Of a DNA stretch of 64,000 nucleotides, positions 1-64,000 are shown in pieces. Position numbers and translations under genes: made by a program. Below the pieces are notes generated by a model. It saw only the letters and a list, made by a program, of their open reading frames with translations. It had not been told where the DNA came from and searched no databases. Origin of the DNA: Nitrospira tepida (lineage in GTDB: Bacteria; Nitrospirota; Nitrospiria; Nitrospirales; Nitrospiraceae). Location: the NCBI RefSeq assembly GCF_947241125.1, contig NZ_OX365700.1, positions 2,450,001 to 2,514,000 on the forward strand. Direction: 5' to 3'. Within the stretch, counting starts at the first letter, position 1. The number at the start of each line of letters is the position of its first letter.

Positions 1-1
1 G

Positions 2-2644
2 GCTTCATTGTTCAGGCTGCTCCTGGCTCATGGAACCGACGGCCTTCGCCACCTCGGGGAGCCGGATCGAGCACAACTGGACCGCGACATCGGCGGCCGC
101 CCCAAGGGCATGGGCGAGCAGGCCTTCGAGACTGCGGCGATCGTAATCAGGGCCGCAAAGGCTTGCCTGACGGTCGAGACCGACCTCGCCGGGACGGTGA
201 TGGCGTTGTTGGCGCCCTTTTCCAGGGAGGTCCGCCGGTCGTTTGTCGAATCCGGTTGGCTGTCGTTCGATGGGTTGACGGCCCGCGCGCGCGCCCTGCT
301 CCGCGACCATCCATTCGTCCGCGAGAGGCTCAAGCGGGACTATCGCGCCCTGCTGGTCGATGAGTTCCAAGATACGGACCCGGCGCAATATGAACTGGTC
401 CTGTACCTTGCCGAGCAGCTCGGACAACAGGCCCGCGCTTGGCAGGACATCGAGTTGGAGCCGGGCAAGCTCTTCATCGTCGGCGATCCCAAGCAATCCA
501 TCTATGCGTTCCGGCGGGCCGACATCGAGGCGTTCGACCGGGTGGTGGAGATGCTGGAGAGCGGAGGAGGGGAGCGGCACACCCTCACCACGAACTTCCG
601 CAGCCACGGCTCGGTGCTGTCGGTCGTAAACGAACTGTTCGAGCGAGCCTTCGTCCCGCAACCGCATCTGCAACCCTCGCCCGTGCGGTTAAACGTCAAA
701 CCGAACCGCTCGCCCTTGGTCGGACAGCCGGGGGTCGAACTTCATCTGGTCACCGGGCAGGGAGTGGAAGAAGAATTCGACTCGGCCGCCGCCACAAGGG
801 CCGAGGCCGAGTCCTTGGCCCGGTGGATCGCGGAGGACTTGCTGCCGCGGGAGCAGTGCATGGACGAACGGGGGACCGCAAGTCCGCTGAAGCCGGGGCA
901 TGTCGCGATCCTCTTTCGCAAGCTCACCCAGGCGCAGGACTATCTCGATGCCCTGCGCCGGCACGGAATCTCCTACGTCACCGATGGAGAAAAACATTTC
1001 TACCGGCGTCAGGAAGTGATCGACTTGGTGAATGTCTTGCGCGTGATCGAGAACCCCAACGATGCGATTGCGATGGTCGGCCTGCTGCGGTCGTCCATCG
1101 GCGGCCTGTCGGACCGGGACCTCTATGAACTCGGTTCCCGCCGGGCGTTGGACTATCGCCTGGCGGATCGATTGGACTCCTGGGACAGTTCCCACGTCGA
1201 GGCGATTCGCCGGTTGTATCACGAGCTGCGGCAGTTGCACCGCGAGTCGCCGAGGCTGCCGCTCTCCGAAGCCGTGGCACAGGTCTTTGCCCGCCTTCCC
1301 TTGCTCGAGCTGGCGGCGGCGTCCTTGCACGGAGAACAGGCGGTCGCCAATCTCTTGAAGGTACAACAAATGGCGGCTTCGCTCTCCGATCGCCCATCCC
1401 TGACCCTGAACGGGTTCGTCGAAGAAATGATCAAACGGCTGGAGGAGCAGCCCCAGGAATCGGAAAGCGCGCTGGCCGAGGATTCCCCCGACTCAGTCCA
1501 CGTGCTGACGATCCATAAGGCGAAGGGATTGGAATTTCCCGTCGTGATCTTGCCCGGCCTGCATCAGGGCGCAAGAGGCCAGGGCCGGTCGCGCTTGATC
1601 GGCCATGATTGGTCCAGCGGCCTCTATGGTTTGTGGCTGGCCGACGGTAGGGCCCAGACCCTTGGCAGTGTGCTCGTGCAGTCCAAACAGCAGGCACGGG
1701 AAGAGGCGGAGCAGCGGCGCGTATTGTACGTCGGGATGACGAGGGCGAAGGATCGACTGGTCTTGTCGGGAGGGGTGACCCGCCGGACCGGACAGGATAC
1801 GACGCTCTCCCTGTTGAGGGAGATTGTGGAATCCGGCCTCGGCGATCCCGCGGTCTCTCGCCTCACGATCGGCGATGCGGTGATCGGGCAGACGGTCGCG
1901 CCCGCGCAGGCGTCGGGCCAGTTGCCGAGGGTCGGCTGGACCGGAGGGCTGAAACCAGCCGATCGCGATTCACCGGTCATCGAAAGCTGGACCGGCCGCA
2001 CGGAACGATGGCGTGCAGCTCAGGGACGGCCTCGTTTTCTGACCCCATCCGGCATGACGGAGGCCATGAGCGTCAGCCGGCCATGGAAAGGAGGAGGGAG
2101 CGGCCAAGGGCGGAGCCGGCGGATCAGCCAGGTGATCGGGCAGTTGGCCCATTACCTTCTCGAACAATGGGATTTTGGGGCAAGCCTAGATGAGTTCCCT
2201 TCCGTGATCGCAACCCTCTGCCGGTCCCAGCTTCCCCCTGATTGCGAAGCGGATCGAACGCAGATTCAGGCTGAACTGGAGGGGCTTTTCGAGGCGTTTG
2301 GCCGTTCCGAGCCCTATCGGTCGTTACAGAGGGCCGAACTGCTCGGCCGCGAGGTGCCGTTCTCGATTCCCTGGGCACCAGGAGAGGGCCGAGCATCAAG
2401 AACGGACCGGCCCTCGCTGCAGGTGATGACGGGGACGATCGACGTGGTCTATCGCCTGGACGGACAGGTCTGGGTCGCGGACTACAAGACCGATGCGGCG
2501 GAGAACCACGAGTTGCCGGAACTGGCTGGCCGCTATGCCTGGCAGGCCCAGGTCTATCGAGCTGCAGTGCGACAGGCCCTCGCCGTTGAGCAGGTGGGCT
2601 TTCAGTTCATTTTTCTCCGGCAGGGGCTGATGATCGCAGGGTGA
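2..2644 (+). CDS. UvrD/AddA-type helicase with C-terminal nuclease domain (5' partial)
   Basis: The frame is open to the window edge, so the gene starts upstream and the Walker A motif is not visible. Superfamily 1A helicase motifs follow in order: DEFQD (motif II, near residue 120), GDPKQSIYAFRRAD (III), TNFRS (IV), VLTIHKAKGLEFPVV (V) and VLYVGMTRAKDRL (VI). The last 100 residues carry a PD-(D/E)xK-type nuclease core, GTIDVVYRLDGQVWVADYKTD followed by WQAQVYRAAV. This helicase-nuclease order is that of AddA or RecB, which unwind and resect double-strand breaks for recombination with an AddB-like partner. The partner would lie upstream, outside the window. AddA-like is the best guess; the exact subfamily cannot be settled from the 3' part. 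Confidence 0.88.
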   Translation, partial: ASLFRLLLAHGTDGLRHLGEPDRAQLDRDIGGRPKGMGEQAFETAAIVIRAAKACLTVETDLAGTVMALLAPFSREVRRSFVESGWLSFDGLTARARALLRDHPFVRERLKRDYRALLVDEFQDTDPAQYELVLYLAEQLGQQARAWQDIELEPGKLFIVGDPKQSIYAFRRADIEAFDRVVEMLESGGGERHTLTTNFRSHGSVLSVVNELFERAFVPQPHLQPSPVRLNVKPNRSPLVGQPGVELHLVTGQGVEEEFDSAAATRAEAESLARWIAEDLLPREQCMDERGTASPLKPGHVAILFRKLTQAQDYLDALRRHGISYVTDGEKHFYRRQEVIDLVNVLRVIENPNDAIAMVGLLRSSIGGLSDRDLYELGSRRALDYRLADRLDSWDSSHVEAIRRLYHELRQLHRESPRLPLSEAVAQVFARLPLLELAAASLHGEQAVANLLKVQQMAASLSDRPSLTLNGFVEEMIKRLEEQPQESESALAEDSPDSVHVLTIHKAKGLEFPVVILPGLHQGARGQGRSRLIGHDWSSGLYGLWLADGRAQTLGSVLVQSKQQAREEAEQRRVLYVGMTRAKDRLVLSGGVTRRTGQDTTLSLLREIVESGLGDPAVSRLTIGDAVIGQTVAPAQASGQLPRVGWTGGLKPADRDSPVIESWTGRTERWRAAQGRPRFLTPSGMTEAMSVSRPWKGGGSGQGRSRRISQVIGQLAHYLLEQWDFGASLDEFPSVIATLCRSQLPPDCEADRTQIQAELEGLFEAFGRSEPYRSLQRAELLGREVPFSIPWAPGEGRASRTDRPSLQVMTGTIDVVYRLDGQVWVADYKTDAAENHELPELAGRYAWQAQVYRAAVRQALAVEQVGFQFIFLRQGLMIAG

Positions 2645-2677
2645 CAGCGGCTGGGCGCCTGTGTCCGGCCGGAAACG

Positions 2678-3505
2678 TTACGCGCGTCGTGCACGGCTCC
2701 TCTCGGAGGCGATCGAGGATTGGCCACGACCCTGGCGCCAATAGGCCCACCAGATGATCCCGATGCCAATCAGGATCATTGGGGTGCTGAGCACTTGTCC
2801 CATTGAGATCTGGTCAAAGATAAATCCCATCTGAGGGTCGGGCTCCCGAAAGAATTCGACCGTGACCCGACAGAGTCCGTAACCAGCGAGAAAGCTTCCG
2901 CAGAGGGTTCCGGGAGGAACGGGACGCCGGCTGATCAACCAGAGCAGGGTGAAGAGGAGGGCGCCTTCCAGCATGGCCTCATAGAGTTGAGATGGATGTC
3001 GGCACTCCGGGCCGCCTGCCGGAAACACCATGCACCAGGGGACATCAGTCGGCCGGCCAAACAACTCGCCGTTGATGAAATTGCCCAGCCGACCGAAGCC
3101 CAGCCCGATCGGGGTGGCCGCAGCCGCCAGGTCGGCGATCGTGATGAAGGGGATTCCTCGGCGGTAGCTGAAGAAGATCAGGGCAGCCAAGACCCCGATC
3201 AAGCCTCCGTGGAACGACATGCCCCCTTCCCAGACCGCCACGATCTTCAAGGGGTTTTGAAGGTAGTACGGGAGATTGTAGAACAACACGTAGCCGAGCC
3301 TCCCTCCCAGGAAGACCCCCAGGGCGCCGAACACGATCATGTCGTACACATGATCGGCGGTCATCGGAAGCTCCCGCTTCGTCACCCTGTTGCGGATGAA
3401 AAAATAGGCGCTGGTCAGACCGATGAGGTACATCAGTCCGTACCAGCGCAAGGCCAATGGTCCGATTTGCACAATAATCGGGCTGATATTGGGATAGGGG
3501 ATCAT
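2678..3505 (-). CDS. lgt: Prolipoprotein diacylglyceryl transferase
   Basis: Inner-membrane enzyme that moves diacylglycerol from phosphatidylglycerol to the lipobox cysteine of prolipoproteins, the first step of lipoprotein maturation. The 275-residue length is typical. The family signature GRLGNFINGELFGRPTD and the SFHGGLIG segment are both present, among about seven hydrophobic helices. Its function fits the several lipobox-bearing proteins encoded in this window (QseG-like, S8 protease, propeptide-like protein, the lipoprotein at 58.2 kb). It is convergent with the helicase gene, whose stop is 33 bases away. Confidence 0.95.
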   Translation of the reverse strand: MIPYPNISPIIVQIGPLALRWYGLMYLIGLTSAYFFIRNRVTKRELPMTADHVYDMIVFGALGVFLGGRLGYVLFYNLPYYLQNPLKIVAVWEGGMSFHGGLIGVLAALIFFSYRRGIPFITIADLAAAATPIGLGFGRLGNFINGELFGRPTDVPWCMVFPAGGPECRHPSQLYEAMLEGALLFTLLWLISRRPVPPGTLCGSFLAGYGLCRVTVEFFREPDPQMGFIFDQISMGQVLSTPMILIGIGIIWWAYWRQGRGQSSIASERSRARRA

Positions 3506-3866
3506 GATGTGATCTGAAACGATGGTTAGAGCTGGTTGCAGGTGATGGGCGCATCATAGGTGATTGCCCGATGACTTGCAACGCCGGCCAACCGGCCAAG
3601 GAAGCGGCTTTGCCGAGGTTGAAGGCACCTGTCTATTTTTTGCAACCCTGTCGCCACACTTGTGGTGAAAATGTGACCAGCCTCAAGCCAGGGACTTCAG
3701 CGATGCGAGACGAACTCCGCTGAATTCTTGAAAGTCGCATGGAACCGGAAGTGGCACGAATGATGCTGAGCCAACGGGCGAGTACTCGGCGATTCGGGCG
3801 CCCGATCAGAACGGTTTGCACAGGCTCGGTTATTCACCCTGTTGTTGTTTCAAGGAGGGCCATCCC
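3506..3866. other. Intergenic region between divergent lgt and YtxH-like genes
   Basis: 361 bases without a convincing gene. It must hold the lgt promoter on the minus strand. On the plus strand it holds a strong sigma-54-type promoter candidate at 3752-3767 and the ribosome binding site AAGGAGG at 3852-3858 for the following gene. Short open frames here lack ribosome binding sites and look like noise. Confidence 0.5.
3752..3767 (+). promoter_or_regulatory. Candidate sigma-54 (-24/-12) promoter
   Basis: TGGCACG-N4-ATGCT, with the invariant GG (3753-3754) and GC (3765-3766) separated by exactly 10 bases. It matches the consensus TGGCACG-N4-TTGCW except for one base. It lies intergenically, about 100 bases upstream of the YtxH-like gene and in the same direction. 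A sigma-54 activator of the GlrR type is encoded at 23.3 kb, but a direct link is inference only. Confidence 0.55.
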
Positions 3867-4118
3867 ATGTCTTTCAATGGTCGTGAAGCAGCCAAGCTGG
3901 CCGGGTGGTTTGCAGGGGGGGCGTTGGTCGGTGTCGGGGCGGGACTGCTACTGGCTCCGCAGGCAGGCACTGACAGCAGGCGAGCGATGGTACGGTACGC
4001 CAAGCGGGTGCAGATCGAGGCCATCCGCGTCGGACGGGCGCTCAAGACCGGCGCGCAGGAGGTCGGAAAATCCCTGGCCGACAGGCGCGAGTCCCACAAG
4101 ATGGGAGAGGCGGCCTAG
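3867..4118 (+). CDS. YtxH-like small membrane protein
   Basis: An 83-residue protein with one N-terminal glycine/alanine-rich hydrophobic segment (WFAGGALVGVGAGLLLAPQAG) followed by a basic, helical tail. The GALVGVGAGLLLAPQ-G pattern is characteristic of YtxH-like stress and envelope proteins, whose biochemical role is poorly defined. The ATG at 3867 is chosen because AAGGAGG sits eight bases upstream; a longer frame from 3816 would begin with an improbable cysteine-rich stretch. A sigma-54-type promoter candidate upstream suggests conditional expression. Confidence 0.75.
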   Translation: MSFNGREAAKLAGWFAGGALVGVGAGLLLAPQAGTDSRRAMVRYAKRVQIEAIRVGRALKTGAQEVGKSLADRRESHKMGEAA

Positions 4119-4158
4119 CGGACCCTCTCCTTCGTTACCGGTTTCCTTCCCTTTTGAA

Positions 4159-4191
4159 CCCGGGTCCGAGACGGCCGAGTCTCGACCCGGG
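4159..4191 (+). terminator. Strong hairpin after the YtxH-like gene
   Basis: Near-perfect GC-rich inverted repeat: CCCGGGTCCGAGAC pairs with GTCTCGACCCGGG, with one bulged C and the loop GGCCGA. It begins about 40 bases after the stop codon. A pyrimidine-rich stretch with short T runs follows rather than a clean T tract, so it may be a Rho-independent terminator or an mRNA-stabilising stem. Confidence 0.5.
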
Positions 4192-4211
4192 CGCGATTCC
4201 TCCCCTTTGTC

Positions 4212-4240
4212 TTGATTCAAATACCCGTCAATGTTACAGT
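4212..4240 (+). promoter_or_regulatory. Candidate sigma-70 promoter for tRNA-Leu
   Basis: TTGATT (4212-4217), 17-base spacer, TACAGT (4235-4240). Transcription would start near 4247, about 16 bases before the mature tRNA 5' end. The -10 box matches only four of six consensus positions, so the call rests partly on position. Confidence 0.4.
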
Positions 4241-4262
4241 TTCTACTTACGGCGTAGCTGAC

Positions 4263-4351
4263 GCCGGAGTGGCGGAATAGGCAGACGCAAGGGACTTAAA
4301 ATCCCTCACCCCGAAAGGGGTGTACCGGTTCGATCCCGGTCTCCGGCACCA
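4263..4351 (+). tRNA. tRNA-Leu(UAA)
   Basis: An 89-base class II tRNA. The 7-bp acceptor stem GCCGGAG/CTCCGGC is perfect, with discriminator A and an encoded CCA (4349-4351). The anticodon stem AGGGA/TCCCT closes the loop CTTAAAA, giving anticodon TAA for UUA codons. The long variable arm contains ACCCCGAAAGGGGT, and the T loop is GGTTCGATCCC. The downstream response-regulator gene begins 28 bases later, so co-transcription is possible. Confidence 0.96.
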
Positions 4352-4379
4352 CTGCATGGGGAGGGATCAAGGAGACACG

Positions 4380-4745
4380 ATGTTTTCAATCTTGCTGACC
4401 GATGACGACGAAGGTGTCCGGACCGCCTTGCGCCTGAACCTTGAGGCTGCCGGCTATCAGGTGAAAGAAGCCAGAGGGGGGCGCGAAGCGTTGGAGCTGT
4501 ATCGCCAGGCGCCCACGGATGTGGTGGTCACCGACATTTTGATGCCCGACACGGATGGGCTGGAAGCCACCTTGGTACTCGCCCGAGAGTATCCGGACGC
4601 CAAGATCATCGCCATGACAGGGGCCAGCGGGAAGACCAACTTTCTTGATGTGGCCAAGCTCTTCGGCGCCCAGAAGGTGCTCCAAAAGCCCTTCCCAATG
4701 GAAGAGCTCCTCCAGGCGATCCGGGAAGTCTTGAAGCCTGCCTAA
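4380..4745 (+). CDS. Single-domain response regulator (CheY-like receiver)
   Basis: A 121-residue stand-alone receiver. The acidic pocket is TDDDEG near residue 9, the phospho-acceptor is Asp52 in VVTDILMPDTDG, the conserved Thr is in MTGASG, and the Lys is in LQKPF. There is no output domain, so it should act through protein contacts or as a phosphorelay intermediate. The ATG at 4380 has AAGGAG upstream; an earlier in-frame codon lies inside the tRNA and is rejected. No kinase gene is adjacent. Confidence 0.88.
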   Translation: MFSILLTDDDEGVRTALRLNLEAAGYQVKEARGGREALELYRQAPTDVVVTDILMPDTDGLEATLVLAREYPDAKIIAMTGASGKTNFLDVAKLFGAQKVLQKPFPMEELLQAIREVLKPA

Positions 4746-4924
4746 AGGACGATCCGCCCCCGGCTCCGTGAAACGGCGTTCGACCGCCTATCTGAGACCC
4801 TCTCTCCGTCCGGTTTCTGTGCCCACGTTCTCAATCTGTCGCAGCTCCTTTTCAAGGGGTCCCCATAGGCCTGGTGCTATACTTCCTCACGTATCCGGCT
4901 GCATCAGAACGGAGGCGTGCAGTG

Positions 4925-5692
4925 ATGGGTGGGGTGATCGTCCCGGAAATCGTCCCGTACTTGGCGGGTCTTCTAGCTCTTCTCGTGGTCTGGGAGTATC
5001 ACCAGATCCTGGTGCTGAAGGGGCGGATTCAGGCCGTCGATATTTTTGATCGATCCGGCATCCGCATGTATATCCATGTCGCTCCTTCCAACAACGATAC
5101 CTGTGCCGGTTGCCAGGACCTTCACGGCCGGGTCTTCCTTCCCAGCATGGTCGCGAAACGGCTGAGCAATCCGTCGCAGGGCCATTGCACCAACCCTGGC
5201 GGATGCCGCTGTCTCTTGATCGGATTGTATGGGGCTTGGCCCGAAGGCCGTCACCTGGTCGAGCGGCTCCGGACGGCTAAACGAAAGCCCGTGAAATTAA
5301 ATGATGAGGAGTTGTTGCGGCTGATCAACGGGCCTTGGGAGCAGAGCGTGAGCGCGGAAACCGACCGCATTTCGGTCCATATGCTGGAAGCCCTGTCCTA
5401 TGAGCTGAGCAATCCCGACACGTCCATTATGGGCTATCGCTATGTCATCGACCATGCCAAGCAGGTCCGCGATCTTCAATGTGTGTTGCCCTCCTTCATG
5501 AGGATGGCCGACTTGTTGATTGCTCAACGCCGGCACAGCGACGCCTTGGCGGTGATCGACCAGTTCGAGAAACGTTATGCGAAGAAGAAGACCGGGCCGT
5601 TGTATCCGACGGAAATCCAACGGGGCTTGATGTCGCTCAAAAAAGCCCGGCTCACCAAGGTCCTCCCCTCCGGTTCGCCTGCGGCGGCATGA
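4925..5692 (+). CDS. Membrane-anchored protein with phage MuF-like cysteine motif
   Basis: 255 residues. Residues 6-24 form one hydrophobic anchor. A cysteine cluster at residues 60-96 (CAGCQDLHGRVF, later GHCTNPGGCRC) follows the pattern of the C-terminal motif of Mu gpF-like head morphogenesis proteins: CxxC, then LxGxVF, then HxxxxxxCRC. The C-terminal half is alpha-helical, with a TPR-like stretch (residues 170-215). The start is supported by GGAGG at 4911-4915; GTG at 4922 is an alternative. No phage genes surround it. The five cysteines may bind metal or form disulfides. Function is unknown; the MuF resemblance is motif-level only. Confidence 0.6.
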   Translation: MGGVIVPEIVPYLAGLLALLVVWEYHQILVLKGRIQAVDIFDRSGIRMYIHVAPSNNDTCAGCQDLHGRVFLPSMVAKRLSNPSQGHCTNPGGCRCLLIGLYGAWPEGRHLVERLRTAKRKPVKLNDEELLRLINGPWEQSVSAETDRISVHMLEALSYELSNPDTSIMGYRYVIDHAKQVRDLQCVLPSFMRMADLLIAQRRHSDALAVIDQFEKRYAKKKTGPLYPTEIQRGLMSLKKARLTKVLPSGSPAAA

Positions 5693-5763
5693 TCCATTTC
5701 GCGACAGCGGGTTGGAACAGCACCTGAGGGCTGTAGGTTTATGGGGCGGTAGATTCCGAGCGT

Positions 5764-6081
5764 TCAGAGCGTCGAGAGGAACTGCTTCAACCGCTGCGTC
5801 TCGGGCTCCTGCATTTGAAGAAAGTCGATTCCGAATCGCTCCCCCGCCGACCACCGAACCACGCCAAGATCGATCATCAACGGCGCCAGCCCGCTAGGCA
5901 GGCTGATGATCAACTCCACGAAAGCTCCGACGGGCACCCGCGTCTGTCCCTTAATGCCGCAGCCGGACCGCGAGAGATTGCAAACCAAGCCCTTGCCCGT
6001 GACCTGATCGCCCGTAAATTCAACCGATAGGTGGACCTCATGGCGAGGGTTGTGACGGAAATCGATCTGTTTTTTGAACAT
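5764..6081 (-). CDS. PilZ-domain c-di-GMP-binding protein
   Basis: A 105-residue single PilZ domain. Both ligand motifs are present: RHNPR (RxxxR, residues 9-13) and NLSRSGCG ([D/N]xSxxG, residues 39-46). The beta-barrel ends in GIDFLQM. PilZ domains bind cyclic di-GMP and regulate motility, secretion or exopolysaccharide by protein contact. The ATG at 6081 matches the family start; frames extending further upstream have no homology and overlap the next gene. It lies just downstream of the zinc-ribbon membrane protein gene on the same strand, 32 bases away. Confidence 0.85.
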   Translation of the reverse strand: MFKKQIDFRHNPRHEVHLSVEFTGDQVTGKGLVCNLSRSGCGIKGQTRVPVGAFVELIISLPSGLAPLMIDLGVVRWSAGERFGIDFLQMQEPETQRLKQFLSTL

Positions 6082-6113
6082 GGTGGTCCTGTTCCGGTGG
6101 TTGGACTGTAAGT

Positions 6114-6662
6114 TTACCACCGGCCCAGCCAATGCTTGGTGCCGGCCAAATAGAAGACCACCGAGACAAGGATGATGGACAGGGTGGGGACCAGGTAGCC
6201 GGCAATGGTGGTCGGGCTCAAAAACCGGATGAGGAACATCATGCAGGCGGCAATCCCCGTGACCAGCAAGGTCATTCGTTTGGCGCAGGGCCGCCGTTCC
6301 AACCCTTCGTAGGAACGAAAGATCCACACGATAAACCAGCCGATCATGCCGACTACCACCGCCCCTGCCATGCTGGTCGAGGCCCAGAAGAGGACCGATC
6401 GCATGTCCTCAAATCCAATGGCGCCGAAGTTGGAACCGGTCACCCGAAACCATTCCCCGGCTACCAACAGGCCCCAGATCAGCCCGACCCCGATGAGAAA
6501 GGGCACACGCCCCATCTCTTTCGTCTCCTCCGCTCGGGGTGAGGAGCCGGACGACCGGGCCGAACGTTGCCGTCCGAACAGCAGCGTGAGGTCGTACCCG
6601 CAGGAACAGCGCAAGGTATGGTCCTCATGGCTCAGCAGACAACGGGGACACTCAATAGCCAT
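6114..6662 (-). CDS. Zinc-ribbon membrane protein of unknown function
   Basis: 182 residues. The N-terminus has a short zinc-ribbon-like knuckle, CPRC at residues 5-8 and CSC at 19-21. A polar linker and about four hydrophobic helices follow (near 53-70, 88-112, 130-147 and 153-170). The arrangement suggests a small inner-membrane protein with a cytosolic metal-binding head. Likely co-transcribed with the PilZ gene. I do not recognise a named family. Confidence 0.65.
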   Translation of the reverse strand: MAIECPRCLLSHEDHTLRCSCGYDLTLLFGRQRSARSSGSSPRAEETKEMGRVPFLIGVGLIWGLLVAGEWFRVTGSNFGAIGFEDMRSVLFWASTSMAGAVVVGMIGWFIVWIFRSYEGLERRPCAKRMTLLVTGIAACMMFLIRFLSPTTIAGYLVPTLSIILVSVVFYLAGTKHWLGRW

Positions 6663-6711
6663 TGACTTGACGGCCCTTCGCTCGATAGAGAGTATAGCCT
6701 GGCGACACCGT

Positions 6712-7107
6712 ATGAGACGATTCGCACTCCCGCTTGGCTCTTGCTTGGCTCTCCTCGGGGTAGCAGCCGGAGCCTTCGGCGCCCATGCCCTGAAGGGGAT
6801 CCTGACCTCCGAATCGCTCCAGGTCTTTGAAGTCGGGGTGAGATATCAACTGTATCACGCCTTCGGGCTTCTGGCCGTCGGGCTCTTGGGCCGGCAGGAT
6901 TGGTCTGGTCACTTGAACCGGGCCGCCGTCCTTTTTGCCGCCGGCATCGTCGTCTTTTCCGGAAGCCTCTTCATGCTGGCCCTGACAGGGATCCGATGGC
7001 TGGGCGCCCTCACGCCTCTCGGAGGGATCTGTTTTCTCGGCGGCTGGGCCTCTCTCGCTTGGGATACGTGGTCGCGCCGGGGGCCGGCTCGCAAGGGACC
7101 TAGTTAA
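6712..7107 (+). CDS. DUF423 small membrane protein
   Basis: 131 residues with four hydrophobic helices. The N-terminal block LLGVAAGAFGAHALKG, followed by ...GVRYQLYHAFGLL, is the hallmark of DUF423 (YwdK-like) inner-membrane proteins, whose role is unknown. The ATG at 6712 gives the usual family N-terminus; the long upstream extension overlaps the divergent zinc-ribbon gene antisense. The C-terminal LTPLGGICFLGGWASLAW is also typical. Confidence 0.85.
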   Translation: MRRFALPLGSCLALLGVAAGAFGAHALKGILTSESLQVFEVGVRYQLYHAFGLLAVGLLGRQDWSGHLNRAAVLFAAGIVVFSGSLFMLALTGIRWLGALTPLGGICFLGGWASLAWDTWSRRGPARKGPS

Positions 7108-7130
7108 GTGCATAAACGGGTTGCGCCCGC

Positions 7131-8321
7131 CTATCGGGTTGATTCCGGCTTGCAGGCCTTGAGCCGCTTGCCCGTGATGCTGCCCCATGAGCCAGCCGTG
7201 TTGACGAACGATCCCTCCAGCCTCTGTCCCTCCCCCACGAACAACAGGCTGTCTTCCTGTTGTTGTGAGCCACCGAACTCCCATCGCAAATAGACGCTAT
7301 CCCCCAGCACCACCACCTCGGCTGGTTTGACCGCATCCGAGCCATCCGGCCCTGCGGGACCGAATGTCAGGACGCTCTTGCTGTCCGAGTGATTGCGGTG
7401 GTTGTGCACCACCCACTGCCAGGTTCCGCAGAGCCGCTTGAGGCCGATGGTCTCCCGCACTCTGTCGCGAACCCCCTTTTCCCAGGCCCATTCCCGTATC
7501 ACGGCGAGCGAGGCCGCCTGCTCAACCGCCGCCGCTTCCTTCGCAAGCCGGGCCAGGAGATACGGCAGCAACCGATTGACGAAATACTGCCCGGCCAGTT
7601 GCGCGCGAACGTCTTCGGCGACCGTGGGCATCAAATCGCTGTCGAACAATCTGGTGCGAAGGGCCTCGGCGCCTTTCTCCTCGATGAGCGGCCATGCCAT
7701 CCGTCCATTCTCGATGAAAGGATACCGTTGCTCCACTGTCGCTTGATAGTGCTCGTATGGAGCGAGCCGATCCTGTGCTTGAGGCAGAGCCGCACCAGCG
7801 AGCAGTGTGTCAGTCAGGGCAATCAACCGAAGTGTCGCGTCTCCGTTGGTGGCGGCCTTCTCGAACGACGCCTGCTTTCGAAGCTGATCCAGGAGAGGCG
7901 CCAGGGATTCCTGCAGGGGCTTCTGATGGTCTCCTTCGGCGACGGCGCGAAGCCCGGATGCAAGGCGCCAGCGGTTCAACTCGCCAACTAAGCGAATCGC
8001 CGAAGCTTGAAGGTCCTGATGCGACAGGCCTGCGCCAGGGGGGAGGGCCCGTTCGCCGGCTCTGAGGAGCAGGGCCACATCGTTCACCCCAAGCCTGGGT
8101 GCCACGGCCGTCACGAAGACCTTGGCCATCTCTTGCGCAGAAGTCAGCCCGGCGAGCGAGCTATCGAGATCGATGAGGAGGCGTTGGAAATCGGGAAGCG
8201 ACGATCCGGCTTGATTTGCCTCGATCGGCTCGCCGGCTTCGAGCCGGGGTGGAGCCCATGGAGACAGGCTCCCGGCCATACACAGGGCAAACAGGATGGA
8301 GGGGAAACGATGCCGACTCAT
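7131..8321 (-). CDS. Secreted protein of unknown function
   Basis: About 396 residues with an N-terminal signal peptide (hydrophobic core SILFALCMAGSL, cleavage near residue 30). The middle is mostly alpha-helical, with repeated leucine/alanine heptads. The last 100 residues become beta-rich and look like a small barrel (GTWQWVVHNHRNHSDS, VVVLGDSVYLRWEFGG, GSFVNTAGSWGSITGKRL). No catalytic motif was recognised. The second Met (8321) is chosen because the first five residues before it add nothing to the signal peptide. It is convergent with the DUF423 gene, 23 bases away. Confidence 0.6.
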   Translation of the reverse strand: MSRHRFPSILFALCMAGSLSPWAPPRLEAGEPIEANQAGSSLPDFQRLLIDLDSSLAGLTSAQEMAKVFVTAVAPRLGVNDVALLLRAGERALPPGAGLSHQDLQASAIRLVGELNRWRLASGLRAVAEGDHQKPLQESLAPLLDQLRKQASFEKAATNGDATLRLIALTDTLLAGAALPQAQDRLAPYEHYQATVEQRYPFIENGRMAWPLIEEKGAEALRTRLFDSDLMPTVAEDVRAQLAGQYFVNRLLPYLLARLAKEAAAVEQAASLAVIREWAWEKGVRDRVRETIGLKRLCGTWQWVVHNHRNHSDSKSVLTFGPAGPDGSDAVKPAEVVVLGDSVYLRWEFGGSQQQEDSLLFVGEGQRLEGSFVNTAGSWGSITGKRLKACKPESTR

Positions 8322-8429
8322 GACGGTTCCTACCATGGTGTATTGTCCGACAACCCCAGACCTATCGCAAGGTCAGGTCGCCGGCAGCGCCTATCCGCTG
8401 AACGATCACGACTGGATGAAAGGGACGGT

Positions 8430-9224
8430 TCAGGCTCGGAGATGGTCGGCAAGAAAGGCAAGCGTGGCGTCCCATGCCTGCTGCGAAGCATCGGAGTGAA
8501 AAACATCTTTCCGCATTTCGTTGCTGAATCCGTGAGCAGCCCCGGGATATTGCTTGATCTCCACCGACTTGCCATGAGACGCGGCGGTGCGGCGGAGCTG
8601 GTCAACCTCGTCGGCCGGCACCAGCGCGTCGGCCCCAGCTTGGTGATAGAGCAGCGGACAGTACAGCTCGGACACGCGGTTCTGGACTCCTCTGAGCAGG
8701 CCATAATAAGCCACGGCCGCTCGCAGCCGCTTGCGTTGACAGGCGAAACGAATAGCCAGCGAGCCCCCCATTCCGAATCCGACGACGGCGTGGATGTTTC
8801 GCTTCAGGAATTCCCGCGTGTTGAAATACTCGCAACAGGAATTGATATCCTGCAACACGCCGGCCTCGTTCAACCGACCCATGAGCGCTTCCGCGACCTC
8901 TTCGCTGGCGGTAACCATTCCACCCAATCTGGTATAGAGGTTGGGAATCAGCACGCCATACCCCTCGCAGGCCAGCCGGAGCGCGACGTCCTTGATCTGG
9001 CTGGTCAGGCCCCACCACTCATGCAGCAGGACGATGCCAGGGTACACGCCTTTTTCCTGCGGCCAGTAGTAAATGGCCTCGACCTGGATGTCCTTGGGAA
9101 CCCGGGTCTTGAAATAGGGATCGACCGCCGCATCGGCGTACGTCGGAATCGTGGCGCCGCTTGGAAAGCGTATGGCGCCTGTGCCAATCTGCTGGGGAGT
9201 GAAGGGCGAGACATGGGCAGTCAT
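8430..9224 (-). CDS. Dienelactone hydrolase-family protein with missing nucleophile
   Basis: 264 residues with an alpha/beta-hydrolase fold of the dienelactone hydrolase family: GIVLLHEWWGL (Glu69 equivalent to the DLH active-site Glu), the nucleophile-elbow region VVGFGMGG (149-154), GADALVP (Asp199) and GAAHGF (His231). In classical enzymes the elbow reads GxCxGG with a catalytic Cys (or Ser). Here the codon at that place is GGA, Gly151. The Glu, Asp and His remain. The protein may be non-hydrolytic, may bind a ligand, or may use another residue. An N-terminal extension of about 45 residues precedes the fold. Confidence 0.82.
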   Translation of the reverse strand: MTAHVSPFTPQQIGTGAIRFPSGATIPTYADAAVDPYFKTRVPKDIQVEAIYYWPQEKGVYPGIVLLHEWWGLTSQIKDVALRLACEGYGVLIPNLYTRLGGMVTASEEVAEALMGRLNEAGVLQDINSCCEYFNTREFLKRNIHAVVGFGMGGSLAIRFACQRKRLRAAVAYYGLLRGVQNRVSELYCPLLYHQAGADALVPADEVDQLRRTAASHGKSVEIKQYPGAAHGFSNEMRKDVFHSDASQQAWDATLAFLADHLRA

Positions 9225-9430
9225 GGGTGGATCCTTGCTGGGTTCATGTAATGGTTGTCGTTCTGTTCGTCGTCGCCTGTGGGAATCCCTATGGGGGACC
9301 TTGCGACAGGCCGACGGTACTATAAAGATCTGTTTCGGAGGGTGTCAACGGAAGGCCCGTGGGATTCAGGCCGTGTAGTCCATGGGTGAGGATGTCGGAT
9401 GAGGCCACGACTCATCAGCAAAGGACTCTG

Positions 9431-10414
9431 ATGAAACAGGCACCGGTCGGGGTCGGTTTGATCGGGCTGGGACGGCAGGGGCTCCGCTATGCGCGCCATC
9501 TGTTGGAGGATGTGCCCGGTGCCCGTTTGGTTGCCGTCTGCCGCAAGGATGCGAGCCAAGGGTTTCCGCTTTCAGCTCCCGATCCCATTGCAGTCATGGA
9601 CCAGGTGGCAGACCTGGCGCAGCATCCCTCTGTCGAGGTGGTGGTCTCAGCCGCACCACCTCAACTGTCCCCCCTGATCTGTCGGGCCGCCGTCGCAGCG
9701 GGCAAGCCGCTCTTGGTTGAAAAACCTCTCGCCACGACCGAAACAGATGGGGCGGACATGGTCGACAGGGCTCGCAAGGCCGGTGTTCCGTTGATGGTCG
9801 CCCAGACCCTCCGCTTCAACCGCGCGCTGGAAGCCTTTCGTGGCCGCCTGCCGGAGCTTGGGACGATCCATACCCTCATGATGACGCTCGCCGTGCCGAC
9901 CAGACCACGACCGCCCGGCAATCCAGGATTTGGTGGCAAGGGAGTTCTGCTCGACCTGGGTATTCATGTCCTGGATCTCGCTCGATACTTGACGGGTTCT
10001 CGTCCGAGGGTCGAGGCCTGTGTATTGGATCGTTTGCCGCTGGCCGGATTTGAGACCAGGGCCGACATCCGGCTTTCGACAGCCGAGGGATTGACCATGA
10101 ACCTGCTGGTCGCCTGGTCGCAATCGGAACGAATTGGCACAGCCGAGGCCTCGGGGCCAACAGGCTGTTTGTCCGTTGACTGGGTCAAGCATCATCTGAT
10201 CGTCCGGCAAGACGGACAGGCTCCGGTCGCATGGAGCGAGCCGGAGCAGCCGACGATTGCGGCAGTTCTTTCGGCGTTTCTGGAGGCCATCGCCTGCAAC
10301 AAACCCCTGCCAGTCCCAGGGCAGGAAGGATTGGAAGCGCTCAGGCTGGTGGAAACCTGCTATCAAATAGCCCGGTGTCGTGACGTAGCGGGGCCCGAAC
10401 AGCCGAATGATTAA
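9431..10414 (+). CDS. Gfo/Idh/MocA-family NAD(P)-dependent oxidoreductase
   Basis: 327 residues. The N-terminal Rossmann fold contains GLIGLGRQG, and the family EKP motif appears as LLVEKPLA. The C-terminal alpha/beta domain follows (GGKGVLLDLGIHVLDLARYL, with the conserved D-x-G-x-H). Such enzymes oxidise or reduce sugars, inositols or related compounds; the substrate cannot be deduced. The ATG at 9431 has AAAGGA six bases upstream and begins right before the Rossmann strand; ATG 9392 is less well placed. The stop codon overlaps the stop of the convergent Lrp/AsnC-domain gene by four bases. Confidence 0.82.
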   Translation: MKQAPVGVGLIGLGRQGLRYARHLLEDVPGARLVAVCRKDASQGFPLSAPDPIAVMDQVADLAQHPSVEVVVSAAPPQLSPLICRAAVAAGKPLLVEKPLATTETDGADMVDRARKAGVPLMVAQTLRFNRALEAFRGRLPELGTIHTLMMTLAVPTRPRPPGNPGFGGKGVLLDLGIHVLDLARYLTGSRPRVEACVLDRLPLAGFETRADIRLSTAEGLTMNLLVAWSQSERIGTAEASGPTGCLSVDWVKHHLIVRQDGQAPVAWSEPEQPTIAAVLSAFLEAIACNKPLPVPGQEGLEALRLVETCYQIARCRDVAGPEQPND

Positions 10415-10647
10415 GTGTCGGCCACGATGTGGGTATCGGTTTCCTCGACCCCCTCGATCGTGTGGATCTTGGTGATGACAACCTCAGAGAGAGCCCGTTC
10501 GTCTGCGACGCTGACGAAGCTGAAGATGTCGGGCTGTCCGAAACAGGGGTGGACCTGTTCGATGCCGGGGACTTTCCGCAGCGCTTCGACAACCGCTTTG
10601 GTTTTCCCGGCGCGGACTTTGATCAGTACATAGGCTCTCGTTGCCAT
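10411..10647 (-). CDS. Stand-alone Lrp/AsnC ligand-binding (RAM) domain protein
   Basis: 78 residues that match only the effector/oligomerisation domain of Lrp/AsnC regulators (AYVLIKVRAGKTKAVVEAL, IEQVHPCFGQPDIF, TKIHTIEGVEETDTHIV), without a DNA-binding HTH. Such stand-alone RAM domains form beta-alpha-beta dimers and may bind amino acids or modulate full-length Lrp proteins. The start is supported by GGAGG just upstream. It ends inside the stop of the oxidoreductase gene (convergent overlap of four bases). Confidence 0.8.
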   Translation of the reverse strand: MATRAYVLIKVRAGKTKAVVEALRKVPGIEQVHPCFGQPDIFSFVSVADERALSEVVITKIHTIEGVEETDTHIVADT

Positions 10648-10671
10648 CGAACCCTCCTTTGCTCCTCACGG

Positions 10672-12258
10672 TTACATCACCGTCTCGTCCGGCACAGGTG
10701 CGCTTTGGCCCGCGCCCGGCATGGATCGACGTTTTGACGCAAACACGTCGTGAATATTCTGACGCTTGGCAGTGAATCTTGTCCGAGCCTCCGTGAACAG
10801 GCCTGCCAGCAGGAGCAAGTCCGACTGGGTCACGTTGTAGGTCCTCCACCCCTCGTCCAGCCTGGCCTGATCCCACTGGACCGGTCCCCGCGCGAACTCG
10901 GCGACGGCTTCAAGCACCTCGGAGGTCCAGCCTTTCCGACGGGCGGCTTCCAACAGCGTCCGGCCCTCGGCTCCGAACTTGCGTTCGACGGCTGTTGCAA
11001 AAAAGGTCTGCACCTGCGAATCGGGACTCTTCATCATGGCCGATTGAAACTGGATCAGGCTTTTGATCACGCGGTTGGCTTCCGTCGTTCCCTCCGGCGG
11101 CAACACTTCGGCCTCGCTGAGAGTCGCCAACACGGCCATGACGCTGCCGACGTGCGCGGGCGAAGCCTTCTGACTGGTCTTGGTTCCTGGTCCGTCGCGC
11201 GGCGGTACGAATACCTCATTCGCGTTGCTGAACGACCCGCCGGGCTTCGGTCCTCCGGCGATCACAAAGATTCGGTCCCCCACGACGGCAGAGCCCAACC
11301 CGTGACGGCCGGTCGGCATCGGCGCCATCGTCTGCCACTTGTCGGAGCCAGGCTGGTAGGCTTCCGTGGTTGTGAACGTTCCAGCCGGAGCTTCGCCTCC
11401 GAAGACATAGATCCGGCCGGCCAGGACCGCCGCCGTGATCCCGCTCCGGGCGGTCGGGAGATCGGCGCGCCTGGTCCAACGGTCCGCTTCGGGATCATAT
11501 TGGTGGACCAGCGCCACGTTTCGGCTGTAGCTGCCGTTCAACCTGCCGCCGATCACATACACAAAACGGCCGTCGGTGGCAGCCGCCAGATGATCGCGCG
11601 GATCGGGCAGGGGGGCCTTTGTGGCCCATCGATCGGCTTGGGGATCGTACTCCTCGACGGCCGGCACGTTAATGTCGCCGTTATAGCCCCCGATCGCCAG
11701 AATGCGTCCGTTGACGACGGCCAAGGCTAGAGCGCCGCGGGGAGTGGGCATCGGTGTGCCTTCGGACCAACGATCTTCCTGTGGGTCATACCGGTAAAGC
11801 GAGGCTACCGGCTTCCAGACGGACAGGCCCGAGCGCGTGTAGCCGCCGACAACGTAGAGATGCCGGCCGACCGCCGCCAAACCAGCATGGTGCAACCCCA
11901 CCGGCAACGGCGCCTTGGACGTCCAGCGATCGGTTTGCGGGTCGTAGACCTCGACCTTCTCGCTGATGCTCAGATTCAACAGGTTGCCCAGCGCGGGAGC
12001 TTCAAAGCCGCCCACGACGTAGATCCGCCCATCCAGGGCAGCGGCTGCGACCTCGGTCCGTTCAGTCGGAGCGGGGGCTGCAGTGGTCCAGGTGCCGGAA
12101 TCCGGCAGGGGACTGTCGGCTCGACCGATGGAACAGGATGCAAACGACAAGAAAATGAGGGCGAGGAAGCAGGCGGCCGGTTGGCGCAGCCGATGGAACC
12201 AAGAAAGGATGGTCCGTCGAAGGGGCGCGGATCTCGGCAAGCGCGGCGTGGTTGACAT
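10672..12258 (-). CDS. Kelch-repeat exported protein
   Basis: About 528 residues. A membrane-targeting segment (ACFLALIFLSFASC, residues 29-42) precedes about six Kelch repeats (residues 60-350) with the double-glycine signature, for example RIYVVGGFE, HLYVVGGYT, RILAIGGYN, FVYVIGGRL and RIYVFGGEA. These form a six-bladed beta-propeller. The C-terminal 170 residues are alpha-helical and unrecognised. The FASC sequence resembles a weak lipobox. An earlier in-frame Met at 12300 is possible. Role is probably extracytoplasmic binding; no partner is evident nearby. Confidence 0.75.
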   Translation of the reverse strand: MSTTPRLPRSAPLRRTILSWFHRLRQPAACFLALIFLSFASCSIGRADSPLPDSGTWTTAAPAPTERTEVAAAALDGRIYVVGGFEAPALGNLLNLSISEKVEVYDPQTDRWTSKAPLPVGLHHAGLAAVGRHLYVVGGYTRSGLSVWKPVASLYRYDPQEDRWSEGTPMPTPRGALALAVVNGRILAIGGYNGDINVPAVEEYDPQADRWATKAPLPDPRDHLAAATDGRFVYVIGGRLNGSYSRNVALVHQYDPEADRWTRRADLPTARSGITAAVLAGRIYVFGGEAPAGTFTTTEAYQPGSDKWQTMAPMPTGRHGLGSAVVGDRIFVIAGGPKPGGSFSNANEVFVPPRDGPGTKTSQKASPAHVGSVMAVLATLSEAEVLPPEGTTEANRVIKSLIQFQSAMMKSPDSQVQTFFATAVERKFGAEGRTLLEAARRKGWTSEVLEAVAEFARGPVQWDQARLDEGWRTYNVTQSDLLLLAGLFTEARTRFTAKRQNIHDVFASKRRSMPGAGQSAPVPDETVM

Positions 12259-12319
12259 GGTTGAACGGCTCTCGTGATCGGTGCGTCGCCGGCCCGACAT
12301 TCGACGGCGGCCTCATTAT

Positions 12320-12332
12320 ACCCAATTTGGGT
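12320..12332. promoter_or_regulatory. Palindromic operator-like site
   Basis: ACCCAATTTGGGT, two 6-base arms around a single T, in the divergent intergenic region between the Kelch and comM-like genes and just upstream of the comM promoter candidate. A regulator-binding role is inference from symmetry and position only. Confidence 0.25.
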
Positions 12333-12339
12333 GGGATTG

Positions 12340-12369
12340 TTGAAAACGAAAGGGTCCCGTCCCTATAAT
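12340..12369 (+). promoter_or_regulatory. Sigma-70-type promoter for the comM-like gene
   Basis: TTGAAA (12340-12345), 18-base spacer, perfect TATAAT (12364-12369). Transcription would start near 12376, giving an 80-base leader before the ATG at 12456. Confidence 0.6.
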
Positions 12370-12455
12370 CCCGCTGCCTACGAGGAACACCGGATCATCT
12401 CCGTGCCTGTCTGTTGAACCATCATCACCTCCATTCATCACCCTCCCACGACTCC

Positions 12456-13985
12456 ATGCTTTCGAAAGTCCTCAGCAGCACGGTCGTCGGAATGGACGCC
12501 CACCTGATCGAGGTGGAAGTGGATGTCGGCGGCGGGCTGCCTCAGTTTTCCGTGGTCGGCCTTCCGGACGTAATCGTCAAGGAGAGCCGGGATCGGGTTC
12601 GTGCCGCGCTCAAGAACACGGGGTTTTCGTTTCCGATCAAGAGAATCACGGTCAATCTCGCACCGGCCGGCTTGAAGAAGGAAGGGTCCGGCCTGGACCT
12701 CGCCATCGCCATGGGCTTGCTGGTGGCGGAAGAGGTGGTTTCACGGGAGGCCGTGGCAGACAAGATATTCGTGGGCGAACTGTCGCTCGACGGCCGGGTC
12801 AAACCGGTGCCGGGCGCGCTGGCGATGAGCATGGCGGCCGGATCGACGAAGACGCTGATCGTCCCGGCTGAGAATGCGATCGAAGCTGCGATGATCGAAA
12901 GAGTCCGCGTGTTGCCGGTGCGAACCCTTCCCGAGGTCGTGGCCTGGTTGCAGGGGCAGAAAGAAATTGACGCGACGGTCGTCGATCGGCAGGCGTACCT
13001 GAGCGACTTACCCTCGGAGCACGAAGACTTTGCCGATGTGAAGGGACAAGGACATGCGAAACGGGCGCTCGAGATCGCCGCGGCCGGCGGACACAACGTG
13101 CTGATGGTCGGGCCGCCTGGGTCGGGCAAGACCATGCTCGCCCGCCGAGTCCCCAGCATCCTGCCGCCGTTCGAGCTGGAAGAGGCCTTGGAGACGACCA
13201 GGATCTACAGTTGCGCCGGCCTGCTCGATGGCCAGGCGCCGCTGATTGCAACCAGGCCGTTTCGCGCCCCGCATCACAGCATCTCGGACGCCGGATTGAT
13301 CGGCGGCGGCGTGATTCCTCGCCCCGGGGAAGTGTCGCTCGCCCATCAGGGCGTGTTGTTTCTGGACGAGGTGTTGGAGTTCAAACGGCATGTCCTCGAC
13401 GGGTTGAGGCAACCGCTCGAAGAGGGTGTGCTGCTGTTGACCCGCGCGAATGCTTCGGTCCGTTATCCCGCCCGCGTCATGTTGATCGCGGCGATGAATC
13501 CCTGCCCCTGCGGCTACTATGGAGACCGCTCGCGGGAGTGTCTGTGCACACCCTATCAGATCCGCCGCTATCGAGGACGGTTGTCGGGCCCGTTGCAGGA
13601 CCGTTTGGACCTGCACGTCGAGGTCCCGCCCGTGCCGATCCAGGATCTCGGCCGCGATGGACTTCCTGCGGAGAGTTCCGCCGCGATCCAGGGCCGCGTC
13701 GTCGAGGCCAGGGCCAGGCAGCGATCGCGTTATCGAAAGGAAGGCTGGTTCACCAATACCCAGTTGAAGCCGAAGCAGCTCTCAAAGTATTGTGCGTTGA
13801 ATGACGAGGCGCAAAGGTTGATCGAACAGGCGATGACGAGGCTGGGCTTGTCCGCCAGGGCCTACGGGCGTATTCTGCGCGTCGCGCGAACCATCGCGGA
13901 CTTGGCCGGGGCGGACCGGATTGCGACGGCTCACGTGGCCGAAGCGGTGCAGTATCGGTCGCTTGATCGAAAGGTCGAGGCATAG
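12456..13985 (+). CDS. comM: ComM/YifB-family Mg-chelatase-like AAA+ ATPase
   Basis: 509 residues, typical for ComM/YifB. The N-terminal Lon-substrate-binding-like ChlI domain (MLSKVLSSTVVGMDAHLIEV, LPQFSVVGLPD) spans residues 1-150. The AAA+ core has Walker A GPPGSGKT, Walker B VLFLDEVLEF and the insert AMNPCPCGYYGD. A C-terminal helical domain follows. ComM is a hexameric helicase that promotes branch migration during natural transformation in Vibrio and Haemophilus; in other bacteria its role is less clear. The start is set by family alignment; no strong ribosome binding site is visible. Confidence 0.92.
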   Translation: MLSKVLSSTVVGMDAHLIEVEVDVGGGLPQFSVVGLPDVIVKESRDRVRAALKNTGFSFPIKRITVNLAPAGLKKEGSGLDLAIAMGLLVAEEVVSREAVADKIFVGELSLDGRVKPVPGALAMSMAAGSTKTLIVPAENAIEAAMIERVRVLPVRTLPEVVAWLQGQKEIDATVVDRQAYLSDLPSEHEDFADVKGQGHAKRALEIAAAGGHNVLMVGPPGSGKTMLARRVPSILPPFELEEALETTRIYSCAGLLDGQAPLIATRPFRAPHHSISDAGLIGGGVIPRPGEVSLAHQGVLFLDEVLEFKRHVLDGLRQPLEEGVLLLTRANASVRYPARVMLIAAMNPCPCGYYGDRSRECLCTPYQIRRYRGRLSGPLQDRLDLHVEVPPVPIQDLGRDGLPAESSAAIQGRVVEARARQRSRYRKEGWFTNTQLKPKQLSKYCALNDEAQRLIEQAMTRLGLSARAYGRILRVARTIADLAGADRIATAHVAEAVQYRSLDRKVEA

Positions 13986-13994
13986 GCGATTTTC

Positions 13995-14207
13995 ATGCAA
14001 TCTCTGAGAACCTTCCTGTGGTGGTTTCTTATCGGCGCGACGATGGCCTTGGCGGTCATCATGTTGCAAGGCGGCATCAGGGAAGTGATGCAGGCCCAAG
14101 GGTCTGTCTGGGAGGCCAAGTTTCTGGAGATCCTGACGGCCGTGGCCGGAGGCGGGTTGATGGGCGGGTGCATCGCCTTAATCTTGAATCGGATCAAGAA
14201 GGCGTGA
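13995..14207 (+). CDS. Small two-helix membrane protein
   Basis: 70 residues with two hydrophobic helices (residues 7-25 and 44-65) separated by a short amphipathic loop (GGIREVMQAQGSVWEAK), ending in basic residues. It starts nine bases after the comM-like stop, so it is probably translated from the same transcript. Codon use resembles the neighbours. No family recognised. Confidence 0.55.
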   Translation: MQSLRTFLWWFLIGATMALAVIMLQGGIREVMQAQGSVWEAKFLEILTAVAGGGLMGGCIALILNRIKKA

Positions 14208-14263
14208 ACGGGAACCCGCGCAGAAGGCAGTGATCATTCGATCGACAGACAGCGGAGGGGTGC

Positions 14264-14689
14264 ATGGATATTGAAATCGGCTCGAACCTCTATCGGAATT
14301 CAAACGGAGTGATCGACATCGAAGGCGTGCCGTTGGCGCAACTGGCGGTGAAGCCGTCGAACGGGGCCTTGCTCGTCAATTTTGCCCTGTTCGACCAGGC
14401 CGGTCGCATGGTCGCCAAAATCGTGGACAGCACCCTCGCGTTCAACGAGAAGCGAGCCTATGAGCTGAACAAATCGCCGAACACGGTTGAGCTCAAGGAA
14501 ATCGAGTCGGGGAAGCTTGTGCTGCGCCTGGAGCAGCGCGAGCCGGATCGCGTCGTCATCAACAAGGCTTCGTTCTGGACCATCAAAGGGCATCTGTGCG
14601 AGATCTCCCCGACGGAATGCCGGATCGACAGACATCGGCTAAGCGGCGGCGACACGGATGCCAAAGGCGGGGCTGCGGCGATCGGCTGA
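14264..14689 (+). CDS. Beta-rich protein of unknown function
   Basis: 141 residues, no signal peptide or membrane segment. Alternating hydrophobic residues (GALLVNFALFDQAGRMVAKI, KLVLRLEQREPDRVVI) suggest a beta-sandwich. One Cys pair lies near the C-terminus (HLCEISPTEC). It begins after AGCGGAGGGG at a suitable distance, so the start is well supported. No family recognised. Confidence 0.6.
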   Translation: MDIEIGSNLYRNSNGVIDIEGVPLAQLAVKPSNGALLVNFALFDQAGRMVAKIVDSTLAFNEKRAYELNKSPNTVELKEIESGKLVLRLEQREPDRVVINKASFWTIKGHLCEISPTECRIDRHRLSGGDTDAKGGAAAIG

Positions 14690-14728
14690 CGGTTCCGCCG
14701 ACACCCCTTCACGGAGGCGGCGGAACCG
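14690..14728. terminator. Bidirectional hairpin between convergent genes
   Basis: Perfect 11-bp inverted repeat, CGGTTCCGCCG and CGGCGGAACCG, with a 17-base loop. It fills the 46-base gap between the stop of the beta-rich protein gene and the stop of clpB. No clear T tract on either side, so termination is inferred from position and stem strength. Confidence 0.45.
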
Positions 14729-14735
14729 GCGAGCA

Positions 14736-17336
<2,601 letters not shown>

Positions 17337-17509
17337 CGTGTCTCGCGCTCCTTCAAGCCGATGAGGGTGTCATTGCCCGTTCTGTAAGATTAATCACCGC
17401 CCCCTCTAAGTCAATGCCGGCCTCGCCGGATGGACGATCGTTCGCTCGATGGACTGATGTGCGCGGGTTCTCCTTGACCGGCCTGAGGCGGTCCCTTTAT
17501 GTATGGCAC

Positions 17510-18355
17510 ATGGCGCGGTCGACCGTGACAAAGCCAGATAGCGACAGGCCCTTTGCCGTGATCACCGGCGCGTCGCGTGGAATCGGGGCCGAGTATGCAC
17601 GAGCCCTGGCCGCTCGCGGTTACGATCTTCTGTTGGTCGCCCGGGATGAGGCGGCGCTCCGCAGTCTGGCCGAGACCCTCATGGCGAATTATGGAGGAGT
17701 CGTTGAAACGGCGGTCATCGACCTGGCCGAGCCGGGAGCGGCGCAACAACTTCATCTGGCCGCCCAGTCATGGCGTTCTCACGTGGATCTCCTGGTGAAC
17801 AATGCGGGGTTCGGTTTCTTCGGCGAATTTGCTAGGATGTCGCCGGCCGCTCTGGAAGCCATGGTGCGCCTGCACGTCCTGACCGTCGTGGAAACGATTC
17901 GTTTGGTCCTGCCCCACATGATCGCTCGGCGCTCGGGAGGCATCGTCACCGTGGCCTCCGTGGCGGGGTTCCTGCCGATCCCGTACATGGCGGTCTATGC
18001 GGCGACCAAGACCTTCCTGATCGCCTTCTCGCAATCCTTGGCTGAAGAGGTGCGGCCCTACGGGGTGAACGTCCAAGCCTGTTGTCCCGGCTCGACCGCT
18101 ACAGACTTTCACAGCAGAGCCGGCTCCGAGCCCCATGATCCGATCGGCCTCCAATTGCCGTCGGAGGTCGTGCGCCTGTCGCTCTCGCAGCTTGGATCGG
18201 GGCAAGTCGTGGTGCCGACCGGATTCATCGGCCGTTTCGTACGGTTGGGCCGGGTCCTGTTGCCCGATCGGTTCTGGGCCAGGTTGACCGGCTGGTGGAT
18301 CCAGCGGTCCTTGACAGGCCGGTCCAAGCCAAAGCAGCCGTCTATCCGAACATGA
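17510..18355 (+). CDS. Short-chain dehydrogenase/reductase
   Basis: 281 residues. Classical SDR motifs: GASRGIG (nucleotide binding, residues 20-26), DLVV-type DLAEPG, NNAGFG, catalytic Ser in TVASVAG and YxxxK as YAATK. The C-terminal 40 residues are basic and amphipathic, suggesting membrane association. Similar proteins act on lipids or steroid-like substrates, but the substrate is unknown. The ATG at 17510 is chosen as the Met nearest the Rossmann fold; the longer frame has no homology. The last four bases overlap the next gene (ATGA), implying coupled translation. Confidence 0.85.
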   Translation: MARSTVTKPDSDRPFAVITGASRGIGAEYARALAARGYDLLLVARDEAALRSLAETLMANYGGVVETAVIDLAEPGAAQQLHLAAQSWRSHVDLLVNNAGFGFFGEFARMSPAALEAMVRLHVLTVVETIRLVLPHMIARRSGGIVTVASVAGFLPIPYMAVYAATKTFLIAFSQSLAEEVRPYGVNVQACCPGSTATDFHSRAGSEPHDPIGLQLPSEVVRLSLSQLGSGQVVVPTGFIGRFVRLGRVLLPDRFWARLTGWWIQRSLTGRSKPKQPSIRT

Positions 18356-19158
18356 GCTATCTTCTCGCGACATGGGACCTCTATCGGTCGGCGTTGAGCG
18401 CCACGATGCGGTCGTTTCGCCTGGGGTGGATCGTCGCGCTGGCATTGGTGTTGTTCCTCGGGATCATGATGATCGCGACTACGCTCGCCGCTCCCCTTGG
18501 CATCGCCGGAGGATTCATTCTTGGCGCGGTAAACGCCCTGGTGATCGGCGCGACGCTCTTTCTCTTCGAGTTGGCGGTCAAGAGCACCAGACCGATCTCT
18601 TTGCGCGATATTCAGGAGAGTTTCGGGAAGTATTTTTGGGATGTCATCGGAGTCGGGTTTGTCCTGTGGATTCCGCTCATGTTGCTCGATCAGGGCATGG
18701 CCGCAAATCCCCAGGGAGCCTTTCTTGCCACCGCCGTGTTCTTCCTCCTGTTTGTCCTGCTGAACCCGGCGCCCGAGGTCATCTATCAGTTGCGACACGA
18801 TTCGCCGCTGGAGGTGATGAAGGCCAGTTATGAATTCGTGCTTGAGAACTGGATCGAATGGTTCTTGCCACTGGTCGTCGTCATCGGACCCTTGGGGCTG
18901 ACGTTTTTCTTTACCCTGTCCGCTCGCCTGGGGCGAGGGGCCGGTCTGGATTTCACGCAGTTGCTGGTCCTGCCCTTTACGGCGCTCACCGCCTGGCTGG
19001 CGCAGCTCGGCGTGCCGGAAGAGCTGAGTACGCTGCTGGTCCTGATCTGCACCCCACCGCTCACGGTCCTCATGTTCCTGTTCCGCGGCCACCTGTTCCA
19101 GGCTCTGCAAGGCTCTTCCCGACGCCAGCGGCTCTATAAGACGCTGCACCGGCAGTAG
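18352..19158 (+). CDS. Multi-pass membrane protein (DUF6159-like)
   Basis: 268 residues with about six hydrophobic helices (near 25-45, 48-70, 95-115, 120-138, 168-190 and 200-245). The start MSYLLATWDLYRSALSATMR resembles membrane proteins of DUF6159 type by recall only. It overlaps the SDR stop by four bases, so the pair is translationally coupled and may act on a membrane lipid together. Function unknown. Confidence 0.65.
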   Translation: MSYLLATWDLYRSALSATMRSFRLGWIVALALVLFLGIMMIATTLAAPLGIAGGFILGAVNALVIGATLFLFELAVKSTRPISLRDIQESFGKYFWDVIGVGFVLWIPLMLLDQGMAANPQGAFLATAVFFLLFVLLNPAPEVIYQLRHDSPLEVMKASYEFVLENWIEWFLPLVVVIGPLGLTFFFTLSARLGRGAGLDFTQLLVLPFTALTAWLAQLGVPEELSTLLVLICTPPLTVLMFLFRGHLFQALQGSSRRQRLYKTLHRQ

Positions 19159-19195
19159 GGCTATTGGAGTTTGATCGGGGAGAGGTGGGAAGGTC

Positions 19196-19213
19196 TAACC
19201 CGCATTATTCATG
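19196..19213 (+). repeat. Left arm of split palindrome
   Basis: TAACCCGCATTATTCATG. Exact complement of 20539-20556 and 17/18 identical to the left arm of the intact palindrome at 42575. Confidence 0.85.
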
Positions 19214-19293
19214 GCGATTCGTGGCGAAATCGTGCAGTCGCCAGGCGAGACGGGCAAGCACAGCCGCGAAGGACCAAGCAACTGTCTTGAATG

Positions 19294-20553
<1,260 letters not shown>

Positions 20554-20556
<3 letters not shown>

Positions 20557-20760
20557 AATTCTCGTCGTCGGAGCCGAGACTCTGCCTTCGCAAGCCAGAC
20601 AGGGGCGTGCCGGCACGCCGGGGGTTGGGAGGGCGGGCGCCAGGGCAAACTGGCTTTCCAAGACGACCATCTCACTGCCTTGGTATGTCCATAAGCGCCG
20701 GCAAGAGGGGCAACAATACCATTGCACATAGGCCGGCCACTCGTGATCCCGCGTCGCCAT
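20554..20760 (-). CDS. Small zinc-ribbon-like protein
   Basis: 68 residues with two cysteine knuckles, CCPSC (16-20) and CLAC (54-57), the spacing of a small zinc ribbon. Between them lies a proline-rich linker. The stop codon TAA lies in the outer end of the palindrome arm, as also seen for gspD. No strong ribosome binding site is visible, so the call rests on the paired CxxC motifs. Confidence 0.45.
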
Positions 20761-21032
20761 CGATTGCCTGCTTGCCCAATCCAGGTGAACGATCCGTCCG
20801 ATTCACGGCCCGACCGCTTCCACCGCCGCGCCGGCCGGGTTGTGATGGCGCAGGATACCGGATCGCGAGAGACCCCTGCAATCGACCTCTGGCGCCCGGC
20901 GAGACCTGATGGCGGTTGTGCGCGCCGCGAGCCCGCGGCGCGCCCGTGAAGAATTGCTTTGCCAGACATTGTTCCGCCACGGTAAATAGTGTAAGGAATC
21001 TCGGACTAGGTCTGAGAGCACGCCGGACGCCC

Positions 21033-22505
21033 ATGGGACTTCCGATTTTTTGGCGGCTGGTTTTGACCATCCTGGTCATCATCGGCGTGATGACCGGGGT
21101 GACGATCTACGCCCTGTTCCAATTGAGGCAGATCACGATCCTGACCACGGAAATGGCCGTCAGCCATTACCCCGCCATCGAAACCAGCAAGCGGTTGACG
21201 ACCTTGCTGCTCGGCGGCATCCAGAGTGAAAAGAAATTCCTGGCTGTCCGGGATCCGGCGTTTCTGCTTCAGTCAGAAGAGGAAGGGGAGGAGTTCAGCC
21301 GGACCTTGGCGACGCTGCGGGCGACCGAGCGGAATCCCCAAGCCCAAAAACTGTTGGCCGACGTGGAACGGCTGCGAAGAGAACAGGTCAACCTGTTCCG
21401 TCAGGAAACGCAGCGACAGCCGGCGATACCGGGCCGGCTCTCCCCCTCCTATGAAAGCACGAGGGATGCGATCGTCGATCGCATGACGCAGACCTTGCAG
21501 GCCTACACGGATCTGCGGCAGGCCAGCGTCAGCATCGGCATCAGCCATGCGTACGCGAGTGCCGCCAAAGCCGAGGCGGCGACCCGACACCTGATCGTCG
21601 TGGCCTTGTTGTTCGGCCTGGTGGTCGCCGGCATCGCCAGTTACAGCATTCTGCGTCCGCTCCGCCGGGTGCAGTCCCACATCAAACATATCGGGCAGGG
21701 GAATTTCGGAGCGCCGCTCCAGATCTCGGCGCCGCAGGATCTCCAGGAACTGGTCGACACCGTGAACTGGATGGGGAAGAAGCTGCAACAGTTGGACGAC
21801 ATGAAGTCGGAATTCCTGGCGCATGTCTCCCATGAACTCCGGACGCCCATGGCCTCGATTCAAGAGGGCACGCAACTGCTGCTGGACGAAATCCCAGGCC
21901 CGGTCACGCCCGATCAGAAAGAGACGTTGCGCATCATGTCCGACAGTAGCCGGCGCCTGATCCGGCTCATCTCCACGATCCTGGACCTCTCCAAAATGGA
22001 AGCCGGGATGATGGAGTATCGGATAGTCCCGACGGACTTTCACCGGCTGGTGGAGGTCTGCGTCAACAAGATCCGGCTCTTGGCCGACTCCAAGCATGTG
22101 CAGATTCTCAGCGACCTGCCCAAATCCCGCCTGTGGATCAAGGCCGATTTCATGCGGATTGAACAGGTGCTCGATAACCTGCTCTCCAATGCTCTAAAAT
22201 TCGCCCCGGAAGGGTCGGTCGTGCGGATCCTCGCCGAAGCCAAGCCGAAGCAAGGCTTGCTGCTGGTCTCGGTCGTGGATCATGGGCCGGGGATCAATCC
22301 GGAGGACCTGCCGCATATTTTCGAGCGGTTTTATCAAGGCCGCAGCCAGGGATCGCGAGCCGTCGCCGGGAGCGGGCTGGGCCTCGCCTTGGCGAAACAG
22401 GTCGTGAAGGCCCATGGGGGGCGAATCTGGATCGAAAGCGAACGAGGGAAAGGAGCGACGGTGAAATTCATCCTGCGTTTGGCCAAAGAGGGTTCAGAGC
22501 CATGA
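21033..22505 (+). CDS. GlrK/QseE-like sensor histidine kinase
   Basis: 490 residues. Transmembrane helices at about 7-29 and 187-207 bracket a helical periplasmic sensor of 155 residues. A HAMP linker follows, then HisKA with phospho-acceptor His267 (HVSHELRTPMASI) and HATPase with DHGPGI and GSGLGLALAK. It is the first gene of a three-gene operon with a lipoprotein and a sigma-54 regulator, the same order as glrK-qseG-glrR in enterobacteria, where the kinase senses envelope stress. The ATG at 21033 begins directly before the first helix; earlier starts are not hydrophobic. Confidence 0.88.
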   Translation: MGLPIFWRLVLTILVIIGVMTGVTIYALFQLRQITILTTEMAVSHYPAIETSKRLTTLLLGGIQSEKKFLAVRDPAFLLQSEEEGEEFSRTLATLRATERNPQAQKLLADVERLRREQVNLFRQETQRQPAIPGRLSPSYESTRDAIVDRMTQTLQAYTDLRQASVSIGISHAYASAAKAEAATRHLIVVALLFGLVVAGIASYSILRPLRRVQSHIKHIGQGNFGAPLQISAPQDLQELVDTVNWMGKKLQQLDDMKSEFLAHVSHELRTPMASIQEGTQLLLDEIPGPVTPDQKETLRIMSDSSRRLIRLISTILDLSKMEAGMMEYRIVPTDFHRLVEVCVNKIRLLADSKHVQILSDLPKSRLWIKADFMRIEQVLDNLLSNALKFAPEGSVVRILAEAKPKQGLLLVSVVDHGPGINPEDLPHIFERFYQGRSQGSRAVAGSGLGLALAKQVVKAHGGRIWIESERGKGATVKFILRLAKEGSEP

Positions 22506-23302
22506 GAGGACTCCTCCCTCGGGCCTGTGATGCCATACCCTATAGTCTGATGATAGGGTGGTGCTTTCTCGCGGCTGCCTGTAGTACAATCCATACACCT
22601 CAACCAGGTTCCGCCCCCGTGTTTCGGTTGGATGGGCTCGACCAACGGGGGTTTCAATCCCTCATCCGGCGACAGGATGCGTTGATTGCCAAATGCCAGG
22701 CGACCAATACCTGCGACCAGGCCTACTTCAACCGTGGTCTGACGGCGCTCTTCGAACATCGCGATAGCGCAATCACACATTTTCAAAAGGTTGTGAGCCT
22801 GGCCCCAAAGGGAAAATTGTCGCAGGCCAGCCAGGCCTGGGTGCAGTTGTTACGGGCGGGGTCGAATGCGAAGGATGGTGATTCCTGGATGGCGGCGCAC
22901 TGGAACGCCCAGGCCATCGCTCGAGAAAGGGAGCTGCTAACCCAAACGGTCGAGTATCTGGCCCGAGAATTGCTTGTCAGACAAGGAGAACTCCAACAGA
23001 TCGCGTCCTCGAAAGAATCCGATCTCAGCACCGTTGAAACGCTGCAGCGGGAACTTTCCGAACGGCAGAAGAAAATCGAGGAACTGGCCGGAAAGAAGGA
23101 ACCGCCCCGTCCCGGGTCGGACCCGGCCATGGTGCAGGCGCTGCAAGCGCAACTCGAGCAGCGAGATAAGAAAATCGAGGAACTGACCAATCAGCTTGAG
23201 GCCCTCAAGCGAATCGACCAGGAAATGAGAGAAAAGGCCAGACCCGTGCGGCCCCCGGCGCCGCCCGCTCCGCTCCCGCTCGAAGGGGAGCCCAAACCCT
23301 GA
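22502..23302 (+). CDS. QseG-like outer-membrane lipoprotein with coiled coil
   Basis: 266 residues. The signal peptide ends in a lipobox, LAAACS (Cys at about residue 28). A short helical-repeat region (DQAYFNRGLTALFEH, HFQKVVSLAPKGKLSQA) is followed by a long coiled coil (residues 140-245) and a proline-rich end. It starts with an ATGA overlap with the kinase and ends with a TGATG overlap with the regulator, so the three are co-translated. In the enterobacterial system QseG activates the kinase from the outer membrane; a similar job is inferred from position. Confidence 0.75.
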   Translation: MRGLLPRACDAIPYSLMIGWCFLAAACSTIHTPQPGSAPVFRLDGLDQRGFQSLIRRQDALIAKCQATNTCDQAYFNRGLTALFEHRDSAITHFQKVVSLAPKGKLSQASQAWVQLLRAGSNAKDGDSWMAAHWNAQAIARERELLTQTVEYLARELLVRQGELQQIASSKESDLSTVETLQRELSERQKKIEELAGKKEPPRPGSDPAMVQALQAQLEQRDKKIEELTNQLEALKRIDQEMREKARPVRPPAPPAPLPLEGEPKP

Positions 23303-24738
23303 TGAGGAATGCCATGGACAAAGAAAAGATTCTCGTGATCGATGACGACGAAGGGCTGCTGCATCTCCTGAAGATGCGGCTCACGTCCATGGGCTTCGCC
23401 GTCACCACCTGCACGACCGGCCAGGAGGCCTTTGCCGAGGCGAGAAAGGGCGTGTTTGATCTGGCCATTACCGACCTGCGCCTGAAGGGCGAGGATGGGC
23501 TGATGGTGACGGAGGAGCTGCTCCGGATTCATCCCGGCCTGCCGGTCATCATCCTCACCGCGCACGGCAGCATCCCGAACGCGGTGGAAGCCATGCAGCG
23601 GGGCGCCACTGGGTACCTGACCAAGCCGTTTGACGACAAGGAACTGAAGGCCAGCTTGGAGAAGGCCTTGTCCCAACAGCGGATGAGCCGGGAGATTCAG
23701 CGGCTCAAGCTGCTCGTCAAAGAGCTGTACGGCATGGAGAACGTCGTCGCGCGGAGCCCGCAGATGCAGCGGCTGTTCCAACAGATCGCCCAGGTGGCCG
23801 ACACCGATGCGACGATTTGTCTGTTGGGAGAAACCGGAACCGGAAAAGAAGTCGTGGCACGCGTGGTTCATGCCAACAGCCGCCGCGCCCAGGGGCCCTT
23901 CATCGCCTTGAACTGCGCGGCGATTCCCGAAACCCTGTTCGAGAGCGAGCTGTTCGGACACGTCAAAGGCGCCTTCACCAACGCCCATGCCGCGAAGAAG
24001 GGCCTGTTCCAAAGCGCCAACGGTGGAACCCTGTTTCTCGACGAGATCGGAGAGATGCCTCTCTCCATGCAGGTCAAGCTGCTGCGCGCCGTGCAAGACC
24101 GGGAAGTCAAGGAAGTCGGCGCGGACCATACCACGAAAGTCGATGTGCGCATCATCGTGGCGACCAATCGGGACTTGGGCGAAGCCGTGAAGTCGGGCAC
24201 GTTCCGGAGCGATCTCTATTATCGCGTGCAAGTGGTCCCCCTGGTCATTCCGCCGCTTCGAGAACGGCGGGACGACATTCCCGTGCTGGCCCATCATTTC
24301 CTGAAGCAATCGGTCAGCCGAACCAACAAGAACGTGACCGGGTTCACCCCCTCCGCGATGCAGAAACTCGGCATGTACCATTGGCCGGGCAACGTGCGCG
24401 AGCTGGAAAATGCGATCGAAAAGGCCGTGATCATGTCGCGCCAGGACCTGATCACGCCGGATCTCCTGCCGTCCATCACGGCGGTGACGGAGGCTCCGCT
24501 TAAGCCGTTGACCGAGGCAAAAGAGGACTTTGAGCGGAACTACCTCAAAAGCGTGTTGCAACTCACCAACGGCAACATTTCGCGCGCCGCCCAATTTGCC
24601 GGCCGGTATCGGGCTGATTTTTACAAGATGCTCAGAAAATACGGCTTGCATCCCTCCACGACCAAGAGCCGTATCGAGGGAGAGGTGGAGGAGGTGGCGG
24701 AAGAGTTCGAAGCCGGAGAAGAAATTATTCAGTCGTAG
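23302..24738 (+). CDS. GlrR-like sigma-54-dependent response regulator
   Basis: 478 residues: receiver with phospho-acceptor Asp58 (LAITDLRLKG), AAA+ domain with Walker A GETGTGKE, Walker B GGTLFLDEIGEM and an arginine-finger region, and a C-terminal Fis-type HTH (NISRAAQFAGRYRADFY). The sigma-54 contact loop reads GAFTNA, not the canonical GAFTGA. It activates RNA polymerase with sigma-54 at -24/-12 promoters; one strong candidate lies at 3752. The start is at the TGATG overlap; ATG 23314 (after GAGG) is an alternative. Confidence 0.9.
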   Translation: MRNAMDKEKILVIDDDEGLLHLLKMRLTSMGFAVTTCTTGQEAFAEARKGVFDLAITDLRLKGEDGLMVTEELLRIHPGLPVIILTAHGSIPNAVEAMQRGATGYLTKPFDDKELKASLEKALSQQRMSREIQRLKLLVKELYGMENVVARSPQMQRLFQQIAQVADTDATICLLGETGTGKEVVARVVHANSRRAQGPFIALNCAAIPETLFESELFGHVKGAFTNAHAAKKGLFQSANGGTLFLDEIGEMPLSMQVKLLRAVQDREVKEVGADHTTKVDVRIIVATNRDLGEAVKSGTFRSDLYYRVQVVPLVIPPLRERRDDIPVLAHHFLKQSVSRTNKNVTGFTPSAMQKLGMYHWPGNVRELENAIEKAVIMSRQDLITPDLLPSITAVTEAPLKPLTEAKEDFERNYLKSVLQLTNGNISRAAQFAGRYRADFYKMLRKYGLHPSTTKSRIEGEVEEVAEEFEAGEEIIQS

Positions 24739-24756
24739 CCGGCTGTGGGCCGGTGA

Positions 24757-24945
24757 CTAGGAGCCTGTCCGGCATTGCCGTTCGTGACGAGGTGAAGGAG
24801 GTGCTGGCAGATGCACGGCCGCAGGCTGCGAAAAACCGGAGGCGTATTCGCTGGAATACGTTGAGGATTTTTCGGGACGAGAACAAAGCAGATGCCGGGA
24901 CATCGTTCGCCGCAGTAGAAAGGTCAATGTCGGACAGGTTCCTAG
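24757..24945. mobile_element. MITE-like non-coding element (189 bp)
   Basis: Imperfect terminal inverted repeats: CTAGGAGCCTGTCCGGCATT at the left (24757-24776) and, read inward from the right end (24945), CTAGGAACCTGTCCGACATT, 18 of 20 identical. The interior has no convincing gene and contains a perfect hairpin CGTATTC-GCTG-GAATACG (24843-24860). Size, end symmetry and lack of coding content are those of a miniature inverted-repeat transposable element. The outer CTAG at each end could be a 4-bp target duplication or part of the ends. The right end supplies the stop codon of the next minus-strand gene. Confidence 0.65.
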
Positions 24946-25145
24946 CCCAAGGTCGTCGACATCCCCTCCAGATGGCTCCAGAAGAGTTTGGCCTCCGCCT
25001 GGCATAGGACCAGTGGAGTCGTCTGTCCAGTCAGAAACACCTTGACGGTCCATTCGTCCTGGTAGACCTGCCGTTCGCAGTAGAGGATGCGATGGAGATT
25101 GATCGTGCGATTGACGAGGTGAATGAGGGGTTTGGTACCGTCCAC
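24942..25145 (-). CDS. Small protein of unknown function
   Basis: 67 residues, GTG start. Composition is protein-like (VNRTINLHRILYCERQVYQD, VKVFLTGQTTPLVLC), beta-rich and ending in an amphipathic helix. An in-frame stop lies about ten codons upstream. The stop codon TAG falls within the right end of the MITE-like element, so the C-terminus was set by that insertion. The IS5-family element lies about 70 bases upstream of the start. No family recognised. Confidence 0.4.
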   Translation of the reverse strand: MDGTKPLIHLVNRTINLHRILYCERQVYQDEWTVKVFLTGQTTPLVLCQAEAKLFWSHLEGMSTTLG

Positions 25146-25217
25146 GATCCCAGGTCCGCGATTTCAAGCCAATGGAGTTGGCGAACAACGGCCGACAAGT
25201 TCAGAACATACCCCACT

Positions 25218-26544
25218 AGCAGGATGTTGAAAAAGCCATTGACTTTCACAGAATAAGTATTAGCACCGTGCAGCCGTTCACACAACCAGGGGGGAGAACG
25301 ATGCGCGGTGAGGTGACTGCTCAGCAAGCCATGTTCAGTTACGTGTCTCCCGAAGCCCGAGTTCCGGCCACCCACCCCCTGCGAGCGATCAAGGCGAGGG
25401 CTGACGAAGTCTTGGCGACCCTGGAGCGGACCTTTGACGAGATGTACAGCTCGACGGGACGGCCGTCGATCCCTCCCGAGCGGCTGCTGAAGAGCGAGTT
25501 GCTGATCGCGCTGTTCTCCATCCGTGGGCATCGGCTCTTCTGCGAGGAGCTCAACTACAACATCCTGTTTCGCTGGTTTCTGGACATGAATCTCGATGAG
25601 CCGGGGTTCGATCACAGCACGTTCAGCCAGAACAGTGAGCGGCTGCTCCAGCACGAGGTGGCCCAGCGGTTCTTTGACGCGGTGGTCACCGCCGCGCGCC
25701 GCGAGGGGCTGCTCTCGGATGAGCACTTCACCGTGGACGGCACGCTGATCGAAGCCTGGGCCTCGCTCAAAAGTGTCACGCCCAAGGCCGCCCCGGCGGC
25801 GGCACCGCCGGACGATCCCGGTAATCCTACCGTGGACTTTCATGGGGAGCGGCGCACCAACGCCACGCATCAGAGCACGACGGACCCGGAAGCTCGGTTG
25901 GCCCGTAAGGGCCAGGGCAAAGAGGCCAAGCTCTGCTTCTCCGGCCATGTCTTGATGGAGAACCGGCACGGCCTGTGTGTGGATCTGCAGATCGCGCCGG
26001 CCACCGGGACCGCCGAGCGGGAGACGGCCCTGGCCATGCTGCGCCGGCAGGCCAGCCGGGGCATTCGCCCCCGTACACTCGGGGCGGACAAGGGCTATCA
26101 CTGCAGGGACTTCGTGCGCCAATTGCGTCGGCGCCACATTCGTCCCCATCTGGCGCGGGTGGCAGGCCGGCGCACACCCGGCCTCGATGGCCGCATCACG
26201 CGCACGGTGGGCTACGCGCTGAGCCAACGGATTCGCAAACGGGTGGAAGAGATCTTCGGCTGGCTCAAGACCGTGGGCGGCTTGCGCAAGACCCGCTTCC
26301 GAGGTCTCGCACGGACGCAGCATGCCGCCTTGCTCGTCGGCGCCGCCTACAACCTGCTCCGTATCAGCCGCCTGCAGGCGCCGGCACCGGCCACCTGATC
26401 TCCCCAAGAGGGACTGGTTATGTTCAGCGAGCCGCAACAGACCAGAAGACAACGGCCAGGCTCCTCTCGGATTGCCAGAAGCTGTTGGCGGTTGAGCGAG
26501 GTGGGGAAAATTTGAGCCGTGCATGCTAGTTTTTCAACACCCTG
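25218..26544. mobile_element. IS5-family insertion sequence, complete
   Basis: 1327 bp with terminal inverted repeats CAGGATGTTGAAAAA (left) and CAGGGTGTTGAAAAA (right, complement), one mismatch in 15. The flanks carry the 4-bp duplication CTAG at 25214-25217 and 26545-26548, the target preference of the IS5 group. The single transposase gene is intact. Complete ends, duplication and frame suggest a recent insertion. Confidence 0.9.
25301..26398 (+). CDS. IS5-family DDE transposase
   Basis: 365 residues. The N-terminal DUF772-type domain (SIPPERLLKSELLIALFSIR, EELNYNILFRWFLDM) is followed by the DDE catalytic core: Asp in HFTVDGTLIEAWAS, Asp in TLGADKGYH and Glu in RVEEIFGWLKTVGGLRKTR. A proline/alanine-rich insertion lies near residue 165. 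No frameshift. The ATG at 25301 has GGGGAGAA upstream; a GTG at 25268 would add 11 residues without homology. Confidence 0.93.
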   Translation: MRGEVTAQQAMFSYVSPEARVPATHPLRAIKARADEVLATLERTFDEMYSSTGRPSIPPERLLKSELLIALFSIRGHRLFCEELNYNILFRWFLDMNLDEPGFDHSTFSQNSERLLQHEVAQRFFDAVVTAARREGLLSDEHFTVDGTLIEAWASLKSVTPKAAPAAAPPDDPGNPTVDFHGERRTNATHQSTTDPEARLARKGQGKEAKLCFSGHVLMENRHGLCVDLQIAPATGTAERETALAMLRRQASRGIRPRTLGADKGYHCRDFVRQLRRRHIRPHLARVAGRRTPGLDGRITRTVGYALSQRIRKRVEEIFGWLKTVGGLRKTRFRGLARTQHAALLVGAAYNLLRISRLQAPAPAT

Positions 26545-26548
26545 CTAG

Positions 26549-26868
26549 ACCTGATCCAGCAAGATTTATCGTCCGACAAGTCGAGGATTCCGAGAGACCA
26601 TCGTCACGGATGGATGGACGTGGTTTGGCTTGTTTCGGTAGCAGAGCGGTAGCCAGATGTCCTACTGATATGAGACGCGCTTAATCAATGCTGCTAACAC
26701 CTTGCTACCAGGTGGGTGCCTTGGGTCTCGATGAGTGTCAGGGTGAGACAGGAACGAAAAAGCGGTTGCTTATGCTGCCGTATACCCCTGGCCAGTCAAG
26801 CAATCGAAGTATCGCTGGAGGGATGTATCCGGCGGCGTCAATTGCTCCGGGTCGAGTCAAGCAGGGTA
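26549..26868. other. Non-coding stretch between the IS5-family element and tRNA-Thr
   Basis: 320 bases with no convincing gene on either strand. It contains short open frames only and no clear promoter or hairpin; I see nothing definite in it. Confidence 0.4.
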
Positions 26869-26944
26869 TGGAGCTGGCGAGAGGAATCGAACCTCCAACC
26901 GGCGGTTTACAAAACCGCTGCTCTGCCGATTGAGCTACGCCAGC
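26869..26944 (-). tRNA. tRNA-Thr(UGU)
   Basis: 76 bases including an encoded CCA (26869-26871 on the plus strand as TGG). The acceptor stem GCTGGCG/CGCCAGC is perfect. The anticodon stem GCGGT/ACCGC closes loop TTTGTAA, anticodon TGT, reading ACA. The T arm GGAGGTTCGATTCCTCT is canonical. It stands alone, between the mobile patch and small unrecognised genes. Confidence 0.96.
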
Positions 26945-27161
26945 GCCAGAAATTCCAGTCGTAGCCACCGTTGCCGTGTTCCTATATCAGCCGCTCCCCA
27001 TCCTGTCAAGGCAACCAAGGCCAGCGCTTCGTCTGACTTTCGCATCTGACTCGGAACGGCAAACCCGTTTCAACAGTGTGAAACAGGGATTTGCGATACG
27101 CACAAGAGAAAGACAACTGGCCCTATGCAGGGCCTGTCCAAGGACAAATACGAGAAAGGAC

Positions 27162-27407
27162 TTAGGAGAGCGGCTTGTCGCCAGGCGAGTCGGAAGGGTC
27201 TTGCTCCGCACGCTGCTGCTCCGCCAGGACTCGCTCCAGGATCTGCAAGGATTCGTTCAGCAAGTCTGAGGCGCAACTGAGGGTTACTTGAAACTGCTGC
27301 ATGGCCTCTTCGCTCCGGCCCTCCTCTTGAAGGACCAGAAACCGGCGGTGGGCCTCATCGAGGATGGCCTGCTTCGCGTCAAGCATGAGGGTATCTGCCG
27401 GGTTCAT
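27162..27407 (-). CDS. Small acidic helical protein of unknown function
   Basis: 81 residues, almost wholly alpha-helical and acidic (KQAILDEAHRRFLVLQEEG, LLNESLQILERVLAEQQ). Start supported by the strong ribosome binding site AAGGAGG seven bases upstream of ATG 27407. No motif or family recognised; soluble, possibly a coiled-coil adaptor. Confidence 0.6.
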   Translation of the reverse strand: MNPADTLMLDAKQAILDEAHRRFLVLQEEGRSEEAMQQFQVTLSCASDLLNESLQILERVLAEQQRAEQDPSDSPGDKPLS

Positions 27408-27686
27408 GAAGCCTCCTTGTGCCAACCGTGCATGGAACAGTAACAGACTTTTCTTCCTGGTCGCAAGGGGCTCTGAGCGCCTCTTTGGCGGGAGAAGCCA
27501 AGTATCCATGGCTACTGCGCGTGGGAGAAAAGCTCCGCTCCGGCCGCAAGGCTATGCTGTTCGTGAGCAAGAAAGGTGAGTGAAACCGCGTCCTTCGATA
27601 AGACGACTTGCGTCGAGACGCGTGCAATCGATGGAGATGTGGAGATGTTGCTTTATGTCGCCTTGTCGAAAATTGGTCTATGAACC

Positions 27687-28634
27687 TTAGCGGATCTGTA
27701 CAAAGAGCAGTGTGGTGTCTCCCTTGGCTTCGTCCCGTTTCACGACCCCCAGGACGGATTTCACCGCTTCGTTGACCCGCACCGTCCCGCGAATAGAGAA
27801 AAACTGGCTCTTGATGTCGTAGGCTTGCGTCAATCGCAGTTCCTTGGCGATCGGTTCGAAACTGGAGATGCGATCAAGATCCTGCATCGTCTTGTAGGGA
27901 CGTCCTTGGATGATCTCGCCGGCGATGGCGGCGCTGATGCGCAGGTCCAAGGCCTGTATGACCAACGGATGGGCGGTGTTCAGGTTGATGCGGCCGTCTG
28001 TTTGTGAAGGAAAGACCGTCACGTACTTGGCCATCTTGTCGATCATGTCCTGGGTGACGCCCTTGACCAGCCGCAATTCCTCCAAGCTTTGCAGCGGTTC
28101 ATTGGCGGCCCGATAGGGGGGGCGGAGGGTCTGATAATACGACGATTCCGCCCCGTCGGCCTCCGGCGCTTCATCGGCATCGATCCAATCGACGATGGCG
28201 TCGACTACGCGGGGATCGACCTGGATCAGCTCGAACAGGCGCTTGAAGCGGAGCAGGGTGGACCGTTTGGCCACGGGATCGTTCAAGCCCCCGAGGAGAT
28301 TGAGATTCAGCTTGCCGCGCTCGTCTTCGATGACAGCGTTGATGATGCCGTCTCCAAGGGGAAAGTTGGTCAACGGCATCATCCAAAGGTCGCCCGGCCC
28401 GTCGTAGTGGAGTTTGGTTCTCGCTTCCAACAGGCTGTCCTGCCGGAGGACCGCGCGCGCCGCCTGGATGCCGGCCCGCGCGATGGTCGTCGCCTTCAAG
28501 CCGTCCCGGAACACGGCCGCATCCCGAAACTCCCGCCGCGCCTCCGCGTCGAAGTCGAGAATAATCGCGACCAGCAGCGTGAGCACGAGCAGAGCCAGGA
28601 GCAGCGCAATGCCCCGCTCATCCGACCTTTTCAT
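27687..28634 (-). CDS. gspK: Type II secretion minor pseudopilin GspK
   Basis: 315 residues. The prepilin N-terminus RGIALLLALLVLTLLVAII lacks Glu5 after the cleavage site, as is usual for GspK. The large soluble domain contains the helix-hairpin-helix-like repeats typical of GspK (KLNLNLLGGL, LQSLEELRLVKGV, GRINLNTAHPLVIQAL). GspK sits at the tip of the pseudopilus with GspI and GspJ. It is the last gene of the minus-strand cluster and overlaps gspM by 17 bases. Confidence 0.9.
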   Translation of the reverse strand: MKRSDERGIALLLALLVLTLLVAIILDFDAEARREFRDAAVFRDGLKATTIARAGIQAARAVLRQDSLLEARTKLHYDGPGDLWMMPLTNFPLGDGIINAVIEDERGKLNLNLLGGLNDPVAKRSTLLRFKRLFELIQVDPRVVDAIVDWIDADEAPEADGAESSYYQTLRPPYRAANEPLQSLEELRLVKGVTQDMIDKMAKYVTVFPSQTDGRINLNTAHPLVIQALDLRISAAIAGEIIQGRPYKTMQDLDRISSFEPIAKELRLTQAYDIKSQFFSIRGTVRVNEAVKSVLGVVKRDEAKGDTTLLFVQIR

Positions 28635-29166
28635 AGGAGGAGATCCTGATCGTCACCTGAAGCAAATGGGGGCTGTCGTAGCGCGGGACGACTTGGAGCC
28701 GCTTGATTTCCACCAAAGCCGGCGCCCCGTCGATCGCGCCGACCAGCGCCAGGAGCTGCGGCAGTTGCAGACCGTCGAGCCGCATTTCCACGGCATTTTC
28801 TTGATAGCCGGACACCTCGGTCGCCGGTTGGGGTTGCATGCCGACGATCTGGTCGCGGACGCCGGTGGCGACGGCCGTTTCTTCGAGAAACGCCAGCAAC
28901 GAGAACGATCCGCTGCTTCGCGCCAGTCGTTGTTCGATCGACGCCAGCCGGTCGCGCAACTCCTGATGCTGCACCGCGATCTGGACGAGTTCTTCGTAGT
29001 TGCGGCGTTTCTTGTGATGTTGGCGGTCGAGCGCGGCGGCCTCGTCAAGCAGCGGGTCGAGCACCAAGGCGAACAGCAGTCCCAAGGCCAGCACCGCCAT
29101 GCCGGCGCCGACCAGCCACCGTTCGCGCGGCGAGAGTTGATTCCAACGTTGGCGCAACGCGTCCAT
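28618..29166 (-). CDS. gspM: Type II secretion inner-membrane protein GspM
   Basis: 182 residues: a short cytosolic N-terminus (LSPRERWLVGAGMAVLALGL), one transmembrane helix at 18-37, a coiled coil at 40-80 and a ferredoxin-like periplasmic domain. This is the GspM plan; it partners GspL in the inner-membrane platform. It starts in the stop of gspL (TGATG) and overlaps gspK, consistent with one operon. Confidence 0.82.
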   Translation of the reverse strand: MDALRQRWNQLSPRERWLVGAGMAVLALGLLFALVLDPLLDEAAALDRQHHKKRRNYEELVQIAVQHQELRDRLASIEQRLARSSGSFSLLAFLEETAVATGVRDQIVGMQPQPATEVSGYQENAVEMRLDGLQLPQLLALVGAIDGAPALVEIKRLQVVPRYDSPHLLQVTIRISSYEKVG

Positions 29167-30731
29167 CAGCGTGCCTCCGCCGTAAACGTGAGCCTGAAGA
29201 TCACTTGGTTGGGCGATGCCCCGACCCGCGCATCGCTCACCGCGATCTCCTGAAAGCCGGTCTCCTGTTGCAGGGCCTTCTTGATGCGTTCGACCGAGTC
29301 GAAGGAATCCGTTTCCGCTTCAAGCTGCACCCCCGGTCCCTCCATCAACAGGCCCCGCACTCTCACCGTTCCGGTCGAGGGCAGCCGCCGGACCAGCTTG
29401 GCCAATGTCGGGATCACCGGCGTCTGTTGCGATTCCAGGAGTTCGATCCGTTTGGACAGGGAGACCACTTGGCTGCGCGCCCGGTCCACTTCTTCCCCGG
29501 GAAGCGCGTCGCCTCCGATCGCCCGCTGATAGAACGCCTGCAAGGCCGCCCGATCCTGACGGACCTGGTCACGTTTCAGCGACACATGCGTCCAGACATC
29601 ACCGATGCCCAGGGCGATCAGGCAGGCCAAGCCGACCGACGCCCAGATCGTATCCTGTTTGATCTCCTGGCTGCGGACCCTCTGACCTTCGTGCAGTTGC
29701 CGCTTGAGGTCGTAGCCGAGCGCGGCGCCGTTGGATTTGGCCAACCAGCGGCGGCCCAGCACCTTGGGGTGCAACGCCAGCCCCAAGGCGACCGAGAAGG
29801 CCCGTGGGCTCGTTTGGCCAAACCCTTCGCGAGGGCCGACCACATCCAGTTCGAGCTTCTGGCCGAGGTACTCGGGAAAGTGGCGGAACTTCGCGCCGCC
29901 GCCGGACACCCACAGATGTTGAATTCTCGTTTGGGTGGAGGACTCGAACGCATGCAGCGCCAACCTCACCTCCCGCACGAGCGGTTCGATCCATTCCTCG
30001 CCGAGTTGGACGGTGGCCATCCGCTTTCGCCGCTCCGCTTCTTCGAGCGTCCATTGATAACGCTGGGCCAACGCCTGCGTCAGGTGGTTGCCGCCCCAAG
30101 AGAGGGTGCGGAGCAACCAGGGACGATCCCGGTGAATCAGGCAAATCGTCGTCTTCGTGGCTCCCACATCAAGGACGGCCAAGTTTTCCGGCACCGCGCC
30201 GCCCTCGGAGCGGAGCAACTGGACGACCGAAAAGAGCGCCAACGCGTCCACGTTGACGGCCGCCGGATGCACGCGCGCGGCCCTCAGAAACTCCAAATGC
30301 TCGCTCAGCGTCTTCTTGGGGGCGGCCGCCACCAATACATCGCTCTGTGGCCTGGTCCCTGGGGTCACGTCCTTCGTCGCCAGCATCAAGCCTTCGACCG
30401 CCACATCTTCGATGGACATGGGAATGAGATTTTCCATCTCGAACGGCACGACCTGGGCCATCTTTTCCGGGTCGGTAAAGGGGAGGGCGAGCCGACGCAA
30501 CGATAGGTTGCGGCAGGGAAGGGCCGTCACGATGGGCGCGCGGTGCAGTTGATGCCGTTCGAGAAAACGCCGGATCAGCCTGGCCCGCTCGGCCATGTCT
30601 CTCTGGTCTGGCTGGAGGAAGGGCAGGGGCTGGTAAAAATACTCCACCTCGTCCTGTCCCGCCAACGACCGGCGGTAGCGGACGGCTTTGATGGCGGAAG
30701 CTCCGATGTCGAGTCCGACGCTTTCACTCAC
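29166..30731 (-). CDS. gspL: GspL with PilM-like actin-fold domain
   Basis: 521 residues. Residues 1-330 form a complete PilM/FtsA-like actin fold with phosphate-binding loops (VGLDIGASAIKAVRYRR, LAVLDVGATKTTICLI, LWVSGGGAKFRHFPEYLG). A transmembrane helix lies near residues 365-385. A PilN-like coiled coil and ferredoxin-like domain complete it. In GspL the cytosolic part recruits the ATPase GspE. The fold retains the nucleotide-loop sequence of PilM, so this reads as a PilM-PilN-type fusion acting as GspL. Confidence 0.85.
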   Translation of the reverse strand: MSESVGLDIGASAIKAVRYRRSLAGQDEVEYFYQPLPFLQPDQRDMAERARLIRRFLERHQLHRAPIVTALPCRNLSLRRLALPFTDPEKMAQVVPFEMENLIPMSIEDVAVEGLMLATKDVTPGTRPQSDVLVAAAPKKTLSEHLEFLRAARVHPAAVNVDALALFSVVQLLRSEGGAVPENLAVLDVGATKTTICLIHRDRPWLLRTLSWGGNHLTQALAQRYQWTLEEAERRKRMATVQLGEEWIEPLVREVRLALHAFESSTQTRIQHLWVSGGGAKFRHFPEYLGQKLELDVVGPREGFGQTSPRAFSVALGLALHPKVLGRRWLAKSNGAALGYDLKRQLHEGQRVRSQEIKQDTIWASVGLACLIALGIGDVWTHVSLKRDQVRQDRAALQAFYQRAIGGDALPGEEVDRARSQVVSLSKRIELLESQQTPVIPTLAKLVRRLPSTGTVRVRGLLMEGPGVQLEAETDSFDSVERIKKALQQETGFQEIAVSDARVGASPNQVIFRLTFTAEAR

Positions 30732-30762
30732 GGGTCACACGATCCCTTCCTTGGTTTCGCGC

Positions 30763-31674
30763 TCAGAGAGAGAGTTGCGGCCGCACGACCGGCCCGACCA
30801 GCCGGACGGTAATGGGGGTGCCGGGAGGCAGCGGAAACCCTCCGACTGCGGCCATCCGCTGAGACAGAGACGGACTACAGGTAATCGTCAGCGCGAGATC
30901 CAGACGAGCCTCGTCCAGCGACTGCGCGAGCGTTACCTGTCCGCTGCCGGTTACCGATCCGTCCGGGCCGTTTCCCCGTAGCTCCACGATGCGGCAGAGT
31001 CCTGCCGTACAGGTCACCTTGCCATGAACGACCGCGAGGCCCCATTCCGGCATGCGCCCTCCCTGGGCGGAGACGGGGTCCACGGCGACCTCCGTTGCAT
31101 CGACCGTCAGTTCTCCGTTTCCAATCGCGATATTCCCTGCCTGGGCCGACGGGTTCCCTGAGAACTGGAACCGGCCCTTGAGCCGGCCGCCTCGAATGGG
31201 CGCGCCGATCAGTTTGGCCAGCTCCACCCGATCCGCCGTGCCCTCCACCAGGGCGACGCCGTGGAAATTCCATCCCGTAAAGACCGTTCTGGTCTGGAGC
31301 GCGGCCGGTTCACCCTTGTCCTCCAACCAGACTGAGAGATCCGCGACAGGGGTGCCGTGCAACGCGTCGGCCACCGACAGTAGGGCCTCGATGCGGGCCA
31401 GCCGGAAGGCCTGCTGGTCCCGTACGCTGATCTGGACGTTCTTCCATTCAAGTCCGAGCGGCCAAGCCACGTGCCACCGATCGATCTGCACCTTGGCCCC
31501 TGTGCCCCGCTCGATCTCAGCCAGCAGGCGAGCCTGCACCGCCTCGAACGGAAACGTCAGCAAGAAAAACAGCAACGTGAGCGCCACCCCCACCGCGCAC
31601 CAGAGCAGGATGGTGCGGACGGAGGAGGACCAGGAGGAGGGTTGTCCCAGCGTCAACTCGGCAGTGTCAGCCAT
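30763..31674 (-). CDS. gspN: Type II secretion protein GspN
   Basis: 303 residues: a cytosolic N-terminus, one transmembrane helix (near 17-40), and a long beta-rich periplasmic domain similar to AsmA/GspN (VQIDRWHVAWPLGLEWKNVQ, GRLKGRFQFSGNPSAQ, GNGELTVDATEVAVDP). GspN is an optional secretion component, present here between gspJ and gspL. The ATG at 31674 is chosen because it gives a normal cytosolic start; it overlaps the gspJ end by 22 bases. Confidence 0.78.
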   Translation of the reverse strand: MADTAELTLGQPSSWSSSVRTILLWCAVGVALTLLFFLLTFPFEAVQARLLAEIERGTGAKVQIDRWHVAWPLGLEWKNVQISVRDQQAFRLARIEALLSVADALHGTPVADLSVWLEDKGEPAALQTRTVFTGWNFHGVALVEGTADRVELAKLIGAPIRGGRLKGRFQFSGNPSAQAGNIAIGNGELTVDATEVAVDPVSAQGGRMPEWGLAVVHGKVTCTAGLCRIVELRGNGPDGSVTGSGQVTLAQSLDEARLDLALTITCSPSLSQRMAAVGGFPLPPGTPITVRLVGPVVRPQLSL

Positions 31675-32291
31675 GACGTAAAGGTCCTCGGAGGCTCGTC
31701 TTCCCGTTGCAAGATGAGCTCGATCATAAAGCCCTGCGGCAGGGTCTTGCGCGAGCGCCCGTCCCACTGCTCGATCCACACGCGCGCCTGGCTGTCATAG
31801 TACCGGATGTTGAAGCCGGCGACCTGGTCCGCCACATCCGTTTGCCGGACTCCCTCTTCGCTGAGCGTGTAGATGTTGGGCCGGACGAATCGAACCAGCT
31901 TTCTCCCGACTTTCGCATAGACCACCCGCGCGGCGTCTGCTTCCGGACGATCTCGCTGTTGGCTCTGCTGATTGCCGGTCACGAAGGCCAAGGTGTCCGC
32001 CGGGTAGCCGCCCTCGCCGATGAGGTTCTGTCCGATCCACGGCTGGGTGGCGGAGTTCCGGCTCAACATGAGATCCTGTGCCAGCAGGCTCAAACAACTC
32101 CGGACCATCTGTTCCCGTGTGCTGTCCTCGCGCACGCGCTCGATCGCGTCGGTGGTCGCCGTCAACGATCCGAAGATGAAGGTAGCGGCCACCGCGAGAA
32201 TGGCCACCCCCAGGATCAATTCGATCAGGGTGAAGCCGCGCTCCTCGTGATCAGCGTGATCAGAGGGCCGCGCCGCTGGTCTGAAAGACAT
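31653..32291 (-). CDS. gspJ: Type II secretion minor pseudopilin GspJ
   Basis: 212 residues. Prepilin cleavage motif RGFTLIELILGVAILAVA with Glu5, after a 19-residue leader. The C-terminal beta domain (GFNIRYYDSQARVWIEQWDG, LPQGFMIELILQ) is typical of GspJ. It overlaps gspI by 32 bases. Confidence 0.87.
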   Translation of the reverse strand: MSFRPAARPSDHADHEERGFTLIELILGVAILAVAATFIFGSLTATTDAIERVREDSTREQMVRSCLSLLAQDLMLSRNSATQPWIGQNLIGEGGYPADTLAFVTGNQQSQQRDRPEADAARVVYAKVGRKLVRFVRPNIYTLSEEGVRQTDVADQVAGFNIRYYDSQARVWIEQWDGRSRKTLPQGFMIELILQREDEPPRTFTSWLTLPS

Positions 32292-32721
32292 AATGGCTGA
32301 GCTCGACGGATTCTTCGTTCAATCCATGAGTCCAGAGCACCTCGACGTGCACCTCCTGGACCTTTTCCAACGGAGTCGGCATGATGGACCGCCTCCAGCG
32401 GTAGCCAGGCGCCCGATCTTCGCCCGTCGCGCGGAAGGAGAGACCCGGCGGCGCATCCTTGAAGTCTCCGCTCTGCTCTCCTCCTGTCGGCAGCACCGGC
32501 AGCAACTCCGTCTCCAGCAGCTTCTCCTGGGCCAAGAGAGTAGCCGTGGTGATTTCTCTCGCGCGTTCGCGAAGGTCCAGGTCCCGATTGCGCAGGCCCA
32601 ACAGGACCGGGAGCACAATCGCCAACAGGGCCATGGCCAGCATGACCTCCAAGAGGGTGAACCCGCGGGCATCCTCCTCCTTGGGAAGTAGGGGACCGTT
32701 CTCAGATTCGGCTCGGTGCAT
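32260..32721 (-). CDS. gspI: Type II secretion minor pseudopilin GspI
   Basis: 153 residues. Prepilin motif RGFTLLEVMLAMALLAIVLP with Glu5 after a 19-residue leader. The C-terminal domain has the W-R-R strand and VEVLW segment of GspI. Ends overlapping gspJ; starts 3 bases after the gspH stop on the same strand. Confidence 0.85.
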   Translation of the reverse strand: MHRAESENGPLLPKEEDARGFTLLEVMLAMALLAIVLPVLLGLRNRDLDLRERAREITTATLLAQEKLLETELLPVLPTGGEQSGDFKDAPPGLSFRATGEDRAPGYRWRRSIMPTPLEKVQEVHVEVLWTHGLNEESVELSHYVFQTSGAAL

Positions 32722-32723
32722 GG

Positions 32724-33356
32724 CTAGACGCTGAGGTTGCCTCCGTAGATCTCCGGGAACAACAGCGGCCGGACATATTCCGGAAGGGGAGGGAGGGGGG
32801 CGAGATCCACGTCCACGTCGCTGACGCGAATCTGGCCGGTCAGATTACTGACATGGAGCGCGACGAGCGTCCGATTGTCGTCCAGATCGCGCAGCGAAAT
32901 AATGGCCGCCTCCGGATACCCGTTCGGCAGAATCTGAACGTAGACCGTGCCGGTTTCCCGCCTGCCTTGAAACACTGTCACCGCCCGTTCGAACTTGACG
33001 CCGACGGGCAGTTCGAATCGCTTTTCATATCGGGGATCGAGTGGGATCCGTTCTCCATCGGCAAACACGGTCGTGACCCAGTATTGCCCCTGATCCAAGT
33101 CCAGGTGGAGGCGCCACACCTGCTGCGAGGAAACGGCCTGGCCCTTCAGGGTATGGATCAACCCGATCAATGAACGGCCGGCGGTCCCCGCATCCTGAAG
33201 CAAGCCGATCCTGGGGACCACAATGGCCAGGAGCAGTCCCAACAATCCGAGCACAAGGATGATTTCAAACAGGGTAAACCCGCCTTCGTGCGAGCCTCGC
33301 CCCATTCTGTAGGGCCAGGCCTCCGTGTCTGCTTGAGAGGATCGCAACGGTCTCAC
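32724..33356 (-). CDS. gspH: Type II secretion minor pseudopilin GspH
   Basis: 210 residues. Prepilin motif GGFTLFEIILVLGLLGLLLA with Glu5 after a 25-residue leader. The GspH/FimT-like globular domain follows (HTLKGQAVSSQQVWRLHLDL). Lies between gspG and gspI as in many clusters. Confidence 0.84.
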   Translation of the reverse strand: MRPLRSSQADTEAWPYRMGRGSHEGGFTLFEIILVLGLLGLLLAIVVPRIGLLQDAGTAGRSLIGLIHTLKGQAVSSQQVWRLHLDLDQGQYWVTTVFADGERIPLDPRYEKRFELPVGVKFERAVTVFQGRRETGTVYVQILPNGYPEAAIISLRDLDDNRTLVALHVSNLTGQIRVSDVDVDLAPLPPLPEYVRPLLFPEIYGGNLSV

Positions 33357-33364
33357 GATGCGGG

Positions 33365-33856
33365 CTAGTCCTTATCCAGGTTCCAATTGGTGATATCGGC
33401 ATTGGGCCCCTCGCCGCCCACTTCGCCGTCGGTCCCCAGGGAAATGATCTCGTAGTCCCCGCGCGTGCTCGGGCTGATGTATTTGTAAGGGTTGCCCCAG
33501 GGATCTTCCGGCACCTTCTGCAGGTAACCGCCGAGCTTCCACTTTTTGGGAACGACTCCGGTGGTCGGTTTTTCGACCAGCGCCTTGAGGTTCTGCTCGG
33601 TCGAAGGGTAGACCCCGTTGTCCAGCTTGTAGAGCTGAAGCGCCGCCTCGATGTTGCGGATCTGTACCTTCGCCGCCGTGCGCTTGGCCTCATCGGTCCG
33701 CCCCATGATCCGGGGCACCACCAACGCCGCCAGGATGGCGAGAATCGCCACGACCACCATGATCTCGATGAACGTGAAGCCGGCCGCACGGCCGATCCGC
33801 CAGCCCATCATCCACCGCTGCCCGCCCATTCGCACCCTCATCCGCCGCCTGACCAT
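33365..33856 (-). CDS. gspG: Type II secretion major pseudopilin GspG
   Basis: 163 residues. Prepilin motif AGFTFIEIMVVVAILAILAA (Phe in place of the usual Leu) with Glu5 after a 25-residue basic leader. The major pseudopilin signature DPWGNPYKYISPSTRGDYEI near the C-terminus identifies GspG and includes calcium-site residues. The ATG at 33856 is preceded by GAGGTGA; the first 20 residues of the longer frame are not leader-like. It ends 8 bases before gspH begins. Confidence 0.92.
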   Translation of the reverse strand: MVRRRMRVRMGGQRWMMGWRIGRAAGFTFIEIMVVVAILAILAALVVPRIMGRTDEAKRTAAKVQIRNIEAALQLYKLDNGVYPSTEQNLKALVEKPTTGVVPKKWKLGGYLQKVPEDPWGNPYKYISPSTRGDYEIISLGTDGEVGGEGPNADITNWNLDKD

Positions 33857-33863
33857 TGTCACC

Positions 33864-35096
33864 TCACCGGACCATTTGTCCCATTTCGAAGATTGGCAAA
33901 AGAATCGCCACCACAATAAATAAGACGATCACGCCCATGCACAAGATCATGATCGGCTCGAGGAGCGCGGTCGCCCGGGCCACCACCCGGTCCACTTCGC
34001 CGTCGTAAATGCCGGCGATCCGCTTGAGCATCTCCTCCATCTCGCCGCTTTTTTCCCCGACGGCGACCATGTGGGTCACCAGCGGCGGAAATTCCCCGCT
34101 CCGTTTCAGGGGCACCGCGATGCTTTCCCCCTCGCGGATGTTCTGGCGGGCCTCTTCCACGGCCGCCTCCAGCACGCGGTTGTTCATCACGCGCCGTGAC
34201 ACGTCGAGGGCATCGAGCAACTGTACACCGCTGGACAGCATGGTGGCCAGCGTGCTGCTGAGCCGGGAGATGGCGACCTTCCTCGCGATCTCGCCGATCA
34301 GCGGCAGCTTCAGCATCAACCGATGCATCCGGTATTGTCCGTTTGACGTGCGGACATAGCGGCGCAGGCCATACAGGGTCGCGCCGAGACCGATCAACAG
34401 CACATGCCAATAGCGGGACAACAGGTCGCTGGCGCGCATCAGCACGACCGTGGGCCAGGGTAGCGCCTGCCCGAGGTCCGTAAAGACGGCGGTGATCTTG
34501 GGAATCGCAAACGTCATGAGGAGAAACAGGACGCCGAGTCCGACGACCAGCATGACCACCGGATACATCAGCGCGTTGGTCACCTTGGATTTCAAGGCCT
34601 GCTGCTTCTCAAGAAACTCCGACAGGCGAAACAGGATTTGGTCCAAGGCCCCGCTGGCCTCCCCCGCCCGCACCATCTGCGTGTAAATCTGCCCGAACTC
34701 CCGCGGGTATTCGCCCAGGGCGGCGCTCAGGGCCTTGCCGGCCCGCACCTGTTCCCGGATATCCGCAAAGAGGCTTTGCACGGATTTTTTCTCCACCTGA
34801 TCGACGAGAATGCCCAGGGCATCGACCAGTGGCAGGCCGGCGACGAGCAACGTGGCCAGTTGCCGCGTGGCGAGCGCGAGGTCGGTCGGGGAGAGCGAAC
34901 GGGGGCGCGCGCCGTGCGACGGATGCCCGGCCGCGTGGCCCGCGTCCAAGCCAGAGGCCCGCGTTTCGCGCAACTCGGTCGGATAGACCCCGCCTTGGCG
35001 CAGCTTGAGCCGAGCCCCACGGAGGCTCTCCGCGTCAATGATCCCGGCCGCCGTGCCGCCGTCCGCTCTGAGGCCCTTGTAGGCATAGACCGGCAT
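33864..35096 (-). CDS. gspF: Type II secretion inner-membrane platform protein GspF
   Basis: 410 residues, polytopic: two homologous T2SSF domains (about 75-190 and 280-400), each followed by transmembrane helices, in a GspF/PilC fold. Signature segments: LATRQLATLLVAGLPLVDAL and SRLSSTLATMLSSGVQLLDAL. GspF is the central platform that transmits ATPase work to the pseudopilus. Lies 7 bases upstream of gspG. Confidence 0.93.
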   Translation of the reverse strand: MPVYAYKGLRADGGTAAGIIDAESLRGARLKLRQGGVYPTELRETRASGLDAGHAAGHPSHGARPRSLSPTDLALATRQLATLLVAGLPLVDALGILVDQVEKKSVQSLFADIREQVRAGKALSAALGEYPREFGQIYTQMVRAGEASGALDQILFRLSEFLEKQQALKSKVTNALMYPVVMLVVGLGVLFLLMTFAIPKITAVFTDLGQALPWPTVVLMRASDLLSRYWHVLLIGLGATLYGLRRYVRTSNGQYRMHRLMLKLPLIGEIARKVAISRLSSTLATMLSSGVQLLDALDVSRRVMNNRVLEAAVEEARQNIREGESIAVPLKRSGEFPPLVTHMVAVGEKSGEMEEMLKRIAGIYDGEVDRVVARATALLEPIMILCMGVIVLFIVVAILLPIFEMGQMVR

Positions 35097-35278
35097 CGGA
35101 ATTATGCGTCATTGACCGTAAGGACTGGCGGTCGTGAACTCACGGCAGGAGCAATGTGGCGACGCGCATGGAAACCGATGCAACCCCAGCGTCCGTGCGC
35201 CGCTCCCGGCGGGCTTGTCTGTCGTCGAAGCCACCCTGTACTGAAACCGGCATGTTTCTCAATCCTTCATACTGCGGG

Positions 35279-36994
35279 CTAGATTTCCACTTCCTGCTGG
35301 GTGATCCGCATCACCTCTTCCGTCGTCGTGACGCCCTTGACGACCTTGGCAGCTCCGTCGAGCTTCAAGGGAATCATTCCCTTCCCCATGGCCGCCTCCC
35401 GAATTCGAGAGGCATCGGCCTTGGCGCCGATCAAGCGACGAATCTCGTCGTCCATCACCAACAGCTCGTAGACGCCGGTCCGTCCCCGGTAGCCGGTATT
35501 GCCGCATGACGGGCAGCCGACCCCGCGATACAGCATCGGATGGCCCTTGGCCGGATTGATCCCGAGCCGCGCCAATTCCTCATCGCTGGGCTCGTAGGGG
35601 CGCCGGCAGTCCGGACAGATCACGCGCGCGAGCCGCTGGGCCAGCACCGCCACTACCGATGACGCGACCAAGAAAGGTTCGATCCCCATGTCGATCAATC
35701 TGGTAGCCGCGCTGGCCGCATCGTTGGTATGGAGCGTGGAGAACACCAAGTGGCCGGTCAGCGAGGCGTGGATGGCGATTTCGGCCGTCTCCAAATCGCG
35801 GATTTCCCCGATCATGATCACGTCCGGGTCCTGCCGGAGAATCGACCGCAGGCCGGCCGCGAAGGTCAGATTGATCTTGGGATTGACCTGCATCTGGCCG
35901 ATGCCCTGAAGCTGATACTCGACGGGATCTTCGATGGTGATGATGTTCTTGTCCGGCGCATTGATCTGGCTCAAGGCTCCGTAGAGCGTCGTGGTCTTCC
36001 CGCTGCCGGTCGGCCCCGTGACCAGAATGATGCCGTGGGTCAGGTGAATCAGTTGCTGCATGATGGTCAACTGATCCTGTGAAAAGCCGATCTCGGACAG
36101 GTTGAGCAGCTTGTTTTCCTTCTGGAGCAACCGCAGCACAACCCGTTCACCATGGGAAGTCGGCAACACCGAGACTCGGATATCGACATCCTTCCCTGCG
36201 GTCCGAATGCCGAACCGTCCGTCCTGGGGCAGCCGCTTCTCGGCGATGTTCAGCCCCGCCATGATTTTGAGCCTGGCGGTGATGCTCGACTGGAGATGCT
36301 TGGGAGGGGTCAGCACGGGATAGAGCACCCCGTCGATTCGATAGCGGATGACCAGGCCCCGCTCGAAGGATTCGACGTGGATATCGCTTGCCCGGCGTTT
36401 GACCGACTCAAAGAGGATCGAGTTGACCAACCGGATGATCGGCGCCTCGTCCGTGGCGTCCAGCAAGTCTTTCGGTTCTTCCAACTCGTGGGCCAGCTTG
36501 TCCAGATTGCTTTCGGCGACCAGATCCTCCATGACCGATTCGGCCGCGGGAGCCGCCGCGCGGTCATACACTTGATTCAGGGTCGACAGGAGCACGATTG
36601 GCGTGGTAATGACGGGCTTCACCGGTTTCCCCAGCAACAAGCGCAAGTCGTCGAGGGCCTCGACTTGGAGCGGATCGGCTGTGGCTACGACGACGCCGTC
36701 GTCCTCCTCCCGCAAGGGGAGAACTTTGAATCGCCGGGCAAAACCGATCGGTACCTTGTTGATGAGGTCGCCGTTTACCAACGTGGCATCCAAGAAGGGG
36801 ACCCAGGGGAGGTCCAACTGCTGCGCGAGCGCCTGGAGAACTTCCTCTTCCTTCATCGTTCTGTTCTTGACCAGCAACTCGCCCAAGCGTACCCTGCGAG
36901 CCCGCTGCTGCGTGAGCGCGTCTTCAAGGACGGGATCGGGGAGGTGAAATTTTTCACGCAAGACCCTCCCGAGGAGTGAGAGTCCGTAGGCCAC
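35279..36994 (-). CDS. gspE: Type II secretion ATPase GspE
   Basis: 571 residues. N-terminal MshEN-type domain (RVRLGELLVKNRTMKEEEVL), then the secretion ATPase core: Walker A GPTGSGKTT, Asp box ITIEDPVEYQL, Walker B VIMIGEIRDLETAEIA and His box GHLVFSTLHTNDA. The four-cysteine metal motif CPDC...CPSC follows (near 460-510). It powers pseudopilus assembly through GspL and GspF. GTG 36994 after AAAGGTG is preferred over TTG 37036. A 182-base gap separates it from gspF. Confidence 0.93.
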   Translation of the reverse strand: MAYGLSLLGRVLREKFHLPDPVLEDALTQQRARRVRLGELLVKNRTMKEEEVLQALAQQLDLPWVPFLDATLVNGDLINKVPIGFARRFKVLPLREEDDGVVVATADPLQVEALDDLRLLLGKPVKPVITTPIVLLSTLNQVYDRAAAPAAESVMEDLVAESNLDKLAHELEEPKDLLDATDEAPIIRLVNSILFESVKRRASDIHVESFERGLVIRYRIDGVLYPVLTPPKHLQSSITARLKIMAGLNIAEKRLPQDGRFGIRTAGKDVDIRVSVLPTSHGERVVLRLLQKENKLLNLSEIGFSQDQLTIMQQLIHLTHGIILVTGPTGSGKTTTLYGALSQINAPDKNIITIEDPVEYQLQGIGQMQVNPKINLTFAAGLRSILRQDPDVIMIGEIRDLETAEIAIHASLTGHLVFSTLHTNDAASAATRLIDMGIEPFLVASSVVAVLAQRLARVICPDCRRPYEPSDEELARLGINPAKGHPMLYRGVGCPSCGNTGYRGRTGVYELLVMDDEIRRLIGAKADASRIREAAMGKGMIPLKLDGAAKVVKGVTTTEEVMRITQQEVEI

Positions 36995-37428
36995 CAACGC
37001 ACCTTTTCTTATCGACGAAATCGCACGGGCCGGCAACCGCGGGCTCTGCTTCTCCAGGCGGGGAATACCGACCGGGATTGCTGCCGAAGTACCTTATCCG
37101 AAAGAGCAGTACCCAAGCAAGTTCCGCGCCGGGTTAGCTAGAGGCCGAGGGATCAAGGGAAAAGGCGATGATTCAGGTCTCTATCCTGAACTTCACCTGA
37201 ACTCATGAAGGAATAGTAATACAGTCGAGAATTCACTGACCAGGCAATTGAGAAAAGGGGCGGTCGTCGCTTGCCTGAGGACGAGGGACTGTCGCCGGCC
37301 TTAGCTCTTTCGTATAGATGATTTGAGCTGGGCTCATTGGTAACGTTCGGCACTCACTCTGATCAATAGTCCTGAAGACCGTCTCTGAAAAGCCGGTCGA
37401 TCCCTCGCATACGCTGAGCCATGACCCG
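36995..37428. other. Divergent intergenic region, gspE and S8 protease
   Basis: 434 bases without a supported gene (apart from the possible 14-codon GspE extension). It must hold promoters for both directions. The region is less GC-rich than its surroundings (a CTATCCTGAACTTCACCTGAA-like AT-richer zone near 37180-37230). I see no definite -35/-10 pair. Confidence 0.4.
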
Positions 37429-39063
37429 ATGATGCAACCTTTCTTCCATGGACTCGGCGTGCCGGTCGTTGGTGCGGCACTCTATCTGCTCCTCGCCGGC
37501 TGTTCGGCAGGGGAGGACGCAAACCCGGCCACCACGCAAACGGCGTCGGGTGGATCGACCGTGGGCGGGCCGGTCGCCGTCATCGACGATCCGCTGTTCT
37601 CTCAACAGTGGCATCTCCAAAATACCGGCCAGGGCGGCGGCACGGTCGGGGAAGATGCGCGGGTCGTCGGCGCGTGGAATCAGGACATCAGCGGCCGCGG
37701 AGTCCGGATCGCCGTGGTGGACGACGGGCTGGAGATCGGTCATGAAGATCTCGCTCCCAATGTGATTTCCGGGCAGAGCCACAATTATCTGACCCATGGC
37801 TCCGATCCCACGCCGGTGAGCACCGGGACCTGTAGAGAAGCCGGAGGGTCGGCGGACTGTCACGGCACGGCAGTGGCGGGGGTGGCCGCGGCCTTTGCGA
37901 ACAGGGCCGGAGGCCGAGGAGTCTCTCCCTATGCGAATCTGGTCGGATACAACCTGCTCGCAAGCGGGGTCATCAGCCCGGATAGTCTGGAAGCCGACGC
38001 CATGACGAGAAATGCGGCCGGCGTGTGGATCTCGAACAATAGTTGGGGCGCGCCGGATGACGGGCGCCTGCATCCCAGCGGTCCACTCTGGAAAGCGGGT
38101 GTGCTGGCCGGTTTGTCCGGCGGTCGAAACGGGCTGGGCACCATCTATGTCTGGGCCGGCGGAAACGGCGGTCCGCGGAGAGGCGACAATTCGAATTACG
38201 AAGGTTATGCCAATTTTCGCGGCGTGATGGCGGTGTGCGCGGTCAACGCGGCCGGGCAACAACCGCCCTATTCGGATCCCGGCGCCAACCTCTGGGTCTG
38301 TGCTCCATCCAATACGGTCGGGCCCGGGTTTGCGTTGCCCGGCATCACGACCACGGACCGGTCCGGTTCCCAAGGGTACAATATCTCCGGATCGGGCGGT
38401 GATCCGGTCGATCCCAACTATACGACCCAGTTCGGCGGGACGTCCGCCGCCACTGCCGTGGTTTCCGGAGTTGCCGCGCTCATGCTCCAGGCGAATCCGC
38501 ATTTGGGATGGCGTGACGTGCGACAGGTGTTGGCGGAAACGGCCAGGCAGAACGATCCCGGCGACTCGGACTGGATGATCAACGGGGCCGGATTTCACGT
38601 GAATCACAAGTACGGGTTTGGCACGGTCGATGCCGAGGCCGCCGTCACCAGGGCCCGCACCTGGACGAACCTCGGCCCGCAGCGCACCTTTTCACGCACC
38701 CTCACGCCGTCGTTGGCACTCGCCGACGGCGGGACCGCCACGAATACGGTCGCGATCGCTTCGAGCGGGATCGCCAGAATCGAATGGATTGAGATTGAGG
38801 TGACGCTCAATCACGCCAACGACGAGGAGCTGGAAATCGTCCTCCGCAATGAAACCACGGGAACCACGAGCGTCCTGGCCGAGCCTCGCACCTGTTCGGG
38901 AAGCGGCGTCGATCTCTGCGGCGACTACAACGCGTGGATCTTCGGCAGCGCGCGCCATCTCGGGGAGGGTGTGGACGGCAATTGGACGTTGCTGATTCGA
39001 GACTCGAGTCCGGGCCTGACAGGGACGCTGGTCTCCTGGAAGCTGACCTTTTACGGGACGTGA
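37429..39063 (+). CDS. Kexin-type S8 serine protease, lipoprotein, without propeptide
   Basis: 544 residues. A lipoprotein signal ends in LLAGCS (Cys25). The catalytic domain begins almost at once with DDPLFSQQWHLQNTG, the usual start of a mature S8 domain. Catalytic residues: Asp98 (AVVDDGLEIGHEDL), His145 (CHGTAVAG), oxyanion Asn245 (AGGNGG) and Ser339 (GGTSAATAVVSG). The last 125 residues are a proprotein-convertase P domain (GNWTLLIRDSSPGLTGTL). No N-terminal inhibitor propeptide is present; a propeptide-like lipoprotein is encoded immediately downstream. Inserted in the T2SS cluster, so a secretion substrate or surface protease. Confidence 0.9.
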   Translation: MMQPFFHGLGVPVVGAALYLLLAGCSAGEDANPATTQTASGGSTVGGPVAVIDDPLFSQQWHLQNTGQGGGTVGEDARVVGAWNQDISGRGVRIAVVDDGLEIGHEDLAPNVISGQSHNYLTHGSDPTPVSTGTCREAGGSADCHGTAVAGVAAAFANRAGGRGVSPYANLVGYNLLASGVISPDSLEADAMTRNAAGVWISNNSWGAPDDGRLHPSGPLWKAGVLAGLSGGRNGLGTIYVWAGGNGGPRRGDNSNYEGYANFRGVMAVCAVNAAGQQPPYSDPGANLWVCAPSNTVGPGFALPGITTTDRSGSQGYNISGSGGDPVDPNYTTQFGGTSAATAVVSGVAALMLQANPHLGWRDVRQVLAETARQNDPGDSDWMINGAGFHVNHKYGFGTVDAEAAVTRARTWTNLGPQRTFSRTLTPSLALADGGTATNTVAIASSGIARIEWIEIEVTLNHANDEELEIVLRNETTGTTSVLAEPRTCSGSGVDLCGDYNAWIFGSARHLGEGVDGNWTLLIRDSSPGLTGTLVSWKLTFYGT

Positions 39064-39078
39064 CGGGGAGTGGACCAC

Positions 39079-39708
39079 GTGGCAAGACACACGGCTCCAT
39101 TGATGGTTCTGGCATTTGTCACGATCGCAAGTTGCGCCGGCATGGAATGGATCGACGGTCCTCCGCAGGCCCATTCCCAGGAGCCGGCCCAAGGCCGTTG
39201 GGGGACGTCCTTCATCTGGTATGACGGGACAAACGAACGGCGGGTCTGGCTCGACGCTGAACAGGTGGCGGAATTGGCTCCCGATCAAGGTTCCGCGACC
39301 ACCCTGCCCCTTGGCCATGTCCTTCCTCACAGCCCCCGCGGTCTCCGGCTCTGGGAGGTCGAAAAGGGGGTGACTCCTGATCGGTTGGTGAAGGAACTCG
39401 GCTCCGGAAGTGGGAGGGCCTCATTCTCGCCGGTGCTTCGGGATGCCCCGTCACCGGATAGTCCAATGCGCCTGCTGCCGGGAAACGTGATCGTCGATCT
39501 CGAGCCATCCTGGTCCCAGGAGAAGGTGCAGGACTGGGCAGACAGGCATCAAGTGGAAGTGTTGGCCCGTCTACCAATCGGGACGAATATGGTGGTGATC
39601 AAGACCGCTCCGGGATTGGCCGCGTTGGAACTCGCGAACAAGCTGTACCGTTCCGGAGAGGTGCGGGCTGCCTTTCCGGACTGGTGGACGGAAAAGACGC
39701 TCAAGTAA
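39079..39708 (+). CDS. Lipoprotein resembling a stand-alone S8 protease propeptide
   Basis: 209 residues. Signal with lipobox TIASC. The C-terminal 75 residues (GNVIVDLEPSWSQEKVQDWA, VEVLARLPIGTNMVVIKTAP, LYRSGEVRAAFPDWW) follow the pattern of the N-terminal propeptide that precedes the catalytic domain in kexin and fervidolysin-like proteases: a ferredoxin-like inhibitor fold ending in an A-x-P-(D/N) strand. The upstream protease lacks this domain, and the genes are 15 bases apart. It probably acts in trans as folding chaperone or inhibitor (inference). GTG 39079 follows GGGGAG. Confidence 0.65.
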   Translation: MARHTAPLMVLAFVTIASCAGMEWIDGPPQAHSQEPAQGRWGTSFIWYDGTNERRVWLDAEQVAELAPDQGSATTLPLGHVLPHSPRGLRLWEVEKGVTPDRLVKELGSGSGRASFSPVLRDAPSPDSPMRLLPGNVIVDLEPSWSQEKVQDWADRHQVEVLARLPIGTNMVVIKTAPGLAALELANKLYRSGEVRAAFPDWWTEKTLK

Positions 39709-39728
39709 CAGGTTTCCATCCAAATTCT

Positions 39729-40259
39729 TCAGGTCTGCATCCACCCTGTCAGCAGCAGGTACCCACCGTTGTAGTACATATGCAGCAATGCCAGCGGGTA
39801 CAGGCTGCCGAGCCGTTCCCGGAGAAAGCCGAACGCCAGAGAGACGACGAAGATGCCTCCAACCCAGAGAAGCGGATGGGTGGGGAGGTGAGCCGAGGCG
39901 AAGGCGACGCTGGCAACCACATTGGCCAACGTGAGCGGCCCGAAGAGAAGGCGGCGGCCGGTTTCTTCCAGCAGAATCCCCTGGAGGACGCCGCGAAAGA
40001 AAACTTCTTCACAAAGCGGCTGCCACAGGACGATCGACAGCACAACCAGCGAGTCGCTGCCGGTCCCTCTCTGCGGCGAGACGGCGCCGGCAACGGACAG
40101 GACGATCCAATATCCGATCGCGGCGAGGACTGCTCCCACAAAATAGGAATCCTTGCTCCATCCGGGCCGATAAATGAGGCCGCAGGTTTCCGCAACGTTG
40201 CGCCAGGCCTCAAGCCAACTTTTCCCGATCGGATGATCGGAGCAGGCGGATTTCAGCAT
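39729..40259 (-). CDS. CPBP glutamic intramembrane protease, MrtJ-like sorting enzyme
   Basis: 176 residues with about five hydrophobic helices. All CPBP (Abi/Rce1-like) motifs are present: EExxxR as CEEVFFRG, FxxxH as FASAHL and HxxxN as HMYYN. Rce1-type enzymes cleave membrane-embedded substrates with Glu as catalytic base. The next gene encodes a protein with a JDVT-CTERM-like tail, and single-target CPBP proteases (MrtJ) accompany such tails in other bacteria, so a dedicated sorting role is inferred. It lies 30 bases downstream of its presumed substrate on the same strand. Confidence 0.75.
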   Translation of the reverse strand: MLKSACSDHPIGKSWLEAWRNVAETCGLIYRPGWSKDSYFVGAVLAAIGYWIVLSVAGAVSPQRGTGSDSLVVLSIVLWQPLCEEVFFRGVLQGILLEETGRRLLFGPLTLANVVASVAFASAHLPTHPLLWVGGIFVVSLAFGFLRERLGSLYPLALLHMYYNGGYLLLTGWMQT

Positions 40260-40289
40260 GGAATCGATCCTTTTCCAGCCTGGACCATG

Positions 40290-42380
40290 TCAGTACCGTC
40301 TCCGCCGGTGTCGCCAGATCAGATAGCCGATCGATGCGGCCACCAGCAGGGGTAACAGAGGATCGAATGGTGATGAGGGATTCAATGCACATCCGCCGCC
40401 ATCATCACCGCCGGTGCCCGAAGGAGTTGGTGCAGGCGGTGGGGGCGGCGGTGGCGGGATCGTGTTGAACGTCGCCGTCACAGTCGCGTCGGTGGAGACC
40501 GTGCAGGTCCCGGTGCCTGAACAGCCTCCTCCTGTCCATCCGGCGAAGGTCGAGCCGGAAGCCGCTGTGGCGGTGAGGACGACCGAGGTCCCGTTGCCGA
40601 ACACAGCTTCGCAGGTCGAACCGCAATCAATCCCGTCCGGAGCGGAAACCACGGTGCCCGCTCCGCTGCCACTCTTCGCGACCGTGAGGTTGAAGATGCC
40701 GAACTTGGTACCGGCCCACCAGGTGCCCCACCGCCCATTCCCATCGACCGTGCCGGATCCAACCGGTTGCTCGGCATATTCCTGGATGGTCCAGAACGTA
40801 CGATCATCGTCAGGATCGACCGTTGTCGCGCTATAGTCGCCCCAACGGTTCCTCCCTGCTCCGAACGTTTTATAGTAGGGCCCCAACCCTTCCTTGAGGA
40901 GTTCGACCGGCTGCATCGAGCCTGGCGGGTCTCCCGTTTCTCTGGCGGTGTAAGCGGCCCCGGCATACATCGCGGGAGACGATTCGCTGAAGCCGATCAT
41001 GACATGGTTGTCCTTGTTGACCCCGATCGACGGATAGAAGAAGGACATGACGTTGTCGCCGATCCGCCCCTCCTGCACCGGTGCCCCTGCCTCTGTGAGC
41101 GAGGCTTCGGCAGGGTCGATCTCATACCACGCGATCTCTACCCGCTGAAAATCAGCACTGCCGAGGTGCTGAACGGTCCACAGACGGCCGTTCCGGAAGA
41201 CCGCATTCTGGAGTCCCTGTCCATGGACTTCTAAGTTCGGAACCCCTCCCAACTGACGCGCCGAGGGGGCAAATAGCTGCTGATTCACGGCAATGAAGCC
41301 CAGATCTTCATACATCGGGTCCGGCGCGAACCGGACGCGGCCAATGCGGAGCGCATTTGGTCCCGGCCCACCGGCAATCAACCATTTCCCGGAGACTACG
41401 TACTCAAACTCAGAATTCCCAAACACGTGGGCCGGTTGGGATGACCCGCCTAGCAGTGATGTCCTGAACTCCGTAAATTGCATAATCGAAGAATTTTGCA
41501 GCAGCGGCTGCTTGGGAATGACCCAGAGTTTCCTGTTTGAGCCGCCACCGATCATATTGGCCGTCACATAGTAGTTCCGGGCGTCGAGTCCTAGTCCAGG
41601 ATAGTCCGCCCATTCGCTGAACTGGGTGTCGTTGAAGCGGTCGGCATCGATGGCATAGAGAAACCAGTCACCGGTCGGATCGGAGGTGGCGGACACACCG
41701 ATCAGTATCCAGGACCAGGGCGGCTCGCGTCCGCCGATGGAGATCGCCACGAATCGTTCCGCATATTGATCGTAGAGCACCTTGGGATCGAAGACATCAT
41801 TGGCCGGTTCCTGGATCCCCGTGCCGAGCGAGGACCAGAAGGTCCTGAGGGTCACTTGGGTCAGCAAGGTCCCGGTCGCTTTTTCAAAAAAGCCGACTCC
41901 ATTGTTCAGGATTTCCATGAGATGATCGCGACCGACGGCCCCCTGGGTGTCGGGAGGGATCCATCCCGTATCAATGAGGCCTGGGAAACTTCTGTTGAGC
42001 GGGGGAGCCGCGGGGGCCTGCAATCTGGCAGAACGTTCACTTGGTTGAGATGGTTGGATCAACAGATTGCTGTCGCGATCGGGGCCTCCCGGCTTTTTTT
42101 TTACGTCAGGGAAGGGTTTGTTTGGGGCTTCTTCATGGTGGGGAGCCGCTCGCTGGATCTGACGGGGAGGCGCCGACGCCCGCTCCCGCTTCTCCATTTC
42201 CTGAAGCCGATCGGTCGCATGGGGAGCCGCCACCGACTTGGTGACGCCCTTGACCTGCTGTTCTTCGGCCGCCATTGCGACATGTGGCCCGATGAGCACG
42301 ACCGGCAAGAGAGCGAGGAGAAGCACGAGTCGCCGATACACCCAATCCCTCTGGGAATGGGATTCATTCCAGTTCCGCAT
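40290..42380 (-). CDS. Secreted beta-propeller protein with JDVT-CTERM-like sorting tail
   Basis: 696 residues. Signal peptide (1-37), low-complexity polar linker (38-125), then a large domain rich in W/G strands (130-550) that resembles exported six-bladed propellers or sialidase-like folds. An InlB-type B-repeat (about 560-635; GSGAGTVVSAPDGIDCGSTC, FAGWTGGGCSG) with paired cysteines follows, then a proline linker. The tail is tripartite: GGGCALNPSSPFDPLLPL, a hydrophobic helix (LVAASIGYLIW) and RHRRRRY. This matches the JDVT-CTERM plan, with a GGGC(A/S) box and a DP-LP helix start. The adjacent CPBP protease would cleave near the cysteine. Catalytic function of the main domain unknown. Confidence 0.78.
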   Translation of the reverse strand: MRNWNESHSQRDWVYRRLVLLLALLPVVLIGPHVAMAAEEQQVKGVTKSVAAPHATDRLQEMEKRERASAPPRQIQRAAPHHEEAPNKPFPDVKKKPGGPDRDSNLLIQPSQPSERSARLQAPAAPPLNRSFPGLIDTGWIPPDTQGAVGRDHLMEILNNGVGFFEKATGTLLTQVTLRTFWSSLGTGIQEPANDVFDPKVLYDQYAERFVAISIGGREPPWSWILIGVSATSDPTGDWFLYAIDADRFNDTQFSEWADYPGLGLDARNYYVTANMIGGGSNRKLWVIPKQPLLQNSSIMQFTEFRTSLLGGSSQPAHVFGNSEFEYVVSGKWLIAGGPGPNALRIGRVRFAPDPMYEDLGFIAVNQQLFAPSARQLGGVPNLEVHGQGLQNAVFRNGRLWTVQHLGSADFQRVEIAWYEIDPAEASLTEAGAPVQEGRIGDNVMSFFYPSIGVNKDNHVMIGFSESSPAMYAGAAYTARETGDPPGSMQPVELLKEGLGPYYKTFGAGRNRWGDYSATTVDPDDDRTFWTIQEYAEQPVGSGTVDGNGRWGTWWAGTKFGIFNLTVAKSGSGAGTVVSAPDGIDCGSTCEAVFGNGTSVVLTATAASGSTFAGWTGGGCSGTGTCTVSTDATVTATFNTIPPPPPPPPAPTPSGTGGDDGGGCALNPSSPFDPLLPLLVAASIGYLIWRHRRRRY

Positions 42381-42574
42381 CGAGAATCCCTCCTTGGCGG
42401 AGTCTCACAGGATGGACGGACAGGTCCTCCAGGCTTGCGCTGTACCGGGGACGGAGGCACGCGGGCGCATCCTAGTATGACGTGGTGAAGATTGCAAGAA
42501 GTGGAACGGGATAAATGGTAGGACGAAATACGTGTATTTTTAAGCGATAGGGAATGGACGTATTTCGCGTCTCT

Positions 42575-42616
42575 TAACCCACATTATTCATGACGGTTCG
42601 TGAATAATGTGGGTTA
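42575..42616. repeat. Intact REP-like palindrome overlapping the gspD stop
   Basis: 42 bases: arms TAACCCACATTATTCATGA and TCGTGAATAATGTGGGTTA (one mismatch in 19) around a CGGT loop. The same arms, with one base changed, frame the IS110 element at 19196-20556. Bases 42614-42616, read on the minus strand, are the TAA stop of gspD. It has no T tract, so it looks like a repetitive extragenic palindrome rather than a simple terminator. Confidence 0.85.
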
Positions 42617-44227
42617 GGGCTGGGGAACGGGGGTTTCTGTCGGCTCCACTCCCTCCAGAGGGACATCGGCCGGCGGGGCGGTCTTCGGCATCAGTTGTTC
42701 GAGGATCTGACGCTGCGTGCCGGTCGGTTCGTCGATTCGGTTGAGCCGCTGAACGAGATTCGCCTCCTGCGCCTTGCGCTTGTTGAGTTCGATCATGTCG
42801 GCTTCATCGCGAACCAAATGAGGAGTCAAAAAGACGAGCAGGTTCAGTTTCTCCGACTGCTTGCTCTGAAAGCGGAACAGCCACCCGAGCCAAGGGATAT
42901 CGCCCAGGAACGGGATCTTTCGTTCATTCATCGTCACGTTGTCGCGGACCAGCCCGCCGACCACGATTGTTTGCCCGTCCTTCGCCACGGTCGTGGTCTC
43001 CATGGCCCGTTTGGTGGTGGTCGGGCCCACCGGGACGGAGGCCGTGCCTGTTCCGATCGTCTGCGCTACGCTTTCCGCGATCGCCGTGATCTCCTGCTTG
43101 ACCTCAATGCGGATGAGGCCGTCGTCCAAGACTTGCGGCGTCATTTCCAAGGTCACGCCCACGTCCTTGCGCTCGATGGTCACCAACGTGCCCCCGGTGA
43201 TGCCTTGCGCCTGGCCGGTCGGAAAAGGCCGGTTCTCGCCGACCACGATCTTGGCCTTCTGGTTGTCGGAGGCCAACACTTGCGGCGTGGAGAGGATATT
43301 TGTGTCGGTCATCGTCATCAGAAGTTGCAGAAAGACTCGAACATTGAGGGTGTCCAGAATCGTCAACGTATTGCCCGAGGTGGCGCCGCTCAAAATCTGT
43401 GCGATCGTCGCGATATCTTCGGGCGTGCGGTTCAGGCCGAACAGCCCTTGAACCGATCCGGACTTGCCCGCACCGACAGCCTGCACAGGATCTGTGCCGA
43501 TCTGACGAAGCCGGTCCACGCCGATTTCAAGGATCACGGCTTCCACGAACACCTGGTTGCGTTTCGTATCCAGCCCGCGGATCACGCTTTCCAGCATCGT
43601 ATAGGCGTTCTTGGTCGAACTGATTACGATCGAATTGGTGGCCTTGTCGGCAAACACCTGCACCGGCGCTTCGAACTCGGTGAGCGGTCGGATCGGCGGC
43701 CGCCCGCCCGGTTGGGTGCTGACCGGTTGAGCCGCTGCCCGCGCGACCAAGTTCGTGAGGAGGGCCGCCACATCGGTCGCGTTGGCATGTCTGAGCTTAT
43801 AGACGAACACCGCGCGCTCCGGAGGCGCCTCGGCGGTTTGTACGATCTCCACCACATTTCCTTTCGGAATGGCCGTCAGACGATTCACCTCCAAAGCGGC
43901 GAGGAACATATGGTAGGCCTGATCCACCGTGACCTTCGTCGGCGAAAAGATCGTAATCTTGCCGCTGTTTTTCTTGGCGGTTTCATCGACGACGATGTTC
44001 TTGCCGGTCAGCTCGCTGATGAAACGAATGACGACGGGCAAGTCCACTTCGTTGAAATCGAGCGTGACGCGCCCCCCCTGCCCATTGGGTTTCGGCGCCG
44101 TCACCTGCGCCCATGACGGATTCAAGGTCTGCATCAAACCGATAAGCAGGACCGAGATAACAACCAGCCGACCGTGTCGCTTCCAGAGATTGAACATCGG
44201 TTGGTGAAGATGGGGATACGGGGTCAC
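42614..44227 (-). CDS. gspD: Type II secretion outer-membrane secretin GspD (short form)
   Basis: 537 residues. Signal peptide (to about 40), then N0 domain (TLDFNEVDLPVVIRFISEL) and one N1-type KH domain (VFVYKLRHANATDVAALLTN). The secretin core has VEAVILEI, the amphipathic lip segment and the signature VPFLGDIPWLGWLFR-like KIPFLGDIPWLGWLF. Compared with typical GspD it has fewer N domains (N2/N3 region abbreviated). Proline-rich C-terminus with no S-domain. GTG 44227 follows GAGGG, five bases after the gspC stop. It forms the outer-membrane channel. Confidence 0.9.
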   Translation of the reverse strand: MTPYPHLHQPMFNLWKRHGRLVVISVLLIGLMQTLNPSWAQVTAPKPNGQGGRVTLDFNEVDLPVVIRFISELTGKNIVVDETAKKNSGKITIFSPTKVTVDQAYHMFLAALEVNRLTAIPKGNVVEIVQTAEAPPERAVFVYKLRHANATDVAALLTNLVARAAAQPVSTQPGGRPPIRPLTEFEAPVQVFADKATNSIVISSTKNAYTMLESVIRGLDTKRNQVFVEAVILEIGVDRLRQIGTDPVQAVGAGKSGSVQGLFGLNRTPEDIATIAQILSGATSGNTLTILDTLNVRVFLQLLMTMTDTNILSTPQVLASDNQKAKIVVGENRPFPTGQAQGITGGTLVTIERKDVGVTLEMTPQVLDDGLIRIEVKQEITAIAESVAQTIGTGTASVPVGPTTTKRAMETTTVAKDGQTIVVGGLVRDNVTMNERKIPFLGDIPWLGWLFRFQSKQSEKLNLLVFLTPHLVRDEADMIELNKRKAQEANLVQRLNRIDEPTGTQRQILEQLMPKTAPPADVPLEGVEPTETPVPQP

Positions 44228-44232
44228 GACGC

Positions 44233-45123
44233 TTACCCTCGGATATCGTAGGTCAAGGTGGTGCGCTGGCTGTTCCGAAGCACGTCTACCGCGACAGTCC
44301 GTTCGTTTCTTAATTGTTGAAAAAGGCCCAGGGCCATGCCCGGATCGCGCAGTTCGACGCCGTTGATCCGTTGCAGCACATCCCCGGCCTGGAGGCCGAT
44401 CTTCTCGAAGAAACTGCCCTTCATGATGAAGTCCATGCGGAACCCGTCCACCTTTCCCTCATTCATGTGAGGAACGGCCCGCGCCTGCGTCATCAGCTTC
44501 GGCACGTCCGATAACATCTGCGACAGTTCGGCTCGATCGACGGACCGCCGGAGCGGTCCGGGCATGGAGGCCGGGGCCACGACCGCGCCGGCCGGAACCA
44601 CGGCCGGGGCCGCCTGCTGGAGAATATCCAAGAACAACTCTTCCTGGAGCGGCCCTTGCGTCAGCAGAATGGACTCCTTTCGGATCTCGCTCACCGTGCC
44701 GACCCCTTCCACCTGGTCGCCCACGCGATACGCGGCCTGACGGCGGCCGGTCAGATGCTCCACGACGGCCAAGGATTGCGCGCCGTCTCCGACGACGGTG
44801 CCGAGCAACCGGATTTTCTTCACCGCGTCCAGAGCGGCAAGAACGGCGGGCTGTCCCATCGGCCCTCCCATGACCGGGCTGCCAGAAGCGGCCTGCATCG
44901 ACGGTGGAGGCGGTGCAAACAGGCGGCTGGTTTCGATCTCGCGGGCCAGTTGACGCAGATCCTGAACATGACCGGCCGCGGCAGGCCGGACGATGGAGCT
45001 TTCCGTCCCCTCCAACGGCGGCAACAGAGCCTGGGCGACAAAAGCGTTGAGCGTATGGGCAACCAGAAAGGCGGCAATCGCGACAAAGGCGAGCACGACA
45101 GCCTGGCGGCTTAAGTTTTTCAT
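44233..45123 (-). CDS. gspC: Type II secretion protein GspC
   Basis: 296 residues. One N-terminal transmembrane helix (residues 9-30), then the HR domain (KIRLLGTVVGDGAQSLAVVE, YRVGDQVEGVGTVSEI) that contacts the secretin. A C-terminal PDZ domain follows (MKGSFFEKIGLQAGDVLQRI). GspC links the inner platform to GspD. The ATG at 45123 starts just before the helix; earlier in-frame codons are unsupported. First gene of the minus-strand cluster. Confidence 0.88.
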   Translation of the reverse strand: MKNLSRQAVVLAFVAIAAFLVAHTLNAFVAQALLPPLEGTESSIVRPAAAGHVQDLRQLAREIETSRLFAPPPPSMQAASGSPVMGGPMGQPAVLAALDAVKKIRLLGTVVGDGAQSLAVVEHLTGRRQAAYRVGDQVEGVGTVSEIRKESILLTQGPLQEELFLDILQQAAPAVVPAGAVVAPASMPGPLRRSVDRAELSQMLSDVPKLMTQARAVPHMNEGKVDGFRMDFIMKGSFFEKIGLQAGDVLQRINGVELRDPGMALGLFQQLRNERTVAVDVLRNSQRTTLTYDIRG

Positions 45124-45536
45124 AGACCGAAGGATCAGATACCGGGCGCGCAGCCTGTCATGGTAGCGTGATGATCTAGCAAATAGCAAACCAAATACCG
45201 GAATTCACGATTTCAGACGGAGCGAGACGCGGTCATGCGATGAGGGTCATCCGTCGGGGCGCTTTTATCGCCAGGGGCAAGGACAATCAGAGCAAGGGCG
45301 GCCACCGGAACAGGAGCGGCGGCGTGCTCCGGGCCGATCTTCCAAACACGATTCCTCTGCGCAACTGTCGTTCTGAAGGGTTCCGGATACATGGTCATCG
45401 GACGCCATGATTGCGAATTCCGTTTGGCTCCGTCTGCTATGCTTCCCTGTTCGGAATTGTAAATCGCTTTCCTTCACGGACGGCTATGCTAGGTTGAATT
45501 CGATCAAGCCATTCGCATCAACCGGACAGGCGGATC
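45124..45536. other. Divergent intergenic region, gspC and exeA-like gene
   Basis: 413 bases with no supported gene. Promoters for the secretion cluster and for the divergent ATPase gene should lie here; TATGCT at 45485-45490 may be a -10 box for the latter but lacks a well-spaced -35. A small open frame (45213-45398, minus) has no ribosome binding site and is not called. Confidence 0.4.
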
Positions 45537-46994
45537 ATGTACGAAGCGTGTTACGGGCTGACGACCAACCCCTTTGCCCTCCTGCCGGACCCTGACTTTT
45601 TCTGGGCCGGCCCGCAACAGCAGAAGGCCTGGTCGATGCTGGAACGAGGACTGCTGAACGGCGCGGGCTTCGTGGTCGTGACCGGCGAACCGGGCACCGG
45701 CAAAACCACGTTGCTCCGCAAGTTCCTCGCGGCGCATGCGGACCGGTTCGTCGCCGGCACGATTTCCGTCGGCCCCAACAATACCGCCGAACTGCTTCCT
45801 TGGATTCTGCTCGCCTTCGGCCTCGACCGGCAGGCCAGCGACCGAGTCGAATCGTTCCAGACGTTGTCCGGTTTCCTGCGGGATCAAATGGCGCGGGGTC
45901 GGCGGGCGCTGCTGGTCGTGGATGAAGCTCAGAACCTGACGGCCCCGCTGATGGAAGAGCTGCGCCTGTTGTCGAATCTGAACGACGGCCAGACCGCGCA
46001 GCTTCAGATCCTGCTCTTCGGACAGCCGGACCTTCGCAGCCTGCTCCAACGTCCGGATGCCAGGCACTTTGCACAACGTATCGCGGTGGCCCATCACCTG
46101 ACGCCCCTCTCCGTTGAAGACACCTCGCAGTACATTCAGCACCGTCTGACCATCGGCGGCGGCCGGCGCAAGCTGTTCACCGACCGGGCCTGCGCCGTGA
46201 TCTGCCGTATGGCCGGCGGAATCCCTCGGGTCGTGAACCAAGTCTGCGATGCCGCGCTGAGCCGGGCGTCTCTCAAGCCAGCCGCTTACGTGACGAGCCG
46301 CCTCCTGATCGAGACAGGCCCCGATCTCATTCACGGCGGCTTGCTCCCCGGACTGAGCGAGGCGGATCCGACCGTCGCCACGGATGACGACGGGCTTTCG
46401 GACGAACTGCCGGAGACTGACGGAGTGCCGTCGCCACAGAACAATGAACCCACGGCGGCGGAACGAGCAGAATCGCTGGCTGAACCGCCGGCCGACTCAC
46501 CGGCGCCCGAAGCGACTCACACCCATCCGGCGCTCGAAGATCCGCAAGCCCTGTATGACGAAGGGATGGTCTTGAAGAAAGAGGGACGCTATCAGGAGGC
46601 CATGGACCGGTTTCAACGTCTGACCGGAGATCCCAGCCTGGCGTTGCAGGCCTATGCGCAAATCGGGATCTGTCTACGCGCCTCAGGACGATTGCCGGAG
46701 GCCGTCGTGGCCTTCCGCAAGGCCCTGGGCACGCAGGCCGCGCAATTGGACCATCGGACGATCACGCTCCATTATCTTCTGGGCCGTACGCTTGAAGATC
46801 TCGAACGCTGGTCGGAAGCCACCTCGGCCTATCGCCGGACTCAACGTCTCGACCCCAACTACAAAGATACCGGCGCGAGGCTGGAACACATCAAGCAGCA
46901 AGCGGAAGCGGCTGCTCGCAGAAAGGCCGCGGAGGGGTCCTGGATGGGAGATGCCGTGCACACCATTCAACGCGTGCTGGGCGGGAAATCGTAA
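45537..46994 (+). CDS. ExeA/GspA-like AAA+ ATPase with TPR domain
   Basis: 485 residues. The AAA+ domain (1-265) starts with MYEACYGLTTNPFALLPDP, typical of ExeA/MSHA-type ATPases, with Walker A GEPGTGKTT, Walker B LLVVDEAQNL and sensor 1 LQILLFGQPDLR. A polar linker (280-345) leads to a TPR array (345-455; ALYDEGMVLKKEGRYQEAMD). ExeA with ExeB remodels peptidoglycan for secretin assembly in Aeromonas; here the peptidoglycan-binding domain is replaced by TPRs. Divergent from gspC, so a secretion accessory role is inferred. Confidence 0.82.
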   Translation: MYEACYGLTTNPFALLPDPDFFWAGPQQQKAWSMLERGLLNGAGFVVVTGEPGTGKTTLLRKFLAAHADRFVAGTISVGPNNTAELLPWILLAFGLDRQASDRVESFQTLSGFLRDQMARGRRALLVVDEAQNLTAPLMEELRLLSNLNDGQTAQLQILLFGQPDLRSLLQRPDARHFAQRIAVAHHLTPLSVEDTSQYIQHRLTIGGGRRKLFTDRACAVICRMAGGIPRVVNQVCDAALSRASLKPAAYVTSRLLIETGPDLIHGGLLPGLSEADPTVATDDDGLSDELPETDGVPSPQNNEPTAAERAESLAEPPADSPAPEATHTHPALEDPQALYDEGMVLKKEGRYQEAMDRFQRLTGDPSLALQAYAQIGICLRASGRLPEAVVAFRKALGTQAAQLDHRTITLHYLLGRTLEDLERWSEATSAYRRTQRLDPNYKDTGARLEHIKQQAEAAARRKAAEGSWMGDAVHTIQRVLGGKS

Positions 46995-47103
46995 GGAGAT
47001 ACGGCCGGTCCGCGACGGCCGAGACGGCTCAACCTATCGGGAGAGGAATAAAGATGATAGAATCCCGCCAGTTTGATCATCAGAGAAAGGAGATCGGCCC
47101 ATC

Positions 47104-47598
47104 ATGCAGTGTGTCCTATTCAGACACGGCATCGCCGTCGCACGGGAAGACTGGCAGGGAGAAGATGCGCAGCGGCCGCTGACCAAGAAGGGCGAGAACC
47201 GCGTGCGGCAAGCAGCCGAGGGACTCGCCAACCTTGATATCCGTCCCACCCATATCCTGACCAGCCCGTTTCTTCGCGCGCATGAGACCGCTCAGATTCT
47301 GTATCACATGCTGAAAATCAAGGCCTCGCCCCGCATCTGCGACGAACTGATTCCCGACAGTCCGCCCGACAAGCTGTTTCCCCTGTTGGCCACCCTCCCC
47401 AATGACGCCACGGTCATTTGCGTGGGGCACGAACCGCACCTCAGCGAGGCCGCGAGCCTCATGTTGTTCGGCAAGCCCGCCGCGGCCCTCTCGATGAAAA
47501 AGGCCGGCGCCTGCCTGATCACGTTTGGGGAACATCCCAAGCCGGGACGGGGCCTGCTCGAATGGTGGATGCCGCCCTCCGCGCTCCGAGCCTTGTAA
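47104..47598 (+). CDS. sixA: SixA-like phosphohistidine phosphatase
   Basis: 164 residues, histidine-phosphatase superfamily: LFRHGIA (catalytic His8), Arg in TSPFLRAHETAQIL, GHEPHL (second His). SixA removes phosphate from phosphohistidine proteins such as NPr or HPt domains. AAAGGAG sits upstream of the ATG. It is convergent with two thymidylate-kinase-like genes and a Ppx/GppA gene, a neighbourhood suggesting phosphate metabolism. Confidence 0.85.
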   Translation: MQCVLFRHGIAVAREDWQGEDAQRPLTKKGENRVRQAAEGLANLDIRPTHILTSPFLRAHETAQILYHMLKIKASPRICDELIPDSPPDKLFPLLATLPNDATVICVGHEPHLSEAASLMLFGKPAAALSMKKAGACLITFGEHPKPGRGLLEWWMPPSALRAL

Positions 47599-47614
47599 AG
47601 CGGATACGCGGATA

Positions 47615-47641
47615 AAAGGACGGTGAACGCGGGACCGTCTT
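47615..47641. terminator. Weak bidirectional hairpin after sixA
   Basis: GACGGT and ACCGTC arms with flanking AAAA and TTAT, in the 41-base gap between convergent stops of sixA and the first thymidylate-kinase-like gene. Short stem; termination is inferred. Confidence 0.35.
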
Positions 47642-48377
47642 ATGAAATCGGCGGGGCCATGTCGGCGCCGAGCAACTCGACCTTCTTGGACGTCCGTTCC
47701 AGCAACGGTTGAATGTGCGAACGCAGCTCCTCCTGGATTTCCTCCGGCGGTTTCCGGGCATCCACGACTTCGAACCCGAATTCCTCCGCCATCTTGTCGA
47801 ACTCCTCGATCATCAGCGATTGATACTTCTTGAAGCTGTCGTAGAGGTCCGTTCCGAGGCGAAGGTCCATGCCCGATTCCCAGAAATCCATGCCTTTGGT
47901 TTCAATGACCCGGAGCGCGAGGGTGTCCACGTCGATCCGCAGATAACACACGAGGTCGGGCACCAGCGCGAAGCCCAGCACGTCTTTAATCCATTTGCGG
48001 TCGCCGCTCCGGACGATGTCCCGGGCAAACGCGGTGTAGATATACCGGTCCGCGAGGACGATGAAGCCGGATCGCAGGGCCGGAATGATCTGGTGCTCCA
48101 ACCGATCCGCAAAATCCGTCGCATAGAGGAGGCTGAACGACCAGCGGTCGAGGATGTTCCCCTGCTTGGCCATTTCGATGGTCTTGGACATCAGGGTGGA
48201 CCTGGTCCAGCCGGTCGTCACGACCCCGTATCCCTGAACCTCCAGCCACTCCTGCAACGATTCGATGTGCGTGGACCGGCCGACCCCGTCGGTCCCCTCG
48301 ATCGCGATCAGTTGCCCTTTGAGATCACTCGGATCGACGTACGCTAAACCGTCGCCAAAATACTGTCCGCTTGCCAT
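47640..48377 (-). CDS. Thymidylate kinase-like protein with altered P-loop
   Basis: 245 residues, P-loop kinase of the dTMP kinase family. Walker A reads GTDGVGRST (residues 28-36): the catalytic Lys is Arg34 (codon CGG). The DR(Y/H) motif LADRYIYTAFARD and the LID region are present. It is a paralogue of the upstream gene, which it overlaps by 53 bases. Lys to Arg in Walker A usually abolishes or strongly lowers kinase activity, so this copy may be regulatory or have another substrate. Confidence 0.78.
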   Translation of the reverse strand: MASGQYFGDGLAYVDPSDLKGQLIAIEGTDGVGRSTHIESLQEWLEVQGYGVVTTGWTRSTLMSKTIEMAKQGNILDRWSFSLLYATDFADRLEHQIIPALRSGFIVLADRYIYTAFARDIVRSGDRKWIKDVLGFALVPDLVCYLRIDVDTLALRVIETKGMDFWESGMDLRLGTDLYDSFKKYQSLMIEEFDKMAEEFGFEVVDARKPPEEIQEELRSHIQPLLERTSKKVELLGADMAPPIS

Positions 48378-49074
48378 GCGTGCCCCGTTTGGGTTTGTAG
48401 TTGACCAGCGCCTGATCGACGAGCCGGCGCATTTCGTTCTGCTGGACCTCGATATCCTTCGTCGCGTCCATCACCGTCAGGCCGTACTCGCCGACGATCT
48501 TGTCGTATTCCATGAGAATCCGCGATTGAAAGATCCGGAAGCTTTCGGTCAGGTCCGGGTGGAGATTCATGTCCATGCCAGCCTCGTAATATTTGAGCTG
48601 GGCGCGCGTGCCGCGCAAGAGACGTCCCATGGCCACGTCGATGGGGACATTGAAATAGAACGCCATGTCCGGGCGCACCGCGAACTGGTAGACTTTCCGC
48701 ACCCAGGCCGGGGAGACTCCGCGGACCGCGTCGCGCGCGAACGCGGTATAGACGTAGCGGTCCGCCAACACCAGCATGCCGGCTTTCAACGGCGGCAGGA
48801 TCTCGTGGTAGAAGCGAGAGGCGAAATCGGTGGCATGCAGCAGGCTGAAGGTGGTCGGCGTGAGGCTTTTGCTCTTCTTGCCTCGTTTGGTCGTGTCCTT
48901 GACGAGTTCTGACGAATTCCATTCCGTGAAAAAGACCTTGTATTCCTTCGACTCCAGCCATTTTTGCAACAGCGACAGTTGCGTGCTCTTTCCGGACCCG
49001 TCGATGCCCTCGACGATGATGAGTTTTCCCGGATAGGGATGGGGTTGGGCGAACGTGCTTGTCTGGGCGGTCAT
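48325..49074 (-). CDS. Thymidylate kinase-like protein, canonical P-loop
   Basis: 249 residues. Walker A GIDGSGKST (residues 23-31) is intact; LADRYVYTAFARD matches the family DRY motif. The C-terminal extension (YKPKRGTHGKRTVFWRRF) is basic. dTMP kinase makes dTDP from dTMP and ATP. Two such genes in tandem, with divergence in the P-loop, and coupling to Ppx/GppA (ATGA overlap at 49071-49074) are unusual. A role in nucleotide or polyphosphate metabolism is inferred; tmk function is possible. Confidence 0.8.
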   Translation of the reverse strand: MTAQTSTFAQPHPYPGKLIIVEGIDGSGKSTQLSLLQKWLESKEYKVFFTEWNSSELVKDTTKRGKKSKSLTPTTFSLLHATDFASRFYHEILPPLKAGMLVLADRYVYTAFARDAVRGVSPAWVRKVYQFAVRPDMAFYFNVPIDVAMGRLLRGTRAQLKYYEAGMDMNLHPDLTESFRIFQSRILMEYDKIVGEYGLTVMDATKDIEVQQNEMRRLVDQALVNYKPKRGTHGKRTVFWRRFSVRRSE

Positions 49075-50624
49075 GCCGCGGCTCCCTTCGCGCGAATCTT
49101 CACGAACTGAACCTTCCGGCCCAGGACCTTCTCCAGCAGATCGGCGCGGCCTTTGGCGGCCCACAGTTCGAGCTCGACATCGCCGGCGGTCTGCAGCGAG
49201 ATCGTAATGGTGGCGCCGAGGCGCACCTGAAGGCTGCGGACCACGGCGAAATGGGAGCGGTCGAGGCCGTCGGCCACGCGGAGCATCGCGCTGAGTATCT
49301 CGATGACCCGGCGGATCGTGCCGGACAAAGCCCCAAAGGAGCCGTGTTTCTTCTGCGGATGCGAGCGCCGATGGTAGCGTGCAACGTTCGCGATGACCTC
49401 GATCTCCTCCGACTGAAATCCCGACAGGTCGCTGTGCTTGATCAAATAGTACGTGTGCTTGTGGTGCTGCCGGGGATTGATCATGTAGCCGACGTCGTGC
49501 AGCAGCGCCGCATATTCCAGCCATTCCCGCTCCTTCCGCCCATAGCCGTGAACGGCCCTGGTCTGGTCGAAGAGCTGAAGCGCCAATTTGGCCACATGGT
49601 CGCCGTGGTCCAGCGGGACCTGGCACCGCCGCGCCAGACCGATCACGTTTCTCCGCCGGACATCCGGGATCTCCTGTTCGGCCTTGATCTTCTCGCGATG
49701 GCGCTGAATGAAATCATAGATCACGCCCTCCCTGATGGCCTTGTCGCTGATGATCAGCTCCTCCGCTTCGCAGAGCTCGAGCACCATGCGCAGCACCGTG
49801 GCGGCCGGGAACAGCGTGTCGGCCCGCTTGGGATCGATGCCCGGAATCGCCAGGCGTTCTTTGGGACCGGATCGGCCCAGACGCGCTTCAATCGCTTCAA
49901 GATCCTTGCGCGCCACCGTGGCCAGGTTGAGCTGGGGCAGGGGGCGTCCCGTCCGTTCCAGGTGAATCACTTCCGCCAGATTGCCGGCCATGCCGGAGGT
50001 CGCGACAATACGCTCAAAGCGCGTGCGGCGAAAGTCCTTGAACGCCTCTTCCAGTTGCGTCCGGATCAAGGCCCGCATCTGCTTTTGCATCGACTTGGAG
50101 TTGGGATTGCGGTGAAGGTACAGATCCTTGAGGCGAATGGCGCCCAACTTCAGGCTGCATCCCCGCAGCAGGCCCTCCCGGTTGCCTGCCATCAGTTCGA
50201 CCGATCCGCCACCGACGTCCACGACCAAAATCGGGCGTTCGGTGAGCGTCATGCTGTGCTGGACGCCCAAAAAAATGAGCCGGGCTTCCTCGCTCCCCGT
50301 GATCACGCGGACGGTCAAACCAGTCTCGCGGGCGATCTGTTCCAGAAATTGGCCGCCGTTTCTGGCCTCCCGCACGGCGCTGGTGGCCACCGCTTCGATG
50401 CGCTCGAAGCCCCGGTTCCTGGCGAGCCGCACGAGATTGCGGATCACCTCCAACCCGCGCGCCACCGCCGAGTCCGACAAACGTCTGGCGACAAACGCCC
50501 CGTCGCCCAATCTCGTGATGTCTTTGAGACGATCGACGATCTTATAGGAGAAGTCGGGTTCGACCTCGGCCAGGACGAGATGGATGGAATTGGTGCCGAT
50601 ATCGAGAATGCCGAGTTTGGCCAT
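49071..50624 (-). CDS. Ppx/GppA phosphatase with C-terminal HD domain
   Basis: 517 residues. The actin-like Ppx/GppA fold (1-310) has DIGTNSIHLVLAEV, the catalytic Glu region TGSEEARLIF and DVGGGSVEL. The HD domain (320-500) has HGDHVAKLAL and LLHDVGY. These enzymes release phosphate from polyphosphate ends or hydrolyse pppGpp. The pair of kinases follows directly in the same operon. Whether this is Ppx or GppA cannot be decided by sequence. Confidence 0.9.
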   Translation of the reverse strand: MAKLGILDIGTNSIHLVLAEVEPDFSYKIVDRLKDITRLGDGAFVARRLSDSAVARGLEVIRNLVRLARNRGFERIEAVATSAVREARNGGQFLEQIARETGLTVRVITGSEEARLIFLGVQHSMTLTERPILVVDVGGGSVELMAGNREGLLRGCSLKLGAIRLKDLYLHRNPNSKSMQKQMRALIRTQLEEAFKDFRRTRFERIVATSGMAGNLAEVIHLERTGRPLPQLNLATVARKDLEAIEARLGRSGPKERLAIPGIDPKRADTLFPAATVLRMVLELCEAEELIISDKAIREGVIYDFIQRHREKIKAEQEIPDVRRRNVIGLARRCQVPLDHGDHVAKLALQLFDQTRAVHGYGRKEREWLEYAALLHDVGYMINPRQHHKHTYYLIKHSDLSGFQSEEIEVIANVARYHRRSHPQKKHGSFGALSGTIRRVIEILSAMLRVADGLDRSHFAVVRSLQVRLGATITISLQTAGDVELELWAAKGRADLLEKVLGRKVQFVKIRAKGAAA

Positions 50625-50804
50625 GAAACCCTAGCAGGCGGCGGCTAACGGAGCCGGATGCAGGAGACTGCTCTCGGCTCCGTGCACCATCCGCCTCTGC
50701 GGTGGAGAACGGCGGACAAGCCCTGTCACCTTGGGCTCCGAGCTTAGCATAAGCCAGGGAGCCCTTGCGACAGACCTGCTCGGCCCAAATGGGATTGGTT
50801 GAGA

Positions 50805-51068
50805 TCAGCGGGAATCACGCACGGAGCCGGCCATGACCACCTCCGTCTGTTGGCCGGAGCGAGCGAGATCGGCCAACAGGTAGGTAAAACCATGCCTCGA
50901 CAGGACGATCCGTCTCCGGCGGCTCAAATGGTCTACGGCATGGAACAGTTCCGCCCAGCTCAGCTCCGGCAGCATCGCCGCCACCTCTTCAAGCGTGAGA
51001 GGATGAGCCGCATCCTGTGCCAAGAGATCGAGTATCAGCGCGTCAGCTCTGCCGTTATCTTGTTGCAT
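50805..51068 (-). CDS. Small winged-helix-like protein
   Basis: 87 residues. Helix-turn-helix with a beta wing (PLTLEEVAAMLPELSWAELF, VDHLSRRRRIVLSRHGFTYL) suggests a DNA-binding fold. Start supported by GGAGG upstream. Lies downstream of the psiE-like gene on the same strand. It may regulate the phosphate genes nearby (inference). Confidence 0.6.
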   Translation of the reverse strand: MQQDNGRADALILDLLAQDAAHPLTLEEVAAMLPELSWAELFHAVDHLSRRRRIVLSRHGFTYLLADLARSGQQTEVVMAGSVRDSR

Positions 51069-51095
51069 CAGCCGCCTCCTGGAGGACTATCATCA

Positions 51096-51650
51096 TCAGC
51101 AAGCTTCGGCGCGGTCGCTCGGTGATATCGCCTCCTCCTGCTGCTCCCGTTCGACAGAGCCGGCGGGGGAGAACCGGACCGCCACCACGCGGGTCACGGC
51201 CAACACCAGCAGGATCCCGCCGAGCATGGCGAACCGGAAGGGATCGGCGCCTTGGAACCACTCGGAGATGACCTCCGTCAACATGACGACGAGGATCGTG
51301 TCCACGATGAACGTTACCTTGACGCGCCCGGCCGAAAAGTAGGTGAGCGTGGTCTTTAGCACCTCGACCACGGCCAGGAGTATCAGAGCATCGACGATGA
51401 CCTGCCGCAGGCCCACCTCGAGAGCCGATTGGAACATCAGCGGAATATCGAGCAGCGTCCGTCCCACCCCACAGATGAAGGCGATCTGGATCGTCACGAT
51501 CAAGAGGCTGAGCGAAAGCCTCGTCAGCCGGTTCCACAACTGGGAGGGGTCGAACGCCAGCATGCGGACCAGCGCTTGCCTGACGACTCCCTCTCGTTCC
51601 GTCTCGCCCACCGGCACGATGGCGATATGATCATGGACCCAACTCTTCAT
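51096..51650 (-). CDS. PsiE-like phosphate-starvation-inducible membrane protein
   Basis: 184 residues with about four hydrophobic helices (near 45-66, 82-105, 113-135 and 142-162). The pattern LILLAVVEVLKTTLTYF followed by VDTILVVMLTEVI matches the PsiE family, induced by phosphate starvation in E. coli, of unknown function. Divergent from pstS, consistent with a phosphate regulon. Start preceded by AGGAGAGAGG. Confidence 0.75.
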   Translation of the reverse strand: MKSWVHDHIAIVPVGETEREGVVRQALVRMLAFDPSQLWNRLTRLSLSLLIVTIQIAFICGVGRTLLDIPLMFQSALEVGLRQVIVDALILLAVVEVLKTTLTYFSAGRVKVTFIVDTILVVMLTEVISEWFQGADPFRFAMLGGILLVLAVTRVVAVRFSPAGSVEREQQEEAISPSDRAEAC

Positions 51651-51760
51651 GGAGCGCCTCTCTCCTTTCCGGTTCTTGTATCCCTGCGTTCAACCGACCA
51701 TATGTGCTGATAGTCGCCTGTCCTCGTTTCTACATCGTCAAGACCGCATCACCTGCGCGT

Positions 51761-51778
51761 AAACTTCCGGGGAAGTTT
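51761..51778. promoter_or_regulatory. Operator-like inverted repeat in the psiE-pstS region
   Basis: AAACTTCC-GG-GGAAGTTT, perfect 8-base arms, within the 250-base divergent region between the psiE-like gene and pstS. It does not look like a PhoB-type direct repeat. A regulator site is inferred from symmetry and position. Confidence 0.35.
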
Positions 51779-51900
51779 CCTGTAGCGTCCCCGTCGGCCT
51801 GGTCCCAGATGTAACTGTTTCTTGATCATTCAATAACGGCGGGGTAATCCCCGTTCTCCATGCTCCTCTCCTGCTACGCGAATGGATCTGAAAGGGGCGT

Positions 51901-52908
51901 ATGATGACTCGTTTCTTCATGGGAATCGGGTTCGCAAGCCTGCTGATTGCTGCGGTCGCTCCGGATGCACCCCTGCCGGCCCAGGGAAAGCCCATCATCA
52001 AGATCGACGGGTCCAGCACGGTCTATCCGGTGACCGAGGCCGTGGCGGAGGAATTCCAGAAGGCCGCGAAGGGGGCGGTTCGCGTGACGGTCGGGATTTC
52101 AGGAACCGGGGGAGGGTTCAAGAAATTCTGCCGCGGAGAAATCGACATCGCCGACGCTTCCAGGCCCATCCTGAAAGAAGAGATCGAACTGTGTCGCGCG
52201 AACGGCATCAAGTATATCGAATTGCCCGTCGCCTATGATGCGTTGACCGTCGTCGTCAACCCGCACAATACCTGGCTCAACTCGATCTCGGTGGCGGATC
52301 TCAAGAAGATGTGGGAACCGGCGGCCCAGGGCACGGTCACGCGATGGAATCAGATCAGGCCCGAATGGCCGAACACCTCGCTGGTCCTCTTCGGCGCAGG
52401 CTCCGATTCCGGCACGTTCGACTATTTCACGGAAGCCGTGGTCGGGAAGGCCAAGGCCAGCCGTGGGGACTACACCGGAAGCGAAGACGACAACGTCCTG
52501 GTGCAAGGCGTGGAAGCGAACAAGAACGCGCTCGGGTATATTCCCTTTGCCTATTACGCGCCCCATGCCAAACGGTTGAAGCCGCTCCCAATCGACAATG
52601 GACATGGCTCCGTGGCTCCCAGCGTGGAGAACGTGCTGAAGGGCGCCTATGCGCCGCTCTCGCGCCCGCTGTTCATCTATGTCAAGGACAGCTCGGCGAA
52701 GCGAGGGGAGATCAAAGAATTTGTCGAATTCTATCTGACGCAGGGCGCCAAGCTGGCGGAAGAGGTCCGATACATTCCGTTGCCGGAGGGTGCATACAGG
52801 ATAGCCCTGCAACGGTTCCGGGACGGGCGCCTGGGTTCCGGGTTCGGCGGAACCCCGGAGGTCGGATTGCCCATCGACGACATTCTCAAGCGAGACCCCA
52901 AGCTGTGA
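51901..52908 (+). CDS. pstS: Phosphate-binding protein PstS
   Basis: 335 residues. Signal peptide to about 27, then [20 protein letters not shown], the phosphate-contacting loop, [20 protein letters not shown] and the hinge [14 protein letters not shown]. It delivers periplasmic phosphate to PstCA. First gene of pstSCAB-phoU; the stop overlaps pstC by GTGA. Confidence 0.94.
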
Positions 52909-53864
52909 ATAAATCCGTCGCGGTCGTCTCCGACGCCGACAAGCAAGTGGGATTCGACAAGAACGACGTCCGCTTGTCGCGCCGCCAGCTCCGACGCCTG
53001 TATGAAGGGCTGGCTGAAGGCATCTTGTTCATGGCCGCCTGCGCGTCCATCGCCGTGACCTTCGGTATTCTCGCCATCCTGCTCTACGAATCGCTGGCCT
53101 TCTTCCAGCATGTGTCGCTCACGGACTTTCTGACGGACACCCTCTGGACGCCTCTGTTTGCCGACGCGCACTTCGGCATCCTGCCGTTGGTCGCCGGCAC
53201 CGTGGTCACGAGCGGGGTTGGGTTGCTCGTCGCCATCCCCTTGGGCACGGTGGCCGCCGTCTATCTATCTGAATTTGCCCCGGCGCCGCTGCGCGAATTC
53301 ATCAAGCCGATTCTGGAGCTGCTGGGGGCGGTCCCCACCGTGGTCTACGGCTACTTTGCCCTGTTGGTCGTCACGCCGGGGCTTCAGGTGATTCTGCCGG
53401 ATCTGCCGGGATTCAACATGCTCGGGCCAGGCCTCGTCATCGGCATCATGATCATGCCGTTCGTGATCTCGCTGAGCGAAGACGCCATGCGGGCCGTTCC
53501 CATGGCGCTACGGGAATCCTCCTATGCGCTGGGGGCAACTCGATTGCAAACGGCGCTGAAAGTCGTCGGCCCCGCCGCCACCTCCGGCATCGTCGCCGCC
53601 TATATCCTGGCCATCTCGCGCGCGATCGGCGAAACCATGGTCGTAGCCATCGCCGCGGGGCAAAATCCCATCCTGACCTGGAACCCCATGGAACCGGCCG
53701 CCACGATCACCGCCTATATCGTCCAGGTCGCCTTGGGCGATCTGCCACACGGGAGCATCGGCTATCAGAGCATCTTTGCGGCAGGATTGGTCCTCTGCCT
53801 CATGACCTTGGCCTTCAATGTATTCGGTCATCTCCTGCGCAAACGCTTCCGGGAGGTGTACTGA
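52905..53864 (+). CDS. pstC: Phosphate ABC transporter permease PstC
   Basis: 319 residues, six hydrophobic helices. The EAA loop for ATPase contact is seen in ESSYALGATRLQTALKVV. GTG 52905 overlaps the pstS stop by four bases. A short cytosolic N-terminus (residues 1-38) precedes helix 1. Forms the channel with PstA. Confidence 0.93.
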   Translation: MNKSVAVVSDADKQVGFDKNDVRLSRRQLRRLYEGLAEGILFMAACASIAVTFGILAILLYESLAFFQHVSLTDFLTDTLWTPLFADAHFGILPLVAGTVVTSGVGLLVAIPLGTVAAVYLSEFAPAPLREFIKPILELLGAVPTVVYGYFALLVVTPGLQVILPDLPGFNMLGPGLVIGIMIMPFVISLSEDAMRAVPMALRESSYALGATRLQTALKVVGPAATSGIVAAYILAISRAIGETMVVAIAAGQNPILTWNPMEPAATITAYIVQVALGDLPHGSIGYQSIFAAGLVLCLMTLAFNVFGHLLRKRFREVY

Positions 53865-54787
53865 TGCCGTCACCGTTGTTGTCCGGCCAAAAAAGAAATT
53901 TAGCCCGCCGGCGGTTGGCTGAGCGCCTGTTCACGGTCTTCGGGCTTGGGACTCTGGCTGTTGCAGTCATCGCCCTGGTCCTGCTGTTCGGCCAGCTCTT
54001 GTTGGACGGGCTGTCGCGAATCGACTGGCGGTTTCTCACATCCTTTCCCTCCCGCCGAGCAGCGGACGCCGGCATCCTGTCCGCCTGGGTCGGAACCGCT
54101 CTGATCATGCTCGTAACCATCGTCGCCGGCGTGCCGATCGGGGTGGCGGCGGGCCTGTACCTCGAAGAATATTCGCCCCGCAATCGAATGACCGAGTTGA
54201 TCGAAATCACCGTGACGAATCTGGCGGGCGTTCCCTCGATCATCTACGGCCTTCTGGCCCTCGGCGCCTTCGTGTACCTGTTCGGCATGGGGGAGAGCAT
54301 CCTGACGGCGGGGTTGACCCTGGCGCTGCTCATCCTCCCGGTCGTGATTGTCGCCACCAGGGAGGCCATCCGTGCCATTCCAGTTCAGATTCGAGAGGCT
54401 GCCTACGCGCTGGGGGCGACCAAATGGCAGACCGTCACCGAGCATGTCCTGCCCTATTCGCTGGCCGGCATCATGACCGGGGTCATCATGGGGTTGAGTC
54501 GGGCCATCGGGGAAACCGCTCCCATCATCACGATCGGGGCCCTTACCTTTATTGCGTTTCTTCCACCGGCGCCGATCACCGCCGAACCGCCGTTTGTCTC
54601 GTTCGAATGGCTGAACTCGGCCTTTACGGCCATGCCGATCCAGATGTTTTCCTGGGTTTCCCGTCCAGGGGATGATTTCTTGAGCAATGCCGCTGCGGCC
54701 GGTGTGATCTTGATGGTGATGACCCTCATGATGAACGGCGCCGCCATCTATCTCCGGTACCGCATGCGCAAACGGATTACCTGGTAG
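53864..54787 (+). CDS. pstA: Phosphate ABC transporter permease PstA
   Basis: 307 residues, six hydrophobic helices, EAA loop REAAYALGATKWQTVTEHVL. The ATG at 53864 uses the last base of the pstC stop (TGATG). Contains AGLYLEEYSPRN, a conserved PstA segment. Confidence 0.93.
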   Translation: MPSPLLSGQKRNLARRRLAERLFTVFGLGTLAVAVIALVLLFGQLLLDGLSRIDWRFLTSFPSRRAADAGILSAWVGTALIMLVTIVAGVPIGVAAGLYLEEYSPRNRMTELIEITVTNLAGVPSIIYGLLALGAFVYLFGMGESILTAGLTLALLILPVVIVATREAIRAIPVQIREAAYALGATKWQTVTEHVLPYSLAGIMTGVIMGLSRAIGETAPIITIGALTFIAFLPPAPITAEPPFVSFEWLNSAFTAMPIQMFSWVSRPGDDFLSNAAAAGVILMVMTLMMNGAAIYLRYRMRKRITW

Positions 54788-54799
54788 AGGAGCGAAGCC

Positions 54800-55630
<831 letters not shown>

Positions 55631-55649
55631 GAGAAAAGGGGAGCACGCC

Positions 55650-56318
55650 ATGCAGCGGCATTTTGACGACGAGCTTCAGCAACTCAAGGCCAAGTTGCTC
55701 AGAATGGGCGGGTTGGCCGAGGGGCAGATCCAGAACGCCTTGCGGGCCTTGACCGCCAGGGATTCCGCTCTCGCGGTCCGGGTGATCGATGGGGATCATC
55801 GCGTCAATGCGCTGGATGTGGAAATCGACGAGGACTGTATCGGGTTGTTGGCGCTCCACCAGCCGGCCGCCCGCGATCTCCGCCTGATCACGACCGCCAT
55901 GAAGATCGCGAGCGAACTCGAGCGGATCAGCGATCTGGCCGAAAGCATCAGCGAACGGGCCATCGAGTTGAATCGAGAGCCGCAACTGAAACCCTACATC
56001 GACATTCCGCGCATGGGACAGTGGGCGGTCACCATGGTCAAAGAGAGCCTCGACAGTTTTGTCGGAGGCGACGTCGCTCTCGCGCAGAAAGTGATGAAAG
56101 ACGACGACTTCGTCGATGACCTCATGGGGCAGTTGTTCAGGGAATTGCTCTCCTACATGCTGGAAGATCCTCGGACCATTTCGCGCGCCATCCGCCTGAC
56201 GTTCGTCGCGAAGTCCATCGAGCGGGTGGCGGATCATGCCACCAATATCGCCGAACTGGTGGTCTACATGGTCGAAGGCAAGATCATCCGGCATATGGCC
56301 CCGCAGACCTCAACCTGA
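55650..56318 (+). CDS. phoU: Phosphate regulator PhoU
   Basis: 222 residues: two repeated three-helix bundles (about 1-105 and 110-215), with the metal-binding E-x-x-x-D repeats: RDLRLITTAMKIASELERIS and RLTFVAKSIERVADHATNIA. PhoU restrains the transporter and the PhoR-PhoB signal when phosphate is abundant. Last gene of the pst operon. No phoR-phoB pair is visible in the window. Confidence 0.93.
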   Translation: MQRHFDDELQQLKAKLLRMGGLAEGQIQNALRALTARDSALAVRVIDGDHRVNALDVEIDEDCIGLLALHQPAARDLRLITTAMKIASELERISDLAESISERAIELNREPQLKPYIDIPRMGQWAVTMVKESLDSFVGGDVALAQKVMKDDDFVDDLMGQLFRELLSYMLEDPRTISRAIRLTFVAKSIERVADHATNIAELVVYMVEGKIIRHMAPQTST

Positions 56319-56434
56319 AACGATTGCCTGCAAGCTTTCTCCACGCGACAAGATGAGATGGAACGGTCCTCAAATGGATCGTTCAGCAGAATAAAATGGA
56401 AGGCGGAACCATCTCGCTGTGATTTGCCACCGGT

Positions 56435-56557
56435 CTATTTGCGAAGCCGAAAAATATTCCGGACATCGGATCCGATCGACCAAACGAACCAAAGCAACAG
56501 TATGCCGCCAAACAATTCCAAGCTGGTCAGCGGTACTTCTCCAAGATCGTCCCACAT
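56435..56557 (-). CDS. Very small single-helix membrane protein
   Basis: 40 residues: acidic start, one transmembrane helix (LELFGGILLLWFVWSI, residues 13-28) and a basic end (RNIFRLRK). AAGGGAG lies nine bases upstream of the ATG, a good ribosome binding site. Convergent with phoU. Missed by length cut-offs; no family recognised. Confidence 0.5.
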   Translation of the reverse strand: MWDDLGEVPLTSLELFGGILLLWFVWSIGSDVRNIFRLRK

Positions 56558-56917
56558 ACAGTTGCTCCCTTGGCGGTAACCTTCATACGGATGGAATTTC
56601 CTGTGAGTATAGCCGAAGCGGCCTCTCCAAGGGTCAAGGACGGGTTGCAACGAGGTTAACTCTGTGCCCAAGCAAACAGGTCTCGCGGAAAGCCTCGGGC
56701 TGCGGAATGACTGGAACCGCGCGGCGGATGATGTTGAGGAGGGAGCGGCCTTGAGTCTGTTCCCGACCAGCCAGTGGGCGGCCGACCAAAGAGTTAACGT
56801 AGAGTTAACAGCCGGATGACTGGTCAGCAATGGGGCAACGATAGAGTCCCCGCCAATGACATGTCTGTCCAGATCCCGGACCATCACGATCATCCATTGC
56901 AGCGAAGGAGGTTTCAG
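56558..56917. other. Region upstream of the second PstS-like gene
   Basis: 360 bases with no supported gene. It contains a direct repeat of AGAGTTAAC at 11-base period (56790-56809), a further GTTAAC at 56655-56660, and the ribosome binding site AAGGAGG at 56905-56911. Confidence 0.45.
56790..56809 (+). promoter_or_regulatory. Pho-box-like direct repeat
   Basis: AGAGTTAAC at 56790-56798 and again at 56801-56809, an exact 9-base direct repeat with an 11-base period, one helical turn. PhoB and PhoP sites in other bacteria are direct repeats with an 11-base period, and the Bacillus PhoP site is built on TT(A/C/T)ACA. About 110 bases upstream of the second pstS start. Assignment is inference. 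Confidence 0.45.
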
Positions 56918-58075
56918 ATGATGACACAAACCCGTCATGTTCCCGCCTACTGGAGGCTCATCCCCGGTGTCGTGGCCTCGGCCTGCTTGGCAACGTTCGT
57001 GTCCACAGCGGCGGCAGAGCTTGCCGGACATAATCAAACTGGAGGGGTGACCGTTGATTCCACGATTGAGCCCTACGTGAGTCAGAACGGGCTGTCGGGC
57101 AAACTCAGCATCGCGGGCTCCGATACGATGCGCCCGCTCCTGACCAAGCTTGCCGCCCAATTTATGGTTTTGCATCCCTCCACCCAGATTGCGGTGGAAG
57201 GGGTAGGATCGGGCGCTGCCGTCCGAGAGTTTCAGCTCGGTATTTCTTATCAGCGACGGGGGGACAAGGTACGGGGGCGGGGGACAGGGGGATCGAACAC
57301 AGTGGAGCTACTGGCTTCATCCCGCCGACTGACCGAGGATGAAATTCAGGGCTTTGAGTCTAACCATGGACACCGTCCGCTCGAAGTCCCTGTTGCAATG
57401 GACGCGGTCGCCATCTATGTGCAGAAGGACAACCCCGTTCAGCAACTGACGATGCAGCAAGTGGATGCGATCTTCGGCAAGGATCGCAAACGCGGACACG
57501 CACCCGTTACGCACTGGGGTCAGATCGGTGTGCCGGGCTCGTTGGCCAGCGAGCCCATACATCTCTTCGGACGAGATAAGCGCTCTGGTACGCGGGACTT
57601 TTTCAAACATGTCGCTCTCAAAGACGGCGAGCTAAATGACACGTTGATTGAGCAGCCGGGCTCGGCCTCGGAGATCATCGCCATCGCCCAAGATCCCCAA
57701 GCAATCGGGTATGCGGGTGAGGGGTTCCAGATTTCCGCCGTCCGCACAGTGCCGATTGCGCCGGACAGCGGCCAGCCTGCCGTCCTTCCCTCTCGGGAAG
57801 CAGTCATATCGGGCGCCTATCCGTTGGGTCGAGAGCTATATCTGTATGTGAAGAAAAATCCAACTGGTGAATTGGATGGAGTGCTGAGGGAGTTCCTCTC
57901 CTTTGTCAATAGCCGCCAAGGACAAGAGACGGTCGCTCGTGCAGGATACTACCCCTTGACTGGAACCCAGATTGCCAGGAACCGTCAAGAACTGAAGCTT
58001 GCGAAAACAGGCCTAGCGGGTATACCGGCGGCCGGTGAAACGGACCTTCGGCTTGCCGAACAAGGCAGGCGATAG
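56918..58075 (+). CDS. Second PstS-like substrate-binding protein
   Basis: 385 residues. Signal peptide to about 34, then SIAGSDTMRPLLTKLAAQF and VEGVGSGAAVREF, the phosphate/oxyanion-binding elements of PstS. Immediately after comes a 17-residue basic, glycine-rich insertion (YQRRGDKVRGRGTGGSN) coded by a G-run-rich tract; relatives go directly to an A-(S/N)-SR segment, here LLASSRRL. The C-terminal lobe is complete (FGRDKRSGTRDFF). ATG 56918 follows AAGGAGG. Not linked to its own permease; it probably feeds PstCA or senses phosphate. Confidence 0.85.
   Translation: MMTQTRHVPAYWRLIPGVVASACLATFVSTAAAELAGHNQTGGVTVDSTIEPYVSQNGLSGKLSIAGSDTMRPLLTKLAAQFMVLHPSTQIAVEGVGSGAAVREFQLGISYQRRGDKVRGRGTGGSNTVELLASSRRLTEDEIQGFESNHGHRPLEVPVAMDAVAIYVQKDNPVQQLTMQQVDAIFGKDRKRGHAPVTHWGQIGVPGSLASEPIHLFGRDKRSGTRDFFKHVALKDGELNDTLIEQPGSASEIIAIAQDPQAIGYAGEGFQISAVRTVPIAPDSGQPAVLPSREAVISGAYPLGRELYLYVKKNPTGELDGVLREFLSFVNSRQGQETVARAGYYPLTGTQIARNRQELKLAKTGLAGIPAAGETDLRLAEQGRR
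57258..57291 (+). other. G-quadruplex-capable tract inside the second pstS
   Basis: Runs of G at 57258-57263 (six), 57273-57277, 57279-57283 and 57287-57291 (five each), with loops of 9, 1 and 3 bases. It satisfies the G4 pattern on the coding strand and codes for the basic insertion of the protein. Confidence 0.6.
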
Positions 58076-58119
58076 ACGCGATCTTGGTATCACGCCAGTA
58101 GGCAGAGTTCACACGTGAG

Positions 58120-58157
58120 GGGAGCGTTCTCTGATCGGGAGGACGCTCCCTTTTCTT
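58120..58157 (+). terminator. Rho-independent terminator after the second pstS
   Basis: GGGAGCGT (58120-58127) pairs with ACGCTCCC (58143-58150), 15-base loop, followed by TTTTCTT. It ends the second pstS transcript 45 bases after its stop. Confidence 0.75.
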
Positions 58158-58239
58158 ATGCCACGTCTGATAGGATACCGCTCGGCACCGTTCAGCGAAA
58201 CGCAATGTCTTGTCTTCCGACGAAGAAGGGGTGATCTCG

Positions 58240-58935
58240 ATGAAGAACAACTCCCCATCCTGGGTTGGCTCTGTGCTCGTGGCCCTCCTGGTGTTGGCCG
58301 AAGGCTGTGCAAGCTCGCCCCCTCCCCGCGAGCTGTATCGAGATTCTCTGACCTCAATTCGGCTGGAGGTTGATGAGCGGAGGAACGGGGAGCACGGCCA
58401 TCCTGCACGGGTGAGCACAGAACAAATGGCGGCTGTGTTGAATGGGGTGCGCGTGATCTCCCGAAAGGGGATGATCGGTTCGATGGTGATGGGAGAGGCG
58501 CAGGCTGCTGCGGCCTTTTCCCCCATGGAGATTCAAGCACTGGCTCCTCAGTTAAGCCACGCACTCGCCCAGGCGAAACCGGAGGAACTCGTCACATTTT
58601 ATCGTCGGTACACGGATGTCAGTGTGGGACTTGCTGTCACATCAGGAGGGTTGTTTGTACAAGACCAGCACCTCTATTTCATCCTGGCCAATGATCGCAC
58701 GTTGCCGTCCGACTCCATTAATATCAACATGATGTATGAGATCGATCCCGTCGATAATCCCTTGCAACCCATTTCCCGTAACAGCTTCCGTGCCTCATTC
58801 GTGCCAAGCTATGTCTTGGTGCCTCCTGACGAGCGCCGGCCGTGGCCTTATATCGACGAGGGACGCATCCTTGCGGTTGACTTGAAGCTGCTCGACCACG
58901 AGATGAAGGGGGATCCGTCGGCTTCAAAACGGTAA
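58240..58935 (+). CDS. Lipoprotein of unknown function
   Basis: 231 residues. Signal peptide with lipobox LAEGCAS (Cys near residue 25). The mature part is mixed alpha/beta: helical (TEQMAAVLNGVRVISRKGMI, QALAPQLSHALAQAKPEELV) then beta (DVSVGLAVTSGGLFVQDQHL). Likely anchored in the outer membrane. ATG 58240 is preceded by AAGGGG at a good distance. No family recognised. Confidence 0.65.
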   Translation: MKNNSPSWVGSVLVALLVLAEGCASSPPPRELYRDSLTSIRLEVDERRNGEHGHPARVSTEQMAAVLNGVRVISRKGMIGSMVMGEAQAAAAFSPMEIQALAPQLSHALAQAKPEELVTFYRRYTDVSVGLAVTSGGLFVQDQHLYFILANDRTLPSDSININMMYEIDPVDNPLQPISRNSFRASFVPSYVLVPPDERRPWPYIDEGRILAVDLKLLDHEMKGDPSASKR

Positions 58936-59048
58936 CTGGCTCGACCGTTCGGCTTTCTTCCGTCAGACATGTGATCGATGCGAATCTTTTCACATGCCTT
59001 CTGGCATCGGTTGGCTTTGCAGGGGGTCAGTATGTCGCCACACCCGTT

Positions 59049-59492
59049 TCATTCCCAGAGCGCCTGGTTGGCCGAAAGGAAACAAGTGGGGAAGGGAAAA
59101 GTATCCAGTCTTGTTTGAATCCAAGCCACCATTCGAGTCAGCTCTACTGGGATTGGAGATATATCTCCTGCAGAATCCCGCAAGAATATATCGACCCAGG
59201 CTTTTGGGCTGGACTTGGTGATCGCGATGACCGGCAGGCTCGGGCAGGCACTGCGGACCAGCCGCAATCCATCACAGTGCTGAGTCGCCCCATCTTGCTG
59301 GGTCGACTCAAGGCTCAATACAATCACATCGAGATCGATGTCGCGCAGTTGGTCCACCACCGGGTCAAGGTAGCGAACTAAAATTGGATGATACCCGCCG
59401 CCGGCCAGCCAATCAGCGAAGGGTAGTCCGAAGGTAAACTCAGGATCGACAATCAGCGCGCGGGCGTTACCGACATGCGTTCGGTTTCTCAT
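59049..59492 (-). CDS. Degenerate receiver-like protein
   Basis: 147 residues with the CheY-like alpha/beta pattern (RALIVDPEFTFGLPFADWLA, DLDVIVLSLES, LPVIAITKSSP). The phospho-acceptor position is Ser60 instead of Asp, and the acidic pocket has only one Asp (residue 16). The Lys equivalent (ITK) remains. A phosphorylation-independent pseudo-receiver is likely. Located just downstream of the porin gene on the same strand, possibly co-transcribed. Confidence 0.6.
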   Translation of the reverse strand: MRNRTHVGNARALIVDPEFTFGLPFADWLAGGGYHPILVRYLDPVVDQLRDIDLDVIVLSLESTQQDGATQHCDGLRLVRSACPSLPVIAITKSSPKAWVDIFLRDSAGDISPIPVELTRMVAWIQTRLDTFPFPTCFLSANQALWE

Positions 59493-59605
59493 GCTCGACC
59501 TCGATAGAAGAATGAAACCCCTGTGAGCCGATTAAGATCAGTACACCCTCCGGGAAGAGGGAGCCCTGGGATGATTCCAGGACTCCCTCACGGGCGGTGA
59601 AGTCC

Positions 59606-60058
59606 TCAGTTCCAAAACCATTGGGCCTGGAACCGGAGTTGCGAGGCGTCAAAATCGATCTGGGACTGATTGGCTACCAGGGTGCTGTTTAATCCGTTCT
59701 TGAACACATAATCAGCCACGAAGCGGAGGTGTGTATCCGGTTCCCAGACCAATCCGAAATTCCAGGTTCTCGATTGTCCATCCGGTGCTCCGTTAATTGA
59801 TTTGAACCCGCCATAGTATTCCCCCCAACGAACATACGGAGTGAGCATGCCCACGTCCGAATACCGCCAGGTATAGTTGGCTTGAATGTAGTACCCTAAG
59901 ACTTGGGTTTCATCGACAAAGCCGGTCTGCTGGTTGCGTTGCGGACCGCGGCCGATCGTGAACTCGGCCATGATGCCCCAGGGTTGCGGCGGCGTCCAGA
60001 TGTAGGCGTTGAACCGTTGGTCCTTGACGTCGCACCCCCCTTCTGCGGTTAACCGGTC
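59606..60058 (-). repeat. Porin repeat copy 1
   Basis: Matches 63548-64000 at a constant offset of 3942 bases without indels. About ten scattered substitutions lie in the first 190 bases; the remaining 260 or so are identical by eye. Confidence 0.9.
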
Positions 60059-61174
60059 GTGGCATCGGGCCGCGCTCGCGACATTCGGTTGGCTCACTCC
60101 TGGCACGGAGAAATAGCCGTAATAGCCATGGACGCCGGTTTCCAACAATCGGCCGTTTCGGAACTGAAACGGATAGGCGAGACGAGCCCCCACGTGCTTG
60201 TTCTTGTTGAGCTCAAGACGATTTCGCGACTGCCCGTTATAGACCATGATGCCAAAGACGCCGTAGTCGCCCGGGCCATTGTGATAGGCAGCCAACTGCG
60301 CGTATCGCTCTTGAGCGGTTTTGGGACTCCAGTAATAGGCGATGCCCAAGTCTCTCTCATTCGGAGCCCCGCTGGTCACCGATTCGTGCCGGTCCAACTC
60401 CTGCCGATTGGTGCTGGAGCGGTAGGTGTCGAAGGAGTTTGGAACACGATGAAGACCCATTCGCAGGCGATGGACTCGATCCTTCGTCAGGTAAAAGTCC
60501 ATGTGATTGTCGATCATTTCTCGATTAGAGAGTTCCTGCTGCGAGCCTTCGAGCGCGAATTGAATGAAGAAGGCCACCCGTTCGGAGACTTGGCCCTGAA
60601 AAACCAGCCGCAGCCGGCGGACATAGAACTCGTTGCCTTGCTGATCGCCGAAACTGTCGTTCAACGGGATATCGAACTTGCCATCGCTTGCCCCGAGGTT
60701 GTAGCGGAATTGCGTATAGCCGTTGATGCGAATCCGCTCATACCAGCGAGGATTTCCGGCAAATTGCATTTCCGCGGTTTGCTCGAAGATGCGACGTTCC
60801 TCCTCCGCCTTAAGCCGTATCCAGTCGTCTTGCGTCAGGACTCCTTTTTCGAGCAAAAGATTCTCCAGAGTTGTGCTCTGAATGGAGAGCCGTTGGCCGG
60901 ATGTGACCCGTTCCTGTTGACCGGTCACGTGGACAGGATCCGTCATCTGGATCGGCTCAGCGCTGCCGGACGCCTGCGCGAGGACCGATCCTGCCTGAGA
61001 CATCATCATACGTTCACTCGGCCGAACCGGCCCGATCATGGAAGGATCGGCCAACTGCTGGTCAGCCGGGCCTGCTGCTGATGCTAGGCCGGCTGCGAAT
61101 GTCAGACCGATCGACCAGAAAACCGGAAGAATCCATTGATTGTGTGAGATTCGTCCCTGTGACCGTTCCCGCAT
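59606..61174 (-). CDS. OprO/OprP-like outer-membrane porin
   Basis: 522 residues. Signal peptide to about 34, a linker with a coiled-coil segment (LENLLLEKGVLTQDDWIRLK), then a 16-strand-like beta-barrel from residue 150 with alternating aromatic residues and a C-terminal Phe-Trp-Asn end (FQAQWFWN). The pattern YERIRINGYTQFRY and FYVRRLRLVFQGQVSERV is that of phosphate-selective OprO/OprP porins. Near the second pstS, so phosphate or polyphosphate uptake is plausible but not proven. Start ATG 61174 follows AAGGAGGG. Its 3' 450 bases recur at 63548. Confidence 0.85.
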   Translation of the reverse strand: MRERSQGRISHNQWILPVFWSIGLTFAAGLASAAGPADQQLADPSMIGPVRPSERMMMSQAGSVLAQASGSAEPIQMTDPVHVTGQQERVTSGQRLSIQSTTLENLLLEKGVLTQDDWIRLKAEEERRIFEQTAEMQFAGNPRWYERIRINGYTQFRYNLGASDGKFDIPLNDSFGDQQGNEFYVRRLRLVFQGQVSERVAFFIQFALEGSQQELSNREMIDNHMDFYLTKDRVHRLRMGLHRVPNSFDTYRSSTNRQELDRHESVTSGAPNERDLGIAYYWSPKTAQERYAQLAAYHNGPGDYGVFGIMVYNGQSRNRLELNKNKHVGARLAYPFQFRNGRLLETGVHGYYGYFSVPGVSQPNVASAARCHDRLTAEGGCDVKDQRFNAYIWTPPQPWGIMAEFTIGRGPQRNQQTGFVDETQVLGYYIQANYTWRYSDVGMLTPYVRWGEYYGGFKSINGAPDGQSRTWNFGLVWEPDTHLRFVADYVFKNGLNSTLVANQSQIDFDASQLRFQAQWFWN

Positions 61175-61575
61175 GCATCCCTCCTTCATGAAGCCCGCAA
61201 AGCGATGGTGAATGGTGTGCCTCAATGCTGCTGCGCGATACGGCTGTCGAAGCGGCACCTCTCGGGGCAGCCTGTCTTCCGTCTTCGCATCGATGGTTAT
61301 GCAGAGGGCGCGTCACGAGGTCATGAAAGTGGCGTTAACAGTGTGTTGCGGGGGCGGGGGTCCAGTATGAATGGTCGGCGATGCCGGTATCGGTTCGATC
61401 CGTCGGCACGTAAAAGCCGCAGTTGGCAGAGTCGTTCTGGATCTGGCTCAAGGGCACCACGATCGGAATACAACAGGAGATCGGCAGTCGCGAGGGTGTT
61501 TGGTGGGAAGGCAGAGGCATCGAACGCCCGGAAGCATCACACCGTGATAGATGCCACTGGAGCGTTCGCCACTGC
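61175..61575. other. Intergenic region upstream of the porin gene
   Basis: 401 bases with no supported gene. It holds the porin promoter and the end of the narL-like transcript. Contains GCGGGGGCGGGGG at 61348-61360 and GTTAAC near 61334. No clear -35/-10 or terminator was recognised. Confidence 0.4.
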
Positions 61576-62217
61576 CTAGGTCGGAACAATCAAGGCGTGG
61601 GCAATAGCATACTTAACCAATTCAGCCGTGCTGCGCACCTGCAACTGCTGCATGGTGCGCCCCTTATGAAACTCAACGGTTCTCGGCGAAAGGCCTAACT
61701 GACCGGCTATTTCCTTGACCGTGTACCCCTCGGCCACCAGTTGGAGGATTTCACGTTGCCGCGTTGAAAGGTCATCGAGAGAGGCGTTCGAGTCCGACGG
61801 GCCCTTCACCAAGACATTGACCACCTCCTTGGTCATCAGCGGAGTCACGTAATAGTTCCCGCTTCGCACCGTGCGGATAGCTTGCAGAAGTTCATCGGTC
61901 GCAGATCGTTTAAGAACGTAGCCCGCCGCTCCCGCCTTGAAGGCCGCCTGGACATAGGGCATCGCCGCATGCATGGTCACGATGATCAACTTGGTTTGGG
62001 GGGAGGCCGCGCGGACTCGACTGCAGGCCTCAATGCCGTTCAACAGGGGCATCGAAATATCCACAATGGCGATGTCAGGTTGTAGATGCTGGGCTGCATC
62101 AAGGAGCGCACGACCATCCTCCACCAACCCAACAACCTCGCAACTGTCTTCGAGCAACTTGACGAATCCGGCGAGGACGAGGGTATGGTCGTCAGCAAGG
62201 AGCACTCGTGGTTTCAT
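61576..62217 (-). CDS. NarL/FixJ-family response regulator
   Basis: 213 residues: receiver with phospho-acceptor Asp53 (DIAIVDISMPLLNG), then a LuxR-type HTH (LSTRQREILQLVAEGYTVKE, LSPRTVEFHKGRTMQQL). ATG 62217 follows GAGG and overlaps the kinase stop by four bases (ATGA). With its kinase it forms a two-component system between the two porin copies, so porin regulation is a natural guess. Confidence 0.92.
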   Translation of the reverse strand: MKPRVLLADDHTLVLAGFVKLLEDSCEVVGLVEDGRALLDAAQHLQPDIAIVDISMPLLNGIEACSRVRAASPQTKLIIVTMHAAMPYVQAAFKAGAAGYVLKRSATDELLQAIRTVRSGNYYVTPLMTKEVVNVLVKGPSDSNASLDDLSTRQREILQLVAEGYTVKEIAGQLGLSPRTVEFHKGRTMQQLQVRSTAELVKYAIAHALIVPT

Positions 62218-63461
62218 TGTCGAAACCTCACAGAAAGTGGGATCGTGATGAGAATCAGGGTGCCTCGTCCGGGCTGAGAATCCAGCTTGAACACCCCCTG
62301 CACGGCTCGGACCCGTTCCTGCATATTCAGTATCCCCATGCCCCTGCGGCCTCGTTTCACATTGTGCACCTCGAACCCGCATCCGTGATCGCGGATCGAC
62401 AACTCGAGTCTTTGTTCGTCCGCAGTCAACTCGATTTCGACCCGCGCGGACCTGGCATGTCTGGCGATATTCGACAGGCTCTCCTGGACGACGCGGTAAA
62501 GACATGAACTCACGTCTTCCTGTAGGTCTTCCATAGGGTCCTGGCACACGAGGATCGTCTTGATGCCGGTTCGGGTCTGAAAATCATCGACTAGGCACTC
62601 AAGCGCCGCGTTCAAGCCGAGGTCGTCCAGGACCGAAGGATGAAATTGGTAGGCCAGTCCCCGAATATCGTCGGAAAGCTGGGTCGTCCGAGAGAGCAAA
62701 GACCGCAGGTTTTCTCGAATCGCAACCGGGATGCCTCGCTCATCCTGTTCCAAGGCCTGTAGATCCATCGCCAGCAATGCCAGCCGTTGGTTGATATCGT
62801 CATGTAACTCATGCGAGATGCGGCGGCGCTCCTGTTCCTGGGCCGTCAACAGTTTCGCGGTAAGGTCCTGCAAGTCTTGTCGGCTTTGCTCCAAGGCCGC
62901 CTGGCTCGCTTCCAGCGCCGCTTCATGAGAACGCAGAATACGCTCCGCTTCACGACGTTGGTGAATTTCCTCGATCAAGGTTTGATTCAGATTACAGAGA
63001 TCTTTGGTGCGCTCATGGACCCGTTGCTCCAGTTCGTCGTAGAGACGCTGGAGCGCAGATCCCGCTTTCTGGCGTTCCTGAATAGACCAGGCCGAGACGC
63101 AAATGACGATGAGTGCGAAAAGACGATTGTACACAGAGACCCATTCTGGCACACCCAGGAGTTCCGTGCTGAGCAGGAAGCCGGCGAGCAATAGCACTGT
63201 CGCATAGCTAGCGAGCACCATCGGAGCCCGGGGTGAGGGGATGAAAAAGGCAAATAACATTAGGAGGGCGTACAACGTACCGTTGCCCAAACTCAGGGGC
63301 AGAAGACTATCAACGATCAGTAGAAGGCCCCCCAAGACAAGGGCCAGTATCCACGGCAGGGGTGGAGCGAACAGTTCCGGTAAGGATTGTGCTTGTCCTG
63401 AATGAGTTGGAGTCACGCTTACTGGCTCATGAGGATTGCGATATGAAGCGAGGGAAGTCAT
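62214..63461 (-). CDS. NarX-type sensor histidine kinase
   Basis: 415 residues. About five hydrophobic helices in residues 35-125 form a membrane sensor without a large periplasmic domain. A coiled coil (130-205) leads to HisKA_3 with phospho-acceptor His220 (ERRRISHELHDDINQ) and a HATPase domain (VVQESLSNIARHA, DHGCGF, GRRGMGI). Pairs with the overlapping NarL-type gene. ATG 63461 is chosen; a longer frame upstream lacks helices. Start site support is weak. Confidence 0.9.
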   Translation of the reverse strand: MTSLASYRNPHEPVSVTPTHSGQAQSLPELFAPPLPWILALVLGGLLLIVDSLLPLSLGNGTLYALLMLFAFFIPSPRAPMVLASYATVLLLAGFLLSTELLGVPEWVSVYNRLFALIVICVSAWSIQERQKAGSALQRLYDELEQRVHERTKDLCNLNQTLIEEIHQRREAERILRSHEAALEASQAALEQSRQDLQDLTAKLLTAQEQERRRISHELHDDINQRLALLAMDLQALEQDERGIPVAIRENLRSLLSRTTQLSDDIRGLAYQFHPSVLDDLGLNAALECLVDDFQTRTGIKTILVCQDPMEDLQEDVSSCLYRVVQESLSNIARHARSARVEIELTADEQRLELSIRDHGCGFEVHNVKRGRRGMGILNMQERVRAVQGVFKLDSQPGRGTLILITIPLSVRFRQ

Positions 63462-63547
63462 TCTGGTGTGCGAGCCTCCGGACGGTGTCCTATCGGCTGT
63501 CACGCCACTCAGCCGGGACCGGATTCCCCTCCCAGGCCGTCCATCTC

Positions 63548-64000
63548 CTAGTTCCAAAACCACTGAGCCTGGAACCGGAGTTGCGAGGCGTCAAAATCGA
63601 TCTGGGACTGATTGGCTACCAGGGTGCTGTTCAATCCGTCCTTGATCATCCAATCAGCCACAAAGCGGAGATGCGTATCCGGCTCCCAGACCAATCCGAA
63701 ATTCAAGGTTCTCGATTGTCCATCCGGTGCTCCGTTAATTGATTTGAACCCACCATAGTATTCCCCCCAACGAACATACGGAGTGAGCATGCCCACGTCC
63801 GAATACCGCCAGGTATAGTTGGCTTGAATGTAGTACCCTAAGACTTGGGTTTCATCGACAAAGCCGGTCTGCTGGTTGCGTTGCGGACCGCGGCCGATCG
63901 TGAACTCGGCCATGATGCCCCAGGGTTGCGGCGGCGTCCAGATGTAGGCGTTGAACCGTTGGTCCTTGACGTCGCACCCCCCTTCTGCGGTTAACCGGTC
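63548..64000 (-). CDS. Second OprO/OprP-like porin (N-terminal part beyond window)
   Basis: C-terminal 150 residues, nearly identical to the porin at 59606-61174; visible differences include Trp to Leu in SRTLNFG and DWMIKDG in place of DYVFKNG. The gene starts beyond the window. The tail FQAQWFWN is the beta-barrel end. Its close similarity implies recent duplication or gene conversion. Confidence 0.9.
   Translation of the reverse strand, partial: DRLTAEGGCDVKDQRFNAYIWTPPQPWGIMAEFTIGRGPQRNQQTGFVDETQVLGYYIQANYTWRYSDVGMLTPYVRWGEYYGGFKSINGAPDGQSRTLNFGLVWEPDTHLRFVADWMIKDGLNSTLVANQSQIDFDASQLRFQAQWFWN
63548..64000 (-). repeat. Porin repeat copy 2
   Basis: Matches 59606-60058 at an offset of 3942 bases; the match continues to the window end. 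Confidence 0.9.

Follow-up and report, generated by a model that had tools for sequence, protein, structure and literature searches.

A predicted MrtJ/JDVT-CTERM protease-substrate pair in a type II secretion gene cluster of Nitrospira tepida

Introduction

The MrtJ/JDVT-CTERM system (Haft; NCBIfam models NF033192 for the protease and NF033191 for the tail) is described as a sorting enzyme encoded beside a single target, a two-gene neighbourhood that is reported to occur sporadically in beta- and gammaproteobacteria (PMC11980579). Both members are known from sequence models, and the literature searched contained no published test of MrtJ itself. In the MYXO-CTERM/MrtX system of Myxococcus xanthus, which shares a CPBP protease, an invariant cysteine in the tail and surface proteins that depend on the type II secretion system (T2SS), MrtX cleaves the MYXO-CTERM proteins and removes their helix, the conserved Cys is required, and processing comes before the T2SS-dependent display at the surface; lipidation in that organism is predicted and not proven (PMC11980579). 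MYXO-CTERM has dozens of targets, whereas in the genome described here there is one per protease. The GlyGly-CTERM/rhombosortase (RssP) system of Vibrio cholerae likewise combines a tripartite tail on secreted proteases with a dedicated intramembrane protease and, as found here for MrtJ, is associated with genomes encoding T2SS (PMC3237569, PMC13393428). However, rhombosortase is a rhomboid serine protease, of an enzyme family unrelated to MrtJ, and the GlyGly-CTERM tail has no Cys. The CFI-box-CTERM is also a C-terminal domain with a Cys, but it constitutes a different tail family and is not the tail of the protein studied here.

In this study, we report on a predicted pair of this kind in a window of 64,000 nucleotides from Nitrospira tepida (the whole stretch of DNA analysed; coordinates refer to it unless a contig or locus is named). 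MrtJ/JDVT-CTERM is already described in proteobacteria, and the pair in the window belongs to this known kind. With respect to the system as described there, the differences are the phylum (Nitrospirota), the existence of two pairs in one genome, the location of one of these pairs within a gsp cluster, and a substrate core without any family match. That location, the occurrence of MrtJ in about 9% of the Nitrospirota genomes sampled and its strict nesting within T2SS genomes are what is added here.

Organization of the locus

The pair consists of mrtJ (39729..40259, minus strand), encoding a CPBP-family glutamic intramembrane protease of 176 aa, and of a gene for a 696-aa protein (40290..42380, minus strand), identified from its ORF, its NF033191 tail and a domain search. 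Both ORFs lie at the positions given in the original prediction, on the same strand and with 30 bp between them. On one side they are flanked by gspD (42614..44227, minus strand), whose best NCBIfam match, TIGR02517, scored 332.8 bits, just under the cut-off of 351, and which also carried the Secretin Pfam domain, and by gspC (44233..45189, minus strand; NF041515, 178.8 bits, cut-off 150). On the other side were found the ATPase gene gspE (35279..37036; TIGR02533, 716 bits, cut-off 630), gspF (33864..35096; TIGR02120, 466 bits, cut-off 424) and the major pseudopilin gene gspG (33365..33916; TIGR01710, 177.6 bits, cut-off 89), all of them on the minus strand. The placement of the pair between gspE and gspD was thus predicted correctly; nevertheless, two genes of the opposite strand in the same interval had been overlooked. 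They encode an S8 subtilase (37429..39063, plus strand; Peptidase_S8 E 3.4e-41, P_proprotein 8.2e-13) and a separate prodomain of the fervidolysin N-pro type (39070..39708, plus strand; PF22148, 22.0 bits, cut-off 21), and they stand between the pair and gspE.

The start of the substrate gene is separated from gspD by a gap of 233 bp that opens with a strong REP-like palindrome (42575..42616). This palindrome overlaps the gspD stop codon and separates gspCD from the pair; it is an inverted repeat with 95% complementarity, a folding energy of −34.7 kcal/mol and a z-score of −6.8. Its half-site belongs to a dispersed family found 33 times in the genome and 0 times in the reversed control. Given the gap, the palindrome and the opposite-strand genes, there is no sequence sign that the pair is transcribed together with the gsp operon.

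The S8 protease has a lipobox-type signal (LLAGC), a P-domain and the catalytic D/H/S motifs, and it lacks a prodomain of its own. Its combination with a separately encoded prodomain was observed both in the window (37429-39708) and in the gsp cluster of a second genus (L151:11042-13514). As the arrangement is kept in that second cluster, a protease and its folding aid would be encoded in trans; probably the S8 gene is a cargo gene of the T2SS, and the prodomain probably acts in trans on the protease.

The predicted protease and its substrate

The 176-aa protein scored 84.2 bits against the MrtJ model NF033192, its best NCBIfam match, a score not far over the cut-off of 75. This model outscored MrtC, MrtX, MrtP and MrtS, and the next-best Mrt model was Mrt_core, with 50.8 bits for a cut-off of 100. 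The possibility of an MrtX-type myxosortase was ruled out, since the score against NF040593 was 37 bits for a cut-off of 180. In agreement with the original prediction, the three CPBP motifs EExxxR, FxxxH and HxxxN were present with all their catalytic residues (E84, E85 and R89; F120 and H124; H160 and N164, respectively). Among 11 aligned relatives E85, R89, H124, H160 and N164 were invariant, while E84 and F120 were not. An AlphaFold2 model built from 11 sequences was confident and mostly helical (mean pLDDT 86). The Foldseek search of this model against the PDB, meant as a comparison with solved Rce1/CPBP structures, gave no significant match, and the PDB search with the sequence gave chance-level matches only. 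In the MrtJ tree, from which a motif filter had dropped 14 rows, the window protein was the most divergent of the set, with a branch length of 2 and an unsure position. A further protein of 500-550 residues with a CPBP core (G000:C1:1522702; about 45 bits to MrtJ) was observed in nearly every family member.

The 696-aa protein begins with a signal peptide (hydrophobic h-region at about residues 18-36, followed by AMA-A) and ends in the tail TGGDDGGGCALNPSSPFDPLLPLLVAASIGYLIWRHRRRRY, which scored 47.7 bits (E 1e-12) against the JDVT-CTERM model NF033191, for a cut-off of 27. The match covers aa 660-693 of 696 (40299..40403, minus strand), that is, the extreme C-terminus, and in the genome-level search the tail was recovered at G000:C1:2490302-2490403 with 53.4 bits. 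The tripartite tail that had been predicted for a secreted protein was therefore confirmed: a Gly/Cys motif (GGGC at 661-664, with the invariant Cys664), a hydrophobic stretch and an Arg cluster (RHRRRRY at the end), with a helix at 675-695 in an AF2 model of low overall quality. Between both ends, the core (about 120-560) had no Pfam match and is followed by a single divergent InlB-like Flg_new_2 repeat (590-641) and a Pro-rich linker leading to the tail. The PDB sequence search with this protein gave no match, its single-sequence fold (pLDDT 37) was not used, and a DNA pattern for tails, GGNGGNGGNTGYGC, was uninformative (23 sites vs. 27 in the reversed control). Relatives of the core were distant (28-40% identity over parts) and occurred in 5 of the 197 other genomes searched. 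One of them, in G014 (L099:36-2468), ends not in JDVT-CTERM but in a tail of the CFI-box-CTERM family (90 bits, cut-off 40), which indicates that core and tail recombine.

Model searches, on which the genome-wide statements rest, revealed a second MrtJ/JDVT pair at C1:1002346-1003015, 1.5 Mb from the pair in the window and with no gsp genes alongside. The genome therefore has two targets and two proteases. A recent origin of the window pair by duplication of the second one was rejected, as the proteases are 37% identical, the substrates share the repeat and the tail only, and no sister relation appeared in the tree, in which the window branch is long and of unsure place.

Distribution of the pair and its relation to type II secretion

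In a sample of 396 Nitrospirota genomes, and using the model cut-offs (75 bits for MrtJ and 27 bits for JDVT-CTERM), MrtJ was found in 36 genomes and the tail in 30; by comparing the two genome lists by reading, all 30 were among the 36. A tail without MrtJ in relatives, the finding that would have contradicted the pairing, was looked for and did not appear in any of the 30 tail genomes. The six MrtJ genomes with no tail over the cut-off included Nitrospira sp. BO4 (G422), and one genome without MrtJ (G333) had a sub-threshold tail match with an internal stop. Of 54 MrtJ-like ORFs scanned, 38 had a JDVT-tail gene directly upstream on the same strand, at 300 bp or less or overlapping. In addition, the distances among tails and among MrtJ proteins correlated (Mantel r 0.86, n = 35 pairs, 0/2000 permutations), with host phylogeny not controlled and with one tail of the set (L223) cut at the wrong Cys. 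With both curated models passed by adjacent genes, and tails found only where MrtJ occurs, the original reading of the two genes as a cognate MrtJ/JDVT-CTERM pair is upheld by sequence criteria, and the co-occurrence indicates that the pairing is real.

The ratio of MrtJ to tails was usually 1:1, but the family is not bound to it, since in a Salinisphaerales genome one MrtJ locus and seven tails over the cut-off were found. Tandem JDVT/MrtJ pairs were observed at L227 and L234 (G116 and G082), where a stop or frameshift interrupts one MrtJ copy and the adjoining tail gene is intact, hinting that one MrtJ can serve several tails. The Nitrospirota JDVT proteins examined were mostly S8 subtilases with InlB-type or PKD/Ig linkers, and three were glucose/sorbosone dehydrogenase-like; by its core, the window substrate is an exception among them.

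With regard to secretion, GspF was over the cut-off in all 36 MrtJ genomes of the phylum, compared with 88 of the 360 others (Fisher p 1.3e-20). It must be noted that this p-value overstates the evidence, because 26 of the 36 genomes, which span 11 genera and 5 families, belong to one genus, and that the co-occurrence is partly phylogenetic; a rough calculation by genus (11 of 11, with a generous base rate of 97/169 taken as the upper bound) gives about 0.002. In Gammaproteobacteria, GspF was likewise over the cut-off in 8 of 8 MrtJ genomes. The MrtJ genomes found include that of Marinobacter segnicrescens, a MrtJ/JDVT host that can be grown in culture. The converse does not hold, as many T2SS genomes lack MrtJ. 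A comparable statement on association with T2SS has been made for GlyGly-CTERM/rhombosortase (PMC3237569).

The gspD-gspE junction

It had been proposed that insertion between gspE and gspD ties the sorting system to T2SS and that the gene order reflects one functional unit, for which conservation of the pair within the gsp loci of relatives would be expected. Around the other MrtJ loci (those of relatives G022 and G024, 40 stretches around Nitrospirota MrtJ genes and the gammaproteobacterial loci), homologues of GspC, D, E, F or G were found in 0 of about 50, within the flanks examined. Since all MrtJ genomes of the sample have GspF and these loci have no gsp neighbours, the tie to T2SS stands by the nested distribution and not by gene order.

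The junction itself was compared at four loci (window 37037-42613, L151, L152 and L162). In the window the slot holds the S8 gene, the prodomain and the JDVT pair. In relative G020 (82% identity in GspD) the gsp cluster is the same, and its slot likewise contains an S8 protease (64.9% identical to that of the window) and an adjacent prodomain (41% identity), but the pair is absent. In G030 gspD and gspE are contiguous, and in G002 the junction is occupied by a 298-aa possible outer-membrane protein. Since the slot differs among these relatives, the pair is most simply explained as having been inserted later, and specifically in this lineage, into a cargo slot of variable content, and not as part of a conserved operon. 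No clear GC shift was seen as a sign of recent transfer of the pair. In G024, the JDVT/MrtJ pair lies between transposase genes (L072:430-888 and 11368-11826) of inverted orientation, in a composite-transposon-like arrangement; the translated ends and the length of both genes are the same.

Proposed mechanism

Our preferred reading, which we consider likely, is that of a cognate pair acting upstream of T2SS and placed in this gsp cluster by lineage-specific insertion. The 696-aa protein would be exported by Sec, and its C-terminal helix would keep it anchored in the inner membrane. Cys664 would then be lipidated, probably and by analogy with myxosortase, before MrtJ cuts next to this residue and removes the helix and the Arg-rich end. 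The processed protein would finally be moved to the surface by T2SS, keeping its lipid anchor because Cys664 is probably lipidated before cleavage. Cleavage of a JDVT tail by MrtJ is proposed here from the behaviour of MrtX.

Two other readings accept the pair and differ in the fate of its substrate. Once the protein has been exported by T2SS, cleavage by MrtJ might release it to the medium, with no lasting lipid anchor (shedding and not display), which would suit the long Pro-rich linker that precedes the tail and the partial release of TraA and VesB in studied systems (PMC11980579). We regard this as improbable, given that none of the aligned JDVT tails inspected had lost the Cys and that the sister system uses its Cys for cleavage and surface anchoring (PMC11980579). 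Alternatively, both the placement and the co-occurrence with T2SS could be incidental, MrtJ trimming an inner-membrane or periplasmic protein that follows a route other than T2SS, and the pair having moved into a permissive intergenic spot. The absence of gsp genes near any other MrtJ locus examined, the REP-like palindrome and opposite-strand genes that part the pair from the gsp genes, and the inverted identical transposase genes around the G024 pair are in line with such a history; on the other hand, the restriction of MrtJ to T2SS genomes in the two phyla (36/36 and 8/8) and the nature of the substrates, which are typical secreted hydrolases, make it rather unlikely. The original prediction of a dedicated, co-regulated secretion unit formed by the gsp cluster and the pair agrees with the position between gspD and gspE and with the strand shared with gspC and gspD. 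It appears highly improbable, however, as the arrangement was not conserved in any relative, G020 has the cluster without the pair, 233 bp with a strong hairpin follow gspD, and two opposite-strand genes precede gspE.

Beyond the preferred mechanism of Sec export, MrtJ cleavage and T2SS-dependent display, we would suggest, tentatively and at somewhat less than even chances, that MrtJ/JDVT-CTERM is an obligate T2SS accessory, in which a folded protein, parked in the inner membrane by its tail, waits for MrtJ to pass it on to the T2SS, and that the gspD-gspE junction of this lineage is a slot which repeatedly gains genes for cargo of the same T2SS. Tails were confined to genomes with MrtJ, and MrtJ to genomes with T2SS; this nesting, seen in two phyla, provides a quantitative reason to place the sorting system within T2SS-dependent surface display. 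Pairs of one protease and one substrate lend themselves, by their small size, to direct reconstitution, and they could be of use in the search for the acyltransferase that is expected, but still missing, in the myxosortase family.

Other features of the window

Divergently from gspC, at 45537-46994, we observed a gene for an AAA ATPase with TPRs that resembles the helper ATPases of the GspA/ExeA type and scored 241.6 bits against the XrtA/PEP-CTERM ATPase model (cut-off 324.5). The same REP-like palindrome as that at the gspD stop codon (AACCCGCATTATTCA...TGAATAATGCGGGTT) was found at 19197-20555, split by a transposase gene (19294-20541, minus strand) that was assigned by eye to the IS110 type, and it looks like this element targets the REP-like repeat.
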